DNA from: Pseudomonas abieticivorans
GTDB taxonomy: Bacteria > Pseudomonadota > Gammaproteobacteria > Pseudomonadales > Pseudomonadaceae
Assembly: GCF_023509015.1 (NCBI RefSeq)
Contig: NZ_CP094975.1
Location: 3,713,501-3,777,500 of the forward strand
Length of the DNA: 64,000 bases
Direction of reading: 5' to 3'
The position numbers were made by a program, and so were the translations under genes. The notes under the pieces are model-generated. The model was not told the origin of the DNA and made no database searches. It saw only the letters and a list, made by a program, of their open reading frames with translations. This document shows, one piece after another, positions 1-64,000 of the stretch (position 1 is its first letter; each line of letters begins with the position of its first letter).

Positions 1-2
1 GA

Positions 3-80
3 GGGACGTACCGAAGCAAAATGATCTTGGTCTTGTCCGATGACGCAGGATTTGCCCAGAGCTTCTGGGATGCTGAGTAG
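3..80 (+). CDS. Possible 3' end of a gene cut by the window start
   Basis: One forward frame is open from base 3 to a TAG at 78-80 and would end in SFWDAE. The other two forward frames stop within the first 45 bases. Only about 25 residues are visible and no family can be recognised, so this may be chance. If real, it is the gene upstream of qatA, with about 165 bp between them. Confidence 0.2.
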   Translation, partial: GTYRSKMILVLSDDAGFAQSFWDAE

Positions 81-246
81 TGCTGTTGGGTGCTGACCAG
101 GAAGGTTCCCTGACCGACGTTGTATAGCGTCTCTCCCCATTCTGAGATACTGTCGATTTGACACCGTCAACTTTGATCAGTCCTGCTGTGCTTTCTGAGG
201 CAGCATGGAGGTCATTTTGGCACTGTGAGATTCCAAGGAGGGAAAT

Positions 247-2118
247 ATGTGGGTTGATAATGAAACAGAAACGGATTTTCTAAACTTCTCCGGAGTGGCC
301 GACACCGTCGCCGAAATCATCTATCAGGCGGATGGTCGGCCAATCTCAATCGGTGTCTCAGGGGCTTGGGGCGCCGGTAAGTCCTCGATGATCAAACTGA
401 TCCAATCGTCGCTTCGAACCCCGCCTGAGCCGAAAGAGAAACCATCAAAAGATTTCGTATTCGTTGAGTTCAATGCATGGCTCTACCAAGGCTACGATGA
501 CGCCAGGGCTGCGCTCATGGACGTTATTGCGACCCGCCTTGAGGAGGAAGCGCTAAAGCGTCAAACAGGTTTGGAGAAAGCCGGCGAGCTGATCGCACGA
601 GTCAATTGGCTTCGTGCGGCCAAAATGGTTGGTGGAGCAGCATTCGCGTTGGCCAGCGGCGTACCTCCTCCTGGATTTATGGGTGAAGTTTTCAGTTTGG
701 CAGGCCGAGTCTGGTCAGGTGGGGTCGATCAAGCAGTAGTTTCCGACATTCACGATAAGGCCGAAGATGCTGCAAAGCTCGCCAAGGATCTTGTCCGGGA
801 AAAGCCACCGCGATCATCGCCGCCACGGGAAATTCAAGCTCTAAGAGACAATTTCGAATCCATTCTCGACGAGCTAGGTGTGACGCTGGTCGTGCTGATC
901 GACGATCTGGATCGCTGTCTCCCAGAAACGACGATTTCGACGCTTGAGGCCATCCGACTGTTCCTTTTCCTGCGTAATACCGCATTCGTCATCGCCGCTG
1001 ATAACGAGATGATCAAGCACGCAGTTCGCCGGCATTTCAGTGGTGTCCCTGACGACGTCTTGGTCACCAGCTATTTTGACAAACTGATCCAAGTTCCCAT
1101 CCGTGTTCCTCCTCTCGGTACGCAGGAAGTAAGGGCTTACATGATGATGCTGTTTTTGGAGAACAGTACTTTGGATAAGCCAACTGTTGAGCAGATACGC
1201 ATCCGGGTTCGAGATCAGCTCAGGACGACATGGCAAGGTAACCGTGTCGACAGAGCCTTCATGCAGGGGCTTTACGATTCTTACCCAACTGAGTTGATCG
1301 GCAAGTTCGATACCGCCGAACGTTTGGCGGCTGTGATGACCTCGGCCTCCGGAATCCAAGGTAACCCACGGTTGATCAAGCGCTTCCTGAACGCTCTCGC
1401 CATCCGCATGACCATCTCGCGTGCTCAAGGTGTTGGAGTCGATGAGGCTGTGCTCGTCAAGTTGATGCTCTTTGAACGTAGTGGTAATCCCAAAGCCTAT
1501 GAGGAGTTGATGAAAGCGGTCGCCTCTCACAAGCAGGGCAAGCCAGCAATGCTTCAGGAATGGGAGGAGAGCTTGAAGCAGGGCAAAGCGCTTACGCTTC
1601 CCCAACCGTGGGAGCACCCTTTCGTTAAGGATTGGTTGGCGTTACCTCCGGCGTTAGCCGATAAGGATCTGCGAGGCGCCATTTACGTAAGTCGCGAGCA
1701 CGCGCCGATTATCACTGATGAGGATCGCCTCTCCTCAGAGGCTGCCGAGTTACTGGCGGCATTACTTGAAATGCCCGATATGGCCTACCAGCTCAGAGAG
1801 AGACTTGCGACCATCGCGCCGCTCGAAATCACAGTTTTGATGGATCGTCTCTTGGACAGGGCTAGCACTGAACAGGAGTGGGGGGTGCCAGCCATTCTTG
1901 AGGCTCTCCTTGTTGTCGCGAAGCTAGATGGACAACAAGGACTTCGCCTTGCTGCGTTTCTGAAAGAGCGTCCGCCGGCGCAGATTCAAGCTGGCATCGT
2001 CCCAAAGCTGACTGACGAGCCATGGGCGAAATCTGTTTATCAATATTGGCTGAGCGCCGAAGTCAGCTCTCCTGTGAAGGCGGCAATAAGGAAATTGGAT
2101 GGGAACGTCACAAAATAG
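247..2118 (+). CDS. qatA: QatA, KAP-family P-loop ATPase of the Qat anti-phage system
   Basis: A 623-residue KAP-type NTPase. The Walker A motif GAWGAGKSS is at residues 39-47 (Lys45), and a Walker B-like stretch LVVLIDDLDRC is near residues 213-223, with the doubled Asp usual in the family. The long segment between them and the C-terminal helical part are typical of KAP proteins. A strong ribosome site (AAGGAGGG, 235-242) precedes the ATG. In the known Qat system (QatABCD) this protein is the ATPase; its exact action against phage is not established. qatB starts 20 bp before its stop codon and qatC follows, so the three are an operon. Assignment rests on the ATPase motifs plus the unmistakable QatB and QatC neighbours. 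Confidence 0.9.
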   Translation: MWVDNETETDFLNFSGVADTVAEIIYQADGRPISIGVSGAWGAGKSSMIKLIQSSLRTPPEPKEKPSKDFVFVEFNAWLYQGYDDARAALMDVIATRLEEEALKRQTGLEKAGELIARVNWLRAAKMVGGAAFALASGVPPPGFMGEVFSLAGRVWSGGVDQAVVSDIHDKAEDAAKLAKDLVREKPPRSSPPREIQALRDNFESILDELGVTLVVLIDDLDRCLPETTISTLEAIRLFLFLRNTAFVIAADNEMIKHAVRRHFSGVPDDVLVTSYFDKLIQVPIRVPPLGTQEVRAYMMMLFLENSTLDKPTVEQIRIRVRDQLRTTWQGNRVDRAFMQGLYDSYPTELIGKFDTAERLAAVMTSASGIQGNPRLIKRFLNALAIRMTISRAQGVGVDEAVLVKLMLFERSGNPKAYEELMKAVASHKQGKPAMLQEWEESLKQGKALTLPQPWEHPFVKDWLALPPALADKDLRGAIYVSREHAPIITDEDRLSSEAAELLAALLEMPDMAYQLRERLATIAPLEITVLMDRLLDRASTEQEWGVPAILEALLVVAKLDGQQGLRLAAFLKERPPAQIQAGIVPKLTDEPWAKSVYQYWLSAEVSSPVKAAIRKLDGNVTK

Positions 2119-3001
2119 CGATGGGCCAGGTAAAGGGGTGCCTATGGTACCTTCCTGGACTCCGCCACTGCCGCCACTGCCGCCCGAGCCTCCACGGCCT
2201 CCTTCGCCACCACTGGATGAGCCAGGGGATGAAGATTCTCCGGGCCAGGAGGACGATCCGCATGGAGATATTGATGCCGATACTCCCATTCCTGAAGTAG
2301 TTCCTGCCGCACCCGTCCCCCTTGCTCCTCCGGCTCGATTCATTGGTGCGCGTCGAGGGCTTGGAGACTATGCGAGAAACGGCGATCGCGGGAGCTTACG
2401 CAGAAGCCTTCGTGAATACGTCCGCAATGGATATGGTGGGGCGAAAACGACTACTGCCCGGTTCGGTGGTACAGCAGCTATCGCCGGGGTTTTCAGTAGT
2501 ACTCTGGAATCCCTAGCTGATCCATCCGCTCAAGCGAGTTCAACCGCGCTTGATCCAGTGCTGTGGAGTGGTCGCTCAGCTTCAGAGGTCATGGACGCTC
2601 TGGTGGAGGCAGTGCGCCCGGTCGACGGCACCCAAGACGCGGAGGCGGAGCGTGCGTCCATCCGGGGATCTCTGTCTGATGTATTAGTGCGCTACCCGGA
2701 TGCTGATTTGCTCAACCTATCGGCAGACCAGCGCGCTTTTGCAATCGAACGCTTCACTGCGATGGATGTATTTCACAGATACGAGCTCGACCTTGGGAAG
2801 GCCGTTCAGGAAAAAGCTTCATCAGCGACCGTCGCTGTGAGGCGTCTGAGAGAAATCAAGGACTACATCAAGGAGTGTGTGTCCGCATCGTTTCGCAAGA
2901 TTGCGGCGTCCGGCTCTCGCTTGACGACAGGGCGGATTTCACAAGTTGTCACCCGCGCTTTGCAGGATACCTTTGAGGTGTTTGAGGGGTACGTAGAATG
3001 A
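2099..3001 (+). CDS. qatB: QatB, partner protein of the Qat anti-phage system
   Basis: A 300-residue protein that overlaps the qatA 3' end by 20 bp. It starts MGTSQNSDGPGKGVPMVP, the conserved QatB N-terminus, followed by a strongly proline-rich and then acidic low-complexity linker to about residue 80, and a mostly helical domain to the end. No catalytic motif is visible. The second-position glycine would be exposed after methionine removal. Work on QueC-like proteins in defence systems reports attachment of a deazaguanine to a partner protein's N-terminus, and this terminus is the obvious candidate acceptor for QatC; that is inference here. The stop overlaps the qatC start by 4 bp. Confidence 0.88.
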   Translation: MGTSQNSDGPGKGVPMVPSWTPPLPPLPPEPPRPPSPPLDEPGDEDSPGQEDDPHGDIDADTPIPEVVPAAPVPLAPPARFIGARRGLGDYARNGDRGSLRRSLREYVRNGYGGAKTTTARFGGTAAIAGVFSSTLESLADPSAQASSTALDPVLWSGRSASEVMDALVEAVRPVDGTQDAEAERASIRGSLSDVLVRYPDADLLNLSADQRAFAIERFTAMDVFHRYELDLGKAVQEKASSATVAVRRLREIKDYIKECVSASFRKIAASGSRLTTGRISQVVTRALQDTFEVFEGYVE

Positions 3002-4266
3002 GATTTGTATGTGGCCCAGCTGGCTTTCGGGTACCAGTTAGTGAGCGGGCAACGCAGGTTGTAATTTACGGTAAGGCTGAGAAAGGCGAGGTCAGTGTAG
3101 GTGGCTACGCGCGGTACCTGCTTGAGAAGAGGCATTTGGAGATTTCGCCTCGGGCGTGGGATTTTCTGAGCATCGCTCTTTCCGTTGTGGCGGCAGACTT
3201 CACAGCTATACGCGCCACCAGCGCTGATGGTTGGACGCGAGTCATTGACCTTGAGATTGCGGTGCAGGATCCCGACTTCTGGAACACACAAAGCGTAGCA
3301 TTAGCATCTGCATTGGCCTTCCTCACTACTGATCGGTGGACACTGTCATTTTATCCTGGTGGCTTTGCTCCTCCAGCCCAAATGCAAGCCCTGCACCCAA
3401 AGGAAGACTCTGTTGTTTTGCTTTCTGGTGGCCTAGACAGCTTGATCGGCGCGATCGATCTGGTTAACGAAGGGTTAAGGCCCTATGCAGTCAGCCAGAT
3501 AGTGCGCGGAGATGGTGCAAAGCAAGCTCAGTTTGCAGATGGCCTTGGTCTTACCAGAATCGGGCTTAATCATGTTGCAAAATCTCCAGGTAGCCAAGAA
3601 CCCTCACAACGCGCTCGCTCAATCATCTTCCTAGCCTTCGGGATGGCCGTGGCAACATCCCTTGACCGGTACCAGCGTGGCAATAATGTCCCGCTTTATA
3701 TTTGTGAGAACGGTTTCATCGCGATCAATCCTCCGCTCACAGTCACCCGGTTTGGAAGCTTGAGTACGCGCACGGCGCACCCTGAATATCTAGGACGCTT
3801 ACAGAAAATCTTCGATTCCGCGCAGATCAACGTCCAGATCCAGAATCCATATTCGCTTAAGACCAAGGGAGAAATGCTCGCTGAGTGCACCAATCAGGGC
3901 CTTCTCACCCAATATGCGGTTGCATCTACGAGCTGCGGAAGATTTCAGCGTTTTGGTTACAGACACTGTGGCCGTTGCGTTCCTTGTCAGGTCAGGCGCA
4001 GTTCATTCCAGCGGTGGGGGGAGTTGGTCGACACCACAGATTATGTTTATGACGACCTCGGCATTCAGGATCCACAGCATGGCCAGTTTGAAGACGTGAG
4101 GTCGGTCGGGATGGCATTAGCTAACGTCGCACAAGTCGGGTTCGATGAGTGGTTGGGTCACAGCCTTTTTTCCCCATTCATCAAGGATCGTGCTGGCTAT
4201 AGTCAGATGCTTCAGAGAGGGCTCAATGAGTTAGGCGCCTTGCATGCGACCTACCGGTTGAGCTGA
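2998..4266 (+). CDS. qatC: QatC, QueC-like protein of the Qat anti-phage system
   Basis: A 422-residue QueC-like protein. The PP-loop motif SGGLDS lies near residues 143-148. A zinc-binding cysteine set is visible towards the C-terminus: Cys313, then HCGRCVPC giving Cys324, Cys327 and Cys330, as in QueC. Compared with housekeeping QueC (about 225 residues) it has roughly 135 extra residues before the PP-loop and an extended C-terminus, as expected for QatC. QueC makes 7-cyano-7-deazaguanine; in Qat the chemistry is thought to be redirected to a protein target. The gene overlaps qatB by 4 bp (ATGA). The TatD-like qatD that normally follows is absent; the next gene is an unrelated short one 45 bp downstream. 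Confidence 0.9.
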   Translation: MRFVCGPAGFRVPVSERATQVVIYGKAEKGEVSVGGYARYLLEKRHLEISPRAWDFLSIALSVVAADFTAIRATSADGWTRVIDLEIAVQDPDFWNTQSVALASALAFLTTDRWTLSFYPGGFAPPAQMQALHPKEDSVVLLSGGLDSLIGAIDLVNEGLRPYAVSQIVRGDGAKQAQFADGLGLTRIGLNHVAKSPGSQEPSQRARSIIFLAFGMAVATSLDRYQRGNNVPLYICENGFIAINPPLTVTRFGSLSTRTAHPEYLGRLQKIFDSAQINVQIQNPYSLKTKGEMLAECTNQGLLTQYAVASTSCGRFQRFGYRHCGRCVPCQVRRSSFQRWGELVDTTDYVYDDLGIQDPQHGQFEDVRSVGMALANVAQVGFDEWLGHSLFSPFIKDRAGYSQMLQRGLNELGALHATYRLS

Positions 4267-4311
4267 TCGTAATCAACATTGTTTCAACCTGGCTCCTGAA
4301 GGATGCATGGC

Positions 4312-4647
4312 ATGCATTTCACCAAAGCTATCGAGGCTAGTCCTAGCACCTTGCTTATTCATAAGCTGCCGAGGGTCATCGAAGTAGCTCGCGCCGCCGT
4401 ATCTGATGAAGGTATTACAGGCTATATAGCCTGCGCGCTGGAGCACTCAAATACCATGACGGGCTTGCTGTTCTGCGACCGTCAGGTCGGGCAACCAGAT
4501 GGGCTTCTAGTACAAACTGACCGCATTGCTGAGCGCGCGTGGGTTGAGGGATACGAGCTAGTCGTCACAACGTTGGGTGATGTTTACGTCGTTGCGCATC
4601 ATCAATATCAGAACGGTGCCCTAGATAGCTTAGATCGCTGTCACTGA
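4312..4647 (+). CDS. Small unknown protein in the qatD position
   Basis: A 111-residue soluble protein of no family I can name. The start at 4312 is chosen because GAAGGA at 4298-4303 is correctly spaced from it; an in-frame ATG at 4303 overlaps that ribosome site. Near the C-terminus it carries DGLLVQTDRIAERAWVEGY followed by YVVAHHQY. The same spacing of Gly, Val/Ile, Thr, acidic residue, Gly-aromatic and Tyr-Val recurs in the two small proteins at 6222 and 6506, so the three appear related. It lies 45 bp after qatC on the same strand and may be co-transcribed. Its 3' end converges on the XRE regulator. Confidence 0.6.
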   Translation: MHFTKAIEASPSTLLIHKLPRVIEVARAAVSDEGITGYIACALEHSNTMTGLLFCDRQVGQPDGLLVQTDRIAERAWVEGYELVVTTLGDVYVVAHHQYQNGALDSLDRCH

Positions 4648-4797
4648 AGGGTTCTGCGTGCCTAGGGCCACGTCCATATCTAGCGCCCAAAATCCTCAGG
4701 TGCAGGGTGTTTGGACTACAGCGCATCGATTCAACTACCCGCTGGGCAAGCGCTTCAGCATGCTCAGACATTTCACTATTAGTGGGCCAAGCCCACT

Positions 4798-5265
4798 CTA
4801 AGGACTCCAATGGCGGCGGACAGTTGTACGGGGGATCCCTAGCTCCCTCGCTGCTTCGGACGGGTTTTTGCCTTCGGCTCGAAGCCGGTGAATCTCCGAT
4901 ATCACTTTTTCATTGCGGGGCTTGCCCCGCGATCGCTTCAGTAAGACACCTTCTGCCATCTCACTGCTCATCAGATCGAGCCCACCTGAAGATCCAAACT
5001 TTTCCAGGCACGCTGTCGTCGATTCAATGACTGATTTGATCGAAGCATTTTCCTGCAAGCTGACACACAGGATCACGAACGCAGGCAGTTCGAACTCCAA
5101 TGCCTGGGCAAGCTCTGCAAGCTTGTCCAGGGTCACACCGGTCTGGCCGCGCTCCAGCTCGCCAATCGTGCGACGTGCCGTTGTATCGGAAAGACGCGCA
5201 TAACCACCGCCCTGCAGCTGGCGGAGGGCTCTAAGGACTGCAGCGACCTCAAATTTTAGCGACAT
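4798..5265 (-). CDS. XRE-type regulator with a second C-terminal HTH
   Basis: A 155-residue predicted DNA-binding protein. Residues 8-60 fit an XRE/Cro helix-turn-helix (ending in TIGELERGQTGVTLDKLAEL, the usual recognition helix and follow-on). The last 40 residues form a second HTH of the resolvase/Hin type, with NPSEAARELGIPRTTVRRHW. A Ser/Gly-containing linker joins the two. Two DNA-binding units of different type in one short protein are uncommon. It diverges from the phosphoesterase operon at 5471 across a 205 bp gap, so regulation of that operon and of itself is the simplest reading. Confidence 0.7.
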   Translation of the reverse strand: MSLKFEVAAVLRALRQLQGGGYARLSDTTARRTIGELERGQTGVTLDKLAELAQALEFELPAFVILCVSLQENASIKSVIESTTACLEKFGSSGGLDLMSSEMAEGVLLKRSRGKPRNEKVISEIHRLRAEGKNPSEAARELGIPRTTVRRHWSP

Positions 5266-5412
5266 AGATGCCTAAAAGGTGAGGATAGAGCCATAGGTAT
5301 GCATGGCAAATAAACGCCGTATATTGTAATTATCGGCCACTCCGCCGTATGATGACGAATGATCAAAGCGCCCGAATCGGCTTCAAATCTGGTTTGCGGA
5401 CGGCGTGGCGTT

Positions 5413-5429
5413 CTCCGCTGTGTGCGGAG
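5413..5429. promoter_or_regulatory. Inverted repeat in the XRE/phosphoesterase intergenic region
   Basis: CTCCGC and GCGGAG form a perfect 6 bp inverted repeat with a 5 bp spacer, 41 bp before the phosphoesterase start and between two divergent genes. The same gap contains a repeated CGCCGTAT (about 5315 and 5343) and an AT-rich stretch that could hold a promoter. These are candidate operator elements for the XRE regulator; nothing proves binding. Confidence 0.35.
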
Positions 5430-5470
5430 TGCGCAAATTCAATTAAAGGCTAAATCGACTTCGAAAAAAG

Positions 5471-6199
5471 ATGAAAGCACTCATTCTGTCTGACCTGCAT
5501 ATCGAATTTGAGCCCTACCATGTTCCGCCTGTAGACGTCGACTTGGTTATTCTCGCGGGTGACATTCATAAAGGGGTAAGAGGTGTTCGATGGGCGAATG
5601 AGATGTTCTCAGTGCCCGTCGTCTACGTGGTCGGCAACCATGAGTTCTATTCAGGCCATCTTGATTACACGTTGGAAAAAATGCGGGCGGCGTCAGACAA
5701 CCATGTACACGTACTTGAACGAGAAATTTTTGTGTTCGAGGGGTGCCGATTTCTGGGGGCGACCTGTTGGACTGACTATACATCGAGCGGGGACATGAGC
5801 ACGGCTATGGCGATTGCTCGTAGCTCCATGAACGATTTCAAGACTATCAGGGCTGACACGGGTTACCGAAGATCGCGCCCAGATGACCTGGTTACACGCA
5901 ATCATTTGGCTCGTGATTGGCTGTCCTCCCAGCTAGATGCTCCCTTCGAAGGGAGCACGGTCGTCATCAGCCACCATTGCCCAGTTCCTGAGGTGGCTGG
6001 AGACAATGAGGAAGGGCATTTGAGCGCGAGTTACACCAATAGCTGGCATTCACTGGTCAGCAGGAGTGATGTATGGATTTTTGGGCATACCCATCACGCG
6101 ATTGACCAGACGTTGGGCGGTTGTCGGCTTGTATCGAACCCCAAGGGATATCCCGGCGAATCGACGGGATTTGACCCGATGAAAATTATTGAAATATAA
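5471..6199 (+). CDS. Calcineurin-like metallophosphoesterase
   Basis: A 242-residue phosphoesterase with all the family's metal-binding blocks in order: SDLHIE (residues 8-13), GDIHKG (about 31), GNHEFY (about 57), SHHCP (about 167) and GHTHH (about 205). It should therefore be an active di-metal enzyme acting on phosphoesters or nucleic acids; the substrate is unknown. It is the first gene of a plus-strand operon with two small proteins (22 bp and then overlapping) and probably a HAD hydrolase. The ribosome site is an A-rich GAAAAAAG. It is not a TatD family member, so it is not QatD, but it is the nearest hydrolase to qatABC. Confidence 0.85.
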   Translation: MKALILSDLHIEFEPYHVPPVDVDLVILAGDIHKGVRGVRWANEMFSVPVVYVVGNHEFYSGHLDYTLEKMRAASDNHVHVLEREIFVFEGCRFLGATCWTDYTSSGDMSTAMAIARSSMNDFKTIRADTGYRRSRPDDLVTRNHLARDWLSSQLDAPFEGSTVVISHHCPVPEVAGDNEEGHLSASYTNSWHSLVSRSDVWIFGHTHHAIDQTLGGCRLVSNPKGYPGESTGFDPMKIIEI

Positions 6200-6221
6200 C
6201 CTGGTGGACGGAGATGAGAAG

Positions 6222-6506
6222 GTGGACGTCTTGGAGACTTCCCGTGATATTTCAGCACGGCTTAAAACTGCTCAGGCAATCGATTGGGGGGTCGTAGTAG
6301 ATGGCTACCTCGTCAATGCTGCGGCTGTCGGGCGGGTGTACGCGGCCTCGTTGTATTCCGACCATTCCCAGAAAATTGCGGACGGCGAAACGGTCGTGAC
6401 GCCCCCTGTCACGGATGTCTATCAGCAGCAAGGGTTCACCCTGCTAAGAAGCTTCAACGGTTTCGACCACTATGTGGTTGTAAGCCAGTTTGTGGGGGAT
6501 ACGTGA
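6222..6506 (+). CDS. Small unknown protein downstream of the phosphoesterase
   Basis: About 94 residues from the GTG at 6222, chosen because GGAG at 6209-6212 is well placed. Alternative in-frame starts are GTG 6204 and TTG 6189, the last overlapping the previous gene. No known family is recognised. It contains DGETVVTPPVTDVYQQQGF then HYVVVSQF, which aligns without gaps in its first block to the corresponding motif of the proteins at 4312 and 6506. The stop codon overlaps the next start (TGATG), implying translational coupling. Role unknown; a binding partner or modulator of the phosphoesterase is possible. Confidence 0.55.
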   Translation: MDVLETSRDISARLKTAQAIDWGVVVDGYLVNAAAVGRVYAASLYSDHSQKIADGETVVTPPVTDVYQQQGFTLLRSFNGFDHYVVVSQFVGDT

Positions 6507-6820
6507 TGGACGTTCCGGAGCTTGAGATGCCAAGCCTCGTTCTGCACGCGACGCAGCTTACCTTCACTGGTGGCGTCACCGCTTTTTTGTACCAGCCAGA
6601 GGTGTGGGGTTTTTGTTTGGTAGGTATCGTGTATCGCGACTGGAAGGACAGATTCCGAAGCGGTCGACATATCAGGACGTCCAGTGTTCGCGAGGTTGAA
6701 CATGAGCATGGTTATTTGATCGCGATCACCGAAAGTGGAAGCCGATATGTGCTCGTTGATCCCGACCTTCAGCCAGACTCTCTCCTGTGGAAAGAATCAA
6801 TCGATCCGACTGCCCACTGA
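6506..6820 (+). CDS. Small unknown protein, second of the coupled pair
   Basis: A 104-residue protein whose ATG overlaps the stop of the preceding gene. No family is named with certainty; the style is that of small DUF proteins common in Pseudomonas accessory regions. It carries SGRHIRTSSVREVEHEHGY followed by RYVLVDPD, the same C-terminal pattern as in the proteins at 4312 and 6222. The N-terminal half is rich in aromatic and hydrophobic residues (YQPEVWGFCLVGIVYRD), suggesting a compact beta fold. A HAD gene follows after 76 bp. Confidence 0.6.
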   Translation: MDVPELEMPSLVLHATQLTFTGGVTAFLYQPEVWGFCLVGIVYRDWKDRFRSGRHIRTSSVREVEHEHGYLIAITESGSRYVLVDPDLQPDSLLWKESIDPTAH

Positions 6821-6896
6821 GCCTTGTCGTAACCTAAGCGATAGTGTTTCTCTGCTTACTATCCATCGCGTGGGTATTTGCTGTTACGGAGATTCG

Positions 6897-7529
6897 ATGA
6901 AGATCACCGCTGCCATATTCGATGCCTTCGGAACTACCGTTCACATCACTCGGCCAACACATCCTTATCGTCAGTTGCTCCGCGAAGGTAGGTCTCAGGG
7001 ACGTGTGCCTAAAGTGGATGATCTTCGAACGCTCATGACCAACGGGCTCTCACTCGGTGAGGCCGCGTGTGTTTTTGGTATCAATCTCACGCCCGCCAAA
7101 CTACATCTCCTTGAGCAAGCGCTGGAGGAAGAAATAGCGAGCATGCGACCCTATCCAGATGCCCGAGAGGCGATCGCGATATTGCAGGCTGCTGGGTTGA
7201 GTGTGGCTATCTGTTCCAATTTGGCCATGCCGTACGGTATGGCAATAAAACAGATCCTCCCTGACCTCGATGCATACGTTTTCAGCTATCAGGCCGGCGT
7301 TACGAAGCCCGATCCGATCATTTATCGGGAGACCTGTAGGCTGCTAGGCGTGCAGCCTGGCAATGAGTTTAGTGGTCAAGGGCGCGTCGTGATGATTGGT
7401 GACTCGCCGAGGTGTGATCGAGATGGGCCACGCCAGGTCGGGATCAGCGGCTTCCTCTTACGCAGGGGACAGCCAGATGATTTTTCGAGCCTGGTTGGCT
7501 TCGCCCACACTATCGTTGGATGCGACTAG
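6897..7529 (+). CDS. HAD-superfamily hydrolase, haloacid-dehalogenase-like
   Basis: A 210-residue HAD subfamily IA protein. Motif I is DAFGT near residue 8: the nucleophilic Asp is present but the second Asp of the phosphatase DxD signature is Phe, as in L-2-haloacid dehalogenases (DAYGT). Motif II is CSN, motif III is TKPDPIIY with the conserved Lys, and motif IV is GDSPRCDRDGPRQVG. The start at 6897 follows ACGGAG. It is probably the last cargo gene before the recombinases and may belong to the phosphoesterase operon (76 bp gap). The substrate cannot be predicted; the altered motif I argues against a simple phosphatase. Confidence 0.8.
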   Translation: MKITAAIFDAFGTTVHITRPTHPYRQLLREGRSQGRVPKVDDLRTLMTNGLSLGEAACVFGINLTPAKLHLLEQALEEEIASMRPYPDAREAIAILQAAGLSVAICSNLAMPYGMAIKQILPDLDAYVFSYQAGVTKPDPIIYRETCRLLGVQPGNEFSGQGRVVMIGDSPRCDRDGPRQVGISGFLLRRGQPDDFSSLVGFAHTIVGCD

Positions 7530-7602
7530 TCGAGCAGGCGGCGAAGATCCGGAGCATATCTGTCCTTGATCATAGGTCGAAGGACTCCCATGCGCCAGAG
7601 AG

Positions 7603-8031
7603 CTACCTGCGCGGCTGGGCTGAAACTAGCTCAACTACACTCCGGTCTTTGAGCTTGGCTTTAAGCACACTGTTCTCCTCCAGCAGCACCTCATTAATGG
7701 ATGCAATGCTGGCGAGCTTGGCTTTGAGCTCCTCAATTTCCTGACGATATCCTGTGGACTTTTGGCGCTCAGCAATCAGATCTTGATGTTTGACATCCCG
7801 CATGGCGCGGCTTGATCGACCCTGCTTCTCCCGGATGGCCTCTGCAACTGCCGGGTAGTGGTTGTGAATCAGCGCCGTCGACACGCCGGCCTCGCGGGCA
7901 ACGGCAGCAATGGTTACTTTGGTTTCCTTGTTATGAGCGCGTCCGTTCTCGATACGGTAGATGGCCAGTTTGAGATCCTTTTCTCGATCTACCGCAGGCT
8001 TATAGTTGGCTGTTTTGTCTTTGCTCTTCAT
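7603..8031 (-). CDS. Small HTH/coiled-coil protein of the recombinase module (TnpC-like)
   Basis: A 142-residue protein. Residues 40-70 form a TetR-like helix-turn-helix (VTIAAVAREAGVSTALIHNH) and residues 95-130 a leucine-rich coiled coil. Its position as the last gene of an overlapping recombinase operon, its size and its architecture match the TnpC/DUF6262-type accessory protein of Tn554-like elements and the small third component of recombinase-trio islands. Its start overlaps the stop of the upstream recombinase by 4 bp (ATGA). It probably assists recombination or sets its direction; this is inferred from the family, not visible in the sequence. Confidence 0.7.
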   Translation of the reverse strand: MKSKDKTANYKPAVDREKDLKLAIYRIENGRAHNKETKVTIAAVAREAGVSTALIHNHYPAVAEAIREKQGRSSRAMRDVKHQDLIAERQKSTGYRQEIEELKAKLASIASINEVLLEENSVLKAKLKDRSVVELVSAQPRR

Positions 8032-9911
8032 GCCGTCAGTGCCTCCGGAGGCATGCCCAGCTGTACCAATACGTCTCGGCAGCGGTTTAGGTCGCGCTCA
8101 ACGCGTTGGCGACCTCCTTCACCGATGTCTTTGCAGTACAGCAACCCTTTCAGATCATCGTAAAGTCGTTGGTAGATAGGAGCGTGGGAGTGTGCGATCA
8201 CCGAATGATCACAGCCACCGCAGCGGCTTCGTTCAAGGGTATTACCAACGCATCCGTCGTTGTCCGCCGTACACCAAGCGTGGCCATTGCTGCGGATAGC
8301 TGTGCTCTCAGAGATGGACTTCAGCATAGAGGCACGATCTTTGAAAATCAGCAGATTTTCAGGCTCCCGTTGCCACCCCTTAATGGCGCGTCCGTATCCT
8401 CCAGCCAAGGGCTCATTACCCATCCAGTTGTCCACGACTCCGAGCTTGATATCTTCAAGCTCATCTTGAATCTCCGCATACAGATCAAGATCGAGATGCT
8501 GTCCCCAGCTGTCGTCCATAGCGTAACCAAGTGTCATGTCCAGCGACCAGTGAGCGTAATGCTCCTTTAGGTAACGGAGGTCGCCAAAGCGGCTACGCGC
8601 GGCATAGTTGGCGAATTTGCGTCGAAATTGGTGGCTGGCGAGTTTCCAATCCAACCCGCAGTCTTTGGCGAAAGCTTTGAGGATCCCGCCCCAGCTGGTA
8701 TTGGAAAGTGTACGGACTGTTCCGTTTTTTTTAGACTCAGCCCCCAAGAAAAGGGAATGGCGGTGTTTGTAAGCCTCTGCGATTTGGGGATCCTGCGAGT
8801 TGAGACGACGTCGCAGGGCAATCTCTTTGGTTATCATCGCCTGGTAGGGTAGAGACCAGCGCTCCATGATCCGAAGGGCGCGCACTGCAGCTTCTGGAAT
8901 CATCCAGTCGTGAAGTCCTTCATCGGTCTTTTCGGATGTAGAACGCATCCAGTGGTAAATTGTGCCCTCATCATCTTCGGTGCGGTGGTGCGCTCCCGAT
9001 TGCAAGTTTGCCAGCTCGTGATTACGGCAGCCTGAAGTGCTTGCCAGGATGACGTAGCACGCCGTTCGCAGGGTTGTCAGGGATTTTTTTAATGTCCCCA
9101 GGCCTCCCTCCCAACCCATGCGATTTAGGTGCTGATTTTTGCTTCTTATCGTATCGAAGGTTTTTTGGACTTTGCTCTGTGCAGCAATAGCTTCTAGGTC
9201 ATCACGCAGGTCAAGCAAGCGCTTGCCGCCTTCTAGCTCTCGATAGGCCTTTTCGAACAGAGTGCAGAACGCTGCGTCAGGAATGAGTGGCGTTTTTCCT
9301 CCGTCTACGTCTCCGAGCCTTCCAGCCATGGCTCTTGCGGAGGTTTCAGGCCATGGGTGCTGTGCTATTCGGTCGCCTGTGTATTGGCTGAGTTCATAGA
9401 GCGCTTCAACTGTGGAGTAGCGGCGCTGTAGGGTTGATTGAGAAAGTGGTTTGCCTGATTTCTGAGACTGCTTTTGATTTCTGCAGGCACTCACATAGGT
9501 CGCAGCGATCATAGGGGTTACTGCACCAAGGTGATCGATCTTCAGCGTTTCTAAATGGCGTAAGAATGGCCGTGCGTTGACTACTAGCCCGCGAATCATT
9601 GCGCCCTTGGGCAGGGCTGATTCACGACGACCACGTCTGATATATCTGTAAAGAATTGCCTTCATCACGGGCCGAAACGTCAATGGCAAGCTGTCGAAGT
9701 CAATCTCTCGGTTGCTGCGCGAAACGTTGTTGGGTAAACCATCGAGTTGCCAGATACTGTCCCCATAGCGACTACGAATGACCCAGTGTCCATCGACTTT
9801 GATTGCGCTGACGATCAGCTTGTCGCGCGCGGAGTCAGAAAGCTCACGCACATCGCCAGGCTGAGCTGTGATCGTCGGCCATAGCAGTGCTTCTGAGATG
9901 TTTTCACTCAT
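8028..9911 (-). CDS. Large tyrosine recombinase of the island module (third in operon)
   Basis: A 627-residue integrase-like protein, close in length to Tn554 TnpB (about 630). Catalytic-domain landmarks are TSGCRNHEL (first Arg), ASHQFRRKF (His-x-x-Arg) and EHYAHWSLDMTLGYA (distal His/Trp and the Tyr). The C-terminus has a cysteine cluster, CTADNDGC...CGGC, likely a zinc-binding site. The start overlaps the upstream recombinase stop by 4 bp and the gene's own stop overlaps the small HTH gene by 4 bp. It is likely to act together with the other two recombinases in excision and integration of the island. Confidence 0.8.
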   Translation of the reverse strand: MSENISEALLWPTITAQPGDVRELSDSARDKLIVSAIKVDGHWVIRSRYGDSIWQLDGLPNNVSRSNREIDFDSLPLTFRPVMKAILYRYIRRGRRESALPKGAMIRGLVVNARPFLRHLETLKIDHLGAVTPMIAATYVSACRNQKQSQKSGKPLSQSTLQRRYSTVEALYELSQYTGDRIAQHPWPETSARAMAGRLGDVDGGKTPLIPDAAFCTLFEKAYRELEGGKRLLDLRDDLEAIAAQSKVQKTFDTIRSKNQHLNRMGWEGGLGTLKKSLTTLRTACYVILASTSGCRNHELANLQSGAHHRTEDDEGTIYHWMRSTSEKTDEGLHDWMIPEAAVRALRIMERWSLPYQAMITKEIALRRRLNSQDPQIAEAYKHRHSLFLGAESKKNGTVRTLSNTSWGGILKAFAKDCGLDWKLASHQFRRKFANYAARSRFGDLRYLKEHYAHWSLDMTLGYAMDDSWGQHLDLDLYAEIQDELEDIKLGVVDNWMGNEPLAGGYGRAIKGWQREPENLLIFKDRASMLKSISESTAIRSNGHAWCTADNDGCVGNTLERSRCGGCDHSVIAHSHAPIYQRLYDDLKGLLYCKDIGEGGRQRVERDLNRCRDVLVQLGMPPEALTA

Positions 9912-11587
9912 GAGAAAACCTCTAGGGTGTGGATTAGATCAACTGACCAGAACGGGTGTGGTTGGGTGCGGGCACGCTCACGAGCGGCGTCCACTGCTGC
10001 CGCTTTGAATATGCTCCGCCGTAGGCCTTCGGCGACTATGTAATGATCGATCAGCCGAGGAATGTGGCCGTATTCACGTGCCCACCGACGCTTATCCATG
10101 CGGGAGCGTTCAGCTAGCACGCGGAAGTAGAAGCTGAAGAGCTTGTACAGATCCTCGGCAGTCACTGCGTAGTGCTTACAGCGGAGACAGTTCATGAAAT
10201 TCATGCACGTCGCGCCGTCGCGTTTTGGGGCGTACTGACCATTCAGCGGGTCGCCACAGCGACCAAGAGGAATTTCTTTATAGGTGGCGCCGATGGTTGC
10301 GGTTAGCAATTCCTGAATCAGCACCTCTCCCATGAATCGCCAGTTTCGAGCGGCATCCTCACCGGGCGCCAGATAGTTTTGATCGGCTATTCGCGGCGTG
10401 TTACCGAGCGCAGAGGCAGTGGTCGCAAGATCTCCGTTTGTTAACTCGAAGACGCGGTTCGCAAACGTCTTGCGCAGTCGAGAAATGTTGACCCGCAAAG
10501 GCTCTCCATCGCTGTTCTTCAACCCATATAAGGCTACAAGACGTCTGGATCCTCGATCCAAGGCGTTCTGCTGCAACGCTAGAACTCTGCCCAGTGAGCG
10601 CGTGGCGCTGTTGCGGTACAACCACACCCGACCTTTTAGGTCGTCCGGCGCTTCAAAATCCAATGGCTCGGTTAAAGCCATAACTCTACGAATGAGGCGC
10701 TCCACGTTGAATTTCACGCTTGGCATGGATTCCAGTACCCGCTCTGCTTTCGCATCAGCTCGCAGAGCAACCTTGCTGGATCTGTAGCCACGTCGCTTCC
10801 ACAACACCAAGAAGACGGTGTTGTCCTTCGGATGCGGTCGCAGGCAGTCACGGCCCATCTCTAGCAAAGGAGTAGTGTTACGCCCGGTGTGCAGAGCAAT
10901 GATGAGAAAGGCGAAGACCAGCAGTTCTCCAGTCACGACTGGATCATCGGCCCAAATTGGCTTGATTGCCTGCCGTAATGCCGTAGCAAATTCTTGCCGT
11001 TCACGCTTCGATAGAGGTGTCTCGCCCTTGGCCTTGCGGCCTAAGTTCGGGAATGGGTTGCGTGGAAAGGTGGCATCATCGCCAGAGGCAACCAGCGGCA
11101 GGATGCCGCGCTGCCCGAGAGCGAGAAGCACCGGCTTGGTGTGTGAGTAGTAGCCTTTCTGTGTAAGAGTCGCTACACCCCTTTGAGCGAGGTGACTTAA
11201 AAAGCCGTCAATAAGATCTCGGTTCAGATCGTTCGGGGCTAGGTCGCGTTCATAAGCCATTGCCTGGAGTACGCAGTAGTCGAGGAAAAATTTCAGCCCA
11301 GAGGTACAGTAGGAGGCTACGGTAGTAGCTGAAACGGTATTATCTTGCCCTGCAAGAAAGCGTTCGATCTGGCGCTGACATACGTAGGTGATGGCATCAA
11401 TGCCCAAGCCGTACCATTTTGCGAAATCGAAATTCCTGGCGGTCGTAGAGTTGCGCCCAAATTTGATCACGGTGTTCTTTGGTGGCATGGCCTCAGGGAG
11501 GATGACGATATTCCCTACCTTGTCGATGCTGTGCTCCACCTGCGGGACACTTAGGTCTGTTTTGGAAAATACCTTGCGCTTTCCCAT
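9908..11587 (-). CDS. Tyrosine-recombinase-like protein with altered catalytic residues (second in operon)
   Basis: A 559-residue integrase-family protein. HTGRNTTPL supplies the first Arg. The usual HxxR is SRLR within NISRLRKTFANR, and the usual LGH is LGN in ALGNTPRIADQNYL, although a Tyr follows at about the right place. Thus two catalytic histidines appear replaced. Near the C-terminus CMNFMNCLRCKH, preceded by RCGDP, could bind zinc. It starts one base from the end of the first recombinase (TGATG) and overlaps the next gene by 4 bp. It may be a structural or accessory recombinase rather than a full catalyst; that is inference. Confidence 0.75.
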   Translation of the reverse strand: MGKRKVFSKTDLSVPQVEHSIDKVGNIVILPEAMPPKNTVIKFGRNSTTARNFDFAKWYGLGIDAITYVCQRQIERFLAGQDNTVSATTVASYCTSGLKFFLDYCVLQAMAYERDLAPNDLNRDLIDGFLSHLAQRGVATLTQKGYYSHTKPVLLALGQRGILPLVASGDDATFPRNPFPNLGRKAKGETPLSKRERQEFATALRQAIKPIWADDPVVTGELLVFAFLIIALHTGRNTTPLLEMGRDCLRPHPKDNTVFLVLWKRRGYRSSKVALRADAKAERVLESMPSVKFNVERLIRRVMALTEPLDFEAPDDLKGRVWLYRNSATRSLGRVLALQQNALDRGSRRLVALYGLKNSDGEPLRVNISRLRKTFANRVFELTNGDLATTASALGNTPRIADQNYLAPGEDAARNWRFMGEVLIQELLTATIGATYKEIPLGRCGDPLNGQYAPKRDGATCMNFMNCLRCKHYAVTAEDLYKLFSFYFRVLAERSRMDKRRWAREYGHIPRLIDHYIVAEGLRRSIFKAAAVDAARERARTQPHPFWSVDLIHTLEVFS

Positions 11588-12732
11588 CAGACCTCTCCTG
11601 CCATTTCGTTTAGCTCGTCGTCATATGCCAGCACGGCCTCATCGGCCATTTCGTTGACTAGGTGCAGATAGATCATCGTGGTTTGAATCGAACTGTGACC
11701 AAGCGCGCGTTGTAGGTACACCAAAGGATCAATTCCCTGCTGCGGGTTGCGCTGAAGGCTTACCAGGGTGTGGGTAGCGTATGTGTGACGCAGCATGTGC
11801 GCATGGACTTCAATTCCAACCCGCTCTCCCGTCTCGACGATGATTCGATTCAAACTCTTGCCGTTGCTTCCATAGGGCTTTCCACGATGATTCAGGAGGA
11901 GAGCCTTTTGACCTTTGCCCAGAGACGCCCGCTCACCGCGCAGTTTGGTCACATAGCGGTAGAGTTCGGACATGAATTTCCGGCTGATATGGATATTTCG
12001 GACGTTGTTACCCTTGGTCTCCATCCCGCTGCCGTCGAAAGGATCAAGACGAATTCGCAGGTTACGCTCGGTGCGTCCGGCTTTATCCGGGTCGAAAACG
12101 TACGCCGTTGGGAACGTAGCCAGTTCGTTACGACGCAGGCCTGTGCGCAGGGCGAGCTGAATCATGATTCGATGATGCGGATTGTCGGCTGCTGCCATAA
12201 GAGACTTGGCCTGAGACATGCTTAGAAACTTAGGGAGCGACTTGTGCCTGCGAGGCAGCACATCGTTAACCAGGGCTTTACCACCGCTAGCATCGACATG
12301 TTGAAGGAAGCTTGTTTCGCGCTTGACAGTCCGCTCCTCGTGACTGAACGGCAGGCGTTTGACCCAACCTTTCTCCAAGGCGAACTCGTAGAACTTGCAG
12401 ATATACGTCAGTCGCTGGCGGGTGGTGTTGATTGCAAGCTCACATGTCACGAGGCAGTAGTCTCGGTAGGCAGCCACAAGGCTTTTGGCCTCACCGCGAT
12501 CTACGTCCCGCCAATCAAGGTCATGGGCCTGAAGGAAGCTGAAGAAATCGTACAGCGCTCGTCCAGTGCTCGGCCAAGACTCTTTGGAGCCAATATCCCC
12601 ACGGAGGAGGTAGTGACGAAAGAACTGATTAGCTTGAGTGCAGCTCTCCATCGAGTCCCACAACAGAATCGGAAACCCTTGGTAAGGATGTCCTGCAATC
12701 ACGAATTCCTTGGTGCCCCACACAAGCTCCAT
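11587..12732 (-). CDS. Tyrosine recombinase, outermost gene of the island
   Basis: A 381-residue site-specific recombinase with the full catalytic set by position: Arg200 in TGLRRNEL, Lys240, His312 and Arg315 in HMLRHTYATH, His346 in LGHSSIQTT, and Tyr355. An N-terminal SAM-like core-binding domain spans about residues 30-130. It is similar in size to Tn554 TnpA (361). It is the first gene of the four-gene integration operon and lies next to the chromosomal junction at about 12870. It probably makes the DNA cleavages; its transcription starts in the 140 bp that contain a 10 bp inverted repeat. Confidence 0.85.
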   Translation of the reverse strand: MELVWGTKEFVIAGHPYQGFPILLWDSMESCTQANQFFRHYLLRGDIGSKESWPSTGRALYDFFSFLQAHDLDWRDVDRGEAKSLVAAYRDYCLVTCELAINTTRQRLTYICKFYEFALEKGWVKRLPFSHEERTVKRETSFLQHVDASGGKALVNDVLPRRHKSLPKFLSMSQAKSLMAAADNPHHRIMIQLALRTGLRRNELATFPTAYVFDPDKAGRTERNLRIRLDPFDGSGMETKGNNVRNIHISRKFMSELYRYVTKLRGERASLGKGQKALLLNHRGKPYGSNGKSLNRIIVETGERVGIEVHAHMLRHTYATHTLVSLQRNPQQGIDPLVYLQRALGHSSIQTTMIYLHLVNEMADEAVLAYDDELNEMAGEV

Positions 12733-12742
12733 TTACCACCCT

Positions 12743-12835
12743 GTCATAGACCAAAGACGCTGTTTTCCTGTCTGCAAGGATTGGGTGATGGCTGCTGATA
12801 CAGCCCTTCACTCCCCCTTCAGATAGGTCTATGAC
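12743..12835. repeat. 10 bp inverted repeat between recombinase and island edge
   Basis: GTCATAGACC at 12743-12752 is matched by its exact reverse complement GGTCTATGAC at 12826-12835, 73 bp apart, between the first recombinase start and the island edge. The region contains no gene. Paired inverted sites beside an integrase are what accessory (arm-type) binding sites or a promoter operator would look like. The AT-rich stretch right after the second copy (CTTAATTAACACAACAA) may lead up to the junction itself. Confidence 0.5.
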
Positions 12836-12874
12836 TTAATTAACACAACAATCTAACACCTGCAACGCTCCGGA

Positions 12875-14035
12875 TCATAGGGCATTCCTGAGGGTTTGCA
12901 GGTGGGCTACCTGGCGGCTGAAATCGGCAGCACTGAGGCGTTGTCGGGGGCGAGGGCGCAAGGCATGGCCAATGGCGCTGGTGGGCTGGCGGGTGAGGCG
13001 CGCCAGCACCAGCCACTGCTCGGCCACCGGCAGTTTTTCGAAACCGGGATGGCGCCGTCGCGCGCGGCGCAGCACGTCTTGCTGCAAGCTGCGCAACAGG
13101 GCGTCCTGGCCAGCATGGCGCAGCAGAAAGCTGGCGCTGGCCTGCAAGTGTTCCTGCAACTGGCGACGGGCCAAGGGTTCAGGCTGGCGTATCGGGCCTT
13201 CGCGCAGGCCCAGGCGCCACAACGCCATGGCTACCAGCAGGGCCAGCGCCAGCAAGGCCTGTGGGTAATAGCGCTGCAACAAGGTCCACAGGCTGTCGTG
13301 GTCGCTATTGAACAGTAGGGTCACGTCGGTGCCCTGGTTGAGGTACCACAGCAACCAGGCATTGTCATAACGGCCAATCGCGCCGTTGGTCCACAGGTCG
13401 GCGTCGGTGACCACGGTGATCAGGCCGTCGCCCAGGGTCAGTTGCATCAGGTGCGTGGCGTTGGCGCTGTTAGCCCAGGACTGGGCCTTGTTGGTCGGGT
13501 CTTCGAGGTGGAAGGCCGGGTCAAAGCCGAAGTAGGCCGGGGCCTTCTCGTTTTCCAGGTAGAGCTTGGTCAGGCGCGGGAAGTCGTCGTCCGCAGCCTT
13601 GGGCAACTGGGGCAGGTCGCGGCTGAGCAACTGGTGCAATTGCAGGCGATCGAGCAGCAGGTCGCCGCTCATGCCCTTGTGCTCATCCCAGAGCGCCTCG
13701 GCGACGAACAGCAACCGCCCGCCGCGCCGCACCCAGCTGAGCAACTGGCCCGCCTGGTTGGGTGTCATGTAGCTGCGATCGCCCAGCAGCAATAGGCTGC
13801 GGTGGTTCGACGGCAATTGCGCCAGAGCTTCGTAGTTGGGCGCCAACGTTGCGACAAGACCGCGCTGGCGCAGGTATTGCTGGGCGGCCAGGTAGGGGTT
13901 GGCGCGGGCTTCGGGGGCCTGGCCATGGTCGATGGTCTCGGTGTAGCGGTGCAGGTGGCGCGCAAGCGCCAACCCCAGCAGCACCAATGCCAGGGCGATC
14001 AACAGGCCGAGCAGGCCGCGTTCGCGCCGGGTCAT
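12875..14035 (-). CDS. DUF4350 membrane protein
   Basis: A 386-residue protein starting MTRRERGLLGLLIALALVLL, an N-terminal membrane anchor, followed by a DUF4350 domain with LLLLGDRSYMTPNQAG and SWVRRGGRLLFVAEAL, and a second membrane segment near residue 265. The ATG at 14035 overlaps the upstream DUF4129 stop by 4 bp. It is the last gene of a four-gene operon (RDD, SpoIIM, DUF4129, DUF4350). In other Pseudomonas this operon usually continues into MoxR ATPase and DUF58 genes; here the genomic island begins about 30 bp after the stop. Function unknown; the set is thought to act at the cell envelope. Confidence 0.8.
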   Translation of the reverse strand: MTRRERGLLGLLIALALVLLGLALARHLHRYTETIDHGQAPEARANPYLAAQQYLRQRGLVATLAPNYEALAQLPSNHRSLLLLGDRSYMTPNQAGQLLSWVRRGGRLLFVAEALWDEHKGMSGDLLLDRLQLHQLLSRDLPQLPKAADDDFPRLTKLYLENEKAPAYFGFDPAFHLEDPTNKAQSWANSANATHLMQLTLGDGLITVVTDADLWTNGAIGRYDNAWLLWYLNQGTDVTLLFNSDHDSLWTLLQRYYPQALLALALLVAMALWRLGLREGPIRQPEPLARRQLQEHLQASASFLLRHAGQDALLRSLQQDVLRRARRRHPGFEKLPVAEQWLVLARLTRQPTSAIGHALRPRPRQRLSAADFSRQVAHLQTLRNAL

Positions 14036-15549
14036 GGTTGAGCCTTGGGGTCGAACAGCTCGCGCCAGCCCTGGCACAGCTCGGCACGCAGCCGCTGCGC
14101 GGGCAGGCGATGGCCATAGGCGAGGTCTTGCCAGTGGCGGGTCAAGCGCGCGCTGTAGGCGCTGAGCTGCGGCTGCCGAAGGCTGTCGATGTGGGTCAGG
14201 ATCTGGCCTTCGGTGTCGGCACTTTTAAGCGGCAACTGGTAATCGCGCAACAACCGGCTGAGCAGGCCGCGGTACAGCAGGCCCAAGGCTTCGCGCGGTT
14301 GGCTGGCCCAGAGCTGTTCAGCGCTGGCGGCGATGTCGGCCGGCAAGCTGTCGGGGCGCACTTCAAGGCCAAACAGTTGCTCGGGCGGGGCGCCTGGTTT
14401 GTTCGCAGGCGATGGGCGGCGGCCGACGAAGGCCTGCAGCCATTGGCGATAGTGCCACGCCACCAGCCCCACTAATCCGATCAAGGCGCCCCACAACAGG
14501 AACTCAAATGCTTGGGCGATGCGGTTCAGGAGCGTGCTGTTGAACCAGTCGCGCAAACCCGAGGCCGGCGTGGGCTTGGCCGGCGCCGTCTCGTCGCCCA
14601 GGCGCCAGCGGGTCACGGTTTGTGGGTTGCTGAATGGCGGTTTGGCGAGGATCGCCTTGATATCCTGTTGCGAGGCCTGGCTGGTCACGGCCTGGTTGAG
14701 CAGGCGCGGACTGTCCAGGCGGGCGGTGTCTGCGGCCAGCACGGGCGGGGGCAGGGCGCCCAAGCCCAGGCCCAGCGCCAGCAGCAACACGGCGCTGGCA
14801 CCCAGGCGGGCGCGCAGGCTGCGCAGCACCAGTTCAATGTCCCAGGCTTCGAGCAGGGTGCGGCGATTGAGGTACAGGGTAAAGCCGCACGCCACGTAGA
14901 TCGGTTCCCACAGCACTAACACCAAGGCATAGAACAGGTTGGTCAGGTGGCCAAGCCACAACCAGTCGTCTTCGGCGGTGGCAATCAATTGGTGCCAGTT
15001 CCAGTCGATTTCGATCTGTTGCGGCAACAGTAGGTACAGCAGGCTCATCAGCCCGGCCCACAAGGCCATCTCCAGGTGGCAGCCGACCAGGGTCAGCCAA
15101 CGCGCGGCACCGCCATTGCGCTGGCGCAGGATGGCCAGGCGCCGCTGCCGTGCGGGGCCGGCCAAGCCCTCCAGCTGTTGCACTGGCAGGCTGAAACTGC
15201 GGCTAAGGCTGAAACGTCGCCACAGCAGGCTGGGCAACCATTGCGCCTTGAGCAGGCGCGGCCACTGGCGCAGCGCCTGGCCCAGGGTCGGCGGCGCTTC
15301 GAACAGGGCCTGGGAGAGGATGTACAACGGCAGGCGCTCGAACAACGGCTTCAGCCACCAGAACAGCACCACGGCCAGCGTCGGCGAATCCCAGAACACC
15401 AGGCTCAGTGCCGCGAAAACCGGCAGGCTGATGATGGCCCAGCTGAGCATCAACAGGCGCCGGTGCCGTTGGGCCAGCAGCACGCCCAGGTCCAGTGCTT
15501 CCCACGGTGAGCGTGGGCGGATCGCCAGGGTGGTATCAGTCAGGCGCAT
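14032..15549 (-). CDS. DUF4129 multi-pass membrane protein
   Basis: A 505-residue protein from the ATG at 15549 (MRLTDTTLAI), which overlaps the SpoIIM gene end by 14 bp. The N-terminal two thirds contain several hydrophobic helices with an aromatic-rich cytoplasmic face. The C-terminal 100 residues form the DUF4129 domain (SREALGLLYRGLL-type helix, then LPLKSADTEGQIL and LTRHWQDLAYGH). It is co-transcribed with the RDD, SpoIIM and DUF4350 genes. The domain often accompanies transglutaminase-like or MoxR/DUF58 genes; no enzymatic motif is visible here. Confidence 0.8.
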   Translation of the reverse strand: MRLTDTTLAIRPRSPWEALDLGVLLAQRHRRLLMLSWAIISLPVFAALSLVFWDSPTLAVVLFWWLKPLFERLPLYILSQALFEAPPTLGQALRQWPRLLKAQWLPSLLWRRFSLSRSFSLPVQQLEGLAGPARQRRLAILRQRNGGAARWLTLVGCHLEMALWAGLMSLLYLLLPQQIEIDWNWHQLIATAEDDWLWLGHLTNLFYALVLVLWEPIYVACGFTLYLNRRTLLEAWDIELVLRSLRARLGASAVLLLALGLGLGALPPPVLAADTARLDSPRLLNQAVTSQASQQDIKAILAKPPFSNPQTVTRWRLGDETAPAKPTPASGLRDWFNSTLLNRIAQAFEFLLWGALIGLVGLVAWHYRQWLQAFVGRRPSPANKPGAPPEQLFGLEVRPDSLPADIAASAEQLWASQPREALGLLYRGLLSRLLRDYQLPLKSADTEGQILTHIDSLRQPQLSAYSARLTRHWQDLAYGHRLPAQRLRAELCQGWRELFDPKAQP

Positions 15550-16516
15550 GGCGGGCCCTCCCGGCAAAGCCCAGGTAACCCAATACCAGCAACCACAGCA
15601 CGCCACCCACGGTGTATTTGGTGAGGGGCGTGAACGCGGTTTTCGACGACCAGTACGCCTCAATGAAGGCCGCGATCAGCAACAGCAGCAGCACCCCGTA
15701 GATCAGTTGCACGCTGGCCCGTGCTGCCTGGCGCAGTGCTTCGCCGCGCCGCAGCGGGCCCGGGGCCACCAGCGCCCAGCCCAGGCGCAGGCCGGCGCTG
15801 CCCGACAGGGTAATGGCGGTCAATTCAAAGGCCCCGTGGCCGATCACGAATGACCAGAACGTTTGCCCATAGCCGATTTCGCTGAGGTGGCCGGCCACCG
15901 CGCCAATCATAAGGCCGTTGAACAGTAGGAAAAACAGGCTGCCCAGGCCGAACAGCAGGCCGCTGGCGAAGGTCTGGAAGGCAATGCCGATGTTGTTCAT
16001 GATGTAGTAGCCGAACATCAGCCAGTCTTGCCCGGCCAGGCGCTCGGCCGCCGGGCCCAGGCGGCTCTGGTCGGGGTCGTACATCGACTCCATCTCGGCC
16101 ACCTGTTGCGGGTCGACGATGCTGTAAATCAGGTTGGGAAAGCGGTAGACCAACAGCCCCGTCAGGATCAGGCTGACAAAAAACAGCAGGCTCGCACACA
16201 ACACGAAACGCCATTCGCGGCGCACCAACCGGGGGAACCCGGCCAATACAAACTGCAGCACGCTGGCGCCCAGGTGGCTGCGGCGGCGGTAGAGTTGCTG
16301 ATGGCCGCGCAAGGCCAGATGCTGCAAGCTGTCCACCAGGTGGCTGCTGTAGCCGCGCTCGCGGGCCAGCGCCAAGTGATGGCAAAGCCGTCGGTAATCC
16401 TCGGCAAAGGTCGACAAGGCACCGCGCTCGGCGCGGTTGCCCTCCAGCCGTTCGAGCTGCTGGGTAAAGTGCAGCCATTGCAACTGGTAGCGGCTTTCGA
16501 ACTGGCTCTGTTTCAT
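15536..16516 (-). CDS. Stage II sporulation protein M (SpoIIM)-family membrane protein
   Basis: A 326-residue protein starting MKQSQFESRYQLQWLHFTQQ at 16516, where its ATG overlaps the RDD stop by 4 bp. The N-terminal 100 residues are a soluble helical region. The rest has about five hydrophobic segments typical of SpoIIM/DUF95 proteins, including GLGSLFFLLFNGLMIGAVAG and the FVIGHGAFELTAITLSG block that defines the family. The name comes from a Bacillus protein; in Pseudomonas there is no sporulation and the protein belongs to the conserved envelope operon described for its neighbours. Confidence 0.85.
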   Translation of the reverse strand: MKQSQFESRYQLQWLHFTQQLERLEGNRAERGALSTFAEDYRRLCHHLALARERGYSSHLVDSLQHLALRGHQQLYRRRSHLGASVLQFVLAGFPRLVRREWRFVLCASLLFFVSLILTGLLVYRFPNLIYSIVDPQQVAEMESMYDPDQSRLGPAAERLAGQDWLMFGYYIMNNIGIAFQTFASGLLFGLGSLFFLLFNGLMIGAVAGHLSEIGYGQTFWSFVIGHGAFELTAITLSGSAGLRLGWALVAPGPLRRGEALRQAARASVQLIYGVLLLLLIAAFIEAYWSSKTAFTPLTKYTVGGVLWLLVLGYLGFAGRARHAPD

Positions 16517-17202
16517 GCAGGCCCCAACAGGCCACGGGCAATGCGGTTGATTCGTTCGGGCGCTTCGGCGGGCGTCACCTGCAGCGCCTGGGCGACGATG
16601 CTCGCCAGCTCTCGCGCCCGTTGTGGTGACAGATCGCCCTGGCGCTCGGCAAAGCTCATCAATGCCCGCTGTTCGGTCAGGGTCAGGGCCACCGGTGCGG
16701 CCAGCGGCTCGACCTGTGGCAATTGCGGGCGCACGGGGGGCGGGTCGAGGTAAATCACCAGCGTACCCGCGGCCAGGTCGCCCAGGCGTTTGAACGTCGG
16801 GTGCTGCAGGCAACTGATGGCGCCCAGGAAGTAGCCCAACGGCAGCATGTCGACGAAGCGCAGCAGGTTGCGGACCAGCGAGGCCGACCAGCCGATGGGC
16901 GTGCCGTCATCCTGTACCACGGCCAGGCCCATCAGTTGCTTGCCCGGCGAGCGCCCTTGGTTGAGCACCTCGAACAGCACCATGTACCACCAGTTCACCA
17001 GAAACAACAGGATCGCGCCCAGGCCCAGGCCCAGCTTGCCAAGGTAAACCAGCCCCATGAACAGAATGCCCAGGATGAGCCCGCGCACCCCCAGGTCGAT
17101 GGCGAACGCCAGCACGCGGCTCACCAGGCCGGCCGGGCGCAGGCTCAGGTCGATACCTTCCGGGGTTTCGATGGCATGGCGGGTGTCCACGGGCGGTGGC
17201 AA
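16513..17202 (-). CDS. RDD-family membrane protein
   Basis: A 229-residue protein with an RDD domain in residues 20-145: RVLAFAIDLGVRGLI (the Arg-Asp signature), two to three membrane helices, and the NQGRSPGKQLMGLAVV block. A C-terminal soluble tail of about 80 residues is rich in Ala and Arg. It is the promoter-proximal gene of the SpoIIM/DUF4129/DUF4350 operon, divergent from sbcB. RDD proteins are of uncertain function, sometimes linked to ion transport. Confidence 0.85.
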   Translation of the reverse strand: MPPPVDTRHAIETPEGIDLSLRPAGLVSRVLAFAIDLGVRGLILGILFMGLVYLGKLGLGLGAILLFLVNWWYMVLFEVLNQGRSPGKQLMGLAVVQDDGTPIGWSASLVRNLLRFVDMLPLGYFLGAISCLQHPTFKRLGDLAAGTLVIYLDPPPVRPQLPQVEPLAAPVALTLTEQRALMSFAERQGDLSPQRARELASIVAQALQVTPAEAPERINRIARGLLGPA

Positions 17203-17369
17203 TGGTGCATTCCCTGTCGTAGCTTATAGATGATGGAGAGAATCAGCGGACCCCGATGCTAGACACCCTGCGCGGTTCAAGCAACCTGGCAATGACTGCA
17301 CACAGTCTTTGCTGGTCGCAGGTAACATCAAGGCCTAGACTTTGCCGACTTTATGCACAGGACCCCGCC

Positions 17370-18803
17370 GTGAATTCCAGCATTTTCTGGTACGACTACG
17401 AAACCACCGGCATCAACCCGCGCGCTGACCGGGCCTTGCAGGTCGCCGGTATTCGCACCGATGCCGAACTCAACGAGATCGATGCCCCGGTCAACCTGTA
17501 CTGCCGGCCCAGCGACGATATCCTGCCGCACCCCATGGCCAGCATGATCACCGGCATCACTCCAGACAGGCTAGCTGAAAAAGGCCTGTGCGAAGCCGAG
17601 TTCATGACGCGGGTACATGCCCAACTGGCCGCGCCAGGTACGTGCGGTGCCGGTTACAACACCCTGCGGTTCGATGATGAGGTGACGCGCTACAGCCTGT
17701 ACCGCAACTTTTTCGACCCCTATGCCCGCGAGTGGCAGGGCGGCAACAGCCGCTGGGACCTGATTGACGTGGTGCGCGCCGCCTATGCCTTGCGCCCGCA
17801 GGGTATCCAGTGGCCCGAGGTGGACGGCAAGGTCAGCATGAAGCTTGAGCTGCTCACGGCCGCCAATGGCATCGACCACGGCCAGGCCCACGATGCGCTC
17901 AGCGACGTGCGGGCGACGATTGCCCTGGCGCGTTTGCTGCGTGAAAAGCAGCCGCGCCTGTATGACTGGCTGTATCAGTTGCGCAGTAAGCAGAAAGTGC
18001 TCGACCAGATTCGCCTGATGCAACCGGTGGTGCATATTTGCGGGCGGTTCTCGGCGGCACGCAATTATCTGGGGGTGGTATTACCCTTGGCCTGGCACCC
18101 ACGTAATCGTAATGCTTTGATAGTCTGGGACCTGCATTTTGATCCGCAGCCCCTGATTAACGAGGGCGCGCAGGTACTGCGCCAGCGGTTATACACACGT
18201 CGCGAAGAGTTGGCTGAAGATCAATTACCCGTGGCGCTTAAAATTATTCACATCAACCGTTGCCCGGTAGTCGCACCACTCGGCGTTTTGCGTGCCGAAG
18301 ATCAGCAGCGGCTGAATCTGAACATGAATAATTGTCAGCAACGGGCAGCGCAGCTCAATGCATCAAAGGCGCTTTGGACCGATAAGATTGCAGCGCTGTA
18401 TGCCCAGGAAGACTTCACCCCGAGCGAAGATCCCGAGCAGCAGTTATACGACGGTTTCATCGGTGACCGGGACCGGCGGCTATGCGAGCAAGTACGCACA
18501 TTGGACCCGCAGCAATTGGCGAGCGAGCCGTGGATGTTCGATGATGAACGTTTGCCGGAATTATTATTTCGATACCGTGCACGTAACTTTCCCGATACCT
18601 TGGCGGCCGCCGAGCACGCGCAATGGCTGGCGTTCTGCAAGCAACGCTTGAGCGATGCCAAGTACGGCGCGCCGAACACCTTGGCCGGCTTCAGGCAGGC
18701 GCTTGCCGAGCTGCTGCCCACCGCGACGGCGCAGCAGCGCGACATTCTGGCGCAGTGGCAGCGTTATGCGAGTGACTTGGCACAACGCCTCGGGATGCAA
18801 TAG
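17370..18803 (+). CDS. sbcB: Exodeoxyribonuclease I
   Basis: A 477-residue 3'-5' single-strand DNA exonuclease, about the length of E. coli ExoI (475). The DEDDh catalytic start FWYDYETTG gives Asp9 and Glu11, and HDALSDVRATIALA near residue 174 gives the later His and Asp. The exonuclease, SH3-like and C-terminal helical regions are all present. The start is the GTG at 17370; no ATG is in frame before the conserved N-terminus. ExoI acts in mismatch repair and recombination. It is transcribed alone, divergent from the RDD gene, and ends at a bidirectional terminator shared with mvaT. Confidence 0.93.
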   Translation: MNSSIFWYDYETTGINPRADRALQVAGIRTDAELNEIDAPVNLYCRPSDDILPHPMASMITGITPDRLAEKGLCEAEFMTRVHAQLAAPGTCGAGYNTLRFDDEVTRYSLYRNFFDPYAREWQGGNSRWDLIDVVRAAYALRPQGIQWPEVDGKVSMKLELLTAANGIDHGQAHDALSDVRATIALARLLREKQPRLYDWLYQLRSKQKVLDQIRLMQPVVHICGRFSAARNYLGVVLPLAWHPRNRNALIVWDLHFDPQPLINEGAQVLRQRLYTRREELAEDQLPVALKIIHINRCPVVAPLGVLRAEDQQRLNLNMNNCQQRAAQLNASKALWTDKIAALYAQEDFTPSEDPEQQLYDGFIGDRDRRLCEQVRTLDPQQLASEPWMFDDERLPELLFRYRARNFPDTLAAAEHAQWLAFCKQRLSDAKYGAPNTLAGFRQALAELLPTATAQQRDILAQWQRYASDLAQRLGMQ

Positions 18804-18821
18804 CGGTATTGACCAGGCAAT

Positions 18822-18848
18822 AAAAAACGCCAGCGAGCTGGCGTTTTT
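18822..18848. terminator. Bidirectional terminator between sbcB and mvaT
   Basis: AAAAAACGCCAGC and GCTGGCGTTTTT form a stem with A and T tracts on both sides and a short loop. It sits between two convergent genes, so it can end both transcripts. Confidence 0.85.
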
Positions 18849-18879
18849 GGGTGTGGCTTGATCGGCAGGGCCGGATCAA

Positions 18880-19260
18880 TTAACCGAGCAGAGTTGCCCA
18901 GCCTTCAACCACGTCGCCGCCCCACTTGGCTTTCCACTCTTTCAGCGTCTTGTGGTTGCCACCTTTGGTTTCGATGACTTCGCCGTTGTGCGGGTTTTTG
19001 TACTGTTTAACTTTGCGAGCACGTTTGGTGCCGGCAGGCTTAACAGCACCGCCACGAGGGGCTTTGTTCAGTTTGGCTTCAGGATCCAGCAGCGCGATGA
19101 TGTCACGCAGGGATTTCGAGTACTCGCCCATCAAGGTGCGCAGTTTGCCTTCGAATTCCAGCTCGGTTTGCAGTTTGTCGTCTTGCGACAGGTTTTTCAG
19201 GCGAGCTTGCAGTTCTTTGATTGCTTCTTCGGTGGCGCGGTATTCGTTGATCAGGGACAT
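18880..19260 (-). CDS. mvaT: MvaT/MvaV-type H-NS-like nucleoid protein
   Basis: A 126-residue xenogeneic silencer of the Pseudomonas MvaT family. The N-terminal 60 residues form a coiled-coil oligomerisation region beginning MSLINEYRATEEAIKEL. A basic linker (GTKRARKVKQYKNP) leads to the AT-hook-like DNA-binding domain ending TKGGNHKTLKEWKAKWGG. Pseudomonas usually has two or more paralogues, and mvaT versus mvaV cannot be separated from this sequence alone. Such proteins coat AT-rich, horizontally acquired DNA, so the island at the left of the window is a plausible target. Confidence 0.88.
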   Translation of the reverse strand: MSLINEYRATEEAIKELQARLKNLSQDDKLQTELEFEGKLRTLMGEYSKSLRDIIALLDPEAKLNKAPRGGAVKPAGTKRARKVKQYKNPHNGEVIETKGGNHKTLKEWKAKWGGDVVEGWATLLG

Positions 19261-19557
19261 AAAGGGACCTTATGAATGCGGTGTCAGGGAAACAGTGGTC
19301 CAATAATAGTCACAGGTGTTGTTTAAGTAAACATCAAATATAAGGCGCTGGATTAAATTTAAGCCATGAGGTTTTTACGCGTAATAAGTTCTGCGTGAAG
19401 GGTGGCAACAGCCTTGCGTGGTACAGGGGTATTGCGCTGCAGTCATTGCGTGACAGCAGTCGGGAATGGCGGGGCCAGGTGCGGCAACACGCAGTACTGC
19501 AGTTTTGCCGCGCAGCCGCTAGAATAGCGGCCTTTGTGAAGTCTTGGAGTTTCCCCT
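19261..19557. other. Divergent control region of mvaT and purU
   Basis: 297 bp without a gene. The half next to mvaT is strikingly AT-rich for this genome (around 19318-19390, with GTTTAAGTAAACATCAAATA), which fits autoregulation by MvaT. A possible ribosome site CTTGGAG lies before purU. No other element was recognised. Confidence 0.5.
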
Positions 19558-20409
19558 ATGCGCACCTTTCGGCTGGTTATCGCTTGCCCGGACCGCGTTG
19601 GCATCGTTGCCAAAGTCAGTAATTTCCTGGCTTCCCATAACGGCTGGATCAATGAAGCAAGCCACCACTCCGACGACCAGAGTGGTTGGTTCTTCATGCG
19701 CCATGAAATTCGCGCCGACACACTGCCGTTCGGCATCGAGGCGTTTCGCGAGGCGTTCGCGCCGATCGCCGAAGAGTTTTCCATGGTCTGGCGCATCACC
19801 GACACCGAACAGAAAAAACGCGTGGTGTTGATGGCCAGCCGCGAGTCCCATTGCCTGGCAGACTTGCTGCACCGCTGGCACAGCGATGAACTCGATTGCG
19901 ACATCGCCTGTGTCATCTCCAACCACGATGACTTGCGCAGCATGGTCGAGTGGCACGGTATTCCTTATTACCACGTGCCGGTGAACCCGCAAGACAAACA
20001 ACCGGCGTTCGCCGAAGTGTCGCGCCTGGTCAACCACCACGAAGCCGACGTGGTCGTGCTGGCTCGCTACATGCAAATCCTGCCGCCACAGTTGTGCCAG
20101 GAGTATGCGCAAAAGGTCATTAACATTCACCACAGCTTCCTGCCCTCGTTCGTGGGCGCCAAGCCTTACCACCAGGCTTCGCTGCGGGGCGTGAAGTTGA
20201 TCGGCGCCACCTGTCACTACGTGACTGAAGAGCTCGACGCCGGCCCAATCATCGAACAGGACGTGGTACGGGTTAACCACGCCGACAGCATCGAAGACAT
20301 GGTGCGTTTCGGTCGTGACGTCGAGAAGATGGTGCTGGCGCGCGGCTTGCGGTACCACTTGGAAGACCGCGTGCTGGTGCACGGCAACCGCACGGTGGTG
20401 TTCAACTGA
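19558..20409 (+). CDS. purU: Formyltetrahydrofolate deformylase
   Basis: A 283-residue enzyme that hydrolyses 10-formyl-tetrahydrofolate to formate and tetrahydrofolate, balancing one-carbon pools. An N-terminal ACT domain (MRTFRLVIACPDRVGIVAKV) occupies residues 1-80. The C-terminal formyltransferase fold contains NIHHSFLPSFVGAKPYHQA (catalytic Asn and His) and HYVTEELDAGPIIEQD (catalytic Asp). Length matches the family. It is followed by a terminator-like hairpin. Confidence 0.93.
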   Translation: MRTFRLVIACPDRVGIVAKVSNFLASHNGWINEASHHSDDQSGWFFMRHEIRADTLPFGIEAFREAFAPIAEEFSMVWRITDTEQKKRVVLMASRESHCLADLLHRWHSDELDCDIACVISNHDDLRSMVEWHGIPYYHVPVNPQDKQPAFAEVSRLVNHHEADVVVLARYMQILPPQLCQEYAQKVINIHHSFLPSFVGAKPYHQASLRGVKLIGATCHYVTEELDAGPIIEQDVVRVNHADSIEDMVRFGRDVEKMVLARGLRYHLEDRVLVHGNRTVVFN

Positions 20410-20418
20410 TGGACAAGG

Positions 20419-20446
20419 CGGGCCTCTGTCGAGGCTCGTTTTTTTG
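20419..20446 (+). terminator. Rho-independent terminator after purU
   Basis: GCGGGCCTC and GAGGCTCG form a stem with one G-U-type mismatch and a TGTC loop, followed directly by a run of seven T. It starts 10 bp after the purU stop. Confidence 0.7.
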
Positions 20447-20456
20447 AGGGGTGTTT

Positions 20457-20660
20457 ATGTCTGATCCACTCGATAAAGCCACTTCCAAGGCCCCGCCTAC
20501 CCTGGGCGAAGGCTGTTTGAGCCGATACGACCCCGATGCGTTGGGTGAAGAGGATGGGGCCGATTTTTCCGCAGCTGCCGAGTTGTTGGAGCAGACTCAG
20601 GTTGGCCTGGAAAAAAACCTCGGAACACCTGACCCCGCGCGGTGTTCTTTTTGCGGATGA
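20457..20660 (+). CDS. Small acidic hypothetical protein ending inside a REP element
   Basis: A 67-residue protein, MSDPLDKATSKAPPTLGEG at its start, with GAGGGG correctly spaced before ATG 20457. It is acidic and proline-containing with no known domain. The last residues (CSFCG) and stop codon fall inside a REP-like palindrome starting at 20651, so the 3' end may have been remodelled by that repeat. Function unknown. Confidence 0.55.
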   Translation: MSDPLDKATSKAPPTLGEGCLSRYDPDALGEEDGADFSAAAELLEQTQVGLEKNLGTPDPARCSFCG

Positions 20661-20705
20661 ATCCGTTCCTGCACGGCGCGACCCTGTAGCGGACTTATCC
20701 GCGAA
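20651..20705. repeat. Degenerate REP palindrome
   Basis: TTGCGGATGAATCCGTTCCT and the inverted TGTAGCGGACTTATCCGCGAA face each other across a short loop. It is a worn copy of the perfect REP hairpin found at 32389. It supplies the stop codon of the small gene before it and lies 7 bp from the 3' end of the convergent flippase-like gene. Confidence 0.7.
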
Positions 20706-20712
20706 GGGGCTA

Positions 20713-21702
20713 TCACCGCATCCCCATCATTCGGTTGACCATCGGCCGGCCCACCAGCATCAGGAACACCGGCCCGCCGGCAATCAGGTAGAAGTAATAG
20801 GTGACTGCCCGCCAGATCAGGATCGCGGCCGCAGCGGTGCCTTTGCCGACCATGGGTGCCAGCAAGGCGGCCGAGGTCAACTCTGCGGTCCCAGCGCCCC
20901 CGGGCATCAGGCTGAACTGCCCGGCGCTCAGCGAGAGCATCTGGATCAGGAACGTCCAGGCCCATTGCAGGTCGGCGCCAAGGCCCTGCAGCGCCAGGTA
21001 CAACACGCTGTAGCGCAGACCCCAATGCAGGCAGGTCAGCACGAATACCTGGAGCAGTTGTTGCCAAGGCAGCCGGAAGGTATCGCCAAAGGCGTCCAGA
21101 AAATGCAGCAGCTTGCGCGCCCAGCGACGTCTGCGGGGTGCTTGTACGCCAAGGCGGCGTAACGCCGCGCCATTGAAGCGGATCACCGAACGGTGGTATC
21201 GCGCCAGCCCAATGACCCCGAGCAAGGCCGCCACCAGCAGTACGGCGCTGAAGCCCAGCAGGCCCTGCACATTGCGGTTCAGGTGATGAAACAGGGCATA
21301 GAAAAGAATACCGATCAGGGCGCAGAGAAAAAACAGCAAATCACTGAGCTGGTCCATGGCGAACACCGCGCTGGCTTTGGCCGGGCGCACGCCTTGGCGA
21401 CCGAGCAAGGCCAGCAGGGTCAAGGGGCCGCCACTGCCACCGGGGGTGGCGCAATAGGCGAATTCGCTGGCCATGACCAGGCCCAGGCTGTGACGGTAAC
21501 TTAGCCGATGGCGGTCTTCACCCAGCAGCAAACGCTGGCGCAGGGCATTGATGCCCCAGCACAGCACAATCATGCCCAACAGGCACAGCCACAGCGGCAG
21601 GGGGAAGCGCTGCAGTTGTGCCAGTGTGTCGCGGCCCCCCAGCACCAGAGGAATGCTGACCGCGGCGATCAGCCCAGCTGCCAGCCATAGGTAACGCTTC
21701 AC
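20713..21702 (-). CDS. Flippase-like integral membrane protein (lysylphosphatidylglycerol synthase TM-type)
   Basis: A 329-residue protein with about eight hydrophobic segments, matching the UPF0104/LPG-synthase transmembrane family. Landmarks are WGINALRQRLLL, ASEFAYCATPGGSGGPLTLL (the conserved Gly-rich loop) and LMPGGAGTAELTSAALL. The GTG at 21702 overlaps the stop of the deacetylase-like gene (GTGA), so translation is coupled. Proteins of this family without the soluble synthase domain are thought to move lipids or lipid-linked glycans. Together with the two genes upstream it suggests a small envelope glycolipid pathway. Confidence 0.75.
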   Translation of the reverse strand: MKRYLWLAAGLIAAVSIPLVLGGRDTLAQLQRFPLPLWLCLLGMIVLCWGINALRQRLLLGEDRHRLSYRHSLGLVMASEFAYCATPGGSGGPLTLLALLGRQGVRPAKASAVFAMDQLSDLLFFLCALIGILFYALFHHLNRNVQGLLGFSAVLLVAALLGVIGLARYHRSVIRFNGAALRRLGVQAPRRRRWARKLLHFLDAFGDTFRLPWQQLLQVFVLTCLHWGLRYSVLYLALQGLGADLQWAWTFLIQMLSLSAGQFSLMPGGAGTAELTSAALLAPMVGKGTAAAAILIWRAVTYYFYLIAGGPVFLMLVGRPMVNRMMGMR

Positions 21703-22454
21703 GCGGCCGACCTGTGCGCCTTCTGGCGTGCCAGCCAAGCCGATTTGGTCAGCGGCTGCCGGCCTTCTTCCAGCAACTGCTTGAGGGTGTCGAGCCAATA
21801 GTTGCGGGAAAAGTCGTGGCGCATGTCCACCGGGTGCAACCCCAGGCGAATGCAGGGGGCTTGGTGCCAGTGTTGCGTGCGCCAGTCGCTGAGCACTTTA
21901 GACAAGCCGCGGCGCCAAGCGCTGCCGGCACTCCATACCAAACCCGGCGCATCCACCTGGGTGAAGTCGGGTAGGGTGTAGAGGTGTTGCGGGTCGCTGG
22001 TCCAGGCCAGGGGCAACTGCCGCAACGCGTGGCGCGTACCCTCGCTCATCAACCAGGCGGGGGCGACGAAGCCGTCCACCGGCCAGTCGTGCCGTTGAAA
22101 CATGGCCAGGCCCGCCTCCAGCCGCGCCAGGGCCTGGTCTGCACTGAGCCGGTAGAACTCGCCCTCCCAGGTATAAATGCGCCGCATGAAAAAGTCCTGG
22201 GGCGACACGGGCATCGGGCCATCGTCGGCATGGTAATAGCCGTGCAGCGCCAGTTCGTCGCCCAGTTCCAGGCGCCGGGCCAACAGGCGCCGGAAGGCCG
22301 GGAAGTTGTCCAGATCGTTATGGTGATGAAAGTCGGGCACCACCAGCCAGGTCATGGGGATTTCGCCCAGGGCGTCCACTGCCTCGACGAACGGCTGGTA
22401 GTCTTCCCAGGTTTGCGGGGAAACGTCGTGTAGCACGACCAGGACCTCAGCCAT
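21699..22454 (-). CDS. DUF2334 polysaccharide-deacetylase-like protein
   Basis: A 251-residue protein from ATG 22454 (MAEVLVVLHDVSPQTW), overlapping the glycosyltransferase end by 8 bp. Deacetylase-fold landmarks are HDVSP near residue 9, a HHHNDLD block near 44 and DELALHGYYH near 69 with the metal-binding His residues, followed by GFVAPAWL. DUF2334 proteins are a branch of the NodB-like carbohydrate esterases. It is the middle gene of a coupled three-gene cluster. The substrate is probably the glycan made by the neighbouring glycosyltransferase, which is inference. Confidence 0.8.
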   Translation of the reverse strand: MAEVLVVLHDVSPQTWEDYQPFVEAVDALGEIPMTWLVVPDFHHHNDLDNFPAFRRLLARRLELGDELALHGYYHADDGPMPVSPQDFFMRRIYTWEGEFYRLSADQALARLEAGLAMFQRHDWPVDGFVAPAWLMSEGTRHALRQLPLAWTSDPQHLYTLPDFTQVDAPGLVWSAGSAWRRGLSKVLSDWRTQHWHQAPCIRLGLHPVDMRHDFSRNYWLDTLKQLLEEGRQPLTKSAWLARQKAHRSAA

Positions 22455-23571
22455 GGGCGCGCATCGGCATTGGCGCATGGCCCAATACCGCTCGGTAATG
22501 TTCCAACAGGCCGCTGACCACGCTGTCCCAGGCGTAATGGTGCTCTACATGGGCCCTGGCCGTTCGGCCGATTTGCTGGCAATCAGCGCCGAACAGCTCG
22601 CGCACGGCATGGGCCATGGCCAGCGGGTCATTGGGCTGGCACAGCAGGCCGCAGTCGGGGTGAACGATTTCGGTGAAGGCGCCTGCGGCGACCGCCACCA
22701 CCGGAATGCCGCTGGCCATGGCTTCAAGGATGACCAGGCCGAAGGTTTCCTGATCGCCGCCGTGCAACAGCGCATCGGCGCTGGCCAGCAGCCGCGCGAC
22801 CTCGGTGGCCGGGCAAAAGTGGTCCACCACTGTGACGTTGCGCGGCACGCTGGTGGGCATGTGCGAACCCACCAGCAACAGATGGTACTTGCTGCCCAGG
22901 CGCTTCATGCATTCGAGCAACACTGGCAGGTTCTTTTCCTTGGAGCCGCGCCCGGCGAATATCAGCAGCCGGGTGTCGTCGGCGATGCCCAGCTCTTCAC
23001 GCAGGCCCGGATCACGCCATTGTGGGTGGAAGGTATTCAAATCCACCCCCAGGCGTTGCACATGGACGTTGCGAATCCCCAGCCCGCGCAGTTTGTCCGC
23101 CATGACTTGGCTGGGCGCCAATACCCGGTCGAAATTGCCATACAGTTTGCTGACATAGGCTTCGACATTGGGCGTGAACCAGTTGCCCATGCGGTTGCTC
23201 ACCAGCAACGGCAGGTCGGAGTGATAGAAACCGATCACAGGCACATCCAACTGGCGCCGCGCATCCAGCGCGGCCCAGGCGGTGAGGTAGGGGTCGCCCA
23301 CTTCGATCAGGTCGGGTTGCAGGTCGTTGAGCACCTTTCGCCAGGGCGCCAGGCGCAGCGGGAAGCGATAGCCGTTGCCAAACGGCACGGCCGGTGCCGG
23401 CACCTGGTAGATGCCGTTTTCGTTGCTCAGGTTGGCACCCGGAACCAGCAGGCTGTGGCGTACGCCGGGGTTTAACCCCAGTCGGCGATGTTTGGCATCA
23501 AGATAGGTTCTCACGCCGCCACTGGCGGGGGCGTAGAACATGGTGATGTCAGCGATATGCACGATCAGCAT
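22447..23571 (-). CDS. Glycosyltransferase, GT4 family
   Basis: A 374-residue GT-B glycosyltransferase. The N-terminal acceptor domain starts MLIVHIADITMFYAPASGGV. The C-terminal nucleotide-sugar domain carries LLIFAGRGSKEKNLPVLLE and the E-x7-E block GGDQETFGLVILEAMASGIP. It is the first gene of the cluster that continues with DUF2334 and the flippase-like protein. It acts at the cytoplasmic face of the inner membrane; the sugar and acceptor cannot be told from the sequence. Confidence 0.87.
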   Translation of the reverse strand: MLIVHIADITMFYAPASGGVRTYLDAKHRRLGLNPGVRHSLLVPGANLSNENGIYQVPAPAVPFGNGYRFPLRLAPWRKVLNDLQPDLIEVGDPYLTAWAALDARRQLDVPVIGFYHSDLPLLVSNRMGNWFTPNVEAYVSKLYGNFDRVLAPSQVMADKLRGLGIRNVHVQRLGVDLNTFHPQWRDPGLREELGIADDTRLLIFAGRGSKEKNLPVLLECMKRLGSKYHLLLVGSHMPTSVPRNVTVVDHFCPATEVARLLASADALLHGGDQETFGLVILEAMASGIPVVAVAAGAFTEIVHPDCGLLCQPNDPLAMAHAVRELFGADCQQIGRTARAHVEHHYAWDSVVSGLLEHYRAVLGHAPMPMRAHG

Positions 23572-23669
23572 TCCTCACGAGTCGTCATCCATAAGGTTGA
23601 CCTCCATGCAGGATAGTTGTTCGATCGGTTATTCAGCGCGCCGCAGAGCGGCTGGCGGGCAATGAATAA

Positions 23670-23688
23670 CGCCCTCCAGGGGAGGGCG
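23670..23688 (-). terminator. Hairpin after the chemoreceptor gene
   Basis: CGCCCTCC and GGAGGGCG form a strong stem with a three-base loop, about 20 bp past the chemoreceptor stop on the minus strand. The T-tract following it on that strand is weak. Confidence 0.55.
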
Positions 23689-23709
23689 TCATGTAAAGCT
23701 TTTATCGTT

Positions 23710-25599
23710 TCAGATACGGAAGCTGCCTACCAATTGTTTGAGGCGGGCGGCCTGTTGCTCCAGGTCGCTGCAGGCACGCAGGGTGGCGTTGAGGTTCTCG
23801 ATACCTTCCTGGTTGAGGGCGTTGATCTCGTTGATGTCCATGTTAATGGCATCGACCACGGCGGTCTGCTCTTCCGTGGCGGTGGCCACCGACTGGTTCA
23901 TGCCGTCGATTTCGCCGATGCGCAGGGTAACGCTGCCCAGGCGCTCCCCGGCCTGGTTGGCGATGGTCACACTGTCCTGGCTGTGGCGCTGGCTTTCGCC
24001 CATGGTGCTGACGGAGGCGCGGGCACCCACTTGCAGCTCCTCGATCATGGTTTGCACTTGCTGCGCCGATTCCTGGGTGCGGTGGGCCAGGTTGCGCACT
24101 TCATCGGCCACGACCGCGAAGCCGCGCCCGGCCTCACCGGCACGGGCCGCTTCGATGGCGGCGTTCAGCGCCAGCAAGTTGGTTTGCTGGGAGATACTGG
24201 TGATGACCTCGAGAATCTGCCCGATGTTCACGGTTTTACTGTTAAGCGCCTCCAAGTGACCACTGGAGGTGCTGATCAGGCCGGACAGGCGGTTCATCGC
24301 CTGGATGCTCTGTTCCACCACCTGCTGGCCTTCGCTGGCCAGTTCCCGCGCACTGCTGGCCTGTTGCGAGGCCAGCGCCGCGTTATGGGCGATTTCCTGG
24401 GCGGCGGCACCCAGTTGGTTGATCGCGGCGGCGACACTGTTGGTGCGGTTGGCCTGCTCGTCAGAGTTAAGCATCGAGGAGTTCGAGGCACTGACCACGC
24501 GCAGGGCGACTTCATTGACCTGCTCGGTGGCCGAGGACACTTCGCGAATCGAGCCATGCACGCGCTCCACGAAACGGTTGAAGGCATTGCCCAGGATGCC
24601 GAATTCGTCCTGGCTGTGGATGGTCAGGCGCTTGGTCAGGTCGCCTTCACCGTCGGCGATGTCCTGCATGGCACGGGTCATGGTGTTCAGCGGGCCCAGC
24701 AACAGGCCGATCAGCAAGCCCAGCAGGGCAATGATGATGACCACCGCCACCACCGTGGCGATCACCGCCGAGGTGCGGAACTGGCTGAGCATGGCGAAGG
24801 CTTTGTCTTTATCCACCGACAGGCCGATGTACCAGTTTACCGAGGGCAGGCCCTTGACCGGGGCAAAGGTGAGGATGCGGGTCTTGCCGTCCACCACCAC
24901 TTCGCTCAGCGCGCGGTCGATGCGCGGCGGATTGTCCGGGGTGACTTCGGCCAGGGTCTTCATCACCAGGTTCTTGTTGGGATGCACCAGGATCCGGCCT
25001 TCACTGTTGACCAGGAACGCGTAGCCCATGCCGCCCAAGTCAATGGAGCTGATTATTTTGTCCATCACCTCCAGGCTCAGGTCGCCGCCGACCACGCCCA
25101 GGTTCTTGCCGGCTTGGCTGGCGGCGGCAACGATGGAAATCACCAGTTTGTTGGTGGCCATGTCGATGTAGGGCTCGGTCAGCACCGGCCCGCTGGTGGC
25201 CTGGGCGCTTTTGTACCAGGGGCGCACGCGCGGGTCATAGCCTGCGGGCATGGTGGTGACGGGGCGGTTGTAAAAGGTGCCCTGGGTGTCGCCCAGGTAA
25301 ATGGCCATGAAGGTGTTGAGCAGTGCCGGTTGTTCCAGCAGGTTGGTGATGTTGGCTGGCTCGGGGTTCAAGGCGATGTTCTGCGCCAGGTTCTGCACCA
25401 GCAGGATGCGCCCGTCGAACCAGTTGCTGATGCTGGTGGAGGTGACATCGCCCATTTCCTGCAGGTAACTTTCCAGGTCCTTACGGATGGCATTGCGCTG
25501 CAGGTAGTCGTTGTACAGGGTAAACAGGGCGAAGGCGGCCATCACGATGAGTGACGCGGCGATCAGTATTTTGTGACTGAACTTGAGGTTTTTATTCAT
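23710..25599 (-). CDS. Methyl-accepting chemotaxis protein, amino-acid-type dCache
   Basis: A 629-residue chemoreceptor: membrane helix at residues 10-30, periplasmic dCache domain to about 275, second membrane helix, HAMP domain ([20 protein letters not shown]), and a cytoplasmic signalling domain whose tip is [19 protein letters not shown]. The Cache domain contains [10 protein letters not shown], then [14 protein letters not shown] and later GGDLSLE. These match the Tyr, Arg, Trp-Tyr, Tyr-x-Asp and Asp positions of the amino-acid-binding motif of P. aeruginosa PctA. It is therefore likely to sense L-amino acids; the precise ligand is not predictable. Transcribed alone. Confidence 0.9.
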
Positions 25600-25768
25600 G
25601 ACGGGCGAGATCCGCTAAGGTCTTATAGATCGGGGAAAGCAGGGGGGGCAGGTACCGCAAGTCAACGGTGGGCAACAGCGGTGTTCTCCAATCTATTTGC
25701 TTGTTTTTATATGCCTTACACATCCATATCGACCCGTACTCCACAAAGCTTTAAGCAGGGGTGAAAAA

Positions 25769-27241
25769 ATGCCTGATACCGCGCAATTGCTGTTTGGCGC
25801 CGATGCCCAAGGCCAGCCCATTGGCCAGGATTTGCGCCTGGCCAACCGCCATGGCCTGGTGGCCGGCGCCACCGGCACCGGCAAGACCGTGACCTTGCAG
25901 CGCTTGGCCGAAGCCTTCAGCGATGCCGGCGTGGCGGTGTTCGCCGCCGATATCAAGGGTGACCTGTGCGGCCTGGGCGCGGCCGGCAACCCTCAGGGCA
26001 AGATCGCCGAGCGGATCGCCGGCATGCCCTGGCTCAACTATGCGCCGCGGGCTTACCCGGTGACGCTGTGGGACATTCACGGCCAAAGCGGCCACCCCCT
26101 TCGCACCACCATCAGCGAGATGGGCCCGTTGTTGCTGGGCAGCCTGCTGGAACTGAGCGACAGCCAACAGTCGGCGCTGTATGCCGCCTTCAAGGTGGCC
26201 GACCGCGAGGGGCTGCTGTTGCTGGACTTGAAAGACCTCAAGGCCCTGCTCAACTATTTGCGCGAAAACCCCCAGGCCCTGGGCGATGACAGTGCGCTGA
26301 TGACCACCGGCTCCAGCCAGGCCTTGTTGCGCCGCCTCTCAAGCCTGGAACAGCAGGGCGCCGAGGCGCTGTTTGGCGAGCCAGCCTTGCAGCTCGAGGA
26401 CATCCTGCAGCCTACGGCCGACGGTCGCGGTCGCATCCACCTGCTGGACGCCAGTCGCTTGGTGCACGAGGCGCCCAAGGTTTATGCAACCTTTTTGCTG
26501 TGGTTGTTGGCCGAGCTGTTCGAGCAACTGCCCGAACGCGGCGACGCCGACAAACCCTTGCTTGCACTCTTTTTCGATGAGGCGCACCTGCTGTTTGCCG
26601 GCACGCCCAAGGCCTTGCAAGACCGCCTTGAGCAGGTGGTGCGGCTGATCCGATCCAAAGGCGTGGGCGTATATTTCGTCACCCAGTCGCCGGCCGACCT
26701 GCCTGACGATGTCTTGGCCCAGTTGGGGTTGCGCATTCAGCATGGCTTGCGCGCTTTCACGGCCAAGGAGCAGAAGTCGTTGAAAGCAGTGGCCGATGGT
26801 TTCCGGCCAAACCCTGCGTTCAGTGCGTTGCAGGTGCTGACAGAACTGGGAATCGGCGAGGCCTTGGTGGGCACCCTGCAAGACAAGGGCACCCCGGCGA
26901 TGGTGCAGCGGGTGTTGATCGCACCGCCGCAGTCGCGGATCGGGCCACTGACCGAGGCCGAGCGGGCGGCACTGATTGCCACGTCACCCTTGGCCGGGCG
27001 GTATGACAAACCGATCGATCGCGAATCGGCCTATGAAATGCTCCTGGCACGCAAGGCCCCTGCGGCCGCGGCCGACCCTGCGCCGGCGGGGGAGAGCTTC
27101 AGCGACAAGGCCGGTGAGTTTTTGAGCGGGGCGGCAGGGCAGGCGTTGAAGTCGGCGATGCGCCAGGCGGCGAACCAGTTTGGCCGGCAGTTGGTGCGCG
27201 GGGTGTTGGGGTCGTTGCTGGGCGGCACTAAGAAACGTTGA
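25769..27241 (+). CDS. HerA-like/DUF853 P-loop ATPase
   Basis: A 490-residue protein with Walker A GATGTGKTVT near residue 33, AADIKGDL just after it, and Walker B LLALFFDEAHLLF near residue 268. VYFVTQSPADLPDDVLAQLG is the conserved sensor region of HerA/FtsK-type ATPases. The C-terminal 70 residues are Ala/Pro-rich, then contain a basic helix. DUF853 proteins of this size are widespread in proteobacteria and are presumed DNA-translocase-like ATPases without assigned role. There is no NurA-like nuclease next to it, so a defence function is not suggested. Divergent from the chemoreceptor. Confidence 0.85.
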   Translation: MPDTAQLLFGADAQGQPIGQDLRLANRHGLVAGATGTGKTVTLQRLAEAFSDAGVAVFAADIKGDLCGLGAAGNPQGKIAERIAGMPWLNYAPRAYPVTLWDIHGQSGHPLRTTISEMGPLLLGSLLELSDSQQSALYAAFKVADREGLLLLDLKDLKALLNYLRENPQALGDDSALMTTGSSQALLRRLSSLEQQGAEALFGEPALQLEDILQPTADGRGRIHLLDASRLVHEAPKVYATFLLWLLAELFEQLPERGDADKPLLALFFDEAHLLFAGTPKALQDRLEQVVRLIRSKGVGVYFVTQSPADLPDDVLAQLGLRIQHGLRAFTAKEQKSLKAVADGFRPNPAFSALQVLTELGIGEALVGTLQDKGTPAMVQRVLIAPPQSRIGPLTEAERAALIATSPLAGRYDKPIDRESAYEMLLARKAPAAAADPAPAGESFSDKAGEFLSGAAGQALKSAMRQAANQFGRQLVRGVLGSLLGGTKKR

Positions 27242-27262
27242 GGGCCGCAGGCCCCCCTGTAT

Positions 27263-27290
27263 AAAAAAAGGCGCCCGCAGGCGCCTTTTT
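27263..27290. terminator. Bidirectional terminator between the HerA-like gene and pit
   Basis: AAAAAAAGGCGCC, a CGCA loop, then GGCGCCTTTTT form a GC stem with A and T tracts on both sides, between two convergent genes. Confidence 0.88.
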
Positions 27291-27306
27291 CACATCGGCC
27301 AGGCCA

Positions 27307-28779
27307 TCAGCCAATGGCCTTGGACGCGAGCCAGAACAGCCCGGCCGCCAATGCCATCGATGCCGGCAGGGTCAATACCCACGCCAGCAAGATGGTCTTG
27401 ATGGTGCCGCCTTGCAGGCCGCTTTTGTTGGCGACCATGGTGCCGGCCACGCCGGAGGACAGCACGTGAGTGGTGGATACCGGCAGGCTGAACACGTTGG
27501 CCATGCCAATGGACAGCGCTGCGGTGATTTGCGCCGACATGCCCTGGGCATAGGTCATGCCCTGCTTGCCGATCTTCTCACCGATGGTCAGTACCACGCG
27601 CTTCCAGCCGATCATGGTGCCCAGGCCCAAGGCCAACGCTACAGCCAAGATCACCCAGAACGGAGCGTATTCGGTGGTGGTGGTCAGGTCTTTACGCAGT
27701 TTTTCCAGGTCCGCCTTTTCGCGCGAATCCAGTACCGGCAACTTGCTGACCTTGCGCGCCGTGTCATCCAGGCACAGCAGGTAGCGGCGCACTTCGATGC
27801 GTTTTTCCTGTGGCAGCGAATGGTAGTCCGCCACGCCCTTGAGGGTATGCAGCAGCGCGTCGATGGTCGGTTCGGTCTGCTGCGGCTCGCAGCGGAACTG
27901 GTCCGGCAGGTCGCCTTGCTTGGCCTTGCCCAGCGCCAGGTACTCGCCCAGGCTGTCGGCATTGCGCTGGTAGAACTGGCTCAGGTGCAGCGTTGCATCG
28001 CGGGTGCGCTCGATCTGGTAGGTCGTGCTGGACAGGTCCAGCACGAACTGCGACGGCACGATGCCGATCAGCACCAGCATGATCAGGCCGATACCCTTTT
28101 GACCATCGTTGGAACCGTGCACGAAGCTCACGGCCATGGCCGAAACCACCAGGACCAGGCGGTTCCAGAACGGCGGGTGCTTCTTGTCGTCGGTCTTTTT
28201 GCGCTGCTCGGGGGTTTTGTGCATGTTCGACTGCGGGCGCCACCATTTCAGACCGATCAGCACCAGGGCTGCCACGCCGAAACCGACGATGGGCGAAACC
28301 ACCAGGGAGGCGCCGATGTCGATCGCCTTCTGCCAGTTGATGCCATCGCCCAAGGGGATGTTGTTCAACATGGCGTTGGCCAGGCCCACGCCCAGGATCG
28401 AGCCGATCAGGGTGTGCGAACTGGACGAAGGAATGCCGAAGTACCACGTGCCCAGGTTCCAGGCAATGGCAGCCGCCAGCAACGAGAACACCATGGCCAG
28501 GCCGTGGCCGGTGTTGACGTTGATCAGCAGTTCGACCGGCAGCAGGTGAACGATGGCATAGGCCACACCCACACCGCCAAACAACACGCCCAGGAAGTTG
28601 AAAGCACCGGATGCAAACACGGCCAGGTGGGGCGGCATGGCTTTGGTGTAAATGACTGTGGCCACCGCGTTGGCGGTGTCATGAAAGCCATTGATGAACT
28701 CGAAGGCCAGGACAAAGGCAAGCGCGAAAAACAGGCTCACCAGTACCCAGGCGTCGACTCCGTGGAATAAATCAATCAT
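27307..28779 (-). CDS. PiT-family low-affinity inorganic phosphate transporter
   Basis: A 490-residue membrane protein of the PHO4/PiT family. The two duplicated signatures are FINGFHDTANAVAT near residue 30 and SFVHGSNDGQKGIG near residue 215, with VFSLPVSTTHVLSSG in the C-terminal repeat. A hydrophilic loop of about 130 residues lies between the halves. It should couple metal-phosphate uptake to the proton gradient. I saw no convincing Pho box upstream, consistent with constitutive PitA-type expression. No PhoU-like partner is adjacent. Confidence 0.9.
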   Translation of the reverse strand: MIDLFHGVDAWVLVSLFFALAFVLAFEFINGFHDTANAVATVIYTKAMPPHLAVFASGAFNFLGVLFGGVGVAYAIVHLLPVELLINVNTGHGLAMVFSLLAAAIAWNLGTWYFGIPSSSSHTLIGSILGVGLANAMLNNIPLGDGINWQKAIDIGASLVVSPIVGFGVAALVLIGLKWWRPQSNMHKTPEQRKKTDDKKHPPFWNRLVLVVSAMAVSFVHGSNDGQKGIGLIMLVLIGIVPSQFVLDLSSTTYQIERTRDATLHLSQFYQRNADSLGEYLALGKAKQGDLPDQFRCEPQQTEPTIDALLHTLKGVADYHSLPQEKRIEVRRYLLCLDDTARKVSKLPVLDSREKADLEKLRKDLTTTTEYAPFWVILAVALALGLGTMIGWKRVVLTIGEKIGKQGMTYAQGMSAQITAALSIGMANVFSLPVSTTHVLSSGVAGTMVANKSGLQGGTIKTILLAWVLTLPASMALAAGLFWLASKAIG

Positions 28780-29070
28780 GAAGGTTTTCTGACCCGGTCA
28801 TAAGGGGGCGCGATTATGCCAGAAAACCCCGGAAATCGATGCACTAGCTGCCGGTCGGTTACACTTTTCAACATATTTGATGACAGTGGTAGCGCAACCC
28901 CAGGGTCAAGGTATTGACAGCCAAGGTGCCGATTTTTCGAGCCTTGCTCGGAAAATAACCCGGCAAAACCAGCCGATTCACACATTTATACGGATGCATG
29001 AAATTTATTATGACGGACCGATCCGAAAGGATTGCAGGCAGGTTTTGACCGGCTCGGGCCGCAGCCCGCG

Positions 29071-29271
29071 TCAGGAATCCTCGCTGTGGAGGTCCTTTTC
29101 GATTTTTTGCAGCTCTTGTTGAAAGGCCTGGTCGAGCAAGCTGGCACGTTTGCGCCAAGGCTTGCGTTCGGGTTCAGGCTGGGCGGCGTAGGTGGTGACT
29201 TCCCCGCCGTAAACGTCCTTGTAACGTTGTTCCTGGCGCTCAAGTTCCGCGCGCAGTTCATCTTTCGTCAC
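29071..29271 (-). CDS. Small charged conserved hypothetical protein
   Basis: A 66-residue protein starting at the GTG 29271 ([20 protein letters not shown]). It is highly charged and mostly helical, with a basic RKPWRKRAS stretch and a final helix [11 protein letters not shown]. The reading frame stays open upstream but without a plausible start or ribosome site. It resembles a short protein I associate with fluorescent pseudomonads; no function is known to me. It lies 290 bp upstream of pit on the same strand. Confidence 0.6.
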
Positions 29272-29670
29272 ATTGTTACCTAATGGTGTTGAGTGTGTTT
29301 CAGTAATAAACGATTGGCGAACAGACACTTCGGCACAACCGGCTACGGTACTGAAACCCATAGCTGTCGTAGCAACAGTCTTGTTTATGGACCCGCTGGC
29401 TTGAAAACGCTGAGGCTTGGGCCAACAGGCGGCGGGCTGGGCGCAAGGCCTGCGCATACCCTCGACAATGTACGTGCGTGCCATTGGGCGCAAACACTTC
29501 GTCGATATTTTCAGTATAGCAATACTTGTGCATAACTCTACAACGTTGGCTGGGGTCATCGTCAACGGGACAGTTGTGTCCTGTTACTGCAATGACCGTC
29601 AGGCTCTTATACTTTGAACGGTCAACGGCATGAAAGTTTCCCGACGATAGCGGGCAGGTCGGGCAGCAGG
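29272..29670. other. Intergenic region with no gene seen
   Basis: About 400 bp between the small hypothetical gene and the candidate small RNA. Short open frames exist on both strands, but none has a ribosome site or recognisable protein. I see no repeat or terminator of note in it. Confidence 0.4.
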
Positions 29671-29768
29671 AAAAAAACGGCCTCGCCTGGGGCAAGGCCG
29701 TGCCTGGGACTTCTTTGGTGGGTACCTGACCAGTCTCTCCAAGAAGCCACATGGTGGCAGGTGAAAAG
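29671..29768 (-). ncRNA. Candidate small RNA upstream of pcaR
   Basis: On the minus strand a strong rho-independent terminator (ACGGCCTTG, loop, CGAGGCCGT then seven T; 29701 to 29671) has no protein gene in front of it. About 70 bp upstream is a TACTAAT element (29772-29778) that could serve as a -10 box, giving a transcript of roughly 100 nt. The segment between contains a second possible stem (CTTCTTGG with CCAAAGAAG) and no open frame of note. Size, terminator and lack of coding capacity fit an sRNA. It recalls the GacA/RpoS-linked RgsA family of Pseudomonas, but I cannot confirm that identity. Confidence 0.55.
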
Positions 29769-29796
29769 GTATTAGTATCCGCGGCCTTGGTCAATT

Positions 29797-29828
29797 GCGA
29801 TTATCGGCCAATGGTTCGATAATCGCCC
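29797..29828. promoter_or_regulatory. PcaR-type operator upstream of pcaR
   Basis: GCGATTATCG (29797-29806) and CGATAATCGC (29817-29826) are a perfect inverted repeat. The right part reads GTTCGATAATCGCCC (29814-29828), one base from the PcaR site GTTCGATAATCGCAC as I recall it from P. putida. Its place before pcaR suggests autoregulation; the left arm also lies close to the sRNA promoter region. Confidence 0.65.
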
Positions 29829-29898
29829 CAGCTAGTTTTTTCATTCGATTTTGACGGTGGCTGCCATGAATGAAGATGTACCCCCAAAAGGACCCGGC

Positions 29899-30741
29899 AT
29901 GAACGACCAGTTGCGCAACTCTTTCACCTCGCTGGCACCGCCGATCGTGGCGTCGCCGGCCAAGCGCATCCAGGCGTTCGCTGGCGATCCGGACTTCATG
30001 ACGTCGCTGGCCCGGGGCTTGGCCGTGGTGCAGGCGTTTCAGGAGCGCAAGCGTCACCTGACCATCGCGCAGATCAGCCATCGCACCGAAATCCCCCGTG
30101 CCGCCGTGCGCCGCTGCCTGCACACCCTGATCAAGCTGGGTTATGCCACCACGGACGGGCGTACCTATTCGTTGCTGCCCAAGGTGCTGACCCTGGGCCA
30201 CGCCTATCTGTCGTCCACGCCCCTGGCGGTTTCGGCCCAGCCTTACCTGGACCGCATGAGCGAGCAACTGCACGAGGCCTGCAACATGGCGACGCTGGAG
30301 GGGGACGACATTCTATACATCGCCCGCTCGGCCACCACCCAGCGGCTGATCTCGGTGGACCTGTCGGTGGGCGGCCGGTTGCCAGCCTATTGCACGTCCA
30401 TGGGGCGGATTTTGCTGGCGGCGCTGGACGACGCGACCTTGCAGGACTACCTGGAACACGTTGAACTGCAGCCCAAGACTAGCCGTACCATCGTCACCCG
30501 TGACGCCCTGCTCGAATGCCTGCAACTGGTACGCCGCCAGGGCTGGTGCATTGTCGACCAGGAACTGGAGCAGGGCCTGCGTTCCATTGCGGTACCCGTG
30601 TATGACGCCTCGGGCCAAGTGCTGGCCGCGCTCAATGTCAGCACCCATGCCGGCCGTGCCAGCCGCACCGAACTTGAGCAACGCATCTTGCCGATCATGC
30701 TGGCGGCCAGTCGTGATTTGAGCGCGCAACTGTTCGCCTGA
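29899..30741 (+). CDS. pcaR: PcaR, IclR-family regulator of the pca genes
   Basis: A 280-residue IclR-type regulator from ATG 29899, which has AAAGGA well placed; ATG 29866 is an alternative giving 11 more residues. The N-terminal winged HTH includes LTIAQISHRTEIPRAAVRRC, near residues 50-70. The C-terminal effector domain includes CNMATLEGDDILYIARSA and GRLPAYCTSMGRILLAA. In Pseudomonas PcaR activates the pca genes in response to beta-ketoadipate. It heads the conserved block pcaR-K-F-T-B-D-C, with matching operator sequences at 29797, 30760 and 32475. Confidence 0.93.
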   Translation: MNDQLRNSFTSLAPPIVASPAKRIQAFAGDPDFMTSLARGLAVVQAFQERKRHLTIAQISHRTEIPRAAVRRCLHTLIKLGYATTDGRTYSLLPKVLTLGHAYLSSTPLAVSAQPYLDRMSEQLHEACNMATLEGDDILYIARSATTQRLISVDLSVGGRLPAYCTSMGRILLAALDDATLQDYLEHVELQPKTSRTIVTRDALLECLQLVRRQGWCIVDQELEQGLRSIAVPVYDASGQVLAALNVSTHAGRASRTELEQRILPIMLAASRDLSAQLFA

Positions 30742-30759
30742 GGCCGCTCGCCTGTTGCT

Positions 30760-30792
30760 GTTCGATAAACGCACAGATACGCGTTTATCGAA
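30760..30792. promoter_or_regulatory. PcaR-type operator upstream of pcaK
   Basis: TTCGATAAACGC (30761-30772) and GCGTTTATCGAA (30781-30792) form a perfect 12 bp inverted repeat with an 8 bp spacer. The left arm in context, GTTCGATAAACGCAC, differs from the remembered PcaR site by one base. It lies between pcaR and pcaK, about 230 bp before pcaK. Confidence 0.65.
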
Positions 30793-31024
30793 TTGACGGT
30801 TTTTGTCGCTAAACCTAATGTCGCTCGCATTGACCTAGGCTTTCCTCAGGTCACCAATAATAAAGAGCGAGAGGCAACCCTTATGCGCCAATTCCCTTCC
30901 GTGCCCCCGCACGTCTGTTGTACCCGATCCCCCGGCGCCTGATCGCCGAATAAAGCCTATGGTTTGAAAAGTGCTGGCTGCGGCCGACACCTGTGCGCCT
31001 GCGCATCTTTTGTGGATAAAAATA

Positions 31025-32371
31025 ATGAGCCGTCCTGATGCTGCTGTGGGGAACTGCCTTGATGTGCAGTCCTTTATCAACACCCAACCCTTGTCGCGTT
31101 ACCAGTGGCGGGTGGTGATCCTGTGTTTCCTGATCGTTTTCCTTGATGGCCTGGACACGGCTGCCATGGGCTTCATCGCCCCGGCGCTGTCCCAGGACTG
31201 GGGCATTGACCGTGCAAGCCTGGGCCCGGTGATGAGTGCCGCACTGATCGGCATGGTCTTCGGCGCCCTGGGCTCCGGCCCGCTGGCCGACCGGTTTGGG
31301 CGCAAAATGGTGCTGGTAGGCGCGGTTTTGGTGTTCGGTGTGTTCAGCCTGGCCTCGGCCTACAGCGGTAACGTCGACCAACTGCTGGTGCTGCGCTTTC
31401 TGACTGGCCTGGGCTTGGGTGCCGGTATGCCGAACGCCACCACGCTGCTGTCGGAGTACACCCCGGAGCGCTTTCGCTCGTTGCTGGTGACCAGCATGTT
31501 CTGCGGCTTCAACCTGGGCATGGCAGGCGGTGGCTTTATCTCGGCCAAGCTGATCCCGGCATTCGGTTGGCACAGCCTGCTGCTGATCGGCGGCGTGCTG
31601 CCGCTGGTGCTGGCCTTTGTGTTGTTGGTGTGGCTGCCCGAGTCTGCGCGCTACTTGGTGGTGCGCAACCGCGGCACCGACCGGGTGCGCAAGACCCTGG
31701 CGCCGATCAATCCGGCCATCGTCGCCTCTGCCGGCAGCTTCAGCGTGCCGGAACAGAAAACCGTGAAGGCGCGCAACGTGTTCGCGGTGATTTTCTCGGG
31801 TACCTACAGCGTCGGCACCTTGCTGCTGTGGCTGACTTATTTCATGGGCCTGGTGATCGTTTACCTGCTGACCAGCTGGTTGCCGACGCTGATGCGTGAC
31901 AGCGGCGCGAGCATGGAGCAGGCAGCCTTCATCGGCGCGCTGTTCCAGTTCGGCGGCGTGCTCAGCGCCGTGGGCGTGGGCTGGGCCATGGACCGCTTTA
32001 ACCCGCACAAGGTGATCGGTACCTTTTACCTGCTGGCCGGGGTGTTTGCCTACGCCGTAGGGCAGAGCCTGGGCAATATCACGGTGCTTGCCACTCTGGT
32101 GCTGATTGCCGGCATGTGCGTGAACGGCGCGCAATCGGCGATGCCGTCGCTGGCGGCACGTTTCTACCCTACCCAAGGTCGCGCGACCGGTGTGTCGTGG
32201 ATGCTCGGTATCGGCCGTTTCGGCGCGATCCTGGGGGCATGGATGGGCGCGACCCTGCTGGGGCTGGGCTGGAACTTCGAGCAAGTGTTGACGGCGTTGG
32301 TGATCCCGGCGGGCTTGGCAACGGCGGCCGTTGTGATCAAAGGAATGGTCAGCCACGCGGATGCGACCTGA
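31025..32371 (+). CDS. pcaK: PcaK, 4-hydroxybenzoate/protocatechuate transporter
   Basis: A 448-residue MFS transporter of the aromatic acid:H+ symporter family with 12 predicted helices. Family marks are FLDGLDTAAMGFIAPALSQDW in the first helix (the DGxD aromatic-acid motif), GPLADRFGRKMVL in the loop between helices 2 and 3, and WLPESARYLVV. PcaK of P. putida imports 4-hydroxybenzoate and protocatechuate and is also a chemoreceptor-linked transporter. It follows pcaR in the usual order. A perfect REP hairpin lies right after the stop. Confidence 0.9.
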   Translation: MSRPDAAVGNCLDVQSFINTQPLSRYQWRVVILCFLIVFLDGLDTAAMGFIAPALSQDWGIDRASLGPVMSAALIGMVFGALGSGPLADRFGRKMVLVGAVLVFGVFSLASAYSGNVDQLLVLRFLTGLGLGAGMPNATTLLSEYTPERFRSLLVTSMFCGFNLGMAGGGFISAKLIPAFGWHSLLLIGGVLPLVLAFVLLVWLPESARYLVVRNRGTDRVRKTLAPINPAIVASAGSFSVPEQKTVKARNVFAVIFSGTYSVGTLLLWLTYFMGLVIVYLLTSWLPTLMRDSGASMEQAAFIGALFQFGGVLSAVGVGWAMDRFNPHKVIGTFYLLAGVFAYAVGQSLGNITVLATLVLIAGMCVNGAQSAMPSLAARFYPTQGRATGVSWMLGIGRFGAILGAWMGATLLGLGWNFEQVLTALVIPAGLATAAVVIKGMVSHADAT

Positions 32372-32388
32372 TACACCGTGGTGACCTT

Positions 32389-32443
32389 TTCGCGGATGAA
32401 TCCGCTCCTACAGAGACCCTGTAGGAGCGGATTCATCCGCGAA
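32389..32443. repeat. Perfect REP hairpin between pcaK and pcaF
   Basis: Two 24 bp arms (32389-32412 and 32420-32443) are exact reverse complements around a 7-base loop; each contains GCGGATGAATCCGCTCCTAC or its complement. This is the REP doublet typical of P. fluorescens and P. putida genomes. Related copies are at 20651 and 63069. It may stabilise or separate the pcaK and pcaF transcripts. Confidence 0.9.
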
Positions 32444-32474
32444 GGCCAGCCCACCGTTAGCAAGACAAGTATCA

Positions 32475-32508
32475 GTTCGATAATCGAACGAAAGGTCGAT
32501 AATCGGAT
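32475..32508. promoter_or_regulatory. Double PcaR-type operator upstream of pcaF
   Basis: GTTCGATAATCGAAC (32475-32489) is a perfect palindrome, followed in direct orientation by GGTCGATAATCGGAT (32494-32508). Both match the PcaR core CGATAATCG. A tandem site about 120 bp before pcaF suggests that pcaF has its own PcaR-activated promoter. Confidence 0.68.
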
Positions 32509-32626
32509 TGTGCGACAAATATTAGCAGCTTAATCTGCTGTTCTTCCGGCGTGTCCCTCGCGCCTTTTTTATTCCGAGTCCGGCGATTCGATTCGCCGCC
32601 GATCACGGCCAAGCACCAGGAGAAGC

Positions 32627-33832
32627 ATGATGCGTGATGTATTCATCTGCGACGCGATTCGCACCCCCATCGGCCGTTTTGGCGGTGGCCTGTCCACCGT
32701 GCGTGCCGATGACCTGGCCGCAACGCCGATCAAGGCCCTGATGGAGCGCAACCCATCGGTGGACTGGACGGCGGTGGACGAGGTGTTCCTCGGCTGCGCC
32801 AACCAGGCCGGCGAAGACAACCGCAACGTGGCGCGCATGGCGCTGCTGCTGGCGGGCTTGCCGGAAAGCATCCCCGGCGTCACCTTGAATCGCTTGTGCG
32901 CATCGGGCATGGACGCGGTGGGCACTGCCTTCCGCGCCATCGCCAGCGGCGAAATGGAACTGGCGATCGCCGGCGGCGTGGAATCCATGTCCCGCGCCCC
33001 GTTCGTGATGGGCAAGGCCGATGCGGCGTTTTCGCGCAACATGAAGCTTGAAGACACCACCATCGGCTGGCGTTTCATCAACCCGCTGATGAAAGCCCAG
33101 TACGGCGTGGACGCCATGCCGCAAACCGCCGACAACGTTGCCGATGACTACAAGGTGTCGCGCGCCGACCAGGATGCTTTCGCCCTGCGCAGCCAGCAAA
33201 AAACCGCCGCGGCCCAGGCTGCCGGCTTCTTCGCCGAAGAAATCGTACCAGTGCGTATCGCCCACAAGAAAGGCGAGACAGTGGTCGAGCAGGACGAGCA
33301 CCCGCGTGCCGATACCACGCTTGAAGCCCTGGCCAAACTCAAGCCGGTCAACGGCCCGGACAAGACCGTTACCGCAGGCAACGCCTCGGGCGTCAACGAC
33401 GGTGCCGCTGCGCTGATCCTGGCCTCGGCCGAAGCCGTGAAGAAGCACGGCCTGACCGCCCGTGCCCGCGTACTGGGCATGGCCAGCGCCGGTGTGGCGC
33501 CGCGCGTGATGGGCATTGGCCCGGTGCCAGCGGTGCGCAAGCTCACCGAGCGCCTGGGCATTGCCGTCAGCGATTTCGACGTGATCGAACTCAACGAAGC
33601 CTTCGCCAGCCAAGGCCTGGCCGTGCTGCGTGACCTTGGCATTGCCGACGACGCGCCGCAGGTCAACCCCAACGGCGGCGCCATTGCCTTGGGCCACCCG
33701 TTGGGCATGAGCGGCGCACGCCTGATCCTGACCGCCTTGCACCAGTTGGAAAAAACCGGCGGCAAGAAAGGCCTGGCCACCATGTGCGTCGGCGTTGGCC
33801 AAGGGTTGGCGCTGGCGATCGAACGCGTTTAA
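32627..33832 (+). CDS. pcaF: PcaF, beta-ketoadipyl-CoA thiolase
   Basis: A 401-residue thiolase that cleaves 3-oxoadipyl-CoA to succinyl-CoA and acetyl-CoA, the last step of the beta-ketoadipate pathway. Catalytic features are NRLCASGMDAV (nucleophilic Cys near 90), GGAIALGHPLGMSGAR (His near 357) and TMCVGVGQG (Cys near 387). The N-terminus MRDVFICDAIRTPIGRFGG is typical of PcaF. Two ATGs lie in tandem (32627, 32630); AGGAGA spacing slightly favours the second. Confidence 0.95.
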   Translation: MMRDVFICDAIRTPIGRFGGGLSTVRADDLAATPIKALMERNPSVDWTAVDEVFLGCANQAGEDNRNVARMALLLAGLPESIPGVTLNRLCASGMDAVGTAFRAIASGEMELAIAGGVESMSRAPFVMGKADAAFSRNMKLEDTTIGWRFINPLMKAQYGVDAMPQTADNVADDYKVSRADQDAFALRSQQKTAAAQAAGFFAEEIVPVRIAHKKGETVVEQDEHPRADTTLEALAKLKPVNGPDKTVTAGNASGVNDGAAALILASAEAVKKHGLTARARVLGMASAGVAPRVMGIGPVPAVRKLTERLGIAVSDFDVIELNEAFASQGLAVLRDLGIADDAPQVNPNGGAIALGHPLGMSGARLILTALHQLEKTGGKKGLATMCVGVGQGLALAIERV

Positions 33833-33851
33833 GCAGAGCAATCGGCATTTG

Positions 33852-33896
33852 CCCGAAAGGCCGCTGACCTCCACGCAAGGTCAGTAGCCTTTTGGG
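33852..33896. other. Long stem-loop between pcaF and pcaT
   Basis: CCCGAAAGGC, two unpaired bases, then CTGACCT pair with AGGTCAG, two bases, then GCCTTTTGGG around a 7-base loop. The stem is about 17 bp with one internal bulge. No clear T-run follows at once, so it may be a transcript-processing or stabilising structure rather than a true terminator. Confidence 0.5.
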
Positions 33897-33969
33897 TAAT
33901 TGTTTTGTCGAGGGAGGTTGTTACGGTATATGTCTAGACTGTAGAAACCTCAACGAGTGATATAAAACC

Positions 33970-35259
33970 ATGACAACAACTCACTACACCGGCGAAGAAC
34001 GTAGCAAAAGAATTTTTGCCATCGTCGGCGCCTCCTCGGGCAACCTGGTCGAATGGTTCGACTTTTACGTGTATGCCTTCTGCGCAATCTACTTTGCGCC
34101 TGCTTTCTTCCCGTCCGCTGACTCCACCGTGCAGTTGCTCAACACCGCCGGAGTGTTCGCGGCAGGCTTTCTGATGCGACCCATTGGTGGCTGGCTGTTT
34201 GGCCGGGTCGCCGATAAACATGGCCGCAAGAACTCCATGATGATCTCGGTGCTGATGATGTGCGCGGGCTCCCTGGTCATCGCCTGCCTGCCCACCTATG
34301 CCTCGATCGGCCTCTGGGCGCCGGCGCTGCTGTTGCTGGCGCGGCTGTTCCAAGGCCTGTCGGTGGGTGGCGAATACGGCACCACTGCCACCTACATGAG
34401 CGAAGTGGCGCTGCGTGGCCAGCGCGGCTTTTTCGCCTCGTTCCAATACGTGACCCTGATCGGCGGCCAACTGCTGGCCGTGCTGGTGGTGGTGATCCTG
34501 CAACAAGTGCTGACCGAAGATGAACTGCGTGCCTACGGCTGGCGCATCCCGTTCGTGGTGGGCGCCATTGCCGCCATCATTTCGCTGTTTCTGCGCCGTA
34601 CATTGAAAGAAACCACCAGCGTCGAAAGCCGCGCAGACAAGGATGCCGGCAGCATCGCCGCGCTGTTCCGTGACCACAAGGCCGCGTTCATCACCGTGCT
34701 GGGCTACACCGCCGGCGGCTCGCTGATTTTCTACACCTTTACCACCTACATGCAGAAGTACCTGGTGAACACCGCCGGCATGAGCGCGAAAACCGCGAGC
34801 TTTGTCATGACCGCCGTGCTGTTCCTGTACATGTGCATGCAGCCGCTGTTCGGCATGCTCTCGGACAAGATCGGCCGGCGTAACTCAATGCTCTGGTTCG
34901 GCGCGCTGGGCACGCTGTTTACCTTGCCGATCCTGCTGATGCTGAAAACCGTCACCAGCCCGTTCCTGGCGTTTGTGCTGATCACCCTGGCCCTGGCCAT
35001 CGTCAGCTTCTACACCTCGATCAGCGGCCTGGTGAAGGCCGAGATGTTTCCGCCACAGGTGCGGGCACTGGGCGTGGGCCTGGCTTACGCGGTGGCCAAC
35101 GCACTGTTTGGCGGCTCGGCTGAGTTCGTCGCACTGACCTTCAAGGCCGGCGGCAACGAAAACGCCTTTTACTGGTATGTCACCGTGATGATGGCGATTG
35201 CCTTCCTGTTCAGCCTGCGCCTGCCCAAACAGGCGGCGTACCTGCATCACGATCATTGA
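33970..35259 (+). CDS. pcaT: PcaT, dicarboxylate (beta-ketoadipate) transporter
   Basis: A 429-residue MFS transporter of the metabolite:H+ symporter branch (KgtP/ProP-like). It contains [16 protein letters not shown] at residues 20-35, [18 protein letters not shown], and [18 protein letters not shown]. In P. putida pcaT lies at the same position and is assigned to beta-ketoadipate/dicarboxylate uptake. It closely resembles the partial transporter at the right end of this window. A possible promoter lies in the AT-richer stretch at 33897-33960. Confidence 0.88.
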
Positions 35260-35307
35260 TTTGCATGGCGTGCACCGGTCCCGGTGCGCGCCCTTTAAGG
35301 ACGGCTT

Positions 35308-36672
35308 ATGAGCGATCGACCGAACAATCAATTGTTCGATGCCTACTTCACCTCCAGCGCCATGCGCGAGATCTTTTCCGACAGTGGCCGCGTGCAAGGC
35401 ATGCTCGATTTCGAAGCGGGCCTGGCCCGTGCCGAGGCGCGCGTTGGGCTGGTGCCGCACACTGCCGTGGCGCCGATCGAGGCGGCCTGCAAGGCTGAAC
35501 TCTATGACTTCCAAGCCCTGGGCGTGGCGATTGCCACGGCCGGCAACTCGGCCATCCCCTTGGTAAAAATGCTCGGCAAGCAGATTGCCGCGCAGTCGCC
35601 CGAAGCCGAGCGATACGTGCACCTGGGCGCCACCAGCCAAGACGTGATGGACACAGGCCTGGTGCTGCAACTGCGCGCGGCCCTGCAACTGCTGGACGCG
35701 GACCTGGCCACCCTGGGTGATTCGCTGGCGCGCCAGGCACACCGCTATGCCACCACGCCACTGGCCGGCCGCACCTGGTTGCAACACGCCACCCCCGTCA
35801 CCCTGGGCATGAAAATCGCCGGTTGGCTGGGCGCGATCACCCGCAGCCGGCAACGCCTGCAAGAGCTCAAGCCGCGTTTGCTGAGCCTGCAGTTCGGCGG
35901 AGCCTCCGGCACCTTGGCAGCCTTGGGCGACAAGGCCATGCCTATCGCCGAGGCACTGGCCGACGAATTGAACCTGAGCCTGCCTGACCAGCCGTGGCAC
36001 ACCCAGCGCGATCGCCTGGTGGAGTTCGCCTCGGCATTGGGCCTGATCGCCGGCAGCCTGGGCAAGCTGGGCCGCGACATCAGCCTGTTGATGCAGACCG
36101 AAGCTGCCGAGGTGTTCGAGCCCTCGGCGCCCGGCAAGGGCGGCTCCTCGACCATGCCGCACAAGCGCAACCCGGTGGGCGCTGCGGTGCTGATCGGCGC
36201 CGCGACCCGCGTGCCGGGCCTGGTGGCCACCATGTTCGCCGCCATGCCCCAGGAGCACGAGCGCAGCCTGGGCCTTTGGCATGCCGAATGGGACACCCTG
36301 CCCGAGATCTGCTGCCTGGTGTCTGGCGCGTTACAGCAGGCACTGCTGTTCTCCGAAGGCCTGGAAGTGGACGCGGCGCGCATGCTCAAGAACCTCGACC
36401 TGACCCAGGGCCTGGTGTTGGCCGAGGCGGTCAGCATCGTGCTCGCGCAGCGCCTGGGCCGCGACACCGCACACCATTTGCTGGAACAGTGCTGCAAGCG
36501 CGCCGTGGCCGAAAAACGCCACCTGCGTGCAGTGCTGGGCGACGACCCGGCGGTGACCGCCGAACTTTCTGCAGACGAGCTGGACCGTCTGCTCGACCCC
36601 GCGCACTACCTGGGCCAGGCAAACACCTGGGTCGAGCGTGCCGTGGCTGAACACAACCGCTTAAGTGCCTGA
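35308..36672 (+). CDS. pcaB: PcaB, 3-carboxy-cis,cis-muconate cycloisomerase
   Basis: A 454-residue enzyme of the fumarase/aspartase superfamily that converts 3-carboxy-cis,cis-muconate to 4-carboxymuconolactone. Family blocks are HLGATSQDVMDTG near residue 107, TWLQHATPVTLGMKIAGW near 155, and the signature GGSSTMPHKRNPVGAAV near 280. Homotetramer in the cytoplasm. It is 48 bp after pcaT, with AAGGACGG as ribosome site, and is followed closely by pcaD and pcaC. Confidence 0.94.
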   Translation: MSDRPNNQLFDAYFTSSAMREIFSDSGRVQGMLDFEAGLARAEARVGLVPHTAVAPIEAACKAELYDFQALGVAIATAGNSAIPLVKMLGKQIAAQSPEAERYVHLGATSQDVMDTGLVLQLRAALQLLDADLATLGDSLARQAHRYATTPLAGRTWLQHATPVTLGMKIAGWLGAITRSRQRLQELKPRLLSLQFGGASGTLAALGDKAMPIAEALADELNLSLPDQPWHTQRDRLVEFASALGLIAGSLGKLGRDISLLMQTEAAEVFEPSAPGKGGSSTMPHKRNPVGAAVLIGAATRVPGLVATMFAAMPQEHERSLGLWHAEWDTLPEICCLVSGALQQALLFSEGLEVDAARMLKNLDLTQGLVLAEAVSIVLAQRLGRDTAHHLLEQCCKRAVAEKRHLRAVLGDDPAVTAELSADELDRLLDPAHYLGQANTWVERAVAEHNRLSA

Positions 36673-36684
36673 AGGAGACCTGCT

Positions 36685-37482
36685 GTGGGATTCGTACAAC
36701 TCGCCGATGGTGAACTGAATTATCAACTGGACGGCCCGGCCGATGCGCCTGTGCTGGTACTGTCCAACTCCCTGGGCACCGACCTGCACATGTGGGACAC
36801 CCAGATCGCCGCGTTCACCAAGCACTTTCGAGTGCTGCGCTATGACACTCGCGGCCACGGCAAGTCGCTGGTCACCGAAGGCCCCTACAGCATCGAACAG
36901 CTGGGCCGCGACGTGCTGGCGCTGCTGGACGCGTTGCACATCGACCGCGCTTACTTCTGCGGCCTGTCGATGGGCGGCCTGATCGGCCAGTGGCTGGGCA
37001 TCAATGCCAGCGATCGCATCCAAAAGCTGATCGTGTGCAACACGGCAGCCAAGATCGGTACGCCAGAAATCTGGAACCCACGCATCGAGATGGTGCTACG
37101 TGACCGGCAGGCCGCCATGGTATCGCTGCGTGATGCCTCCATTGCTCGCTGGTTCACCCCCGAGTACGCCGCCGAGCACCCGGACGTGGCCAAGCGCATC
37201 ACCGATATGCTGGCCGCCACCTCCCCCGAGGGCTATGCGGCGAACTGTGGGGCGGTGCGCGACGCCGACTTCCGTGAGCAACTGGGGCAGATCAAGGCGC
37301 CCACCCTGGTTATTTCCGGCACCCAAGACGCGGTCACGCCGCCCGAAGGCGGGCACTTTATCCGTGACCATGTGAAAGGCGCTGAATACGCCGAATTTCA
37401 TGCCGCGCACCTGTCCAACGTGCAGGTTGGCGCACCCTTCAGCCAGCGTGTGATCGACTTTTTGCTGGCCGGCAAACACTGA
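36685..37482 (+). CDS. pcaD: PcaD, beta-ketoadipate enol-lactone hydrolase
   Basis: A 265-residue alpha/beta hydrolase producing beta-ketoadipate from its enol-lactone. The nucleophile elbow CGLSMGGLIG places Ser near residue 95; the acid is in SGTQDAVTPPEGG and the His in FHAAHLSNVQ. The start is a GTG preceded by GAAGGAGA. It lies 12 bp after pcaB and 16 bp before pcaC, so the three are one operon. Confidence 0.94.
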   Translation: MGFVQLADGELNYQLDGPADAPVLVLSNSLGTDLHMWDTQIAAFTKHFRVLRYDTRGHGKSLVTEGPYSIEQLGRDVLALLDALHIDRAYFCGLSMGGLIGQWLGINASDRIQKLIVCNTAAKIGTPEIWNPRIEMVLRDRQAAMVSLRDASIARWFTPEYAAEHPDVAKRITDMLAATSPEGYAANCGAVRDADFREQLGQIKAPTLVISGTQDAVTPPEGGHFIRDHVKGAEYAEFHAAHLSNVQVGAPFSQRVIDFLLAGKH

Positions 37483-37498
37483 TTTCGAGGAGTACCCT

Positions 37499-37891
37499 GT
37501 GGACGAGAAAGACCGTTACGACGCCGGCATGCAAGTACGCCGCGCGGTACTGGGCGATGCCCACGTGGACCGTAGCCTGACCAACATCACCGAGTTCAAC
37601 GGTGAGTTCCAGGAAATGATCACCCGCCATGCCTGGGGTGACATCTGGACCCGCCCGGGCCTACCACGCCACACCCGCAGCCTGATCACCATCGCCATGC
37701 TGATCGGCATGAACCGCAATGACGAGCTCAAGCTGCACCTGCGTGCCGCCGCCAACAACGGCGTGACCCGTGCAGAGATCAAGGAAGTGCTGATGCAGAG
37801 CGCGATCTACTGCGGCATCCCAGCGGCCAATGCCACGTTCCACCTGGCAGAGTCGGTGTGGGATGAGTTGGGGGTCGAGTCGCGCGAATAA
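37499..37891 (+). CDS. pcaC: PcaC, 4-carboxymuconolactone decarboxylase
   Basis: A 130-residue decarboxylase of the CMD/AhpD fold that forms beta-ketoadipate enol-lactone. Characteristic stretches are RHTRSLITIAMLIGMNRNDE and LKLHLRAAANNGVTRAEIKE, then CGIPAANATFHLAE. GTG start with CGAGGAG upstream. It is separate from pcaD here, unlike the fused PcaL of actinobacteria. Last gene of the operon, closed by a strong terminator. Confidence 0.94.
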   Translation: MDEKDRYDAGMQVRRAVLGDAHVDRSLTNITEFNGEFQEMITRHAWGDIWTRPGLPRHTRSLITIAMLIGMNRNDELKLHLRAAANNGVTRAEIKEVLMQSAIYCGIPAANATFHLAESVWDELGVESRE

Positions 37892-37910
37892 GTGTTTGCG
37901 TGATGGAATG

Positions 37911-37944
37911 AAAAACGGCGATGAGTGATCATCGCCGTTTTTTT
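37911..37944. terminator. Terminator at the end of the pca operon
   Basis: AAAAACGGCGATGA and TCATCGCCGTTTTTTT form a long stem with A and T tracts, between pcaC and the convergent porin gene. It can work in both directions. Confidence 0.9.
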
Positions 37945-37965
37945 ATGGGCCTTTGTGCCGAGGTC

Positions 37966-39231
37966 TTACAGGATGCTGATCGGGTAGCTGACGATCACGC
38001 GGTTCTCGTCGAACTGGCTGGTGCCGTAGTCACGACGCATGCTCGAGTTCCTCCACCGCAGGTTGAGGTTTTTCAGTGTGCCTTCCTGGAAGGTGTACGC
38101 CAGCTCCGACTCGCGGCCCCATTCCGAACCGTTGGTGACGGCGCCAGTGTGCACGTTGTCACCATGGATGTAGCGGTTCATCAGGGTCAGGCCGGGAACC
38201 CCGAGTGCCACGAAGTTATAGTCGTAGCGCACTTGCCAGGAGCGTTCCTGGGCGTTGTCGTAGCTGGAGTTGTAGCTGTCGTTGGCCAGGGTGCCGCCGC
38301 TGGTGCCGTTCACGCGCATCCAGGCACTGTCGCCGGTCAGCTTCTGCAGGCCGACGAAAAAGGTGCCGCCGCCATATTTGGCCGAGAGCAAGGCCGAGTA
38401 GGTCCGGTTTTCCATGTCGCCGGCCAGGGCGCTGCCGTCTTCGCTGCCGTGGAAGAAGCCCAGGTTGGCACCCAGGGTCCAGGCGCCCACCGGCTGGGAG
38501 TGCAGCACTTGCACGTATTGCTGGTGGTAGATGTCTTCCAGTTGTGCGCTCCACACGCCAACCAGGGTGCGCTTGTCGTTGAAGGTGTACTCGCCACCTG
38601 CAAAGTTGAAACGGTCGGACAGGAACGCGGCTTTGCCGGTCATCGACATGTCGCTCATGCTGCCGTCGTTACGCGGGCTGTTTTGGCGGAACTGGCCACC
38701 GTACAGGGTCAGGCCGCTGATTTCCTGCGAGGTCACCTGGCCACCCTGGAAGGTTTGCGGCAGCGAACGGCCATCGTCCGAACGCAGGATCGGCAGCACC
38801 GGCATCCACTCGCCGATTTTAAGCTCGGTTTTGGAGATCTTGGCTTTGGCCGCGACGCCCAGGCGGCCGAAGTTGTCGGCCGGGTTGCCGTCGCTGTCCA
38901 GCGGCAGCAACTGAGTACCGCCGGTGCCGCCACCGCCGTCGAGTTTCTGCGAGAAGGTGCCCAGCACGTCCACGCCGAAACCGACCAGGCCTTGGGTGTA
39001 GCCAGACTTGGCGTCCAGGATGAAGCTCTGTGTCCATTCGGCCGCAGTGCTTTGCGGTGCGGCACTGTCGGTGAAGTTACGGTTGAAGTAAAAGTTGCGC
39101 AGGTTCAGGTTGACCTTGGCATCTTCCAGAAAGCCCGACTCGGCGGCGAAAGAAGGCATGGCCACCCCGGCCAATGCAAGGGTCAGAAGGCTGGGTACGA
39201 AGCGTTGCGAGCGTTGGTTGTTTGTGTTCAT
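37966..39231 (-). CDS. OprD-family outer-membrane porin
   Basis: A 421-residue porin. A signal peptide covers about residues 1-30 with cleavage after PSFAA. The mature start ESGFLEDAKVNLNLRNFYFN is the OprD-family hallmark, and the C-terminal aromatic-rich strands end in VIVSYPISIL. OprD porins take up small carboxylates or basic amino acids. Its place at the end of the pca cluster suggests an aromatic acid substrate such as 4-hydroxybenzoate or protocatechuate, but the sequence does not decide this. Confidence 0.88.
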   Translation of the reverse strand: MNTNNQRSQRFVPSLLTLALAGVAMPSFAAESGFLEDAKVNLNLRNFYFNRNFTDSAAPQSTAAEWTQSFILDAKSGYTQGLVGFGVDVLGTFSQKLDGGGGTGGTQLLPLDSDGNPADNFGRLGVAAKAKISKTELKIGEWMPVLPILRSDDGRSLPQTFQGGQVTSQEISGLTLYGGQFRQNSPRNDGSMSDMSMTGKAAFLSDRFNFAGGEYTFNDKRTLVGVWSAQLEDIYHQQYVQVLHSQPVGAWTLGANLGFFHGSEDGSALAGDMENRTYSALLSAKYGGGTFFVGLQKLTGDSAWMRVNGTSGGTLANDSYNSSYDNAQERSWQVRYDYNFVALGVPGLTLMNRYIHGDNVHTGAVTNGSEWGRESELAYTFQEGTLKNLNLRWRNSSMRRDYGTSQFDENRVIVSYPISIL

Positions 39232-39553
39232 TTTTATTGTGTTCTCTCTGGAATCTCAAAGACAGCCGGGTACCGCGCCGCGAAAAATCGCAGTCATCAA
39301 CGGGGGTTCAACATCGGGTAGGAAGTCAGCCGGAGAGAGCGGGGTGTTGTGACATGGTGGCGGTACCTTTTGTTATTGGTTTTTGGTTTTACACTGGCCC
39401 GTGTGCGCAGGCCGTTCCTGTGTTGTGCCGATGGTGCGTGTACACGGGGGGGTGAATCAATTCGTCGCACTTGATTTTGTGCGATAAACGAACACTAACC
39501 AGTTCGTTACTTTTCTGCAATGCTCGAATACAAAATGCTTTTCGCGCGCCCAT
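39232..39553. other. Upstream region of the porin gene
   Basis: About 320 bp with no gene. Around 39464-39493 is an inverted repeat (TCGCAC facing GTGCGA) running into GCGATAAACGAAC, which resembles half of the PcaR-type operators found in the pca cluster. A regulatory role for the porin is possible but the site is 230 bp from its start. Confidence 0.35.
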
Positions 39554-39580
39554 AAAAAAGCCCACCAAAAAGGTGGGCTT
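39554..39580 (-). terminator. Terminator of the efflux operon
   Basis: On the minus strand AAGCCCACC and GGTGGGCTT form a stem with a T-rich loop, followed by TTTTT. It lies 20 bp after the last gene of the RND efflux operon. Confidence 0.88.
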
Positions 39581-39599
39581 CCCGTGCGTCGCAGTCACA

Positions 39600-41057
39600 T
39601 CAGCCGTTAGGCGTTTGTGCTTGGTCAGCCTTGGCCTGAGCTTGGCCGGTCTGTTCGACCCAGCCACCGCCCAGCGCCTTGTACAGATTGACCTCGCTGG
39701 CCAACTGCGCCAGGCGATCGGTAATGGCCGATTGCTGGGCACTGAACAGCGAGCGCTGTGCGTCGAGGAAGGTCAGGTTGCTGTCCACCCCGATGCGATA
39801 ACGGCGCTCTGCCAGGCGGTAGTAGTCCTGGTTGGCTTGCACCAGGTCTTTCTGCGCCTGCAATTGGTCTTTATAGGTCTTGCGCGCGGCAAGGCCGTCG
39901 GAGACTTCCTGGAACGCGGTCTGGATCGACTTCTCGTAGTTGGCGACGCTGATTTCTTTCTGGATTTTTGAGTAATCCAGGCTGGCGCGCAGGCTGCCGG
40001 CATTGAAGATCGGCAGGCTGATCGACGGCGCGAAGCTCCAGGCGCCCTGGCCACCCTTGAACAGGTTGCCCAGGTCGGAACTGGCGCTGCCGGCGCTGGC
40101 GGTCAGGCTGATGGTCGGGAAGAACGCTGCCCGCGCCGCGCCAATGTTCGCATTGGAGGCCTTGAGGGCGTGTTCGGCCTCAAGGATGTCCGGGCGACGT
40201 TGCAGCAAGTCGGACGGCAGCCCGGCGGGTAGCTCGGACACCAGTTCTGCGTCCAGTGGCTTGGCCTGTGCCAGGTTCGCTGGCAGGGGGCCGCCCAGCA
40301 GCAGGACCAGGGCATTTTCATCCTGTGCCACCTGGCGCTGGTACTTGGCCAGGGCGACACGGGCGGTTTCCACCGACGTGCGCGACTGGGCCAGGTCCAG
40401 GGCCGAGGACACACCCACTTCGCTGCTGCGCGAGGTCAGGCGGTAGCTCTCTTCAAACGCACCCAGGGTGTCCTGGCTGAGCTTGAGTTGAGCCTGGTCG
40501 GCCTGCCAGGTGTAGTAGGCATTGGCGACGCTGGCCACCAGACTGATCTGGGTGGAGCGACGCGCTTCTTCACTGGACAGGTAGGTTTCCAGGGCCTGGT
40601 CGCTGAGGCTGCGCACGCGCCCCCACAGGTCCAGCTCGTAGGAGCTGACGCCCAGGTTGGCGGTGTACTCGCCACCCACGCGGGCCTGGCCGGTAGAGCT
40701 CAGGTCTGCTGGGGTGCGCGAACGGGTGCCGGTGGCATTGGCGTTGACCGCCGGGAACAGGTCGGCACGCTGGATGCGGTACTGAGCGCGGTAGGCTTCG
40801 ATGTTCAACACCGCGACCTTGAGGTCACGGTTGTTCACCAGGGAGGCCTGGATCAGCTGTTGCAGCGCCTGGTCATGAAAGAACTGGCGCCAGCCTTGTT
40901 CTGCTTCAGCCATGCTGGCCGCCTCGGCCGGCGAATACGCCGGGCCTTGCGGGTAGGCTGCGGCCACGGGAGCCGCGGGCTGCTTGTACTCGGGGATCAT
41001 CGAGCAGCCGCTCAGAACCGCCACGGCGACCGCGATAGACACTAGGGACTTGGTCAT
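39600..41057 (-). CDS. ttgC: TtgC/EmhC-type outer-membrane channel of an RND pump
   Basis: A 485-residue OprM-family lipoprotein. The signal peptide ends at the lipobox LSGC (Cys18). The two repeated halves of the TolC-like fold are present, including [13 protein letters not shown] and [21 protein letters not shown]. putida TtgC is 484 residues. The gene overlaps the inner-membrane pump gene by 4 bp. It forms the trans-periplasmic exit duct. Whether the best name is ttgC or the P. fluorescens emhC is a matter of strain nomenclature. Confidence 0.9.
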
Positions 41058-44000
41058 TGCCCAGCCTCGTTACGTGGAGTTTCAGTCGAATCCTGGTCTT
41101 CGTCCTTCTTGCGCTTGTCGCCAAACAGCGTCGACACCGACACGAAGAACAGCGGTACCCAGAAGATCGCCAGGGTGGTGGCAGTCAGCATACCGCCGAT
41201 CACGCCGGTACCGATGGCGTGCTGGCTACCCGAGCCGGCACCCGTGGAGATAGCCAAAGGTACCACGCCCAGAATGAACGCCAGCGAGGTCATGATGATC
41301 GGGCGCAGACGCATGCGGCAGGCTTCGATCGCCGCCTCCGTATACGTTCGGCCCTGCTCATGCAGCTCCTTGGCGAACTCGACGATCAGGATGGCGTTTT
41401 TCGCCGCCAACCCGATGGTCGTCAGCAAGCCCACCTGGAAGTACACGTCGTTGGACAACCCGCGCAGGCTGGTGGCCAGCAACGCACCGATGATACCCAG
41501 CGGCACCACCAGCATGACCGCGATCGGGATCGACCAGCTTTCATACAAGGCGGCCAGGCACAGGAACACCATCAGCATCGAAATGGCGTACAGCGCTGGC
41601 GCCTGGGAGCCCGACAGGCGCTCTTCGTACGACAGGCCGGTCCAGGAGATGCCCACGCCTTTAGGCAGCTTGGCCGCGATGCGCTCGACTTCGGCCATGG
41701 CGTCACCGGTACTGTAGCCAGGGGCAGGGGAACCGAGGATCTCCATGCCTTCCACGCCGTTGTAACGGGCAAGCTTGGGCGAACCGTAGATCCACTTGCC
41801 GCTGGCGAAGGCGGAGAACGGCACCATGGTCCCTGAGCTATTGCGCACGTACCACTTGTTCAGGTCTTCGGGGGTCATGCGCGACTTGGCTTCACCTTCC
41901 ACGTACACCTTCTTCACCCGACCACGGTCGATGAAGTCGTTGACGTAGCTGCCACCCAAGGCAATCGACAGGGTGGTGTTGATGCTGGCAATGGTCACGC
42001 CCTGGGCACTGGCGCGTTCGTCGTCGATTTCGAGTTGGAACTGCGGCTCGTCGTTCAGGCCGTTAGGCCGGGTTTGCGTGAGGATCTTGCTTTGCGCGGC
42101 CATGCCCAGGAACTGGTTGCGCGCTTCCATCAGCTTGTCGTGGCCCAGACCTGCACGGTCCTGGATGTAGATGTCAAAGCCAGTAGCGTTACCCAACTCC
42201 AGCACCGCAGGCGGTACGAAAGCAAACACCATGGCGTCGCGGAAGCTGAAGAAGTGCTGTTGGGCACGGGCAGCCAGCGCGGCAGCGGTGTTGTCGGCGT
42301 TACGCTCGTCCCACGGCTTGAGCATGATGAACGCCAGGCCCGAGCTTTGGCCGCGGCCGGCGAAGTTGAAGCCGTTCACGGTAAACACCGAGGCCACGCC
42401 CGCCGATTCGTCCTTGAGCAGGTAGGCGCGCATTTCGTCGATGACTTTCTGCGTGCGTTCTGCGGTGGAGCCGGGTGGGGTCTGCACCTGGGCAAAGATC
42501 ACGCCCTGGTCTTCTTCAGGCAGGAACGCCGTTGGAATGCGGGTGAACAGCCAGGCCATGCCGATCACGATCAGCACGTAGGCCAGCAGGTACGGCGCCT
42601 TGCGACGCAGGATGTGGGTAACACCGGCTTCGTAGTTGCGCACGCCACTGTCGAAGGTGCGGTTGAACCAGCTGAAGAACCGACCCTTCTTGTGGTGGTC
42701 TTCGCCTTTCTTGATCGGCGACAGCATGGTCGAACACAGCGCCGGGGTGAAGATCAACGCAACCAGTACCGACAGGCCCATGGCCGACACGATAGTGATC
42801 GAGAACTGCCGATAGATCACGCCGGTGGAGCCGCTGAAGAAAGCCATCGGCAGCAGTACCGCCGACAGCACCATGGCGATACCCACCAGGGCGCCCTGGA
42901 TCTGGCCCATGGACTTTTTCGTCGCCTCCTTGGGCGACAGCCCTTCCTCGGCCATCACCCGCTCGACGTTTTCCACCACCACGATCGCATCGTCTACCAG
43001 CAAGCCGATAGCCAATACCATGCCGAACATGGTCAAGGTGTTGATGGTGAAGCCTGCGGCGGCGAGGATCCCGAAGGTACCCAGCAATACCACCGGTACC
43101 GTCATCGTGGTGATGATGGTGGCGCGGAAGTTCTGCAGGAACAGGTACATCACCAGGAACACCAGGATCACCGCTTCGACCAGGGTCTCGACCACGTTGT
43201 GGATCGAGGTGGTCACCACCGGCGTGGTGTCATACGGGAACACCGCTTTCACGCCTGGCGGAAAGAAGGGTTGCAGGTCGGAAATGGTCTGGCGAATGGC
43301 TTTTGCGGTGTCCAGTGCGTTGGCACCGGTGGCCAGCTTGATCGCCAGGCCCGAGGCCGGAGCACCGTTGAACTGGGCGTTGATGCTATAGTTTTCACCG
43401 CCCAGGCCCACTTCTGCCACGTCGCCGATGCGCACTTGCGAACCGTCGGTGTTGACCTTCAGCAGGATCGCGCGAAATTGCTCGGCGGTCTGCAGGCGGG
43501 TCTTGCCGATGATGGTAGCGTTCAGCTCCTGGCCGGCGATGGCGGGCAAGCCGCCCAACTGTCCGGAAGACACTTGCACGTTCTGCGCGGTAATCGCGGT
43601 GGAGACATCGCCCGGGGTCAACTGATACTTGTTCAGCTTGGCCGGGTCCAGCCAGATGCGCATGGCGTACTGGGCACCGAACACCTGGAAGTCACCCACA
43701 CCGGCGGTACGGGAGATCGGGTCCTGCATGTTGGAGACGATGTAGTTACTCAGGTCGTCCTTGGTCATGCTGCCGTCGGTGGACACCAGGCCCACCACCA
43801 TCAGGAAGTTCTTCACCGCCTTGGTTACGCGGATACCCTGTTGCTGCACTTCTTGGGGCAGCAGCGGGGTGGCCAGGTTCAGCTTGTTCTGGACCTGTAC
43901 CTGGGCGATATCGGGGTTGGTCCCCTGGTTGAAGGTAGCGGTGATGGTCATGCTGCCGTCGGAGTTACTTTCCGAGGCCACGTAACGCAGGTTGTCGATA

Positions 44001-44212
44001 CCGTTGAGTTGCTGTTCGATCACCTGTACCACGGTGTCCTGCACGGTCTGTGCGGACGCACCTGGGTAGGTTACCGAAATCGCAATGGCCGGCGGTGCAA
44101 TCGCCGGGTATTGGTTGATCGGCAAACTGAAGATCGATAGAGCGCCGACCAGCATGATCACCAGGGCAATTACCCAGGCGAAAATGGGGCGGTCAATAAA
44201 GAACTTTGACAT
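41054..44212 (-). CDS. ttgB: TtgB/EmhB-type RND multidrug efflux transporter
   Basis: A 1052-residue HAE1-family RND pump with 12 membrane helices and two large periplasmic loops. [20 protein letters not shown] is the standard N-terminus. The proton-relay Asp pair lies in [18 protein letters not shown] near residue 407, and the partner Lys region is near 940. The C-terminal tail is charged. It exports solvents, aromatic compounds and antibiotics using the proton gradient. It starts 3 bp after the fusion-protein gene. Confidence 0.94.
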
Positions 44213-44215
44213 GGA

Positions 44216-45367
44216 TTACTCCCCTTTGCCGCCGGCAGCTGCTTGGTTGGCCGGAGCAGGGTTTTTAGCCTGGTCGGCAGACCATTCGCTTGCCTTGACC
44301 TCGGCACCGGGCTTGACGTACTGCAGGCCTTCGACGATGACGCGATCACCGGCCTTCAGGCCGTCTTCCACCAGCCATTGGCTACCGACGGTGCGGTTGG
44401 CCTTCAGCTCACGCAGCTCGACTTTATTGTCGGCGTTGACGATCAGTGCAGTCGGGGCGCCCTTTAGGTCACGGGTCACGCCCTGTTGTGGCGCCAGGAT
44501 GGCCTGGGCCGCTACACCGGCCTGCAGTTGGGCGTGTACGAACATGCCGGGCAGCAGGGTGTGGTCAGGGTTGGGGAACACGGCGCGCAGGGTCACGGAA
44601 CCGGTGGTCTGGTCGACCGATACTTCCGAGAATTCCAGCTTACCGTCCACACCATAGGTGCTGCCGTCTTCCAGCGTCAGCTTGACCTTGGCGGCGTTGT
44701 CGCCGGCCTTCTGCAGGGCACCGCTGGCCAGTTCCTTGCGCAGCTTGAGGATCTCGGCCGAGGACTGGGTCACGTCGACGTAGATCGGGTCCAGTTGCTG
44801 GATGGTGGCCATGGCGTCGGTCTGGCCGTTGGTTACCAAGGCGCCTTCGGTCACGTCGGAACGGCCGATGCGGCCGGTGATCGGGGCCAGTACCTTGGTG
44901 TAGCGCAGGTTGATCTGGGCGCTCTTGAGCGTGGCGTCGGCCTGCAGTTGGGTGGAGCGTGCGTTGTCGTATTCCTGACGGCTTACGGCTTGTTCGCTGA
45001 CCAACTGCTTATAGCGATCGCTCAACGACTTGGCGGATGCTTGGCTGGCCTGGGCACTGGCCAAGGTCGCTTCGTACACCGAAGGGTCGATCTGGTACAG
45101 CTGATCGCCGACCTTCACGTCCGAGCCTTCCTTGAACAGGCGCTTGAGGATGATGCCGTTCACTTGAGGACGCACTTCAGCCACACGGTACGCAGTGGTG
45201 CGGCCGGGCAGTTCGGTGGTCAGGGTGTAGGCCTGGGGTTGCAGGGTTACGACGCCGACCTGAGGAGTTTGTGCGACCGGGGCCGCTTCTTCCTTTTTAC
45301 AGCCACTGAGCAGGGTTGCCAGGGCGACGGCGGAAACCAGAGCGGTAACAGCTGGCTTGAATTGCAT
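44216..45367 (-). CDS. ttgA: TtgA/EmhA-type periplasmic adaptor of the RND pump
   Basis: A 383-residue membrane-fusion lipoprotein with lipobox LLSGC (Cys23). The lipoyl/hairpin region contains RPQVNGIILKRLFKEGSDVK and an alpha-hairpin rich in Ala and Gln (residues 100-140), then RYTKVLAPITGRIGRSDVTE. First gene of the ttgABC-type operon. Its promoter faces that of the TetR regulator across 250 bp, with a recognisable TtgR-type operator at 45454. Confidence 0.92.
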   Translation of the reverse strand: MQFKPAVTALVSAVALATLLSGCKKEEAAPVAQTPQVGVVTLQPQAYTLTTELPGRTTAYRVAEVRPQVNGIILKRLFKEGSDVKVGDQLYQIDPSVYEATLASAQASQASAKSLSDRYKQLVSEQAVSRQEYDNARSTQLQADATLKSAQINLRYTKVLAPITGRIGRSDVTEGALVTNGQTDAMATIQQLDPIYVDVTQSSAEILKLRKELASGALQKAGDNAAKVKLTLEDGSTYGVDGKLEFSEVSVDQTTGSVTLRAVFPNPDHTLLPGMFVHAQLQAGVAAQAILAPQQGVTRDLKGAPTALIVNADNKVELRELKANRTVGSQWLVEDGLKAGDRVIVEGLQYVKPGAEVKASEWSADQAKNPAPANQAAAGGKGE

Positions 45368-45453
45368 GAAGATCCTCGGTCAGGAGCACACAAGAGGCTC
45401 AAGAATAGTGGAACGGCAAAAAAATGTTTCGACTGGATAAGTAGCTTACTAAC

Positions 45454-45485
45454 GAATATACTTACATTCACGGTTGTTTGTAAAC
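45454..45485. promoter_or_regulatory. TtgR/EmhR-type operator
   Basis: Read on the minus strand this is GTTTACAAACAACC followed by GTGAATGTAAGTATATTC. It is nearly the same as the TtgR operator of P. putida as I remember it (TTACAAACAACCATGAATGT and on to TATATTC). It lies 86 bp before the adaptor gene and 133 bp before the regulator gene, where one site can control both promoters. Confidence 0.8.
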
Positions 45486-45618
45486 ACCCTTGACCGACTC
45501 TTTACCCTCGGCCAAGGCTTGAATCAGTAGCGCGGGAGCAGGCAGAACAAAGGTCGCCCCGATACCGGTATCAACGGCTGCATGCCGCTTGTGCCACCCC
45601 AGATGAGGTTTTACTGCC

Positions 45619-46251
45619 ATGGTCCGTCGTACCAAAGAGGAAGCACAGGAGACCCGAAGCCAAATACTTGAAGCGGCTGAAAAAGCTTTCTATGAGCGCG
45701 GCGTATCGCGCACCACGCTGGCTGACATTGCTGCATTGGCAGGTGTCACCCGCGGCGCCATCTACTGGCATTTCAGCAACAAGGCCGAGCTGTTGCAGGC
45801 GATGTTCGACACGCTGCACGAACCGCTGGACGAGTTGGCCCGCGCCAGTGAAAGTGAAGACGAACTGGACCCACTGGGATGTATGCGGCGGTTGCTGATT
45901 GAATTGTGTCATCGTATTTCGCTGGATCCAAAAACCCGGCGCATCAATGAGATCCTTTTTCATAAATGCGAATTCACCGATGAAATGTGCGACCTGCGCA
46001 AGCAGCGCAAGGCTGAAAGCCTGGATTGCAATGTGCGGATCGAATTGACGCTGCGCAATTCGATCAAACGCGGCCAGTTGCCGGAAAACCTTGACACCCA
46101 GCGGGCCGCAGTGGCGCTGCATGCCTATATCGATGGGTTGCTGGGGCAATGGTTGCTGGTTCCCGACAGCTTCGGCTTGCACCAGGACGCAGAGCTGTGG
46201 GTCGATGCGATGATCGATATGCTGCGCCTGAGCCCAGCACTGCGCAAATGA
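45619..46251 (+). CDS. ttgR: TtgR/EmhR-type TetR-family repressor
   Basis: A 210-residue TetR repressor. The N-terminal HTH is [20 protein letters not shown] with [15 protein letters not shown] (residues 25-60). The C-terminal ligand domain matches TtgR/AcrR-type proteins in length. In the family, aromatic compounds and antibiotics bind the pocket and release the operator. It is divergent from the pump operon it should control, with the operator between them. Confidence 0.9.
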
Positions 46252-46392
46252 GTGTGTGAATCCAGTTGTGTCTGGAAGCCCCGTTAGAGAGAATCCATTC
46301 AGCGCAGGCAGCGTGCCATTATCTACCCGCATTTTCGGTTTGGATAGTTAGTCGGCTAAGTGGTTTACACATTTAATGTTGCGGATTAATGA

Positions 46393-47277
46393 ATGGCGGC
46401 GCCCAAGACCCTGCTCGACGCAACCCAACAGCCACTGACCGGGATCGGGCTGATCTGTCTGTCGGTGCTGCTGTTTGCCAGCCACGACGCCTTGTCCAAG
46501 TACCTTTCCGGTATCTACCCGATCGTGATCGTGGTGTGGGCGCGCTACCTGGTACACACCCTGTTGATGCTGATCGTGTTCGTACCCCGCGCCGGGCTCT
46601 CGTCGGTGGTGCGCACCCGGCGCCCGGGCCTGCAATTGATACGGGCGCTGTTTTTGATCGGCACCAGCCTGTTCTTCACCACGGGCCTGCGCTACATCCC
46701 CTTGGCCGAAGCCACCGCGGTCAACTTCCTCGCCCCCTTGCTGGTGACCGCGTTGTCGGTGCCGCTGCTCAAGGAAACCGTCACGCGTAGCCAATGGGCG
46801 GCAGTATCGGCGGGTTTCATCGGGGTGTTGGTCATCGTGCGCCCCGGTGGCAGCCTGTTTACCCCGGCCATTTTGCTGCCGCTCAGTTCGGCGCTGTGCT
46901 TTGGCTGCTATCAACTGCTTACCCGCAAGCTCAGTGAAATCGACAGCCCGACCACCAGTAACTTTCTCGCTGGCATCTTCAATACCCTGATCATGTCGGC
47001 CCTGTTGCCGTTTTTCTGGACCGCCGTGGACTGGCGTCACGGCGTGCTGATGATCGGCCTGGGCACCTGCGGCATGCTCGGCCACCTGCTGCTGACGCAA
47101 GCCTTCCGCCATGCACCGCCGGCGATGCTGGCGCCGTTCAGTTACGGGCAGATCCTGTTCGCCGGGCTCTATGGCTACCTGATTTTCGACCACACCCCGG
47201 ATGGCATTGCCATGATCGGCATCGCCATCATCTGTGTCAGCGGCCTGGCCGTGGCCTGGGGGCAGCGCAAACGCTGA
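46393..47277 (+). CDS. EamA/DMT-family exporter
   Basis: A 294-residue protein of ten hydrophobic helices forming two EamA repeats. It has ICLSVLLFASHDALSKYLSG in helix 1, PLAEATAVNFLAPLLVTAL in the first repeat and PFSYGQILFAGLYGYLIFD in the second. Such carriers export small metabolites; the substrate is unknown. A minus-strand frame of almost the same length is a shadow. Followed after 46 bp by a tandem-Cache protein, possibly co-transcribed. Confidence 0.85.
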   Translation: MAAPKTLLDATQQPLTGIGLICLSVLLFASHDALSKYLSGIYPIVIVVWARYLVHTLLMLIVFVPRAGLSSVVRTRRPGLQLIRALFLIGTSLFFTTGLRYIPLAEATAVNFLAPLLVTALSVPLLKETVTRSQWAAVSAGFIGVLVIVRPGGSLFTPAILLPLSSALCFGCYQLLTRKLSEIDSPTTSNFLAGIFNTLIMSALLPFFWTAVDWRHGVLMIGLGTCGMLGHLLLTQAFRHAPPAMLAPFSYGQILFAGLYGYLIFDHTPDGIAMIGIAIICVSGLAVAWGQRKR

Positions 47278-47323
47278 AGCCGTCTACGCTCTTGTGAACC
47301 AACAAAAACAAGAGGGTGTGCGC

Positions 47324-48175
47324 ATGAGGCAAGTGTTCAGCAAGGTATTGTGGGTGTGGCTGTTGCTGACGGTATCGCAACTGGCCCCGGCCGCTACGGT
47401 GGATAACGATCAGGACGCCGAGGCGGCCAGGGCGCTGCTGGAAAAAGCCCTGGCTTATTACCACGACAACGGAGACAAGGCGTTTGCCGCCTTCAGCCGC
47501 CAAGGCCAATTCATCCAGGACGACCGCTACGTGTTCGTGGTCGACACCAAGGGCGTGATGCTTGCCAGTGGCGGGCCTTCTGCCGCGCTGATTGGCCGCG
47601 ACGTGTCCGAAGTACTCGGGCCGGACCTGCGCCAAGCTTTCGAAAAAGCCTTGAAAACCCCTGAAGCCAATGGCATCCAGGAAGCCGAGTACCGCTGGCA
47701 GAATTGGAAGGATGGCAAGGTCGAACGCAAGCGCGTGTACTTCCAGCGGGTGGGTGAACGCATCCTCGCGGTGGGCTACTACCTGCCGCGCGCGTCTGCC
47801 GAACAAGCCAAGGCACTGCTGGACAAAGCCGCCAGCGACCTGCAAAAAGACGAGAAGGGCACGCTCACGGCGATCAACAGCTTGAAGGGCGGTTACCTGC
47901 AGGACGACTTGTACGTGTTCGTCGTCGACCTCGACACCCACCGCTATGTCGCCCACGGCACCAACCTGCGGCTGGTAAATGTCGACTTCACCACCATCAA
48001 AGACCCCGACGGCAAACCGGTGGGCGAGCCGATCCTGGCCCTGATGGCCAAGCAGGATTCGGGGGAGTATGCCTACCGGTGGCGTAACCCGGTGACCAGC
48101 AAGGTCGAGGACAAGCACGCTTACTTGCGCAAGGTGGGGCATTGGGTGGTGGCGGTGGGGTATTACAGCCGGTGA
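47324..48175 (+). CDS. Periplasmic tandem Cache-domain protein
   Basis: A 283-residue exported protein. A signal peptide covers about residues 1-24 (cleavage near PAAT). Two sCache-like repeats follow: the first has DDRYVFVVDTKGVMLASGG and ends ILAVGYYLPR; the second has DDLYVFVVDLDTHRYVAHG and ends WVVAVGYYSR. No membrane anchor, kinase, cyclase or chemotaxis domain is attached, so it would be a free periplasmic ligand-binding protein. The ligand and any receptor partner are unknown. Start chosen at ATG 47324 after AGAGGG. Confidence 0.75.
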   Translation: MRQVFSKVLWVWLLLTVSQLAPAATVDNDQDAEAARALLEKALAYYHDNGDKAFAAFSRQGQFIQDDRYVFVVDTKGVMLASGGPSAALIGRDVSEVLGPDLRQAFEKALKTPEANGIQEAEYRWQNWKDGKVERKRVYFQRVGERILAVGYYLPRASAEQAKALLDKAASDLQKDEKGTLTAINSLKGGYLQDDLYVFVVDLDTHRYVAHGTNLRLVNVDFTTIKDPDGKPVGEPILALMAKQDSGEYAYRWRNPVTSKVEDKHAYLRKVGHWVVAVGYYSR

Positions 48176-48274
48176 GGGCAGCGGTGGCCCCCCGCGTGGC
48201 CTATTCGCGTAACTGCGATAGGAACCAGGCGGGCAACTCCTATCTTTCAGAATGCAGTGCGATGCAACAAATAA

Positions 48275-48317
48275 TGTGGGAGCAAGCTTGCTTGCGATAG
48301 GCCGCGCGGGCGGCCGG
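48275..48317 (+). repeat. Dispersed palindromic repeat, copy 1
   Basis: The unit begins TGTGGGAGCAAGCTTGCTTG and continues into GGCCGCGCGGGCGGCCGG. It recurs at 56260 (inverted) and 56428. It contains two nested palindromes (CAAGCTTG and the GC-rich block). It lies six bases past the end of the MFS gene on the other strand. Confidence 0.85.
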
Positions 48318-48322
48318 CTCGC

Positions 48323-49804
48323 TCACCGCCCGCGCAACACATTGTTCGGCATCGCCAACGCCGCCGCCAACCCCAGCAACGACACCAGCGCACTGCCCAT
48401 CAGCAAGTGCTTGAACGTCTGCAACAGCTCCCCGCGCAAGGCATCCTGGGCGGGGCCGGGTGCGGCGTTCAGGCTGTCGAGCAAGGCGTTGCCCGAAGCG
48501 CCCTCCGGGCCCATGCCGGCGTTCAGGTGCAAGCCTTGCAGCAACGCCAGCAGCAGTGCCGACATGCACGCCACCCCCATGGCCCCGCCCAGAGAGCGGA
48601 ACAGGTTGGTGGTGCTGGTGGCCACGCCCATGTCGCGTTGCTGCACCGAGTTCTGTGCACCCACCAATGAGGTGGGGAACTGCAAGCCTGCGGCGACGCC
48701 GGTCAACAGCATGAACAGCGAACTCAACACGAAGGCCTGGGGCGGGGTGAAGGCGATGCCCAGGATGGCCAGGGGGATAAGTGCGGCACCGGTCAGGATG
48801 ATCGGTTTGAAGTACCCGGTCCTGGCCGTGGTACGCCCGCCAAAAAACGCGCCCAGCGGCAGGCCGATGGCCAGCGGCAACAGGTGCAGGGCGGCACTGT
48901 CGGCGCCGGAGCCGGTGACCGTCTGGTAGCGCAGCGGGATCAGCACTGACAACGAAATGGCCTGGAAACTGGTAAAGAACACCGTGCACCAGCACAGGAT
49001 CGCCGGGCGGATGGCAAACAGGTGCATGGGCAGCAGCGGTTCGCGAAAGCGCCGCTCGTGCAGCACGAACAGGGTCAGTGCCAGCACCGCGACGATCAAC
49101 AGCGAGTACACCGAACTGTCGCGCCAGGCATGACCCTGGCCAATCAGGGTGATGCCCATCAGCAACGAGCTCAGGCCCAGGATCATCAGCACGGTGCCCA
49201 GGTAGTCGATCACCGGAGTGCGCCTGTTGACGGCAAGCCCTGCCAGGGTTTTGCGCGTGTAGAACCAGGCGCCCAAGCCCAGGGGAATGTTCAGCAAAAA
49301 TACCCAGCGCCAGGACAGGTATTCGGTCATGTAGCCGCCCAGCACCGGCCCGGCAACGCTGGCCACCGCGTACATGCTGCTGAAGTAGCCCTGGTAGCGG
49401 CCACGTTCGCGCGGTGGCACGAAGTCGCCGATGATCGCCTGGCTGACCGAAACCATGCCACCGGCACCGATGCCCTGGAGGATGCGCGCCAGCACCAGTT
49501 GCTCCATGCTCTGGGCCATGGCGCAGAATACCGAGGCGCCGGTAAAAAGCCCCAGGCCGATCAAAATCATTTGCCGGCGGCCATACAGGTCGCCGAACTT
49601 GCCGTAGATGGGCACAGCCACGGTCATTGCCACCATGTAGCCGGAGATTACCCAGGCCAGCAGGTTGACGTCGTTGAACTGGGCGGAGATAGCGGGCATG
49701 GAGACGGCGACGATGGTCTGGTCCAATGCGCCGAGGAAAATCGACAGCATCAGGCAGGTCAGTACGCTGCGCAAGGCGGGTTGTGGCACGTTCAGATTGG
49801 TCAC
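48323..49804 (-). CDS. DHA2-family MFS drug exporter
   Basis: A 493-residue 14-helix MFS transporter. Marks are IFLGALDQTIVAVSMPAI (DHA2 motif D1), YGKFGDLYGRRQMILIG (motif A), LQGIGAGGMVSVSQAII (motif B region) and GPVLGGYMTEYLSWRWVFLLN (motif C). It should export amphiphilic drugs by proton antiport. Single gene, convergent with the Cache gene. A GC-rich hairpin (GACCCGCC/GGCGGGTC, 49829-49849) lies between its start and the pobA stop. Confidence 0.86.
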   Translation of the reverse strand: MTNLNVPQPALRSVLTCLMLSIFLGALDQTIVAVSMPAISAQFNDVNLLAWVISGYMVAMTVAVPIYGKFGDLYGRRQMILIGLGLFTGASVFCAMAQSMEQLVLARILQGIGAGGMVSVSQAIIGDFVPPRERGRYQGYFSSMYAVASVAGPVLGGYMTEYLSWRWVFLLNIPLGLGAWFYTRKTLAGLAVNRRTPVIDYLGTVLMILGLSSLLMGITLIGQGHAWRDSSVYSLLIVAVLALTLFVLHERRFREPLLPMHLFAIRPAILCWCTVFFTSFQAISLSVLIPLRYQTVTGSGADSAALHLLPLAIGLPLGAFFGGRTTARTGYFKPIILTGAALIPLAILGIAFTPPQAFVLSSLFMLLTGVAAGLQFPTSLVGAQNSVQQRDMGVATSTTNLFRSLGGAMGVACMSALLLALLQGLHLNAGMGPEGASGNALLDSLNAAPGPAQDALRGELLQTFKHLLMGSALVSLLGLAAALAMPNNVLRGR

Positions 49805-49888
49805 GGCGGCAGGCCTGAGGGGCAGTTGGACCCGCCGCGCAGGCGGGTCGAAAGTGCCCTCAGTGTACTTGATAGCTAGCTATGGATT

Positions 49889-52127
<2,239 letters not shown>

Positions 52128-52144
<17 letters not shown>

Positions 52145-52304
52145 GCGTCGCGCTGTGCGGGATACACATGGTGGTGCTGCAACTGGCGTCGAGCTGGCGC
52201 ACGTTGCGGGCCTGTTCCACACGCCAGGCCGCAGTGGCGTACAGGGCGGACACGGCGAAGATACCGAGCATGATCACGCATTTGTTTCTTGTTTTTGTGT
52301 GCAT
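52128..52304 (-). CDS. Small single-helix membrane protein
   Basis: A 58-residue peptide from ATG 52304 with GAGGT well spaced before it. MHTKTRNKCV is followed by a hydrophobic helix (IMLGIFAVSALYATAAW) and a polar tail with two cysteines. The last 17 bp overlap the 3' end of pobR on the other strand. No family recognised; the good ribosome site and single clean membrane helix support a real gene. Confidence 0.45.
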
Positions 52305-52401
52305 CGCGTTTACCTCAAGCTTGTGGCGTAAAGGTACTGTTCCAAGCATAGGACACTGTGCGACGAATGGAGTGCCGACCAGACAATCGGCGCGGCGTTA
52401 T

Positions 52402-53331
52402 TCAGCGTGTGGATAAGACCTTATCGAACAGGCCCTGGTCCCACGACGGCTCGGGTGTAAAGCGTGCGGCCAGGAAGTCCAGCAGGCTGCGCAGGGCCAC
52501 CGGCATGTGTTTGCGTGAGGCATACACGGCGTGCAGGTTGAGCTCGCGCGGGCGGGCATGGGGTAGCAAGGCAAGCAGTTCGCCCCGACGCAACGGCGCG
52601 CCGGCCAGGTAGGTCGGCAGCATGGCCACGCCGGCCCCGGCCAATGCAGCCTTTTGCAATGACACCGCGTCGTTGGCGCTCAGGTTGCCCTGCACCGCCA
52701 CTGACACGGGGCCATCGGCTTGCTCGAAATGCCACAGGTGTTTGCCGAAGTAGGCGTGCGTCAGGCAATTGTGCAGGCCCAGGTCCTGCACCTGAAGCGG
52801 CGTGCCGTGGGTTTGCAGATAAGCGGGCGCCGCGCAGATCACCGAACGGCACACCGTGAGCTGGCGGGCGATCAGGTTGGGGTCCAGGTCATTGCTGGTT
52901 CGGATGGCCAGGTCGATGCGCTCGTCCACCAGATTGACCGTGCGATCCAGCATCTGCAGGTCGATCTTCACCTCAGGGTAGCGCCGTATGTAATCGGTCA
53001 ATGCATCGATCAACTGCGCCTGGCCGAACGAGGTGCTGACACTGACGCGCAACTCGCCCTTGGGCGTGTCCCGGGGTGTGCGGCCGATGGCCTGCAGGTC
53101 GCCACTCAACTCGAGCATCTGCTGGCAGCGGGGCAGGGTTTCAAGGCCTGCGGCCGTCAGGCTCAATTTGCGCGTGGTGCGGTGCATCAGGCGTGCGCCG
53201 ATCCAGTCCTCAAGTTCGGCCAGGTAGCGTGACACCACCGGGCGCGACAGTTGCAGGTGTTCCGCCGCCGCCGATTGGCTGCCCAGCTCCACCACGCTCA
53301 CAAACACCCGCATTGCGTTCAAACGATCCAT
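52402..53331 (-). CDS. LysR-family transcriptional regulator
   Basis: A 309-residue LysR protein of the CrgA/AaeR-like branch. The N-terminal HTH is FVSVVELGSQSAAAEHLQLS then RPVVSRYLAELEDWIGARL. The substrate-binding domain follows from residue 90. It is divergent from the MBL-fold gene at 53447 with 115 bp between them, so that gene is the likely target. Inducer unknown. Confidence 0.87.
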   Translation of the reverse strand: MDRLNAMRVFVSVVELGSQSAAAEHLQLSRPVVSRYLAELEDWIGARLMHRTTRKLSLTAAGLETLPRCQQMLELSGDLQAIGRTPRDTPKGELRVSVSTSFGQAQLIDALTDYIRRYPEVKIDLQMLDRTVNLVDERIDLAIRTSNDLDPNLIARQLTVCRSVICAAPAYLQTHGTPLQVQDLGLHNCLTHAYFGKHLWHFEQADGPVSVAVQGNLSANDAVSLQKAALAGAGVAMLPTYLAGAPLRRGELLALLPHARPRELNLHAVYASRKHMPVALRSLLDFLAARFTPEPSWDQGLFDKVLSTR

Positions 53332-53446
53332 GATTTGCCCGGTATATGAAACAAACTATGCTGGATAATCGCATTTTTTGTAATGAAAGTCGCAACTAAG
53401 CTGTCCGTTGTCGCCCCATGCGGGCCTATAGGACGGGTAATATCCA

Positions 53447-54325
53447 ATGCGTACATTCAAACGGTGGCTGGCGGTTCTGGCCGTCTCGGCAGGCTTGGGC
53501 AATGCCTGGGCCTTCGCTGATGAACCGCTGCACCTGCAGGTTTACAACCCTGGCACGGCCGCCGTGTTCCCCGTCAGCTCGGTGCTAGTCAGCGGCCGTC
53601 ACGAGGCCATTCTGGTGGACGCGCAATTCGGCCAGCGCCAGGCCCAGGCAGTGGTCGAGCTGATCAAGGCCAGCGGCAAGCAACTCACCACCATTTACAT
53701 CAGCCATGGCGACCCGGACTACTATTTCGGCTTGCAAACCCTGACCCAGGCGTTCCCCCAGGCCAAGGTCTTGGCCTCAAAGCCCACTGTCGCCCATATC
53801 AAGGCAACGGTCGCCGATAAGCTGGCGTTCTGGGGGCCGAAAATGGGCGCTGATAAACCCACCCGTACTGTCATCCCGAATGTGCTGGAAGGTAACAGCC
53901 TGACCTTGGAAGGCCATAAGCTCCAAGTGCTGGGGTTGGACGGTGCGCAGCCAGACCGCAGCTTCGTGTGGATTCCATCCCTGAAGGCCGTGGTGGGCGG
54001 CGTGGTGGTCGCCGACAACATTCACGTCTGGATGGCCGATACCCAAACCGCGCAATCACATCGTGACTGGCTGGCAACCCTGCAACGTATCGAGCAACTG
54101 CAACCCTCGGTGGTGGTGCCAGGGCACTATCTGGGTGACGCCGCGCATTCGTTGGCAGCCGTGCAGTTTACTCAGGCCTACATCAAGGCATTTGATGAGG
54201 AGGCGGCCAAAGCGACTGACAGCCAGGCGTTGATCAAGGCCATGAACCAGCGCTTCCCGGGCTTGGGCGAAGCCGCGTCGCTGGAACTGAGTGCCAAGGT
54301 TGCCAAAGGCGAAATGAAGTGGTGA
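53447..54325 (+). CDS. Exported MBL-fold protein with altered metal ligands
   Basis: A 292-residue metallo-beta-lactamase-fold protein with a signal peptide (cleavage near AFADE, residue 24). The usual metal motif HxHxDH reads HGDPDY inside YISHGDPDYYFG, so the second and last His are replaced by Asp and Tyr. Later blocks include GGVVVADNIHVW and VVVPGHYLG, which keep Asp and His ligands. The pattern resembles a branch of MBL hydrolases in proteobacteria whose metal content is unclear. It is controlled perhaps by the divergent LysR gene. Substrate unknown. Confidence 0.8.
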   Translation: MRTFKRWLAVLAVSAGLGNAWAFADEPLHLQVYNPGTAAVFPVSSVLVSGRHEAILVDAQFGQRQAQAVVELIKASGKQLTTIYISHGDPDYYFGLQTLTQAFPQAKVLASKPTVAHIKATVADKLAFWGPKMGADKPTRTVIPNVLEGNSLTLEGHKLQVLGLDGAQPDRSFVWIPSLKAVVGGVVVADNIHVWMADTQTAQSHRDWLATLQRIEQLQPSVVVPGHYLGDAAHSLAAVQFTQAYIKAFDEEAAKATDSQALIKAMNQRFPGLGEAASLELSAKVAKGEMKW

Positions 54326-54712
54326 TTGGACTGAACTTTTTCTGATTGGATAGCGGTTTTATATAGCTAAATGACTGGCAGTTAATATTTTATTTATATA
54401 AATCAGTTATTTATCTATCAATATAGCTACTGAAACAATTTGTAACTAGTATTTGACGCGCGGCCCCGACTTTGAAAGGATGGGGTCGTGACTTCCACCA
54501 GTGGCTAATGGCCCTACCGGTCACCCCTTCTGCAGCACTGTGCACTGCGCAGTTTTCGAAAAAACGCTTTGACCCCTTGAAATCCCAGACCCTGTCTGTG
54601 CGGTAGCCGTGTTTCCTGGCCAACCCGCATCGGACCGACTTCTGCCGCCTGCCTTTTCTCACCACATGCACCCGGACGCTCCGTGCGCTCGACCTATGCA
54701 GGGGAACACCTT
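54326..54712. other. AT-rich gap before an orphan FAD enzyme
   Basis: 387 bp without a convincing gene. Bases 54350-54450 are unusually AT-rich for this genome, with repeated TATATAGCTA/ATATAGCTACT and TTTATTTATATAAATC. This suggests an H-NS/MvaT-bound promoter or an acquired segment. The right half is normal GC. A minus-strand open frame of 86 codons in it has no recognisable product. Confidence 0.5.
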
Positions 54713-56140
54713 ATGTATGAACAACGCCTGGAAACGACCTGCGGCTGTGTGTTGGGCGGCGCGGGGCCTGCAGGAATGGGCATGCTGTTCAATGCCCTGA
54801 AGACCGGTGCCATCCATGACCTGGCCCGCCGCGGCTTGATCATCGTGGACGCCAGCCCAACCCCGGGCCTGGGGCGCCTGGGCGATTATCAAATTACCGC
54901 GAACTCGGTGGGCGACGTGTTTCTCGACTGCCTGCGTTCGCCGGAAATGGCCGAGGTGTTCGCGCCATTGCAGGCGTCGGCGGCCTACTGGAACATCCGC
55001 AATCAGGCCCAGGAGGCCCCGCTGCTCAGTGAGGTGGGTGAACTGTTGATCGAGGCCAGCAACCTGGTGTTCGAGCACATCCTGCGCCTCAAGGGCGTGC
55101 AGTTGTGGAGCAGCACCACCATTACCGAAGTGGTCAGCGACGGTGACGGTTACCAAGTGTGGGTCGAACATGAGAACAGCCGCCTGGCCATCCATTGCCA
55201 AAGCCTGGTGCTAAACCTTGGGGGGCATCAGGACCCCCAGCACCTGCTCGATGCCTTGGCCATGCAGGGCTTGCAGTTGCCTGCACCGCATAGCATCCAC
55301 AGCGCCGACCGCTTGCTGCGCATGAGCCCCAAGGCCTTGCGCGCCTACTTTGCCGACACGCTGCAGGCCGGTGGCAAATTTACCGTGGTCGGCGGCTCCC
55401 ACAGCGCGTTCTCGATGCTGGAGAACGTCGCGCGGGCCTTGGAGAATGTCGGGCTGGATGAAGTGACGCTGATTCACCGCTCGCCTATCCGGTTGTTCTA
55501 TGAGAGTGCTGAACAGGCCATGGCCAACGGCTACGCGTTCGACCCGGTCAATGACGTGTGCCCGGTGTCCGGCCGGGTCAACCGCTCCGGCGGCCTGCGC
55601 TACCGCGCCCTGGCCGTGGGTCGTGAGGTGCTGGAGCGCGGTTTTGTCGGCGATACCAAGGTGCGCGCCCGGCGGTTCCAGAGCGACGGTGCCGACCCCG
55701 TGCAGCATGCAGGAGCCAGCCAGGCATTGGCGGAGTCGAGCGTGGTGATCCAGTGCACCGGCTACCAGGCCGTACTGCCGCCCATGCGCTTTGCCGACGG
55801 CGCCGCGATCACCTTGAAAAAAGTCACCGGCGGCCTGGACTCCGACCCCTCCGGCTGCCCCTGCGACCTGTCCGGCAAGCGCCTGCATGGTTTGCACCTG
55901 TTCGGCCTGGGCTCGGGCCTGGGCGTCGACCCATTGCTGGGCAGCGAGCCATCGTTCGCCGGGCGTATCTACGGGGTCTGGCAATTCCACCATGACGCCA
56001 GCCGCGTGGTGATCGAATCGATCATCGCCAAACTGGAACGGGCCGAGGCACTGGCGGCCAAGGGGCAGGAGGTGAGCCGGCTATTGCAATGGCAGCAGTT
56101 GATGCCGGGTCAGAACTGGAGCACGTTGAACTTGCGTTGA
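54713..56140 (+). CDS. Orphan FAD/NAD(P)-binding oxidoreductase
   Basis: A 475-residue two-dinucleotide-domain protein. The FAD site is VLGGAGPAGMGML near residue 12. A second Rossmann motif, FTVVGGSHSAFSMLENV, lies near residue 223, giving a layout like flavin-dependent N-hydroxylating or Baeyer-Villiger-type monooxygenases. CTGYQAVLPP near 352 is like the ATG-type motif of those families, and LHLFGLGSGLG near 393 lies in the C-terminal part. The start at 54713 follows CAGGGGA. It has no partner genes and ends in its own terminator. I cannot assign a substrate; N-hydroxylation of an amine is one possibility. Confidence 0.7.
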   Translation: MYEQRLETTCGCVLGGAGPAGMGMLFNALKTGAIHDLARRGLIIVDASPTPGLGRLGDYQITANSVGDVFLDCLRSPEMAEVFAPLQASAAYWNIRNQAQEAPLLSEVGELLIEASNLVFEHILRLKGVQLWSSTTITEVVSDGDGYQVWVEHENSRLAIHCQSLVLNLGGHQDPQHLLDALAMQGLQLPAPHSIHSADRLLRMSPKALRAYFADTLQAGGKFTVVGGSHSAFSMLENVARALENVGLDEVTLIHRSPIRLFYESAEQAMANGYAFDPVNDVCPVSGRVNRSGGLRYRALAVGREVLERGFVGDTKVRARRFQSDGADPVQHAGASQALAESSVVIQCTGYQAVLPPMRFADGAAITLKKVTGGLDSDPSGCPCDLSGKRLHGLHLFGLGSGLGVDPLLGSEPSFAGRIYGVWQFHHDASRVVIESIIAKLERAEALAAKGQEVSRLLQWQQLMPGQNWSTLNLR

Positions 56141-56144
56141 GATG

Positions 56145-56179
56145 AAAAAGGGCGAATCGAGAGATTCGCCCTTTTTTTT
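56145..56179 (+). terminator. Terminator after the orphan FAD gene
   Basis: AAAAAGGGCGAATC and GATTCGCCCTTTTTTTT form a strong stem with a short GAGA loop, 4 bp after the stop codon. Confidence 0.9.
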
Positions 56180-56251
56180 GCTTTGGCATTTGTGTGGGAT
56201 TTGGGCGTGGCTGGGGGGGCGGCGGCGGGGTTTGGCTTGGGATTCAATTGT

Positions 56252-56477
56252 TGCTGAGACCGGCCGCCCGCGCGGCCTATTCGCAAGCAAGCTTGCTCCC
56301 ACATTGGCTGCAACGTGCCAATGTCTGCGGGAGCGGCGTTGAGCGCTTTTAAAGCACCGCAAATGGGCCTGCGATACCTCCAAAACCGGCAACGCCTCCC
56401 TACCAGAATGCGGCACGTTGCAACCAATGTGGGAGCAAGCTTGCTTGCGATAGGCCGCGCGGGCGGCCGGTCTCAGC
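56252..56477. repeat. Inverted pair of the dispersed palindromic repeat
   Basis: Two copies of the repeat first seen at 48275 lie here in opposite orientation: about 56252-56317 (reverse) and 56411-56477 (forward). The arms match over about 65 bp with only one or two differences, including flanks outside the core such as GCACGTTGCA. About 93 bp separate them. This is a BIME-like or REPIN-like composite. The whole 56180-56524 interval holds no gene. Confidence 0.85.
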
Positions 56478-56524
56478 ATCACTTGAATCCAAAGCCCAGC
56501 CAATCCCATCCCATCCTCCCCCCC

Positions 56525-57406
56525 TCAGCGCCCCCCCGCCTGCACCAACAACCAATCAAACAACTCAACCAACCCCGCCGACGCCTTGGCCCGTTGCGGG
56601 TACACCAGGTAGTACCCCAACCCGGTACGCACTTTCAGGTCGAACGGCATGGCCAGTTGGCCGTTGGCCAGGTCTTCGGCGATCAGGGCCCAGTCACCGA
56701 TGGCCACGCCCGTGCCGTGGGTGGCCACTGACATGGCCAGGTCCAGGGTTTCGAAGTGCTGGCCCTTGCTGACATTGCCCAGGGTGCCGCCGGCGGCCTT
56801 GAGCCAGGTTTCCCAGTCGGTGTCTTCGCGGGTGGGATGCAGCAGCATGTGGTGCTCAAGGTCGGCAACGCATTTGAGCGGGGTGGGGCCCTTGAGCAGT
56901 TGCGGTGCGCACACCGGTGTCAGTTGCTCGTCGAACAGGTGCCGCGCGACCATCCCGGTGCCGGGTGGTGGGCCGTAGATGATCGCCGCGCCAAAGTCCT
57001 CGCGGCGAAAGTCCACGCCGTGTTGCACCGTGGTGGTCAGCTCCACCGGCACATCCGGGCGCTCGGCCTGCCAGCGCATCAGGCGTGGCCATAGCCAGCG
57101 CATCACGCAGGTCGGCGCCTTGAGCTGGATAGCCTCGCTGGCCTGTTCCAGGTCGTCCACTGCCTCTGTGATCAGGGCAAACACCTGCTGCATTTTCGGG
57201 AACAACTCACGGCCCTGGGGCGTCAGGCTCAGGCCGCGCGCCTGGCGCACGAACAGCGGGTAGCCCAGGTGGCTTTCCAACCCGGCGATCTGCCGGCTCA
57301 CGGCGCCTTGGGTGATGTGCAGTTGCTGCGCCGCGCGGGTGAAATTGCAGCACTGGGCCGTGACCACGAAGGTGTGCAGGGCGGGCAGGGGAGGGAGACG
57401 TTTCAT
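56525..57406 (-). CDS. LysR-family regulator, GcvA-like
   Basis: A 293-residue LysR protein starting MKRLPPLPALHTFVVTAQCC at 57406, a GcvA-type N-terminus. The HTH is NFTRAAQQLHITQGAVSRQI. An upstream in-frame ATG at 57433 is a weaker alternative. It is divergent from the aruI-like operon with 114 bp between the starts and most likely regulates it. Confidence 0.87.
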   Translation of the reverse strand: MKRLPPLPALHTFVVTAQCCNFTRAAQQLHITQGAVSRQIAGLESHLGYPLFVRQARGLSLTPQGRELFPKMQQVFALITEAVDDLEQASEAIQLKAPTCVMRWLWPRLMRWQAERPDVPVELTTTVQHGVDFRREDFGAAIIYGPPPGTGMVARHLFDEQLTPVCAPQLLKGPTPLKCVADLEHHMLLHPTREDTDWETWLKAAGGTLGNVSKGQHFETLDLAMSVATHGTGVAIGDWALIAEDLANGQLAMPFDLKVRTGLGYYLVYPQRAKASAGLVELFDWLLVQAGGR

Positions 57407-57520
57407 CGTGCTTAAGCCATGACGTGAAGACATGCCTAGTATGACGATTTTTGGTTTGTGCAGGTTACCGCCCGACGGTTCCAATGCAGCCTGATACCAG
57501 AATTACAAAGGCATTGGATC

Positions 57521-59161
57521 ATGGCGACGTGTGGCGAAGTATTGGTAAAACTCCTTGAAGGCTATGCTGTAGACCAAGTTTTCGGTATTCCTGGCGTGCA
57601 TACCGTGGAGCTCTACCGCGGCCTGGCCGACTCCAACATCGCGCACGTTACCCCGCGCCACGAGCAAGGCGCTGGCTTCATGGCTGACGGTTACGCCCGC
57701 ACCCGTGGCAAGCCCGGCGTGTGTTTCATCATCACCGGCCCCGGCATGACCAATATCACCACCGCCATGGGCCAGGCTTATGCCGATTCGATCCCGATGC
57801 TGGTGATTTCCAGCGTGCAAAGCCGCAACCAGTTGGGCGGCGGGCGCGGCAAGCTGCATGAATTGCCAAACCAGGGCAGCCTGGTGGCCGGCGTGTGTGC
57901 TTTCTCCCATACCCTGATGTCAGCTGATGATTTGCCGATGGTGTTGGCCCGCGCCTTCGCGGTGTTCCAGGGCGCGCGGCCGCGGCCGGTGCACATCGAG
58001 ATTCCACTGGACGTGCTGGTGGAGCCGGCCGATCACCTGTTGGCCTGCAAGCCCGTCAGCGTCAACCGCGCCGGCCCCGCGCCCGCTGCGGTGGAGCACA
58101 TGGTGCGCCTGTTGGCGGCGGCGAAACGCCCGCTGATCCTCGCCGGGGGTGGTGCCATCGATGCCGCGGCCAGCCTCGTGCGCCTGGCCGAACGGCTGCA
58201 GGCGCCGGTGGCGTTGACCATCAATGCCAAGGGCATGTTGCCCTCGGCCCACCCCTTGCTGATCGGCTCGACCCAGTCGCTGGTCGCCACCCGCGCACTG
58301 GTGTGCGAGGCCGACGTGGTGCTGGCGATCGGCACGGAGTTGGCCGAAACCGACTACGACATCACCTTCAAGGGCGGCTTCCAGATCCCGGGTACCTTGC
58401 TGCGGGTGGACATCGACCCGGACCAGACCGTGCGCAACTATGCGCCCGCCGTGGCGCTGGTGGCCGATGCCCAGCTTGCCGCCCAGGCGCTGGAGGCCGA
58501 ACTGGACCGCCACAGCCTGGCCCCCCGCCTGGCCGATTGGGGCGCACGGCGCGCACAGGCCTTGCGCGACACCCTGGCTGGCGAGTGGGATGAGGCCACG
58601 TTGGGCCAGACGGTGTTCCTCAAGACTGTATTGCAGGCGCTGCCCGAGGCCGTGTTGGTGGGCGATTCCACGCAGCCGGTCTACAGCGGCAACCTGACCC
58701 TGGACCTGGACCACCCGCGCCGCTGGTTCAACGCCTCCACCGGTTACGGCACCCTCGGTTATGCCTTGCCTGCGGCCATGGGGGCCTGGCTTGGCGGCCA
58801 TGCCAAGCGCGAGTCGCGTGGCCCGGTGGTGTGCCTGATCGGCGACGGCGGCCTGCAGTTCACCTTGCCGGAACTGGCCAGCGCCGTAGAGGCACAGATC
58901 CCGGTGATCGTGCTGCTGTGGAATAACCACGGCTACGAAGAGATCAAGAAGTACATGGTCAACCGCGACATCACGCCGGTGGGCGTGGACATACATACCC
59001 CCGACTTCATCGGCATCGCCAAGGCCATGGGCTGTTTTGCCCAAGCCGTCAGTGGTGCGGCCACTTTGCAGGCAGCCCTGCGCGAAGCACGCGGGCGTTC
59101 GTTGCCGACGCTGATTGAAGTCAACCAAACCGTCTGGATGAGTGAGCTGCAAGCATGCTGA
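57521..59161 (+). CDS. aruI: Thiamine-diphosphate 2-ketoarginine decarboxylase (AruI-like)
   Basis: A 546-residue ThDP enzyme of the acetolactate-synthase fold. Catalytic Glu is in TPRHEQGAGFMADGYAR near residue 50; the ThDP/Mg site is LIGDGGLQFTLPEL with WNNHGYEE near residues 443-475. The closest family I know is 5-guanidino-2-oxopentanoate decarboxylase AruI of P. aeruginosa (559 residues), in the arginine transaminase pathway. The downstream aldehyde dehydrogenase, overlapping by 7 bp, would oxidise the product 4-guanidinobutanal, which supports this. The arginine transaminase gene aruH is not adjacent. Confidence 0.8.
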   Translation: MATCGEVLVKLLEGYAVDQVFGIPGVHTVELYRGLADSNIAHVTPRHEQGAGFMADGYARTRGKPGVCFIITGPGMTNITTAMGQAYADSIPMLVISSVQSRNQLGGGRGKLHELPNQGSLVAGVCAFSHTLMSADDLPMVLARAFAVFQGARPRPVHIEIPLDVLVEPADHLLACKPVSVNRAGPAPAAVEHMVRLLAAAKRPLILAGGGAIDAAASLVRLAERLQAPVALTINAKGMLPSAHPLLIGSTQSLVATRALVCEADVVLAIGTELAETDYDITFKGGFQIPGTLLRVDIDPDQTVRNYAPAVALVADAQLAAQALEAELDRHSLAPRLADWGARRAQALRDTLAGEWDEATLGQTVFLKTVLQALPEAVLVGDSTQPVYSGNLTLDLDHPRRWFNASTGYGTLGYALPAAMGAWLGGHAKRESRGPVVCLIGDGGLQFTLPELASAVEAQIPVIVLLWNNHGYEEIKKYMVNRDITPVGVDIHTPDFIGIAKAMGCFAQAVSGAATLQAALREARGRSLPTLIEVNQTVWMSELQAC

Positions 59162-60606
59162 AATTTCCCCCAACCCTGCCAGGCATTTATATCGATAGCC
59201 AATGGTCCAGCGGCCCGCAGGCCTTGACCGTGACCAACCCGGCCAGCGAACAGGTCCTTACCCACGTGGCCGGCGCCGATGGCGTGACCGCCGAGCGTGC
59301 CGTGAGCGCGGCGCAACAGGCATTCCCGCGCTGGTCGACCACCACCGGTGCAGAGCGCGCGGTGTTCTTGCGTGCGATTGCCCGCGGGGTCGAAGCCCAG
59401 CGTGAGCGCCTGGTGCAGGTGCAGGCGACAAACAACGGCAAGCCGGTGAGCGAGGCGGCGATCGACGTGGATGACGTGATCGGCACCTTCGATTACTACG
59501 CCCAACTGGCCGAAGGCCTGGATGCGCGCCAGGATGCGCCGATCGAATTGCCCACGGCCGATTTTGCCGCCCGTGTGCGCCGCGAGCCGTGCGGCGTGGT
59601 GGGGCTGATCGTGCCGTGGAACTTCCCCATGGTGACCACCGCCTGGAAACTGGCCCCGGCCCTGGCGGCGGGGTGCTGCGTGGTTCTCAAACCGTCGGAA
59701 GTCACGCCCTTGGCCGAGCTGGAGCTGGCCGCGATTATTGCCAGCAGCGGCCTGCCGGCAGGGGTGTTCAACCTGGTGTGTGGCACGGGCGTGGAAGTCG
59801 GCACGGTATTGTCGGGCCACCCGGGCATCGCCAAGGTGTCATTCACCGGTAGCAATGCGGTGGGCGTGCAAGTGATGCAACGCGCGGCAGAGAGCATCAA
59901 GGGCGTCAGCCTGGAGCTGGGCGGCAAGTCGTCCTTGCTGGTGATGGCCGACGCCGACCTGGACCTGGCCGTCGAGTTGGCGTGCGGCGGTGGCTACTTC
60001 AACGCAGGCCAAATGTGTTCCGCGACCAGCCGCGTGTTGGTGGCAGCACCGTTGTACGAACGCTTCGTCGAGCGCCTGAAGGCTCGGGCTGAAGCGGTCA
60101 AGGTGGGCGACCCGTTCGAGCCGGGCACCGAGATGGGGGCGCTGGTCAACCTGGCGCAGTACCAGCGTGTGCTGGGGCATGTGCAAAAGGGCCTGGCTGC
60201 GGGGGCCAAGTTGCTGTGCGGCGGCGCTCGCCCGGCCGAGCTTGCGGTCGGCTATTACCTGCAGCCCACGGTGTTTACCGACGTGCCGCTGGACAGCGCC
60301 TTGTGGCGCGAGGAGGTCTTTGGCCCGGTGTTGTGCGTGCGCGCCTTCATTGACGAGGCCCAGGCCATCGAGCTGGCTAACGACAGCGACTATGGCCTGG
60401 TGGCCAGCGTGGTCAGCGCCGATGCTGCCACTGGCGAACGCGTGGCCAATGCCCTGCAGGCGGGCCTGGTGTGGCTCAACGCGCCTCAGGTGATCTTCCC
60501 GCAGACCGCCTGGGGCGGCTACAAGCAGAGCAGCCTGGGCCGCGAGCTAGGGCCCTGGGGCTTGCAGGCCTTCCAGGAAATCAAGCACGTGGTACGCGCC
60601 GTTTAA
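59155..60606 (+). CDS. Aldehyde dehydrogenase, probably for 4-guanidinobutanal
   Basis: A 483-residue NAD(P)-dependent aldehyde dehydrogenase. Cofactor-binding and catalytic marks are VPWNFPMVTTAWKLAPAL, FTGSNAVG, the general base Glu in LELGGKSS near residue 254 and the nucleophile Cys in NAGQMCSATSR near 287. It belongs to the betaine/aminoaldehyde group. Coupling to the AruI-like gene (7 bp overlap) suggests oxidation of 4-guanidinobutanal to 4-guanidinobutyrate. Its stop codon is shared in a TTAA with the convergent AraC gene. Confidence 0.85.
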   Translation: MLKFPPTLPGIYIDSQWSSGPQALTVTNPASEQVLTHVAGADGVTAERAVSAAQQAFPRWSTTTGAERAVFLRAIARGVEAQRERLVQVQATNNGKPVSEAAIDVDDVIGTFDYYAQLAEGLDARQDAPIELPTADFAARVRREPCGVVGLIVPWNFPMVTTAWKLAPALAAGCCVVLKPSEVTPLAELELAAIIASSGLPAGVFNLVCGTGVEVGTVLSGHPGIAKVSFTGSNAVGVQVMQRAAESIKGVSLELGGKSSLLVMADADLDLAVELACGGGYFNAGQMCSATSRVLVAAPLYERFVERLKARAEAVKVGDPFEPGTEMGALVNLAQYQRVLGHVQKGLAAGAKLLCGGARPAELAVGYYLQPTVFTDVPLDSALWREEVFGPVLCVRAFIDEAQAIELANDSDYGLVASVVSADAATGERVANALQAGLVWLNAPQVIFPQTAWGGYKQSSLGRELGPWGLQAFQEIKHVVRAV

Positions 60607-61544
60607 GGCGTGGCCATGCGCAGGCGCGCCAAGTCCCGCACCGGTGGCGCGCCGAACTGGCGGCTGTATTCGCGGCTGAATTGCGAGGGGCTTTCATAGC
60701 CCACGCGATAGCCGGCTGCGGCGGCTTCCAGCCCTTCGATCAGCATCAACCGACGGGCCTCCTGCAGGCGCAGTTGTTTCTGGTACTGCAACGGGCTCAT
60801 TGACGTTACCGCCTTGAACCGATGGTGCAGGGTGGAGGCGCTCAAGTTGATTTCCCGGGCCAGGTCCTCGATGCGCAGCGGCCGATGGAAATGTTGATTG
60901 AGCCAACTGATGGCCTGGCTGACGCGGTGGGTCTGGGTGTTGCACACGGCGATTTCGTAGAGGCGATGGCCCTGCTTGCTGCGCAACAACCGATACAGAA
61001 TTTCCCGACGTACCAGTGGCGCGAGCATGGCGATGTCTTTTGGCGAGTCCAGTAAGCGTACCAGGCGGATCACCGCGTCGAGCAGGTGCGGGTCCATGCG
61101 TTCCACGTACAAGCCACGGCCGGTGGGCCGGGTGGGTACACCAATGGGCCCCGCCTCGGCGATCAGCGCGTTGATCTCGGCCGGGTCCAGGTCCAGTCGC
61201 AATGACAGGCTTGGGCTCTCAGGCGATGCTTCGACCACGCCACCGCTGATGGGCATGGCCACCGACAACACCATGTAGTTCAGGGCATCGTAGGTGTATT
61301 CCTCATCACCCAGGCACACCTTCTTGCTGCCATTGGCCTGGATGCATAAGGCCGGTTGCACCAGGGTGGGGAAGGAGTGCGTGCGCAAAGTGCTTTGTTC
61401 GTAACGCACCAGGTGCAGGTCCTTGATGGGGCAACTGACGGTGCCTTGCTCGGTCACGTGGCGGCGAATCAGGTTGGCCAGGTCCGCCTGCTGCAGTTGC
61501 AGGGCAGGGTCCAGGGCCAGGGGTAACGGCTCGGCTTCGGACAT
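60603..61544 (-). CDS. AraC-family regulator
   Basis: A 313-residue AraC protein of the branch with an N-terminal AraC_N-type domain (CPIKDLHLVRYEQSTLRTHS, then ALCIQANGSKKV). The C-terminal double HTH is RIEDLAREINLSASTLHHRF and then AAAGYRVGYESPSQFSREYS. Start at 61544 with AAGGA eight bases before it. Many relatives control adjacent dehydrogenase or reductase genes; here the neighbour to the right, across a large palindrome, is a monooxygenase-domain gene. Confidence 0.87.
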   Translation of the reverse strand: MSEAEPLPLALDPALQLQQADLANLIRRHVTEQGTVSCPIKDLHLVRYEQSTLRTHSFPTLVQPALCIQANGSKKVCLGDEEYTYDALNYMVLSVAMPISGGVVEASPESPSLSLRLDLDPAEINALIAEAGPIGVPTRPTGRGLYVERMDPHLLDAVIRLVRLLDSPKDIAMLAPLVRREILYRLLRSKQGHRLYEIAVCNTQTHRVSQAISWLNQHFHRPLRIEDLAREINLSASTLHHRFKAVTSMSPLQYQKQLRLQEARRLMLIEGLEAAAAGYRVGYESPSQFSREYSRQFGAPPVRDLARLRMATP

Positions 61545-61614
61545 GGTGGGTGTTCCTTTGGCCAAATGGGTGTGTAGGGTTTGATACAGCATAAGTTTGG
61601 GCAAGCGCAGCCGC

Positions 61615-61690
61615 TAGTCGAATGCTGCCGGGTGCTTGCCTGATCCTGCAGGTGTACAGGATCAGGCAAGCACCCGGCAGGAATCGACTA
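61615..61690. repeat. Near-perfect 34 bp inverted repeat between two divergent genes
   Basis: The arms 61615-61648 and 61657-61690 are reverse complements over 34 bp with two mismatches and an 8-base loop. The inner 24 bp, ending GCTTGCCTGATCCTG, are perfect. It does not match the REP families elsewhere in the window. It lies 70 bp from each flanking start codon (AraC gene at 61544, monooxygenase-domain gene at 61763). It could be a miniature mobile repeat, a strong RNA hairpin or a large operator. Confidence 0.85.
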
Positions 61691-61762
61691 ACCGATTTTG
61701 CGCTTGGGCCGTAATCTCTGTTCCTGTAGCGATGGGCTATCTATTACAGGGGAGAGCAGACC

Positions 61763-62104
61763 ATGACCCAGCCATCAACGGTCAGTCATTCAACCTTCAT
61801 TCGCGCTCGTGCCGGTCGCTCCGCCGCGTTGGGCGAGCACCTCAACCGTTTGCTGGAACCTTCGAGAACGGCTGCCGGCTGCCTGCATTTTGCCTTGCAG
61901 CATTCGCAATGCGACGCCGACCTGTGGCTGATCTCCGGCTTCTGGGCCGATCAGCAGGCCATGACTGCGTGGTTTGCCTCGCCAGTGATGCAGGTTTTTG
62001 ATGACCTGCTGGCGCTGGGGCTGGTCAACAGCCTGGACGTGCACACCTTCAACGACGCGACCACCCAAGGCGTCGCGACACCGTGGCACCTCAAGGTCAG
62101 TTGA
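61763..62104 (+). CDS. Antibiotic-biosynthesis-monooxygenase (ABM) domain protein
   Basis: A 113-residue protein of the YgiN/ABM dimeric ferredoxin-like fold: FIRARAGRSAALGEHLNRLL, then AGCLHFALQHSQCDADLWLI and a final SLDVHTFNDAT strand. Such proteins are putative quinol monooxygenases. It starts after AGGGGAGAGC and is probably controlled by the AraC regulator divergent to it. Substrate unknown. Confidence 0.75.
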   Translation: MTQPSTVSHSTFIRARAGRSAALGEHLNRLLEPSRTAAGCLHFALQHSQCDADLWLISGFWADQQAMTAWFASPVMQVFDDLLALGLVNSLDVHTFNDATTQGVATPWHLKVS

Positions 62105-62148
62105 GGTTTACAATGGCGGCCTTTGATCAATGGGCCGGGAACCGCAAC

Positions 62149-62379
62149 ATGGCACGTAGAGAGTTTGCACAACACGAAGCAGTATCGGCCGTAGTGCCGG
62201 GCGAGGGCGGCTACAGTGCAGCCATCGCGATAAAAGGCCTGGGCGCTGGCGGCGTACCACGCTTTCACAAGGTGCTGGAAGGCACCACCTTTGCCAAAGC
62301 CTTTGAAGCCGATGATGCAGCCACTGCCGAGCTGGCGCGCCTTGCCGATGTGAGCGAAGACGGCGAGCTGGTCTGGTAA
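62149..62379 (+). CDS. Small conserved hypothetical protein
   Basis: A 76-residue protein (MARREFAQHEAVSAVVPGEG) with a beta-rich N-terminus and a helical, Ala-rich, acidic C-terminus ending GELVW. An upstream in-frame ATG at 62113 is possible. It follows the ABM gene after 44 bp and may be co-transcribed. No function recognised. Confidence 0.55.
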   Translation: MARREFAQHEAVSAVVPGEGGYSAAIAIKGLGAGGVPRFHKVLEGTTFAKAFEADDAATAELARLADVSEDGELVW

Positions 62380-62426
62380 ATCGCGTCGTTCTTTTCGCGG
62401 ATGCTCCTACCCTGGGCGTACAGGCT

Positions 62427-63050
62427 TCAAGCCTTGGGGCGGTGCATCTTGAACAACGCCTCGGGGCCCAGCTGGAAGTAGTCGGCCGGGCCGCCGCCAC
62501 GCAAAATCGGCTCGCCGGCAGCGGTGTCGTAGATGCCGTCCTTGAGCAGGTGCCTGGCGATGTGCACGGCCACCACCTCGCCCAGGATCAACCAGGTGGG
62601 CACCACCTGTTGGTCGGCGCGTTGTAGCTGAATGATCTGGGTAACCTTGCATTCGAACGACACCGGGCTTTCCTGCACCCGTGGCACGCTGATCACCCTG
62701 GAGGCGACCGGCGTCAGGCCGCTCAGCACAAACTCGTCCACTTCGGGGGCCACCGGCGCACAGCTCTGGTTCATCTGCTCGGCCAAGGGCCGGGTGGCCA
62801 GGTTCCAGGCGAACTCGCCGGTTTTCTCGATGTTGTTCAGGCTGTCTTTGCGGCCAACGCTGGCAAAACCGATGATGGGCGGGATGTAGTTGAAGGCGTT
62901 GAAGAAGCTGTAGGGCGCCAGGTTCAGTTTGCCTGCTTCGTCGTGGGACGAGATCCAGCCAATCGGCCGTGGGCCGACGATGGCGTTGAAGGGGTCGTGT
63001 GGCAGGCCGTGGCCCTGGGCGGGTTCGTAGTAATAGGTGTCGTCGGGCAT
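62427..63050 (-). CDS. Flavin reductase-like (DIM6/NTAB) FMN-binding protein
   Basis: A 207-residue protein of the flavin-reductase-like split-barrel family. Characteristic parts are NAIVGPRPIGWISSHDEAGK near residue 23, NLAPYSFFNAFNYIPPIIGF and KDSLNNIEKTGEFAWNLAT. ATG 63050 is chosen over the longer frame because the conserved domain starts there. It probably binds FMN and reduces it with NAD(P)H or uses it on small substrates. It may serve the monooxygenase-domain protein nearby, though it is on the other strand. Confidence 0.85.
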   Translation of the reverse strand: MPDDTYYYEPAQGHGLPHDPFNAIVGPRPIGWISSHDEAGKLNLAPYSFFNAFNYIPPIIGFASVGRKDSLNNIEKTGEFAWNLATRPLAEQMNQSCAPVAPEVDEFVLSGLTPVASRVISVPRVQESPVSFECKVTQIIQLQRADQQVVPTWLILGEVVAVHIARHLLKDGIYDTAAGEPILRGGGPADYFQLGPEALFKMHRPKA

Positions 63051-63068
63051 TGTGAAACTCCGGGCTGG

Positions 63069-63146
63069 TTCGCGGATAAATCCGCTCCTACACAATGAAG
63101 ATTCGGTTGGTCATGTTCAACCTGTAGGAGCGGTTTTATCCGCGAA
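63069..63146. repeat. REP pair between the flavin reductase and the last transporter
   Basis: TTCGCGGATAAATCCGCTCC at 63069 and its imperfect inverted copy ending ATCCGCGAA at 63146 face each other across 30 bp. They belong to the same REP family as 32389. A lone remnant (TCGCGGATGCTCCTAC) is seen near 62395. Confidence 0.85.
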
Positions 63147-63152
63147 AAGGGC

Positions 63153-64000
63153 TCAGTCAGTCTCGATGCGCGAATGCGTGCGGGTGTCCTTCATGAACAC
63201 ATACACCAGCAACGAACAGGCAATGCACGCCGTCACGTACCAGTAGTACCCCGTCTCCATGCCAATGCTCTTGAACCACAGCGCGATGAATTCAGCCGTG
63301 CCGCCGAAGATCGACACGGTCAGCGCGTACGGCAGGCCCACGCCCAGGGCGCGGATCTCGGTAGGGAACAGCTCGGCCTTTACCACGGCGTTGATCGAGG
63401 TGTAGCCGCTGACAATGATCAGCGCCGCCATGATCAGGAAGAATGCCCCCCACCAGGACTGGATGGTGTGCAGGGTGGTGAGGATCGGCACGGTGCAGAT
63501 CGTGCCCAGCACGCCGAAGGCGATCAAAATCGGGCGGCGGCCGATCTTGTCCGACAGCGCGCCGATCACCGGTTGCAGGCACATGAACAAAAACAACGTG
63601 GCGGCGGAGATGGTGGTGGAATCGCCCTTGCTCATGCCCACCGTGTTCACCAGGTATTTTTGCATGTAGGTGGTGTAGGTGTAGAAGGCCAGGGTGCCGC
63701 CCATGGTCAGGCCGACCACGGTCAGCAGCTCCTTGGGGTGGCGCATCAGGGTGCGCATCAGGCTTTCCGTGGGCGCTTCCTTTTTCTTGCTGAACGACTC
63801 GGTTTCTTCCATGCCGCGGCGCAGGTACAGCGCGACCACTGCGCACAGGGCGCCGATCACGAACGGCACGCGCCAGCCCCAGCTCAGCAGCTGCGCTTCG
63901 GTCAGGGTGTTTTGCAGCACGATCAACACGGCCAGGGCGATGAGTTGGCCGGAGATGAGCGTCACGTACTGGAAGCTTGAGAAGAAGCCGCGTTTGTCCT
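63153..64000 (-). CDS. KgtP/MHS-family MFS transporter, 5' part outside the window
   Basis: The 3' 282 codons of an MFS transporter; the frame is open through the window end, so the start is missing. Visible landmarks are [57 protein letters not shown] and the C-terminal VKAELFPTEIRALGVGLPYA. It resembles alpha-ketoglutarate permease KgtP and the PcaT protein at 33970, including the YMQKYLVNT block. Likely a dicarboxylate:H+ symporter. It ends just beyond a REP pair. Confidence 0.87.
   Translation of the reverse strand, partial: DKRGFFSSFQYVTLISGQLIALAVLIVLQNTLTEAQLLSWGWRVPFVIGALCAVVALYLRRGMEETESFSKKKEAPTESLMRTLMRHPKELLTVVGLTMGGTLAFYTYTTYMQKYLVNTVGMSKGDSTTISAATLFLFMCLQPVIGALSDKIGRRPILIAFGVLGTICTVPILTTLHTIQSWWGAFFLIMAALIIVSGYTSINAVVKAELFPTEIRALGVGLPYALTVSIFGGTAEFIALWFKSIGMETGYYWYVTACIACSLLVYVFMKDTRTHSRIETD

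Follow-up and report, generated by a model that had tools for sequence, protein, structure and literature searches.

A qatABC operon without qatD in Pseudomonas abieticivorans, a probable natural QatD-less form of Qat

The qatABC operon and its island

The window, a 64,000-nucleotide stretch of the Pseudomonas abieticivorans genome (contig NZ_CP094975.1, positions 3,713,501 to 3,777,500), holds near its start three overlapping genes, qatA, qatB and qatC, whose reading frames are all intact across 247-4266 (genome coordinates 3713747-3717766) and complete, as the initial annotation had described them. The Qat anti-phage operon usually consists of four genes, these three and one for the nuclease-like QatD; the QatABCD anti-phage system was reportedly described by Gao et al. 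2020. At the window operon the TatD-family QatD that would follow qatC in a four-gene system is missing, and no TatD gene adjoins qatABC. The features of the locus are as follows.

247-2118, plus strand: qatA, a 623-residue KAP P-loop NTPase with Walker A motif GAWGAGKS at residues 39-46 and LIDDLDR at 217-223
2099-3001, plus strand: qatB, 300 residues, with an MGTS N-terminus followed by a Pro-rich/acidic tail; 20-base overlap with qatA
2998-4266, plus strand: qatC, a 422-residue QueC-like enzyme; ATGA overlap with qatB
4267-4302, no strand: the position at which four-gene operons have the start of qatD; similarity to relatives ends at the qatC stop, by eye
4303-4647, plus strand: orphan ORF of 114 codons from the first ATG, or 111 from the ATG at 4312; not regarded as part of the system
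4798-5265, minus strand: HTH regulator, head to head with the metallophosphoesterase gene and apparently the regulator of that module
5471-6199, plus strand: calcineurin-like metallophosphoesterase, a separate module
7603-12732, minus strand: four-gene cluster (142, 627, 559 and 381 residues) near the right island end, the 381-residue protein matching the Pfam phage integrase family

All three Qat proteins are named by both PADLOC and NCBIfam, and the sole curated cut-off missed is that of QatA, which scores 463.9 against an NCBIfam equivalog threshold of 600 bits and is recognized as a KAP-family ATPase by PADLOC (E 6e-142) and by the Pfam KAP NTPase model (221.5 bits). In QatABCD operons annotated on plasmids, too, the QatA gene is listed without the QatA name. 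QatB scores 135.3 against a cut-off of 100 and carries the MGTS N-terminus, and QatC scores 301.7 against 280 with its SGGxDS, TRTxHP and cysteine motifs in place (SGGLDS at 143-148, RARSIIF at 205-211, TRTAHP at 257-262, PYSLKTK at 284-290 and cysteines 313, 324, 327 and 330). All four zinc cysteines are visible in the aligned columns, and D67 was matched by eye with the catalytic aspartate given in the available text of PMC13329287 and PMC13279940. A promoter and terminator scan returned sites no more numerous than in shuffled sequences. Downstream of qatC the order is the 114-codon ORF, the HTH gene on the other strand, the metallophosphoesterase gene, small ORFs, a HAD hydrolase gene and the recombinase cluster, in which the 627-residue protein has a weak match below cut-off and the 142- and 559-residue proteins have no match above it.

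The operon and the recombinase cluster lie on an island that spans about 20.6 kb, is bordered by moxR and a DUF4350 gene, and extends from L059:11228 to window position 12877. Among eight genus relatives sampled, moxR abuts DUF4350 in all six with a DUF4350 match (G003 and G007 have none), and GC content is 53-57% in the window part of the island versus about 66% just past its right end. Upstream of the window the island also holds HerA and SIR2 genes (L059:11431-14405; PADLOC E 9.6e-157 and 9.5e-76), a probable second defence pair, as well as arsenic-like genes named by reading their translations; an exonuclease I-like gene (17256-18803, Pfam Exonuc_X-T_C) lies to the right of the island. In two related loci the qat genes are flanked by a 5' fragment of hrpB on one side and a complete copy of that gene on the other (4259-4639 and 9969-12494 in L090; 13874-14287 and 3206-5731 in L091), an arrangement that looks as if an element enters hrpB bringing its own copy; these complete copies are 73-74% identical to the hrpB of L008, where a complete hrpB (8330-10849) likewise follows qatC. 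In the window's own genome hrpB is located elsewhere.

Absence of QatD in the window genome and its relatives

The initial annotation had reported that no TatD-family gene follows qatC, and the complete genome bears this out: its single 6.7-Mb contig has three TatD (PF01026) matches, at 4510964, 3511833 and 4621745, all of them over 200 kb away from the operon. A TatD gene elsewhere on the island, or one just upstream of the window, had also been considered; neither was found, the 19.2 kb upstream of the window being free of TatD genes. A tblastn search of 18 loci with nine QatD proteins recovered no clear qatD remnant (best E 0.13).

The same arrangement recurs in the nearest relatives. In nine of nine genomes (eight Pseudomonas, one Vreelandella; QatC 75-80% identical) no TatD gene stands beside qatC. 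The QatC scan of the genome collection gave 55 loci, of which the closest eight (L004-L011) lack TatD in their available flanks, and 31 of 398 Pseudomonas genomes searched with QatC matched, adding one further member of this group (G217, represented by L062/L091), the other close matches being repeats of L004, L006, L007, L008 and L010. A viral-collection contig, L124, also carries qatABC with no TatD within 3.7 kb downstream; the phage records yielded no QatC match at E 1e-15. Together with the window operon these loci form what we call clade I, a small group of ten genome rows plus L124. In the other clade I loci the downstream coverage is shortest in L006 (1.1 kb) and reaches 8.7 kb, and TatD ORFs elsewhere begin between 660 bases before (a long ORF call) and 198 bases after the end of the qatC match. 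Genome-wide, G096, the source of L006, lacks a fourth TatD.

What follows qatC was also tabulated more widely, as the initial annotation had proposed. After duplicate removal 102 QatC-like rows were retained: 78 have TatD beside qatC, 13 have QatA and QatB without TatD, seven have none of the three and are not Qat, and four (L019, L024, L112 and L113) end too soon after qatC, in a sample that was drawn with the window QatC, so that its ratio of QatD-less to QatD-bearing rows is not a population frequency. The TatD profile used on the loci was seeded with one TatD, that of L001. Of the 78, L080 has just a TatD fragment of 64 codons where its contig ends. Among QatD-bearing operons, the closest relatives found lie on rhizobial plasmids (QatC about 60% identical); four of the first six were examined, each with qatD. 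TatD was found in 10 of 10 plasmid operons examined and is annotated in nine, the gene of L118 being split over two frames; nine further halomonad loci have TatD in every case. The Qat operons on the Paracoccus, Bradyrhizobium and Sinorhizobium plasmids (L118, L119 and L120) have an undetected or incomplete qatA and transposase genes nearby. L083-L089, which have no QatA or QatB genes in their available DNA, were set aside, as was L057; the QueC-like gene of L083-L089, of about 460 residues, distantly similar to QatC and with no QatA or QatB within about 1.3-1.5 kb on each side, occurs in 8 of the 398 sampled Pseudomonas genomes.

Conservation, phylogeny and alternative explanations

All three qat genes are under strong purifying selection. 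In five close clade I pairs omega is 0.051-0.059 for qatA, 0.045-0.114 for qatB and 0.043-0.076 for qatC. Synonymous distance (dS) from the window to its nine relatives has reached saturation in 24 of 27 comparisons, which makes the three-gene form an old one and leaves three qatB values (0.068-0.087) for the window's own omega. Of the positions that show at least 90% conservation across 48 QatD-bearing rows, clade I has changed throughout at none of 69 for QatC, none of 17 for QatB and one of 106 for QatA, and so keeps 191 of 192; clade II, a second QatD-less group described below, has nine changes in QatA, five in QatC and one in QatB. An altered surface on the three proteins marking a lost QatD contact was considered and rejected: by the same measure seven QatD-bearing groups have 0-22 changes in QatA, 0-9 in QatC and 0-2 in QatB, and because both clades fall within that range no QatD docking site is proposed. 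Eight motifs are found in all 13 QatD-less rows (SGGxDS, RxRxxxF/Y, ENG, TRTxHP, PxxxxTK, CGxCxxCxxRR and AAD in QatC, Walker A in QatA), and every one of the 13 QatB ORFs encodes MGTS, 11 of them from their first ATG. The QatC motifs listed in the available text of PMC13329287 and PMC13279940 likewise have counterparts in 13 of 13 rows.

In a tree of 75 of the 102 rows the ten clade I genome rows form one group (SH-aLRT 100) nested within QatD-bearing lineages. Clade II comprises three Pseudomonas rows (L075-L077), 35-39% identical to the window, which form their own group (SH-aLRT 100) and have no TatD in 7.8-8.8 kb downstream, the genes after qatC differing in each. The QatD-less label requires two changes on this tree, and a single origin for all 13 QatD-less rows was rejected on a tree of 49 of the 102 rows (a cost of 164 log units, p-AU 1.5e-5), both trees being quick ones and the tested group known beforehand. 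Placement among QatD-bearing lineages suggests that QatD was lost rather than never present, more strongly for clade I, on a tree whose outgroup is very long and whose root is unsure. QatD would appear to have been dispensed with at least twice, with QatA meanwhile constrained like QatC.

The initial annotation had set a natural three-gene variant beside decay of a four-gene operon and takeover of the nuclease function by another gene, and these data favour the first: nine relatives and L124 are organized alike, and the ten genome rows group as a clade with an SH-aLRT of 100. A decaying operon that has recently lost its last gene might leave what is seen by eye at the window, where similarity to relatives ends at the qatC stop codon as after a deletion; beyond that stop some relatives share bases among themselves, also by eye. 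The shared absence of QatD in ten relatives, the lack of a clear qatD remnant, the low omega values and the unchanged conserved sites all speak against decay, which we regard as highly improbable, and the recent recombination scar at 4267 that had been envisaged is contradicted because relatives at saturated synonymous distance also lack qatD.

Takeover by a gene in the slot after qatC is about equally hard to credit. The slot had been described as a 111-residue unknown followed by a regulator; an orphan ORF and an HTH gene do follow, the former having 114 codons from its first ATG, and the regulator lies on the minus strand and is probably outside qat, because it co-occurs with the metallophosphoesterase in 4 of 11 clade I loci. 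Searched against 5.8 billion proteins, the 114-codon ORF matched only its own cluster of two sequences. The metallophosphoesterase is the other candidate: those four loci have the head-to-head pair (4798-6506 in the window) no further than about 6.2 kb downstream of qatC, and the enzyme is found in a higher share of clade I genomes tested (5 of 8) than of a genus sample (49 of 199). In the three other loci, however, an hrpB copy separates the pair from qatC, and at E 1e-40 the enzyme has no match in three of eight clade I and three of three clade II genomes tested and is therefore no required partner. A shared replacement gene was also sought among flanking ORFs of at least 80 codons in the 11 clade I loci and rejected, the widest families, metallophosphoesterase and HTH, each reaching only 4 of 11 in flanks of unequal length (1.1-8.7 kb downstream, 2.3-10.2 kb upstream).

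A further possibility is that one of the host's three housekeeping TatD proteins supplies the QatD role in trans. We compared TatD genes directly in 19 genomes, 11 QatD-less (eight clade I and three clade II, thus leaving out L005, L009 and L124) and 8 of the 13 QatABCD genomes found among Pseudomonas. In favour, each of the 11 has three full-length TatD genes (>200 bits), and in one (G004) a TatD gene lies about 16.5 kb from qatC. Three full-length genes, however, are usual in the genus (10 of the 12 further Pseudomonas genomes sampled, the remaining two having three plus a weak match of 41-45 bits), and all eight QatABCD genomes keep a dedicated fourth, which directly follows qatC and scores 139-164 bits. 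At 222.9 bits the G004 gene falls in the housekeeping class, unlike QatD, and the single housekeeping TatD compared, that of L001, shares 23-31% identity with nine QatDs. Two QatD-less genomes (G102 and G018) carry, far from qat, an additional weak match (43-45 bits) of a type also present in G009 and G010, genomes without a QatC match. Supply in trans is in our judgement unlikely, if less so than decay or takeover.

A putative QatABC working unit and comparison with known systems

The natural three-gene reading can be set against published work on QatABCD. In the available text of a 2026 structural paper, QatB and QatC associate in a 1:1 complex, QatBC by itself defends fully against lambda, defence depends on QatB's N-terminal glycine motif and on the active site of QatC, QatA binds DNA, and loss of QatA and QatD abolishes defence against some phages and narrows the range; the roles of QatA and QatD are left open there (PMC13279940). 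As QatBC alone defends against lambda, a QatD-less form is plausible. In the QatC cluster of PMC13329287 the shares are near 33.6% for qatD and near 34.3% for qatA, and the available text describes no three-gene form alongside them. The accessible portions of the literature on Qat systems describe no natural QatD-less operon; Gao et al. 2020, Oh and Bae, and Gao Z. et al. might.

We propose a mechanism where QatC would bind QatB and modify its N-terminal glycine using ATP, in a deazaguanylation-like reaction, and where modified QatB together with the KAP ATPase QatA would block phage replication. In four-gene operons QatD would act as an accessory that changes which phages are stopped, and in the window operon QatA-QatB-QatC would be the complete unit. 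We infer that the operon may defend its host, that its QatB may undergo this chemistry and that QatA may act without QatD. The locus is probably a Qat subtype that naturally lacks QatD: QatABC would form the working unit, and QatD, where present, would be an accessory that affects phage range. The intact three-gene form in a small Pseudomonas and Halomonas group suggests that QatD is an optional add-on, and such a division agrees with a natural lineage in which QatA is retained as tightly as QatC with QatD absent. A bolder reading, that QatABC is a separate, self-sufficient and nuclease-free Qat type whose effector is QatC-modified QatB with the DNA-binding ATPase QatA, QatD being a tuning or reset factor rather than a killing enzyme, would build on the repeated loss of QatD under sustained QatA constraint, and we hold it only tentatively, as somewhat less probable than its converse. 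A natural A+B+C lineage allows the roles of QatA and QatD to be told apart and provides ready operons for testing, and annotation rules requiring all four genes would miss qatABC loci.

Compared with QatABCD, the window operon has the same KAP ATPase QatA, MGTS QatB and QueC-like QatC, in the same A-B-C order and with overlapping frames; it differs in that its genome has no QatD anywhere and in that its QatA falls under the NCBIfam QatA cut-off. Type IV CBASS, as described in the available text of PMC13279940 and PMC13329287, resembles it in that a QueC-family enzyme, Cap9, acts on the N-terminal glycine of its partner; there the partner is a CD-NTase, for which no model match was found among the 10 proteins scanned at 247-8031, whereas in Qat the partner is QatB and QatC has extensions of its own. 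The laboratory-truncated QatBC of PMC13279940, according to its available text, also works without QatD, but that truncation is artificial and lacks QatA as well, whereas the natural form keeps QatA under strong selection.
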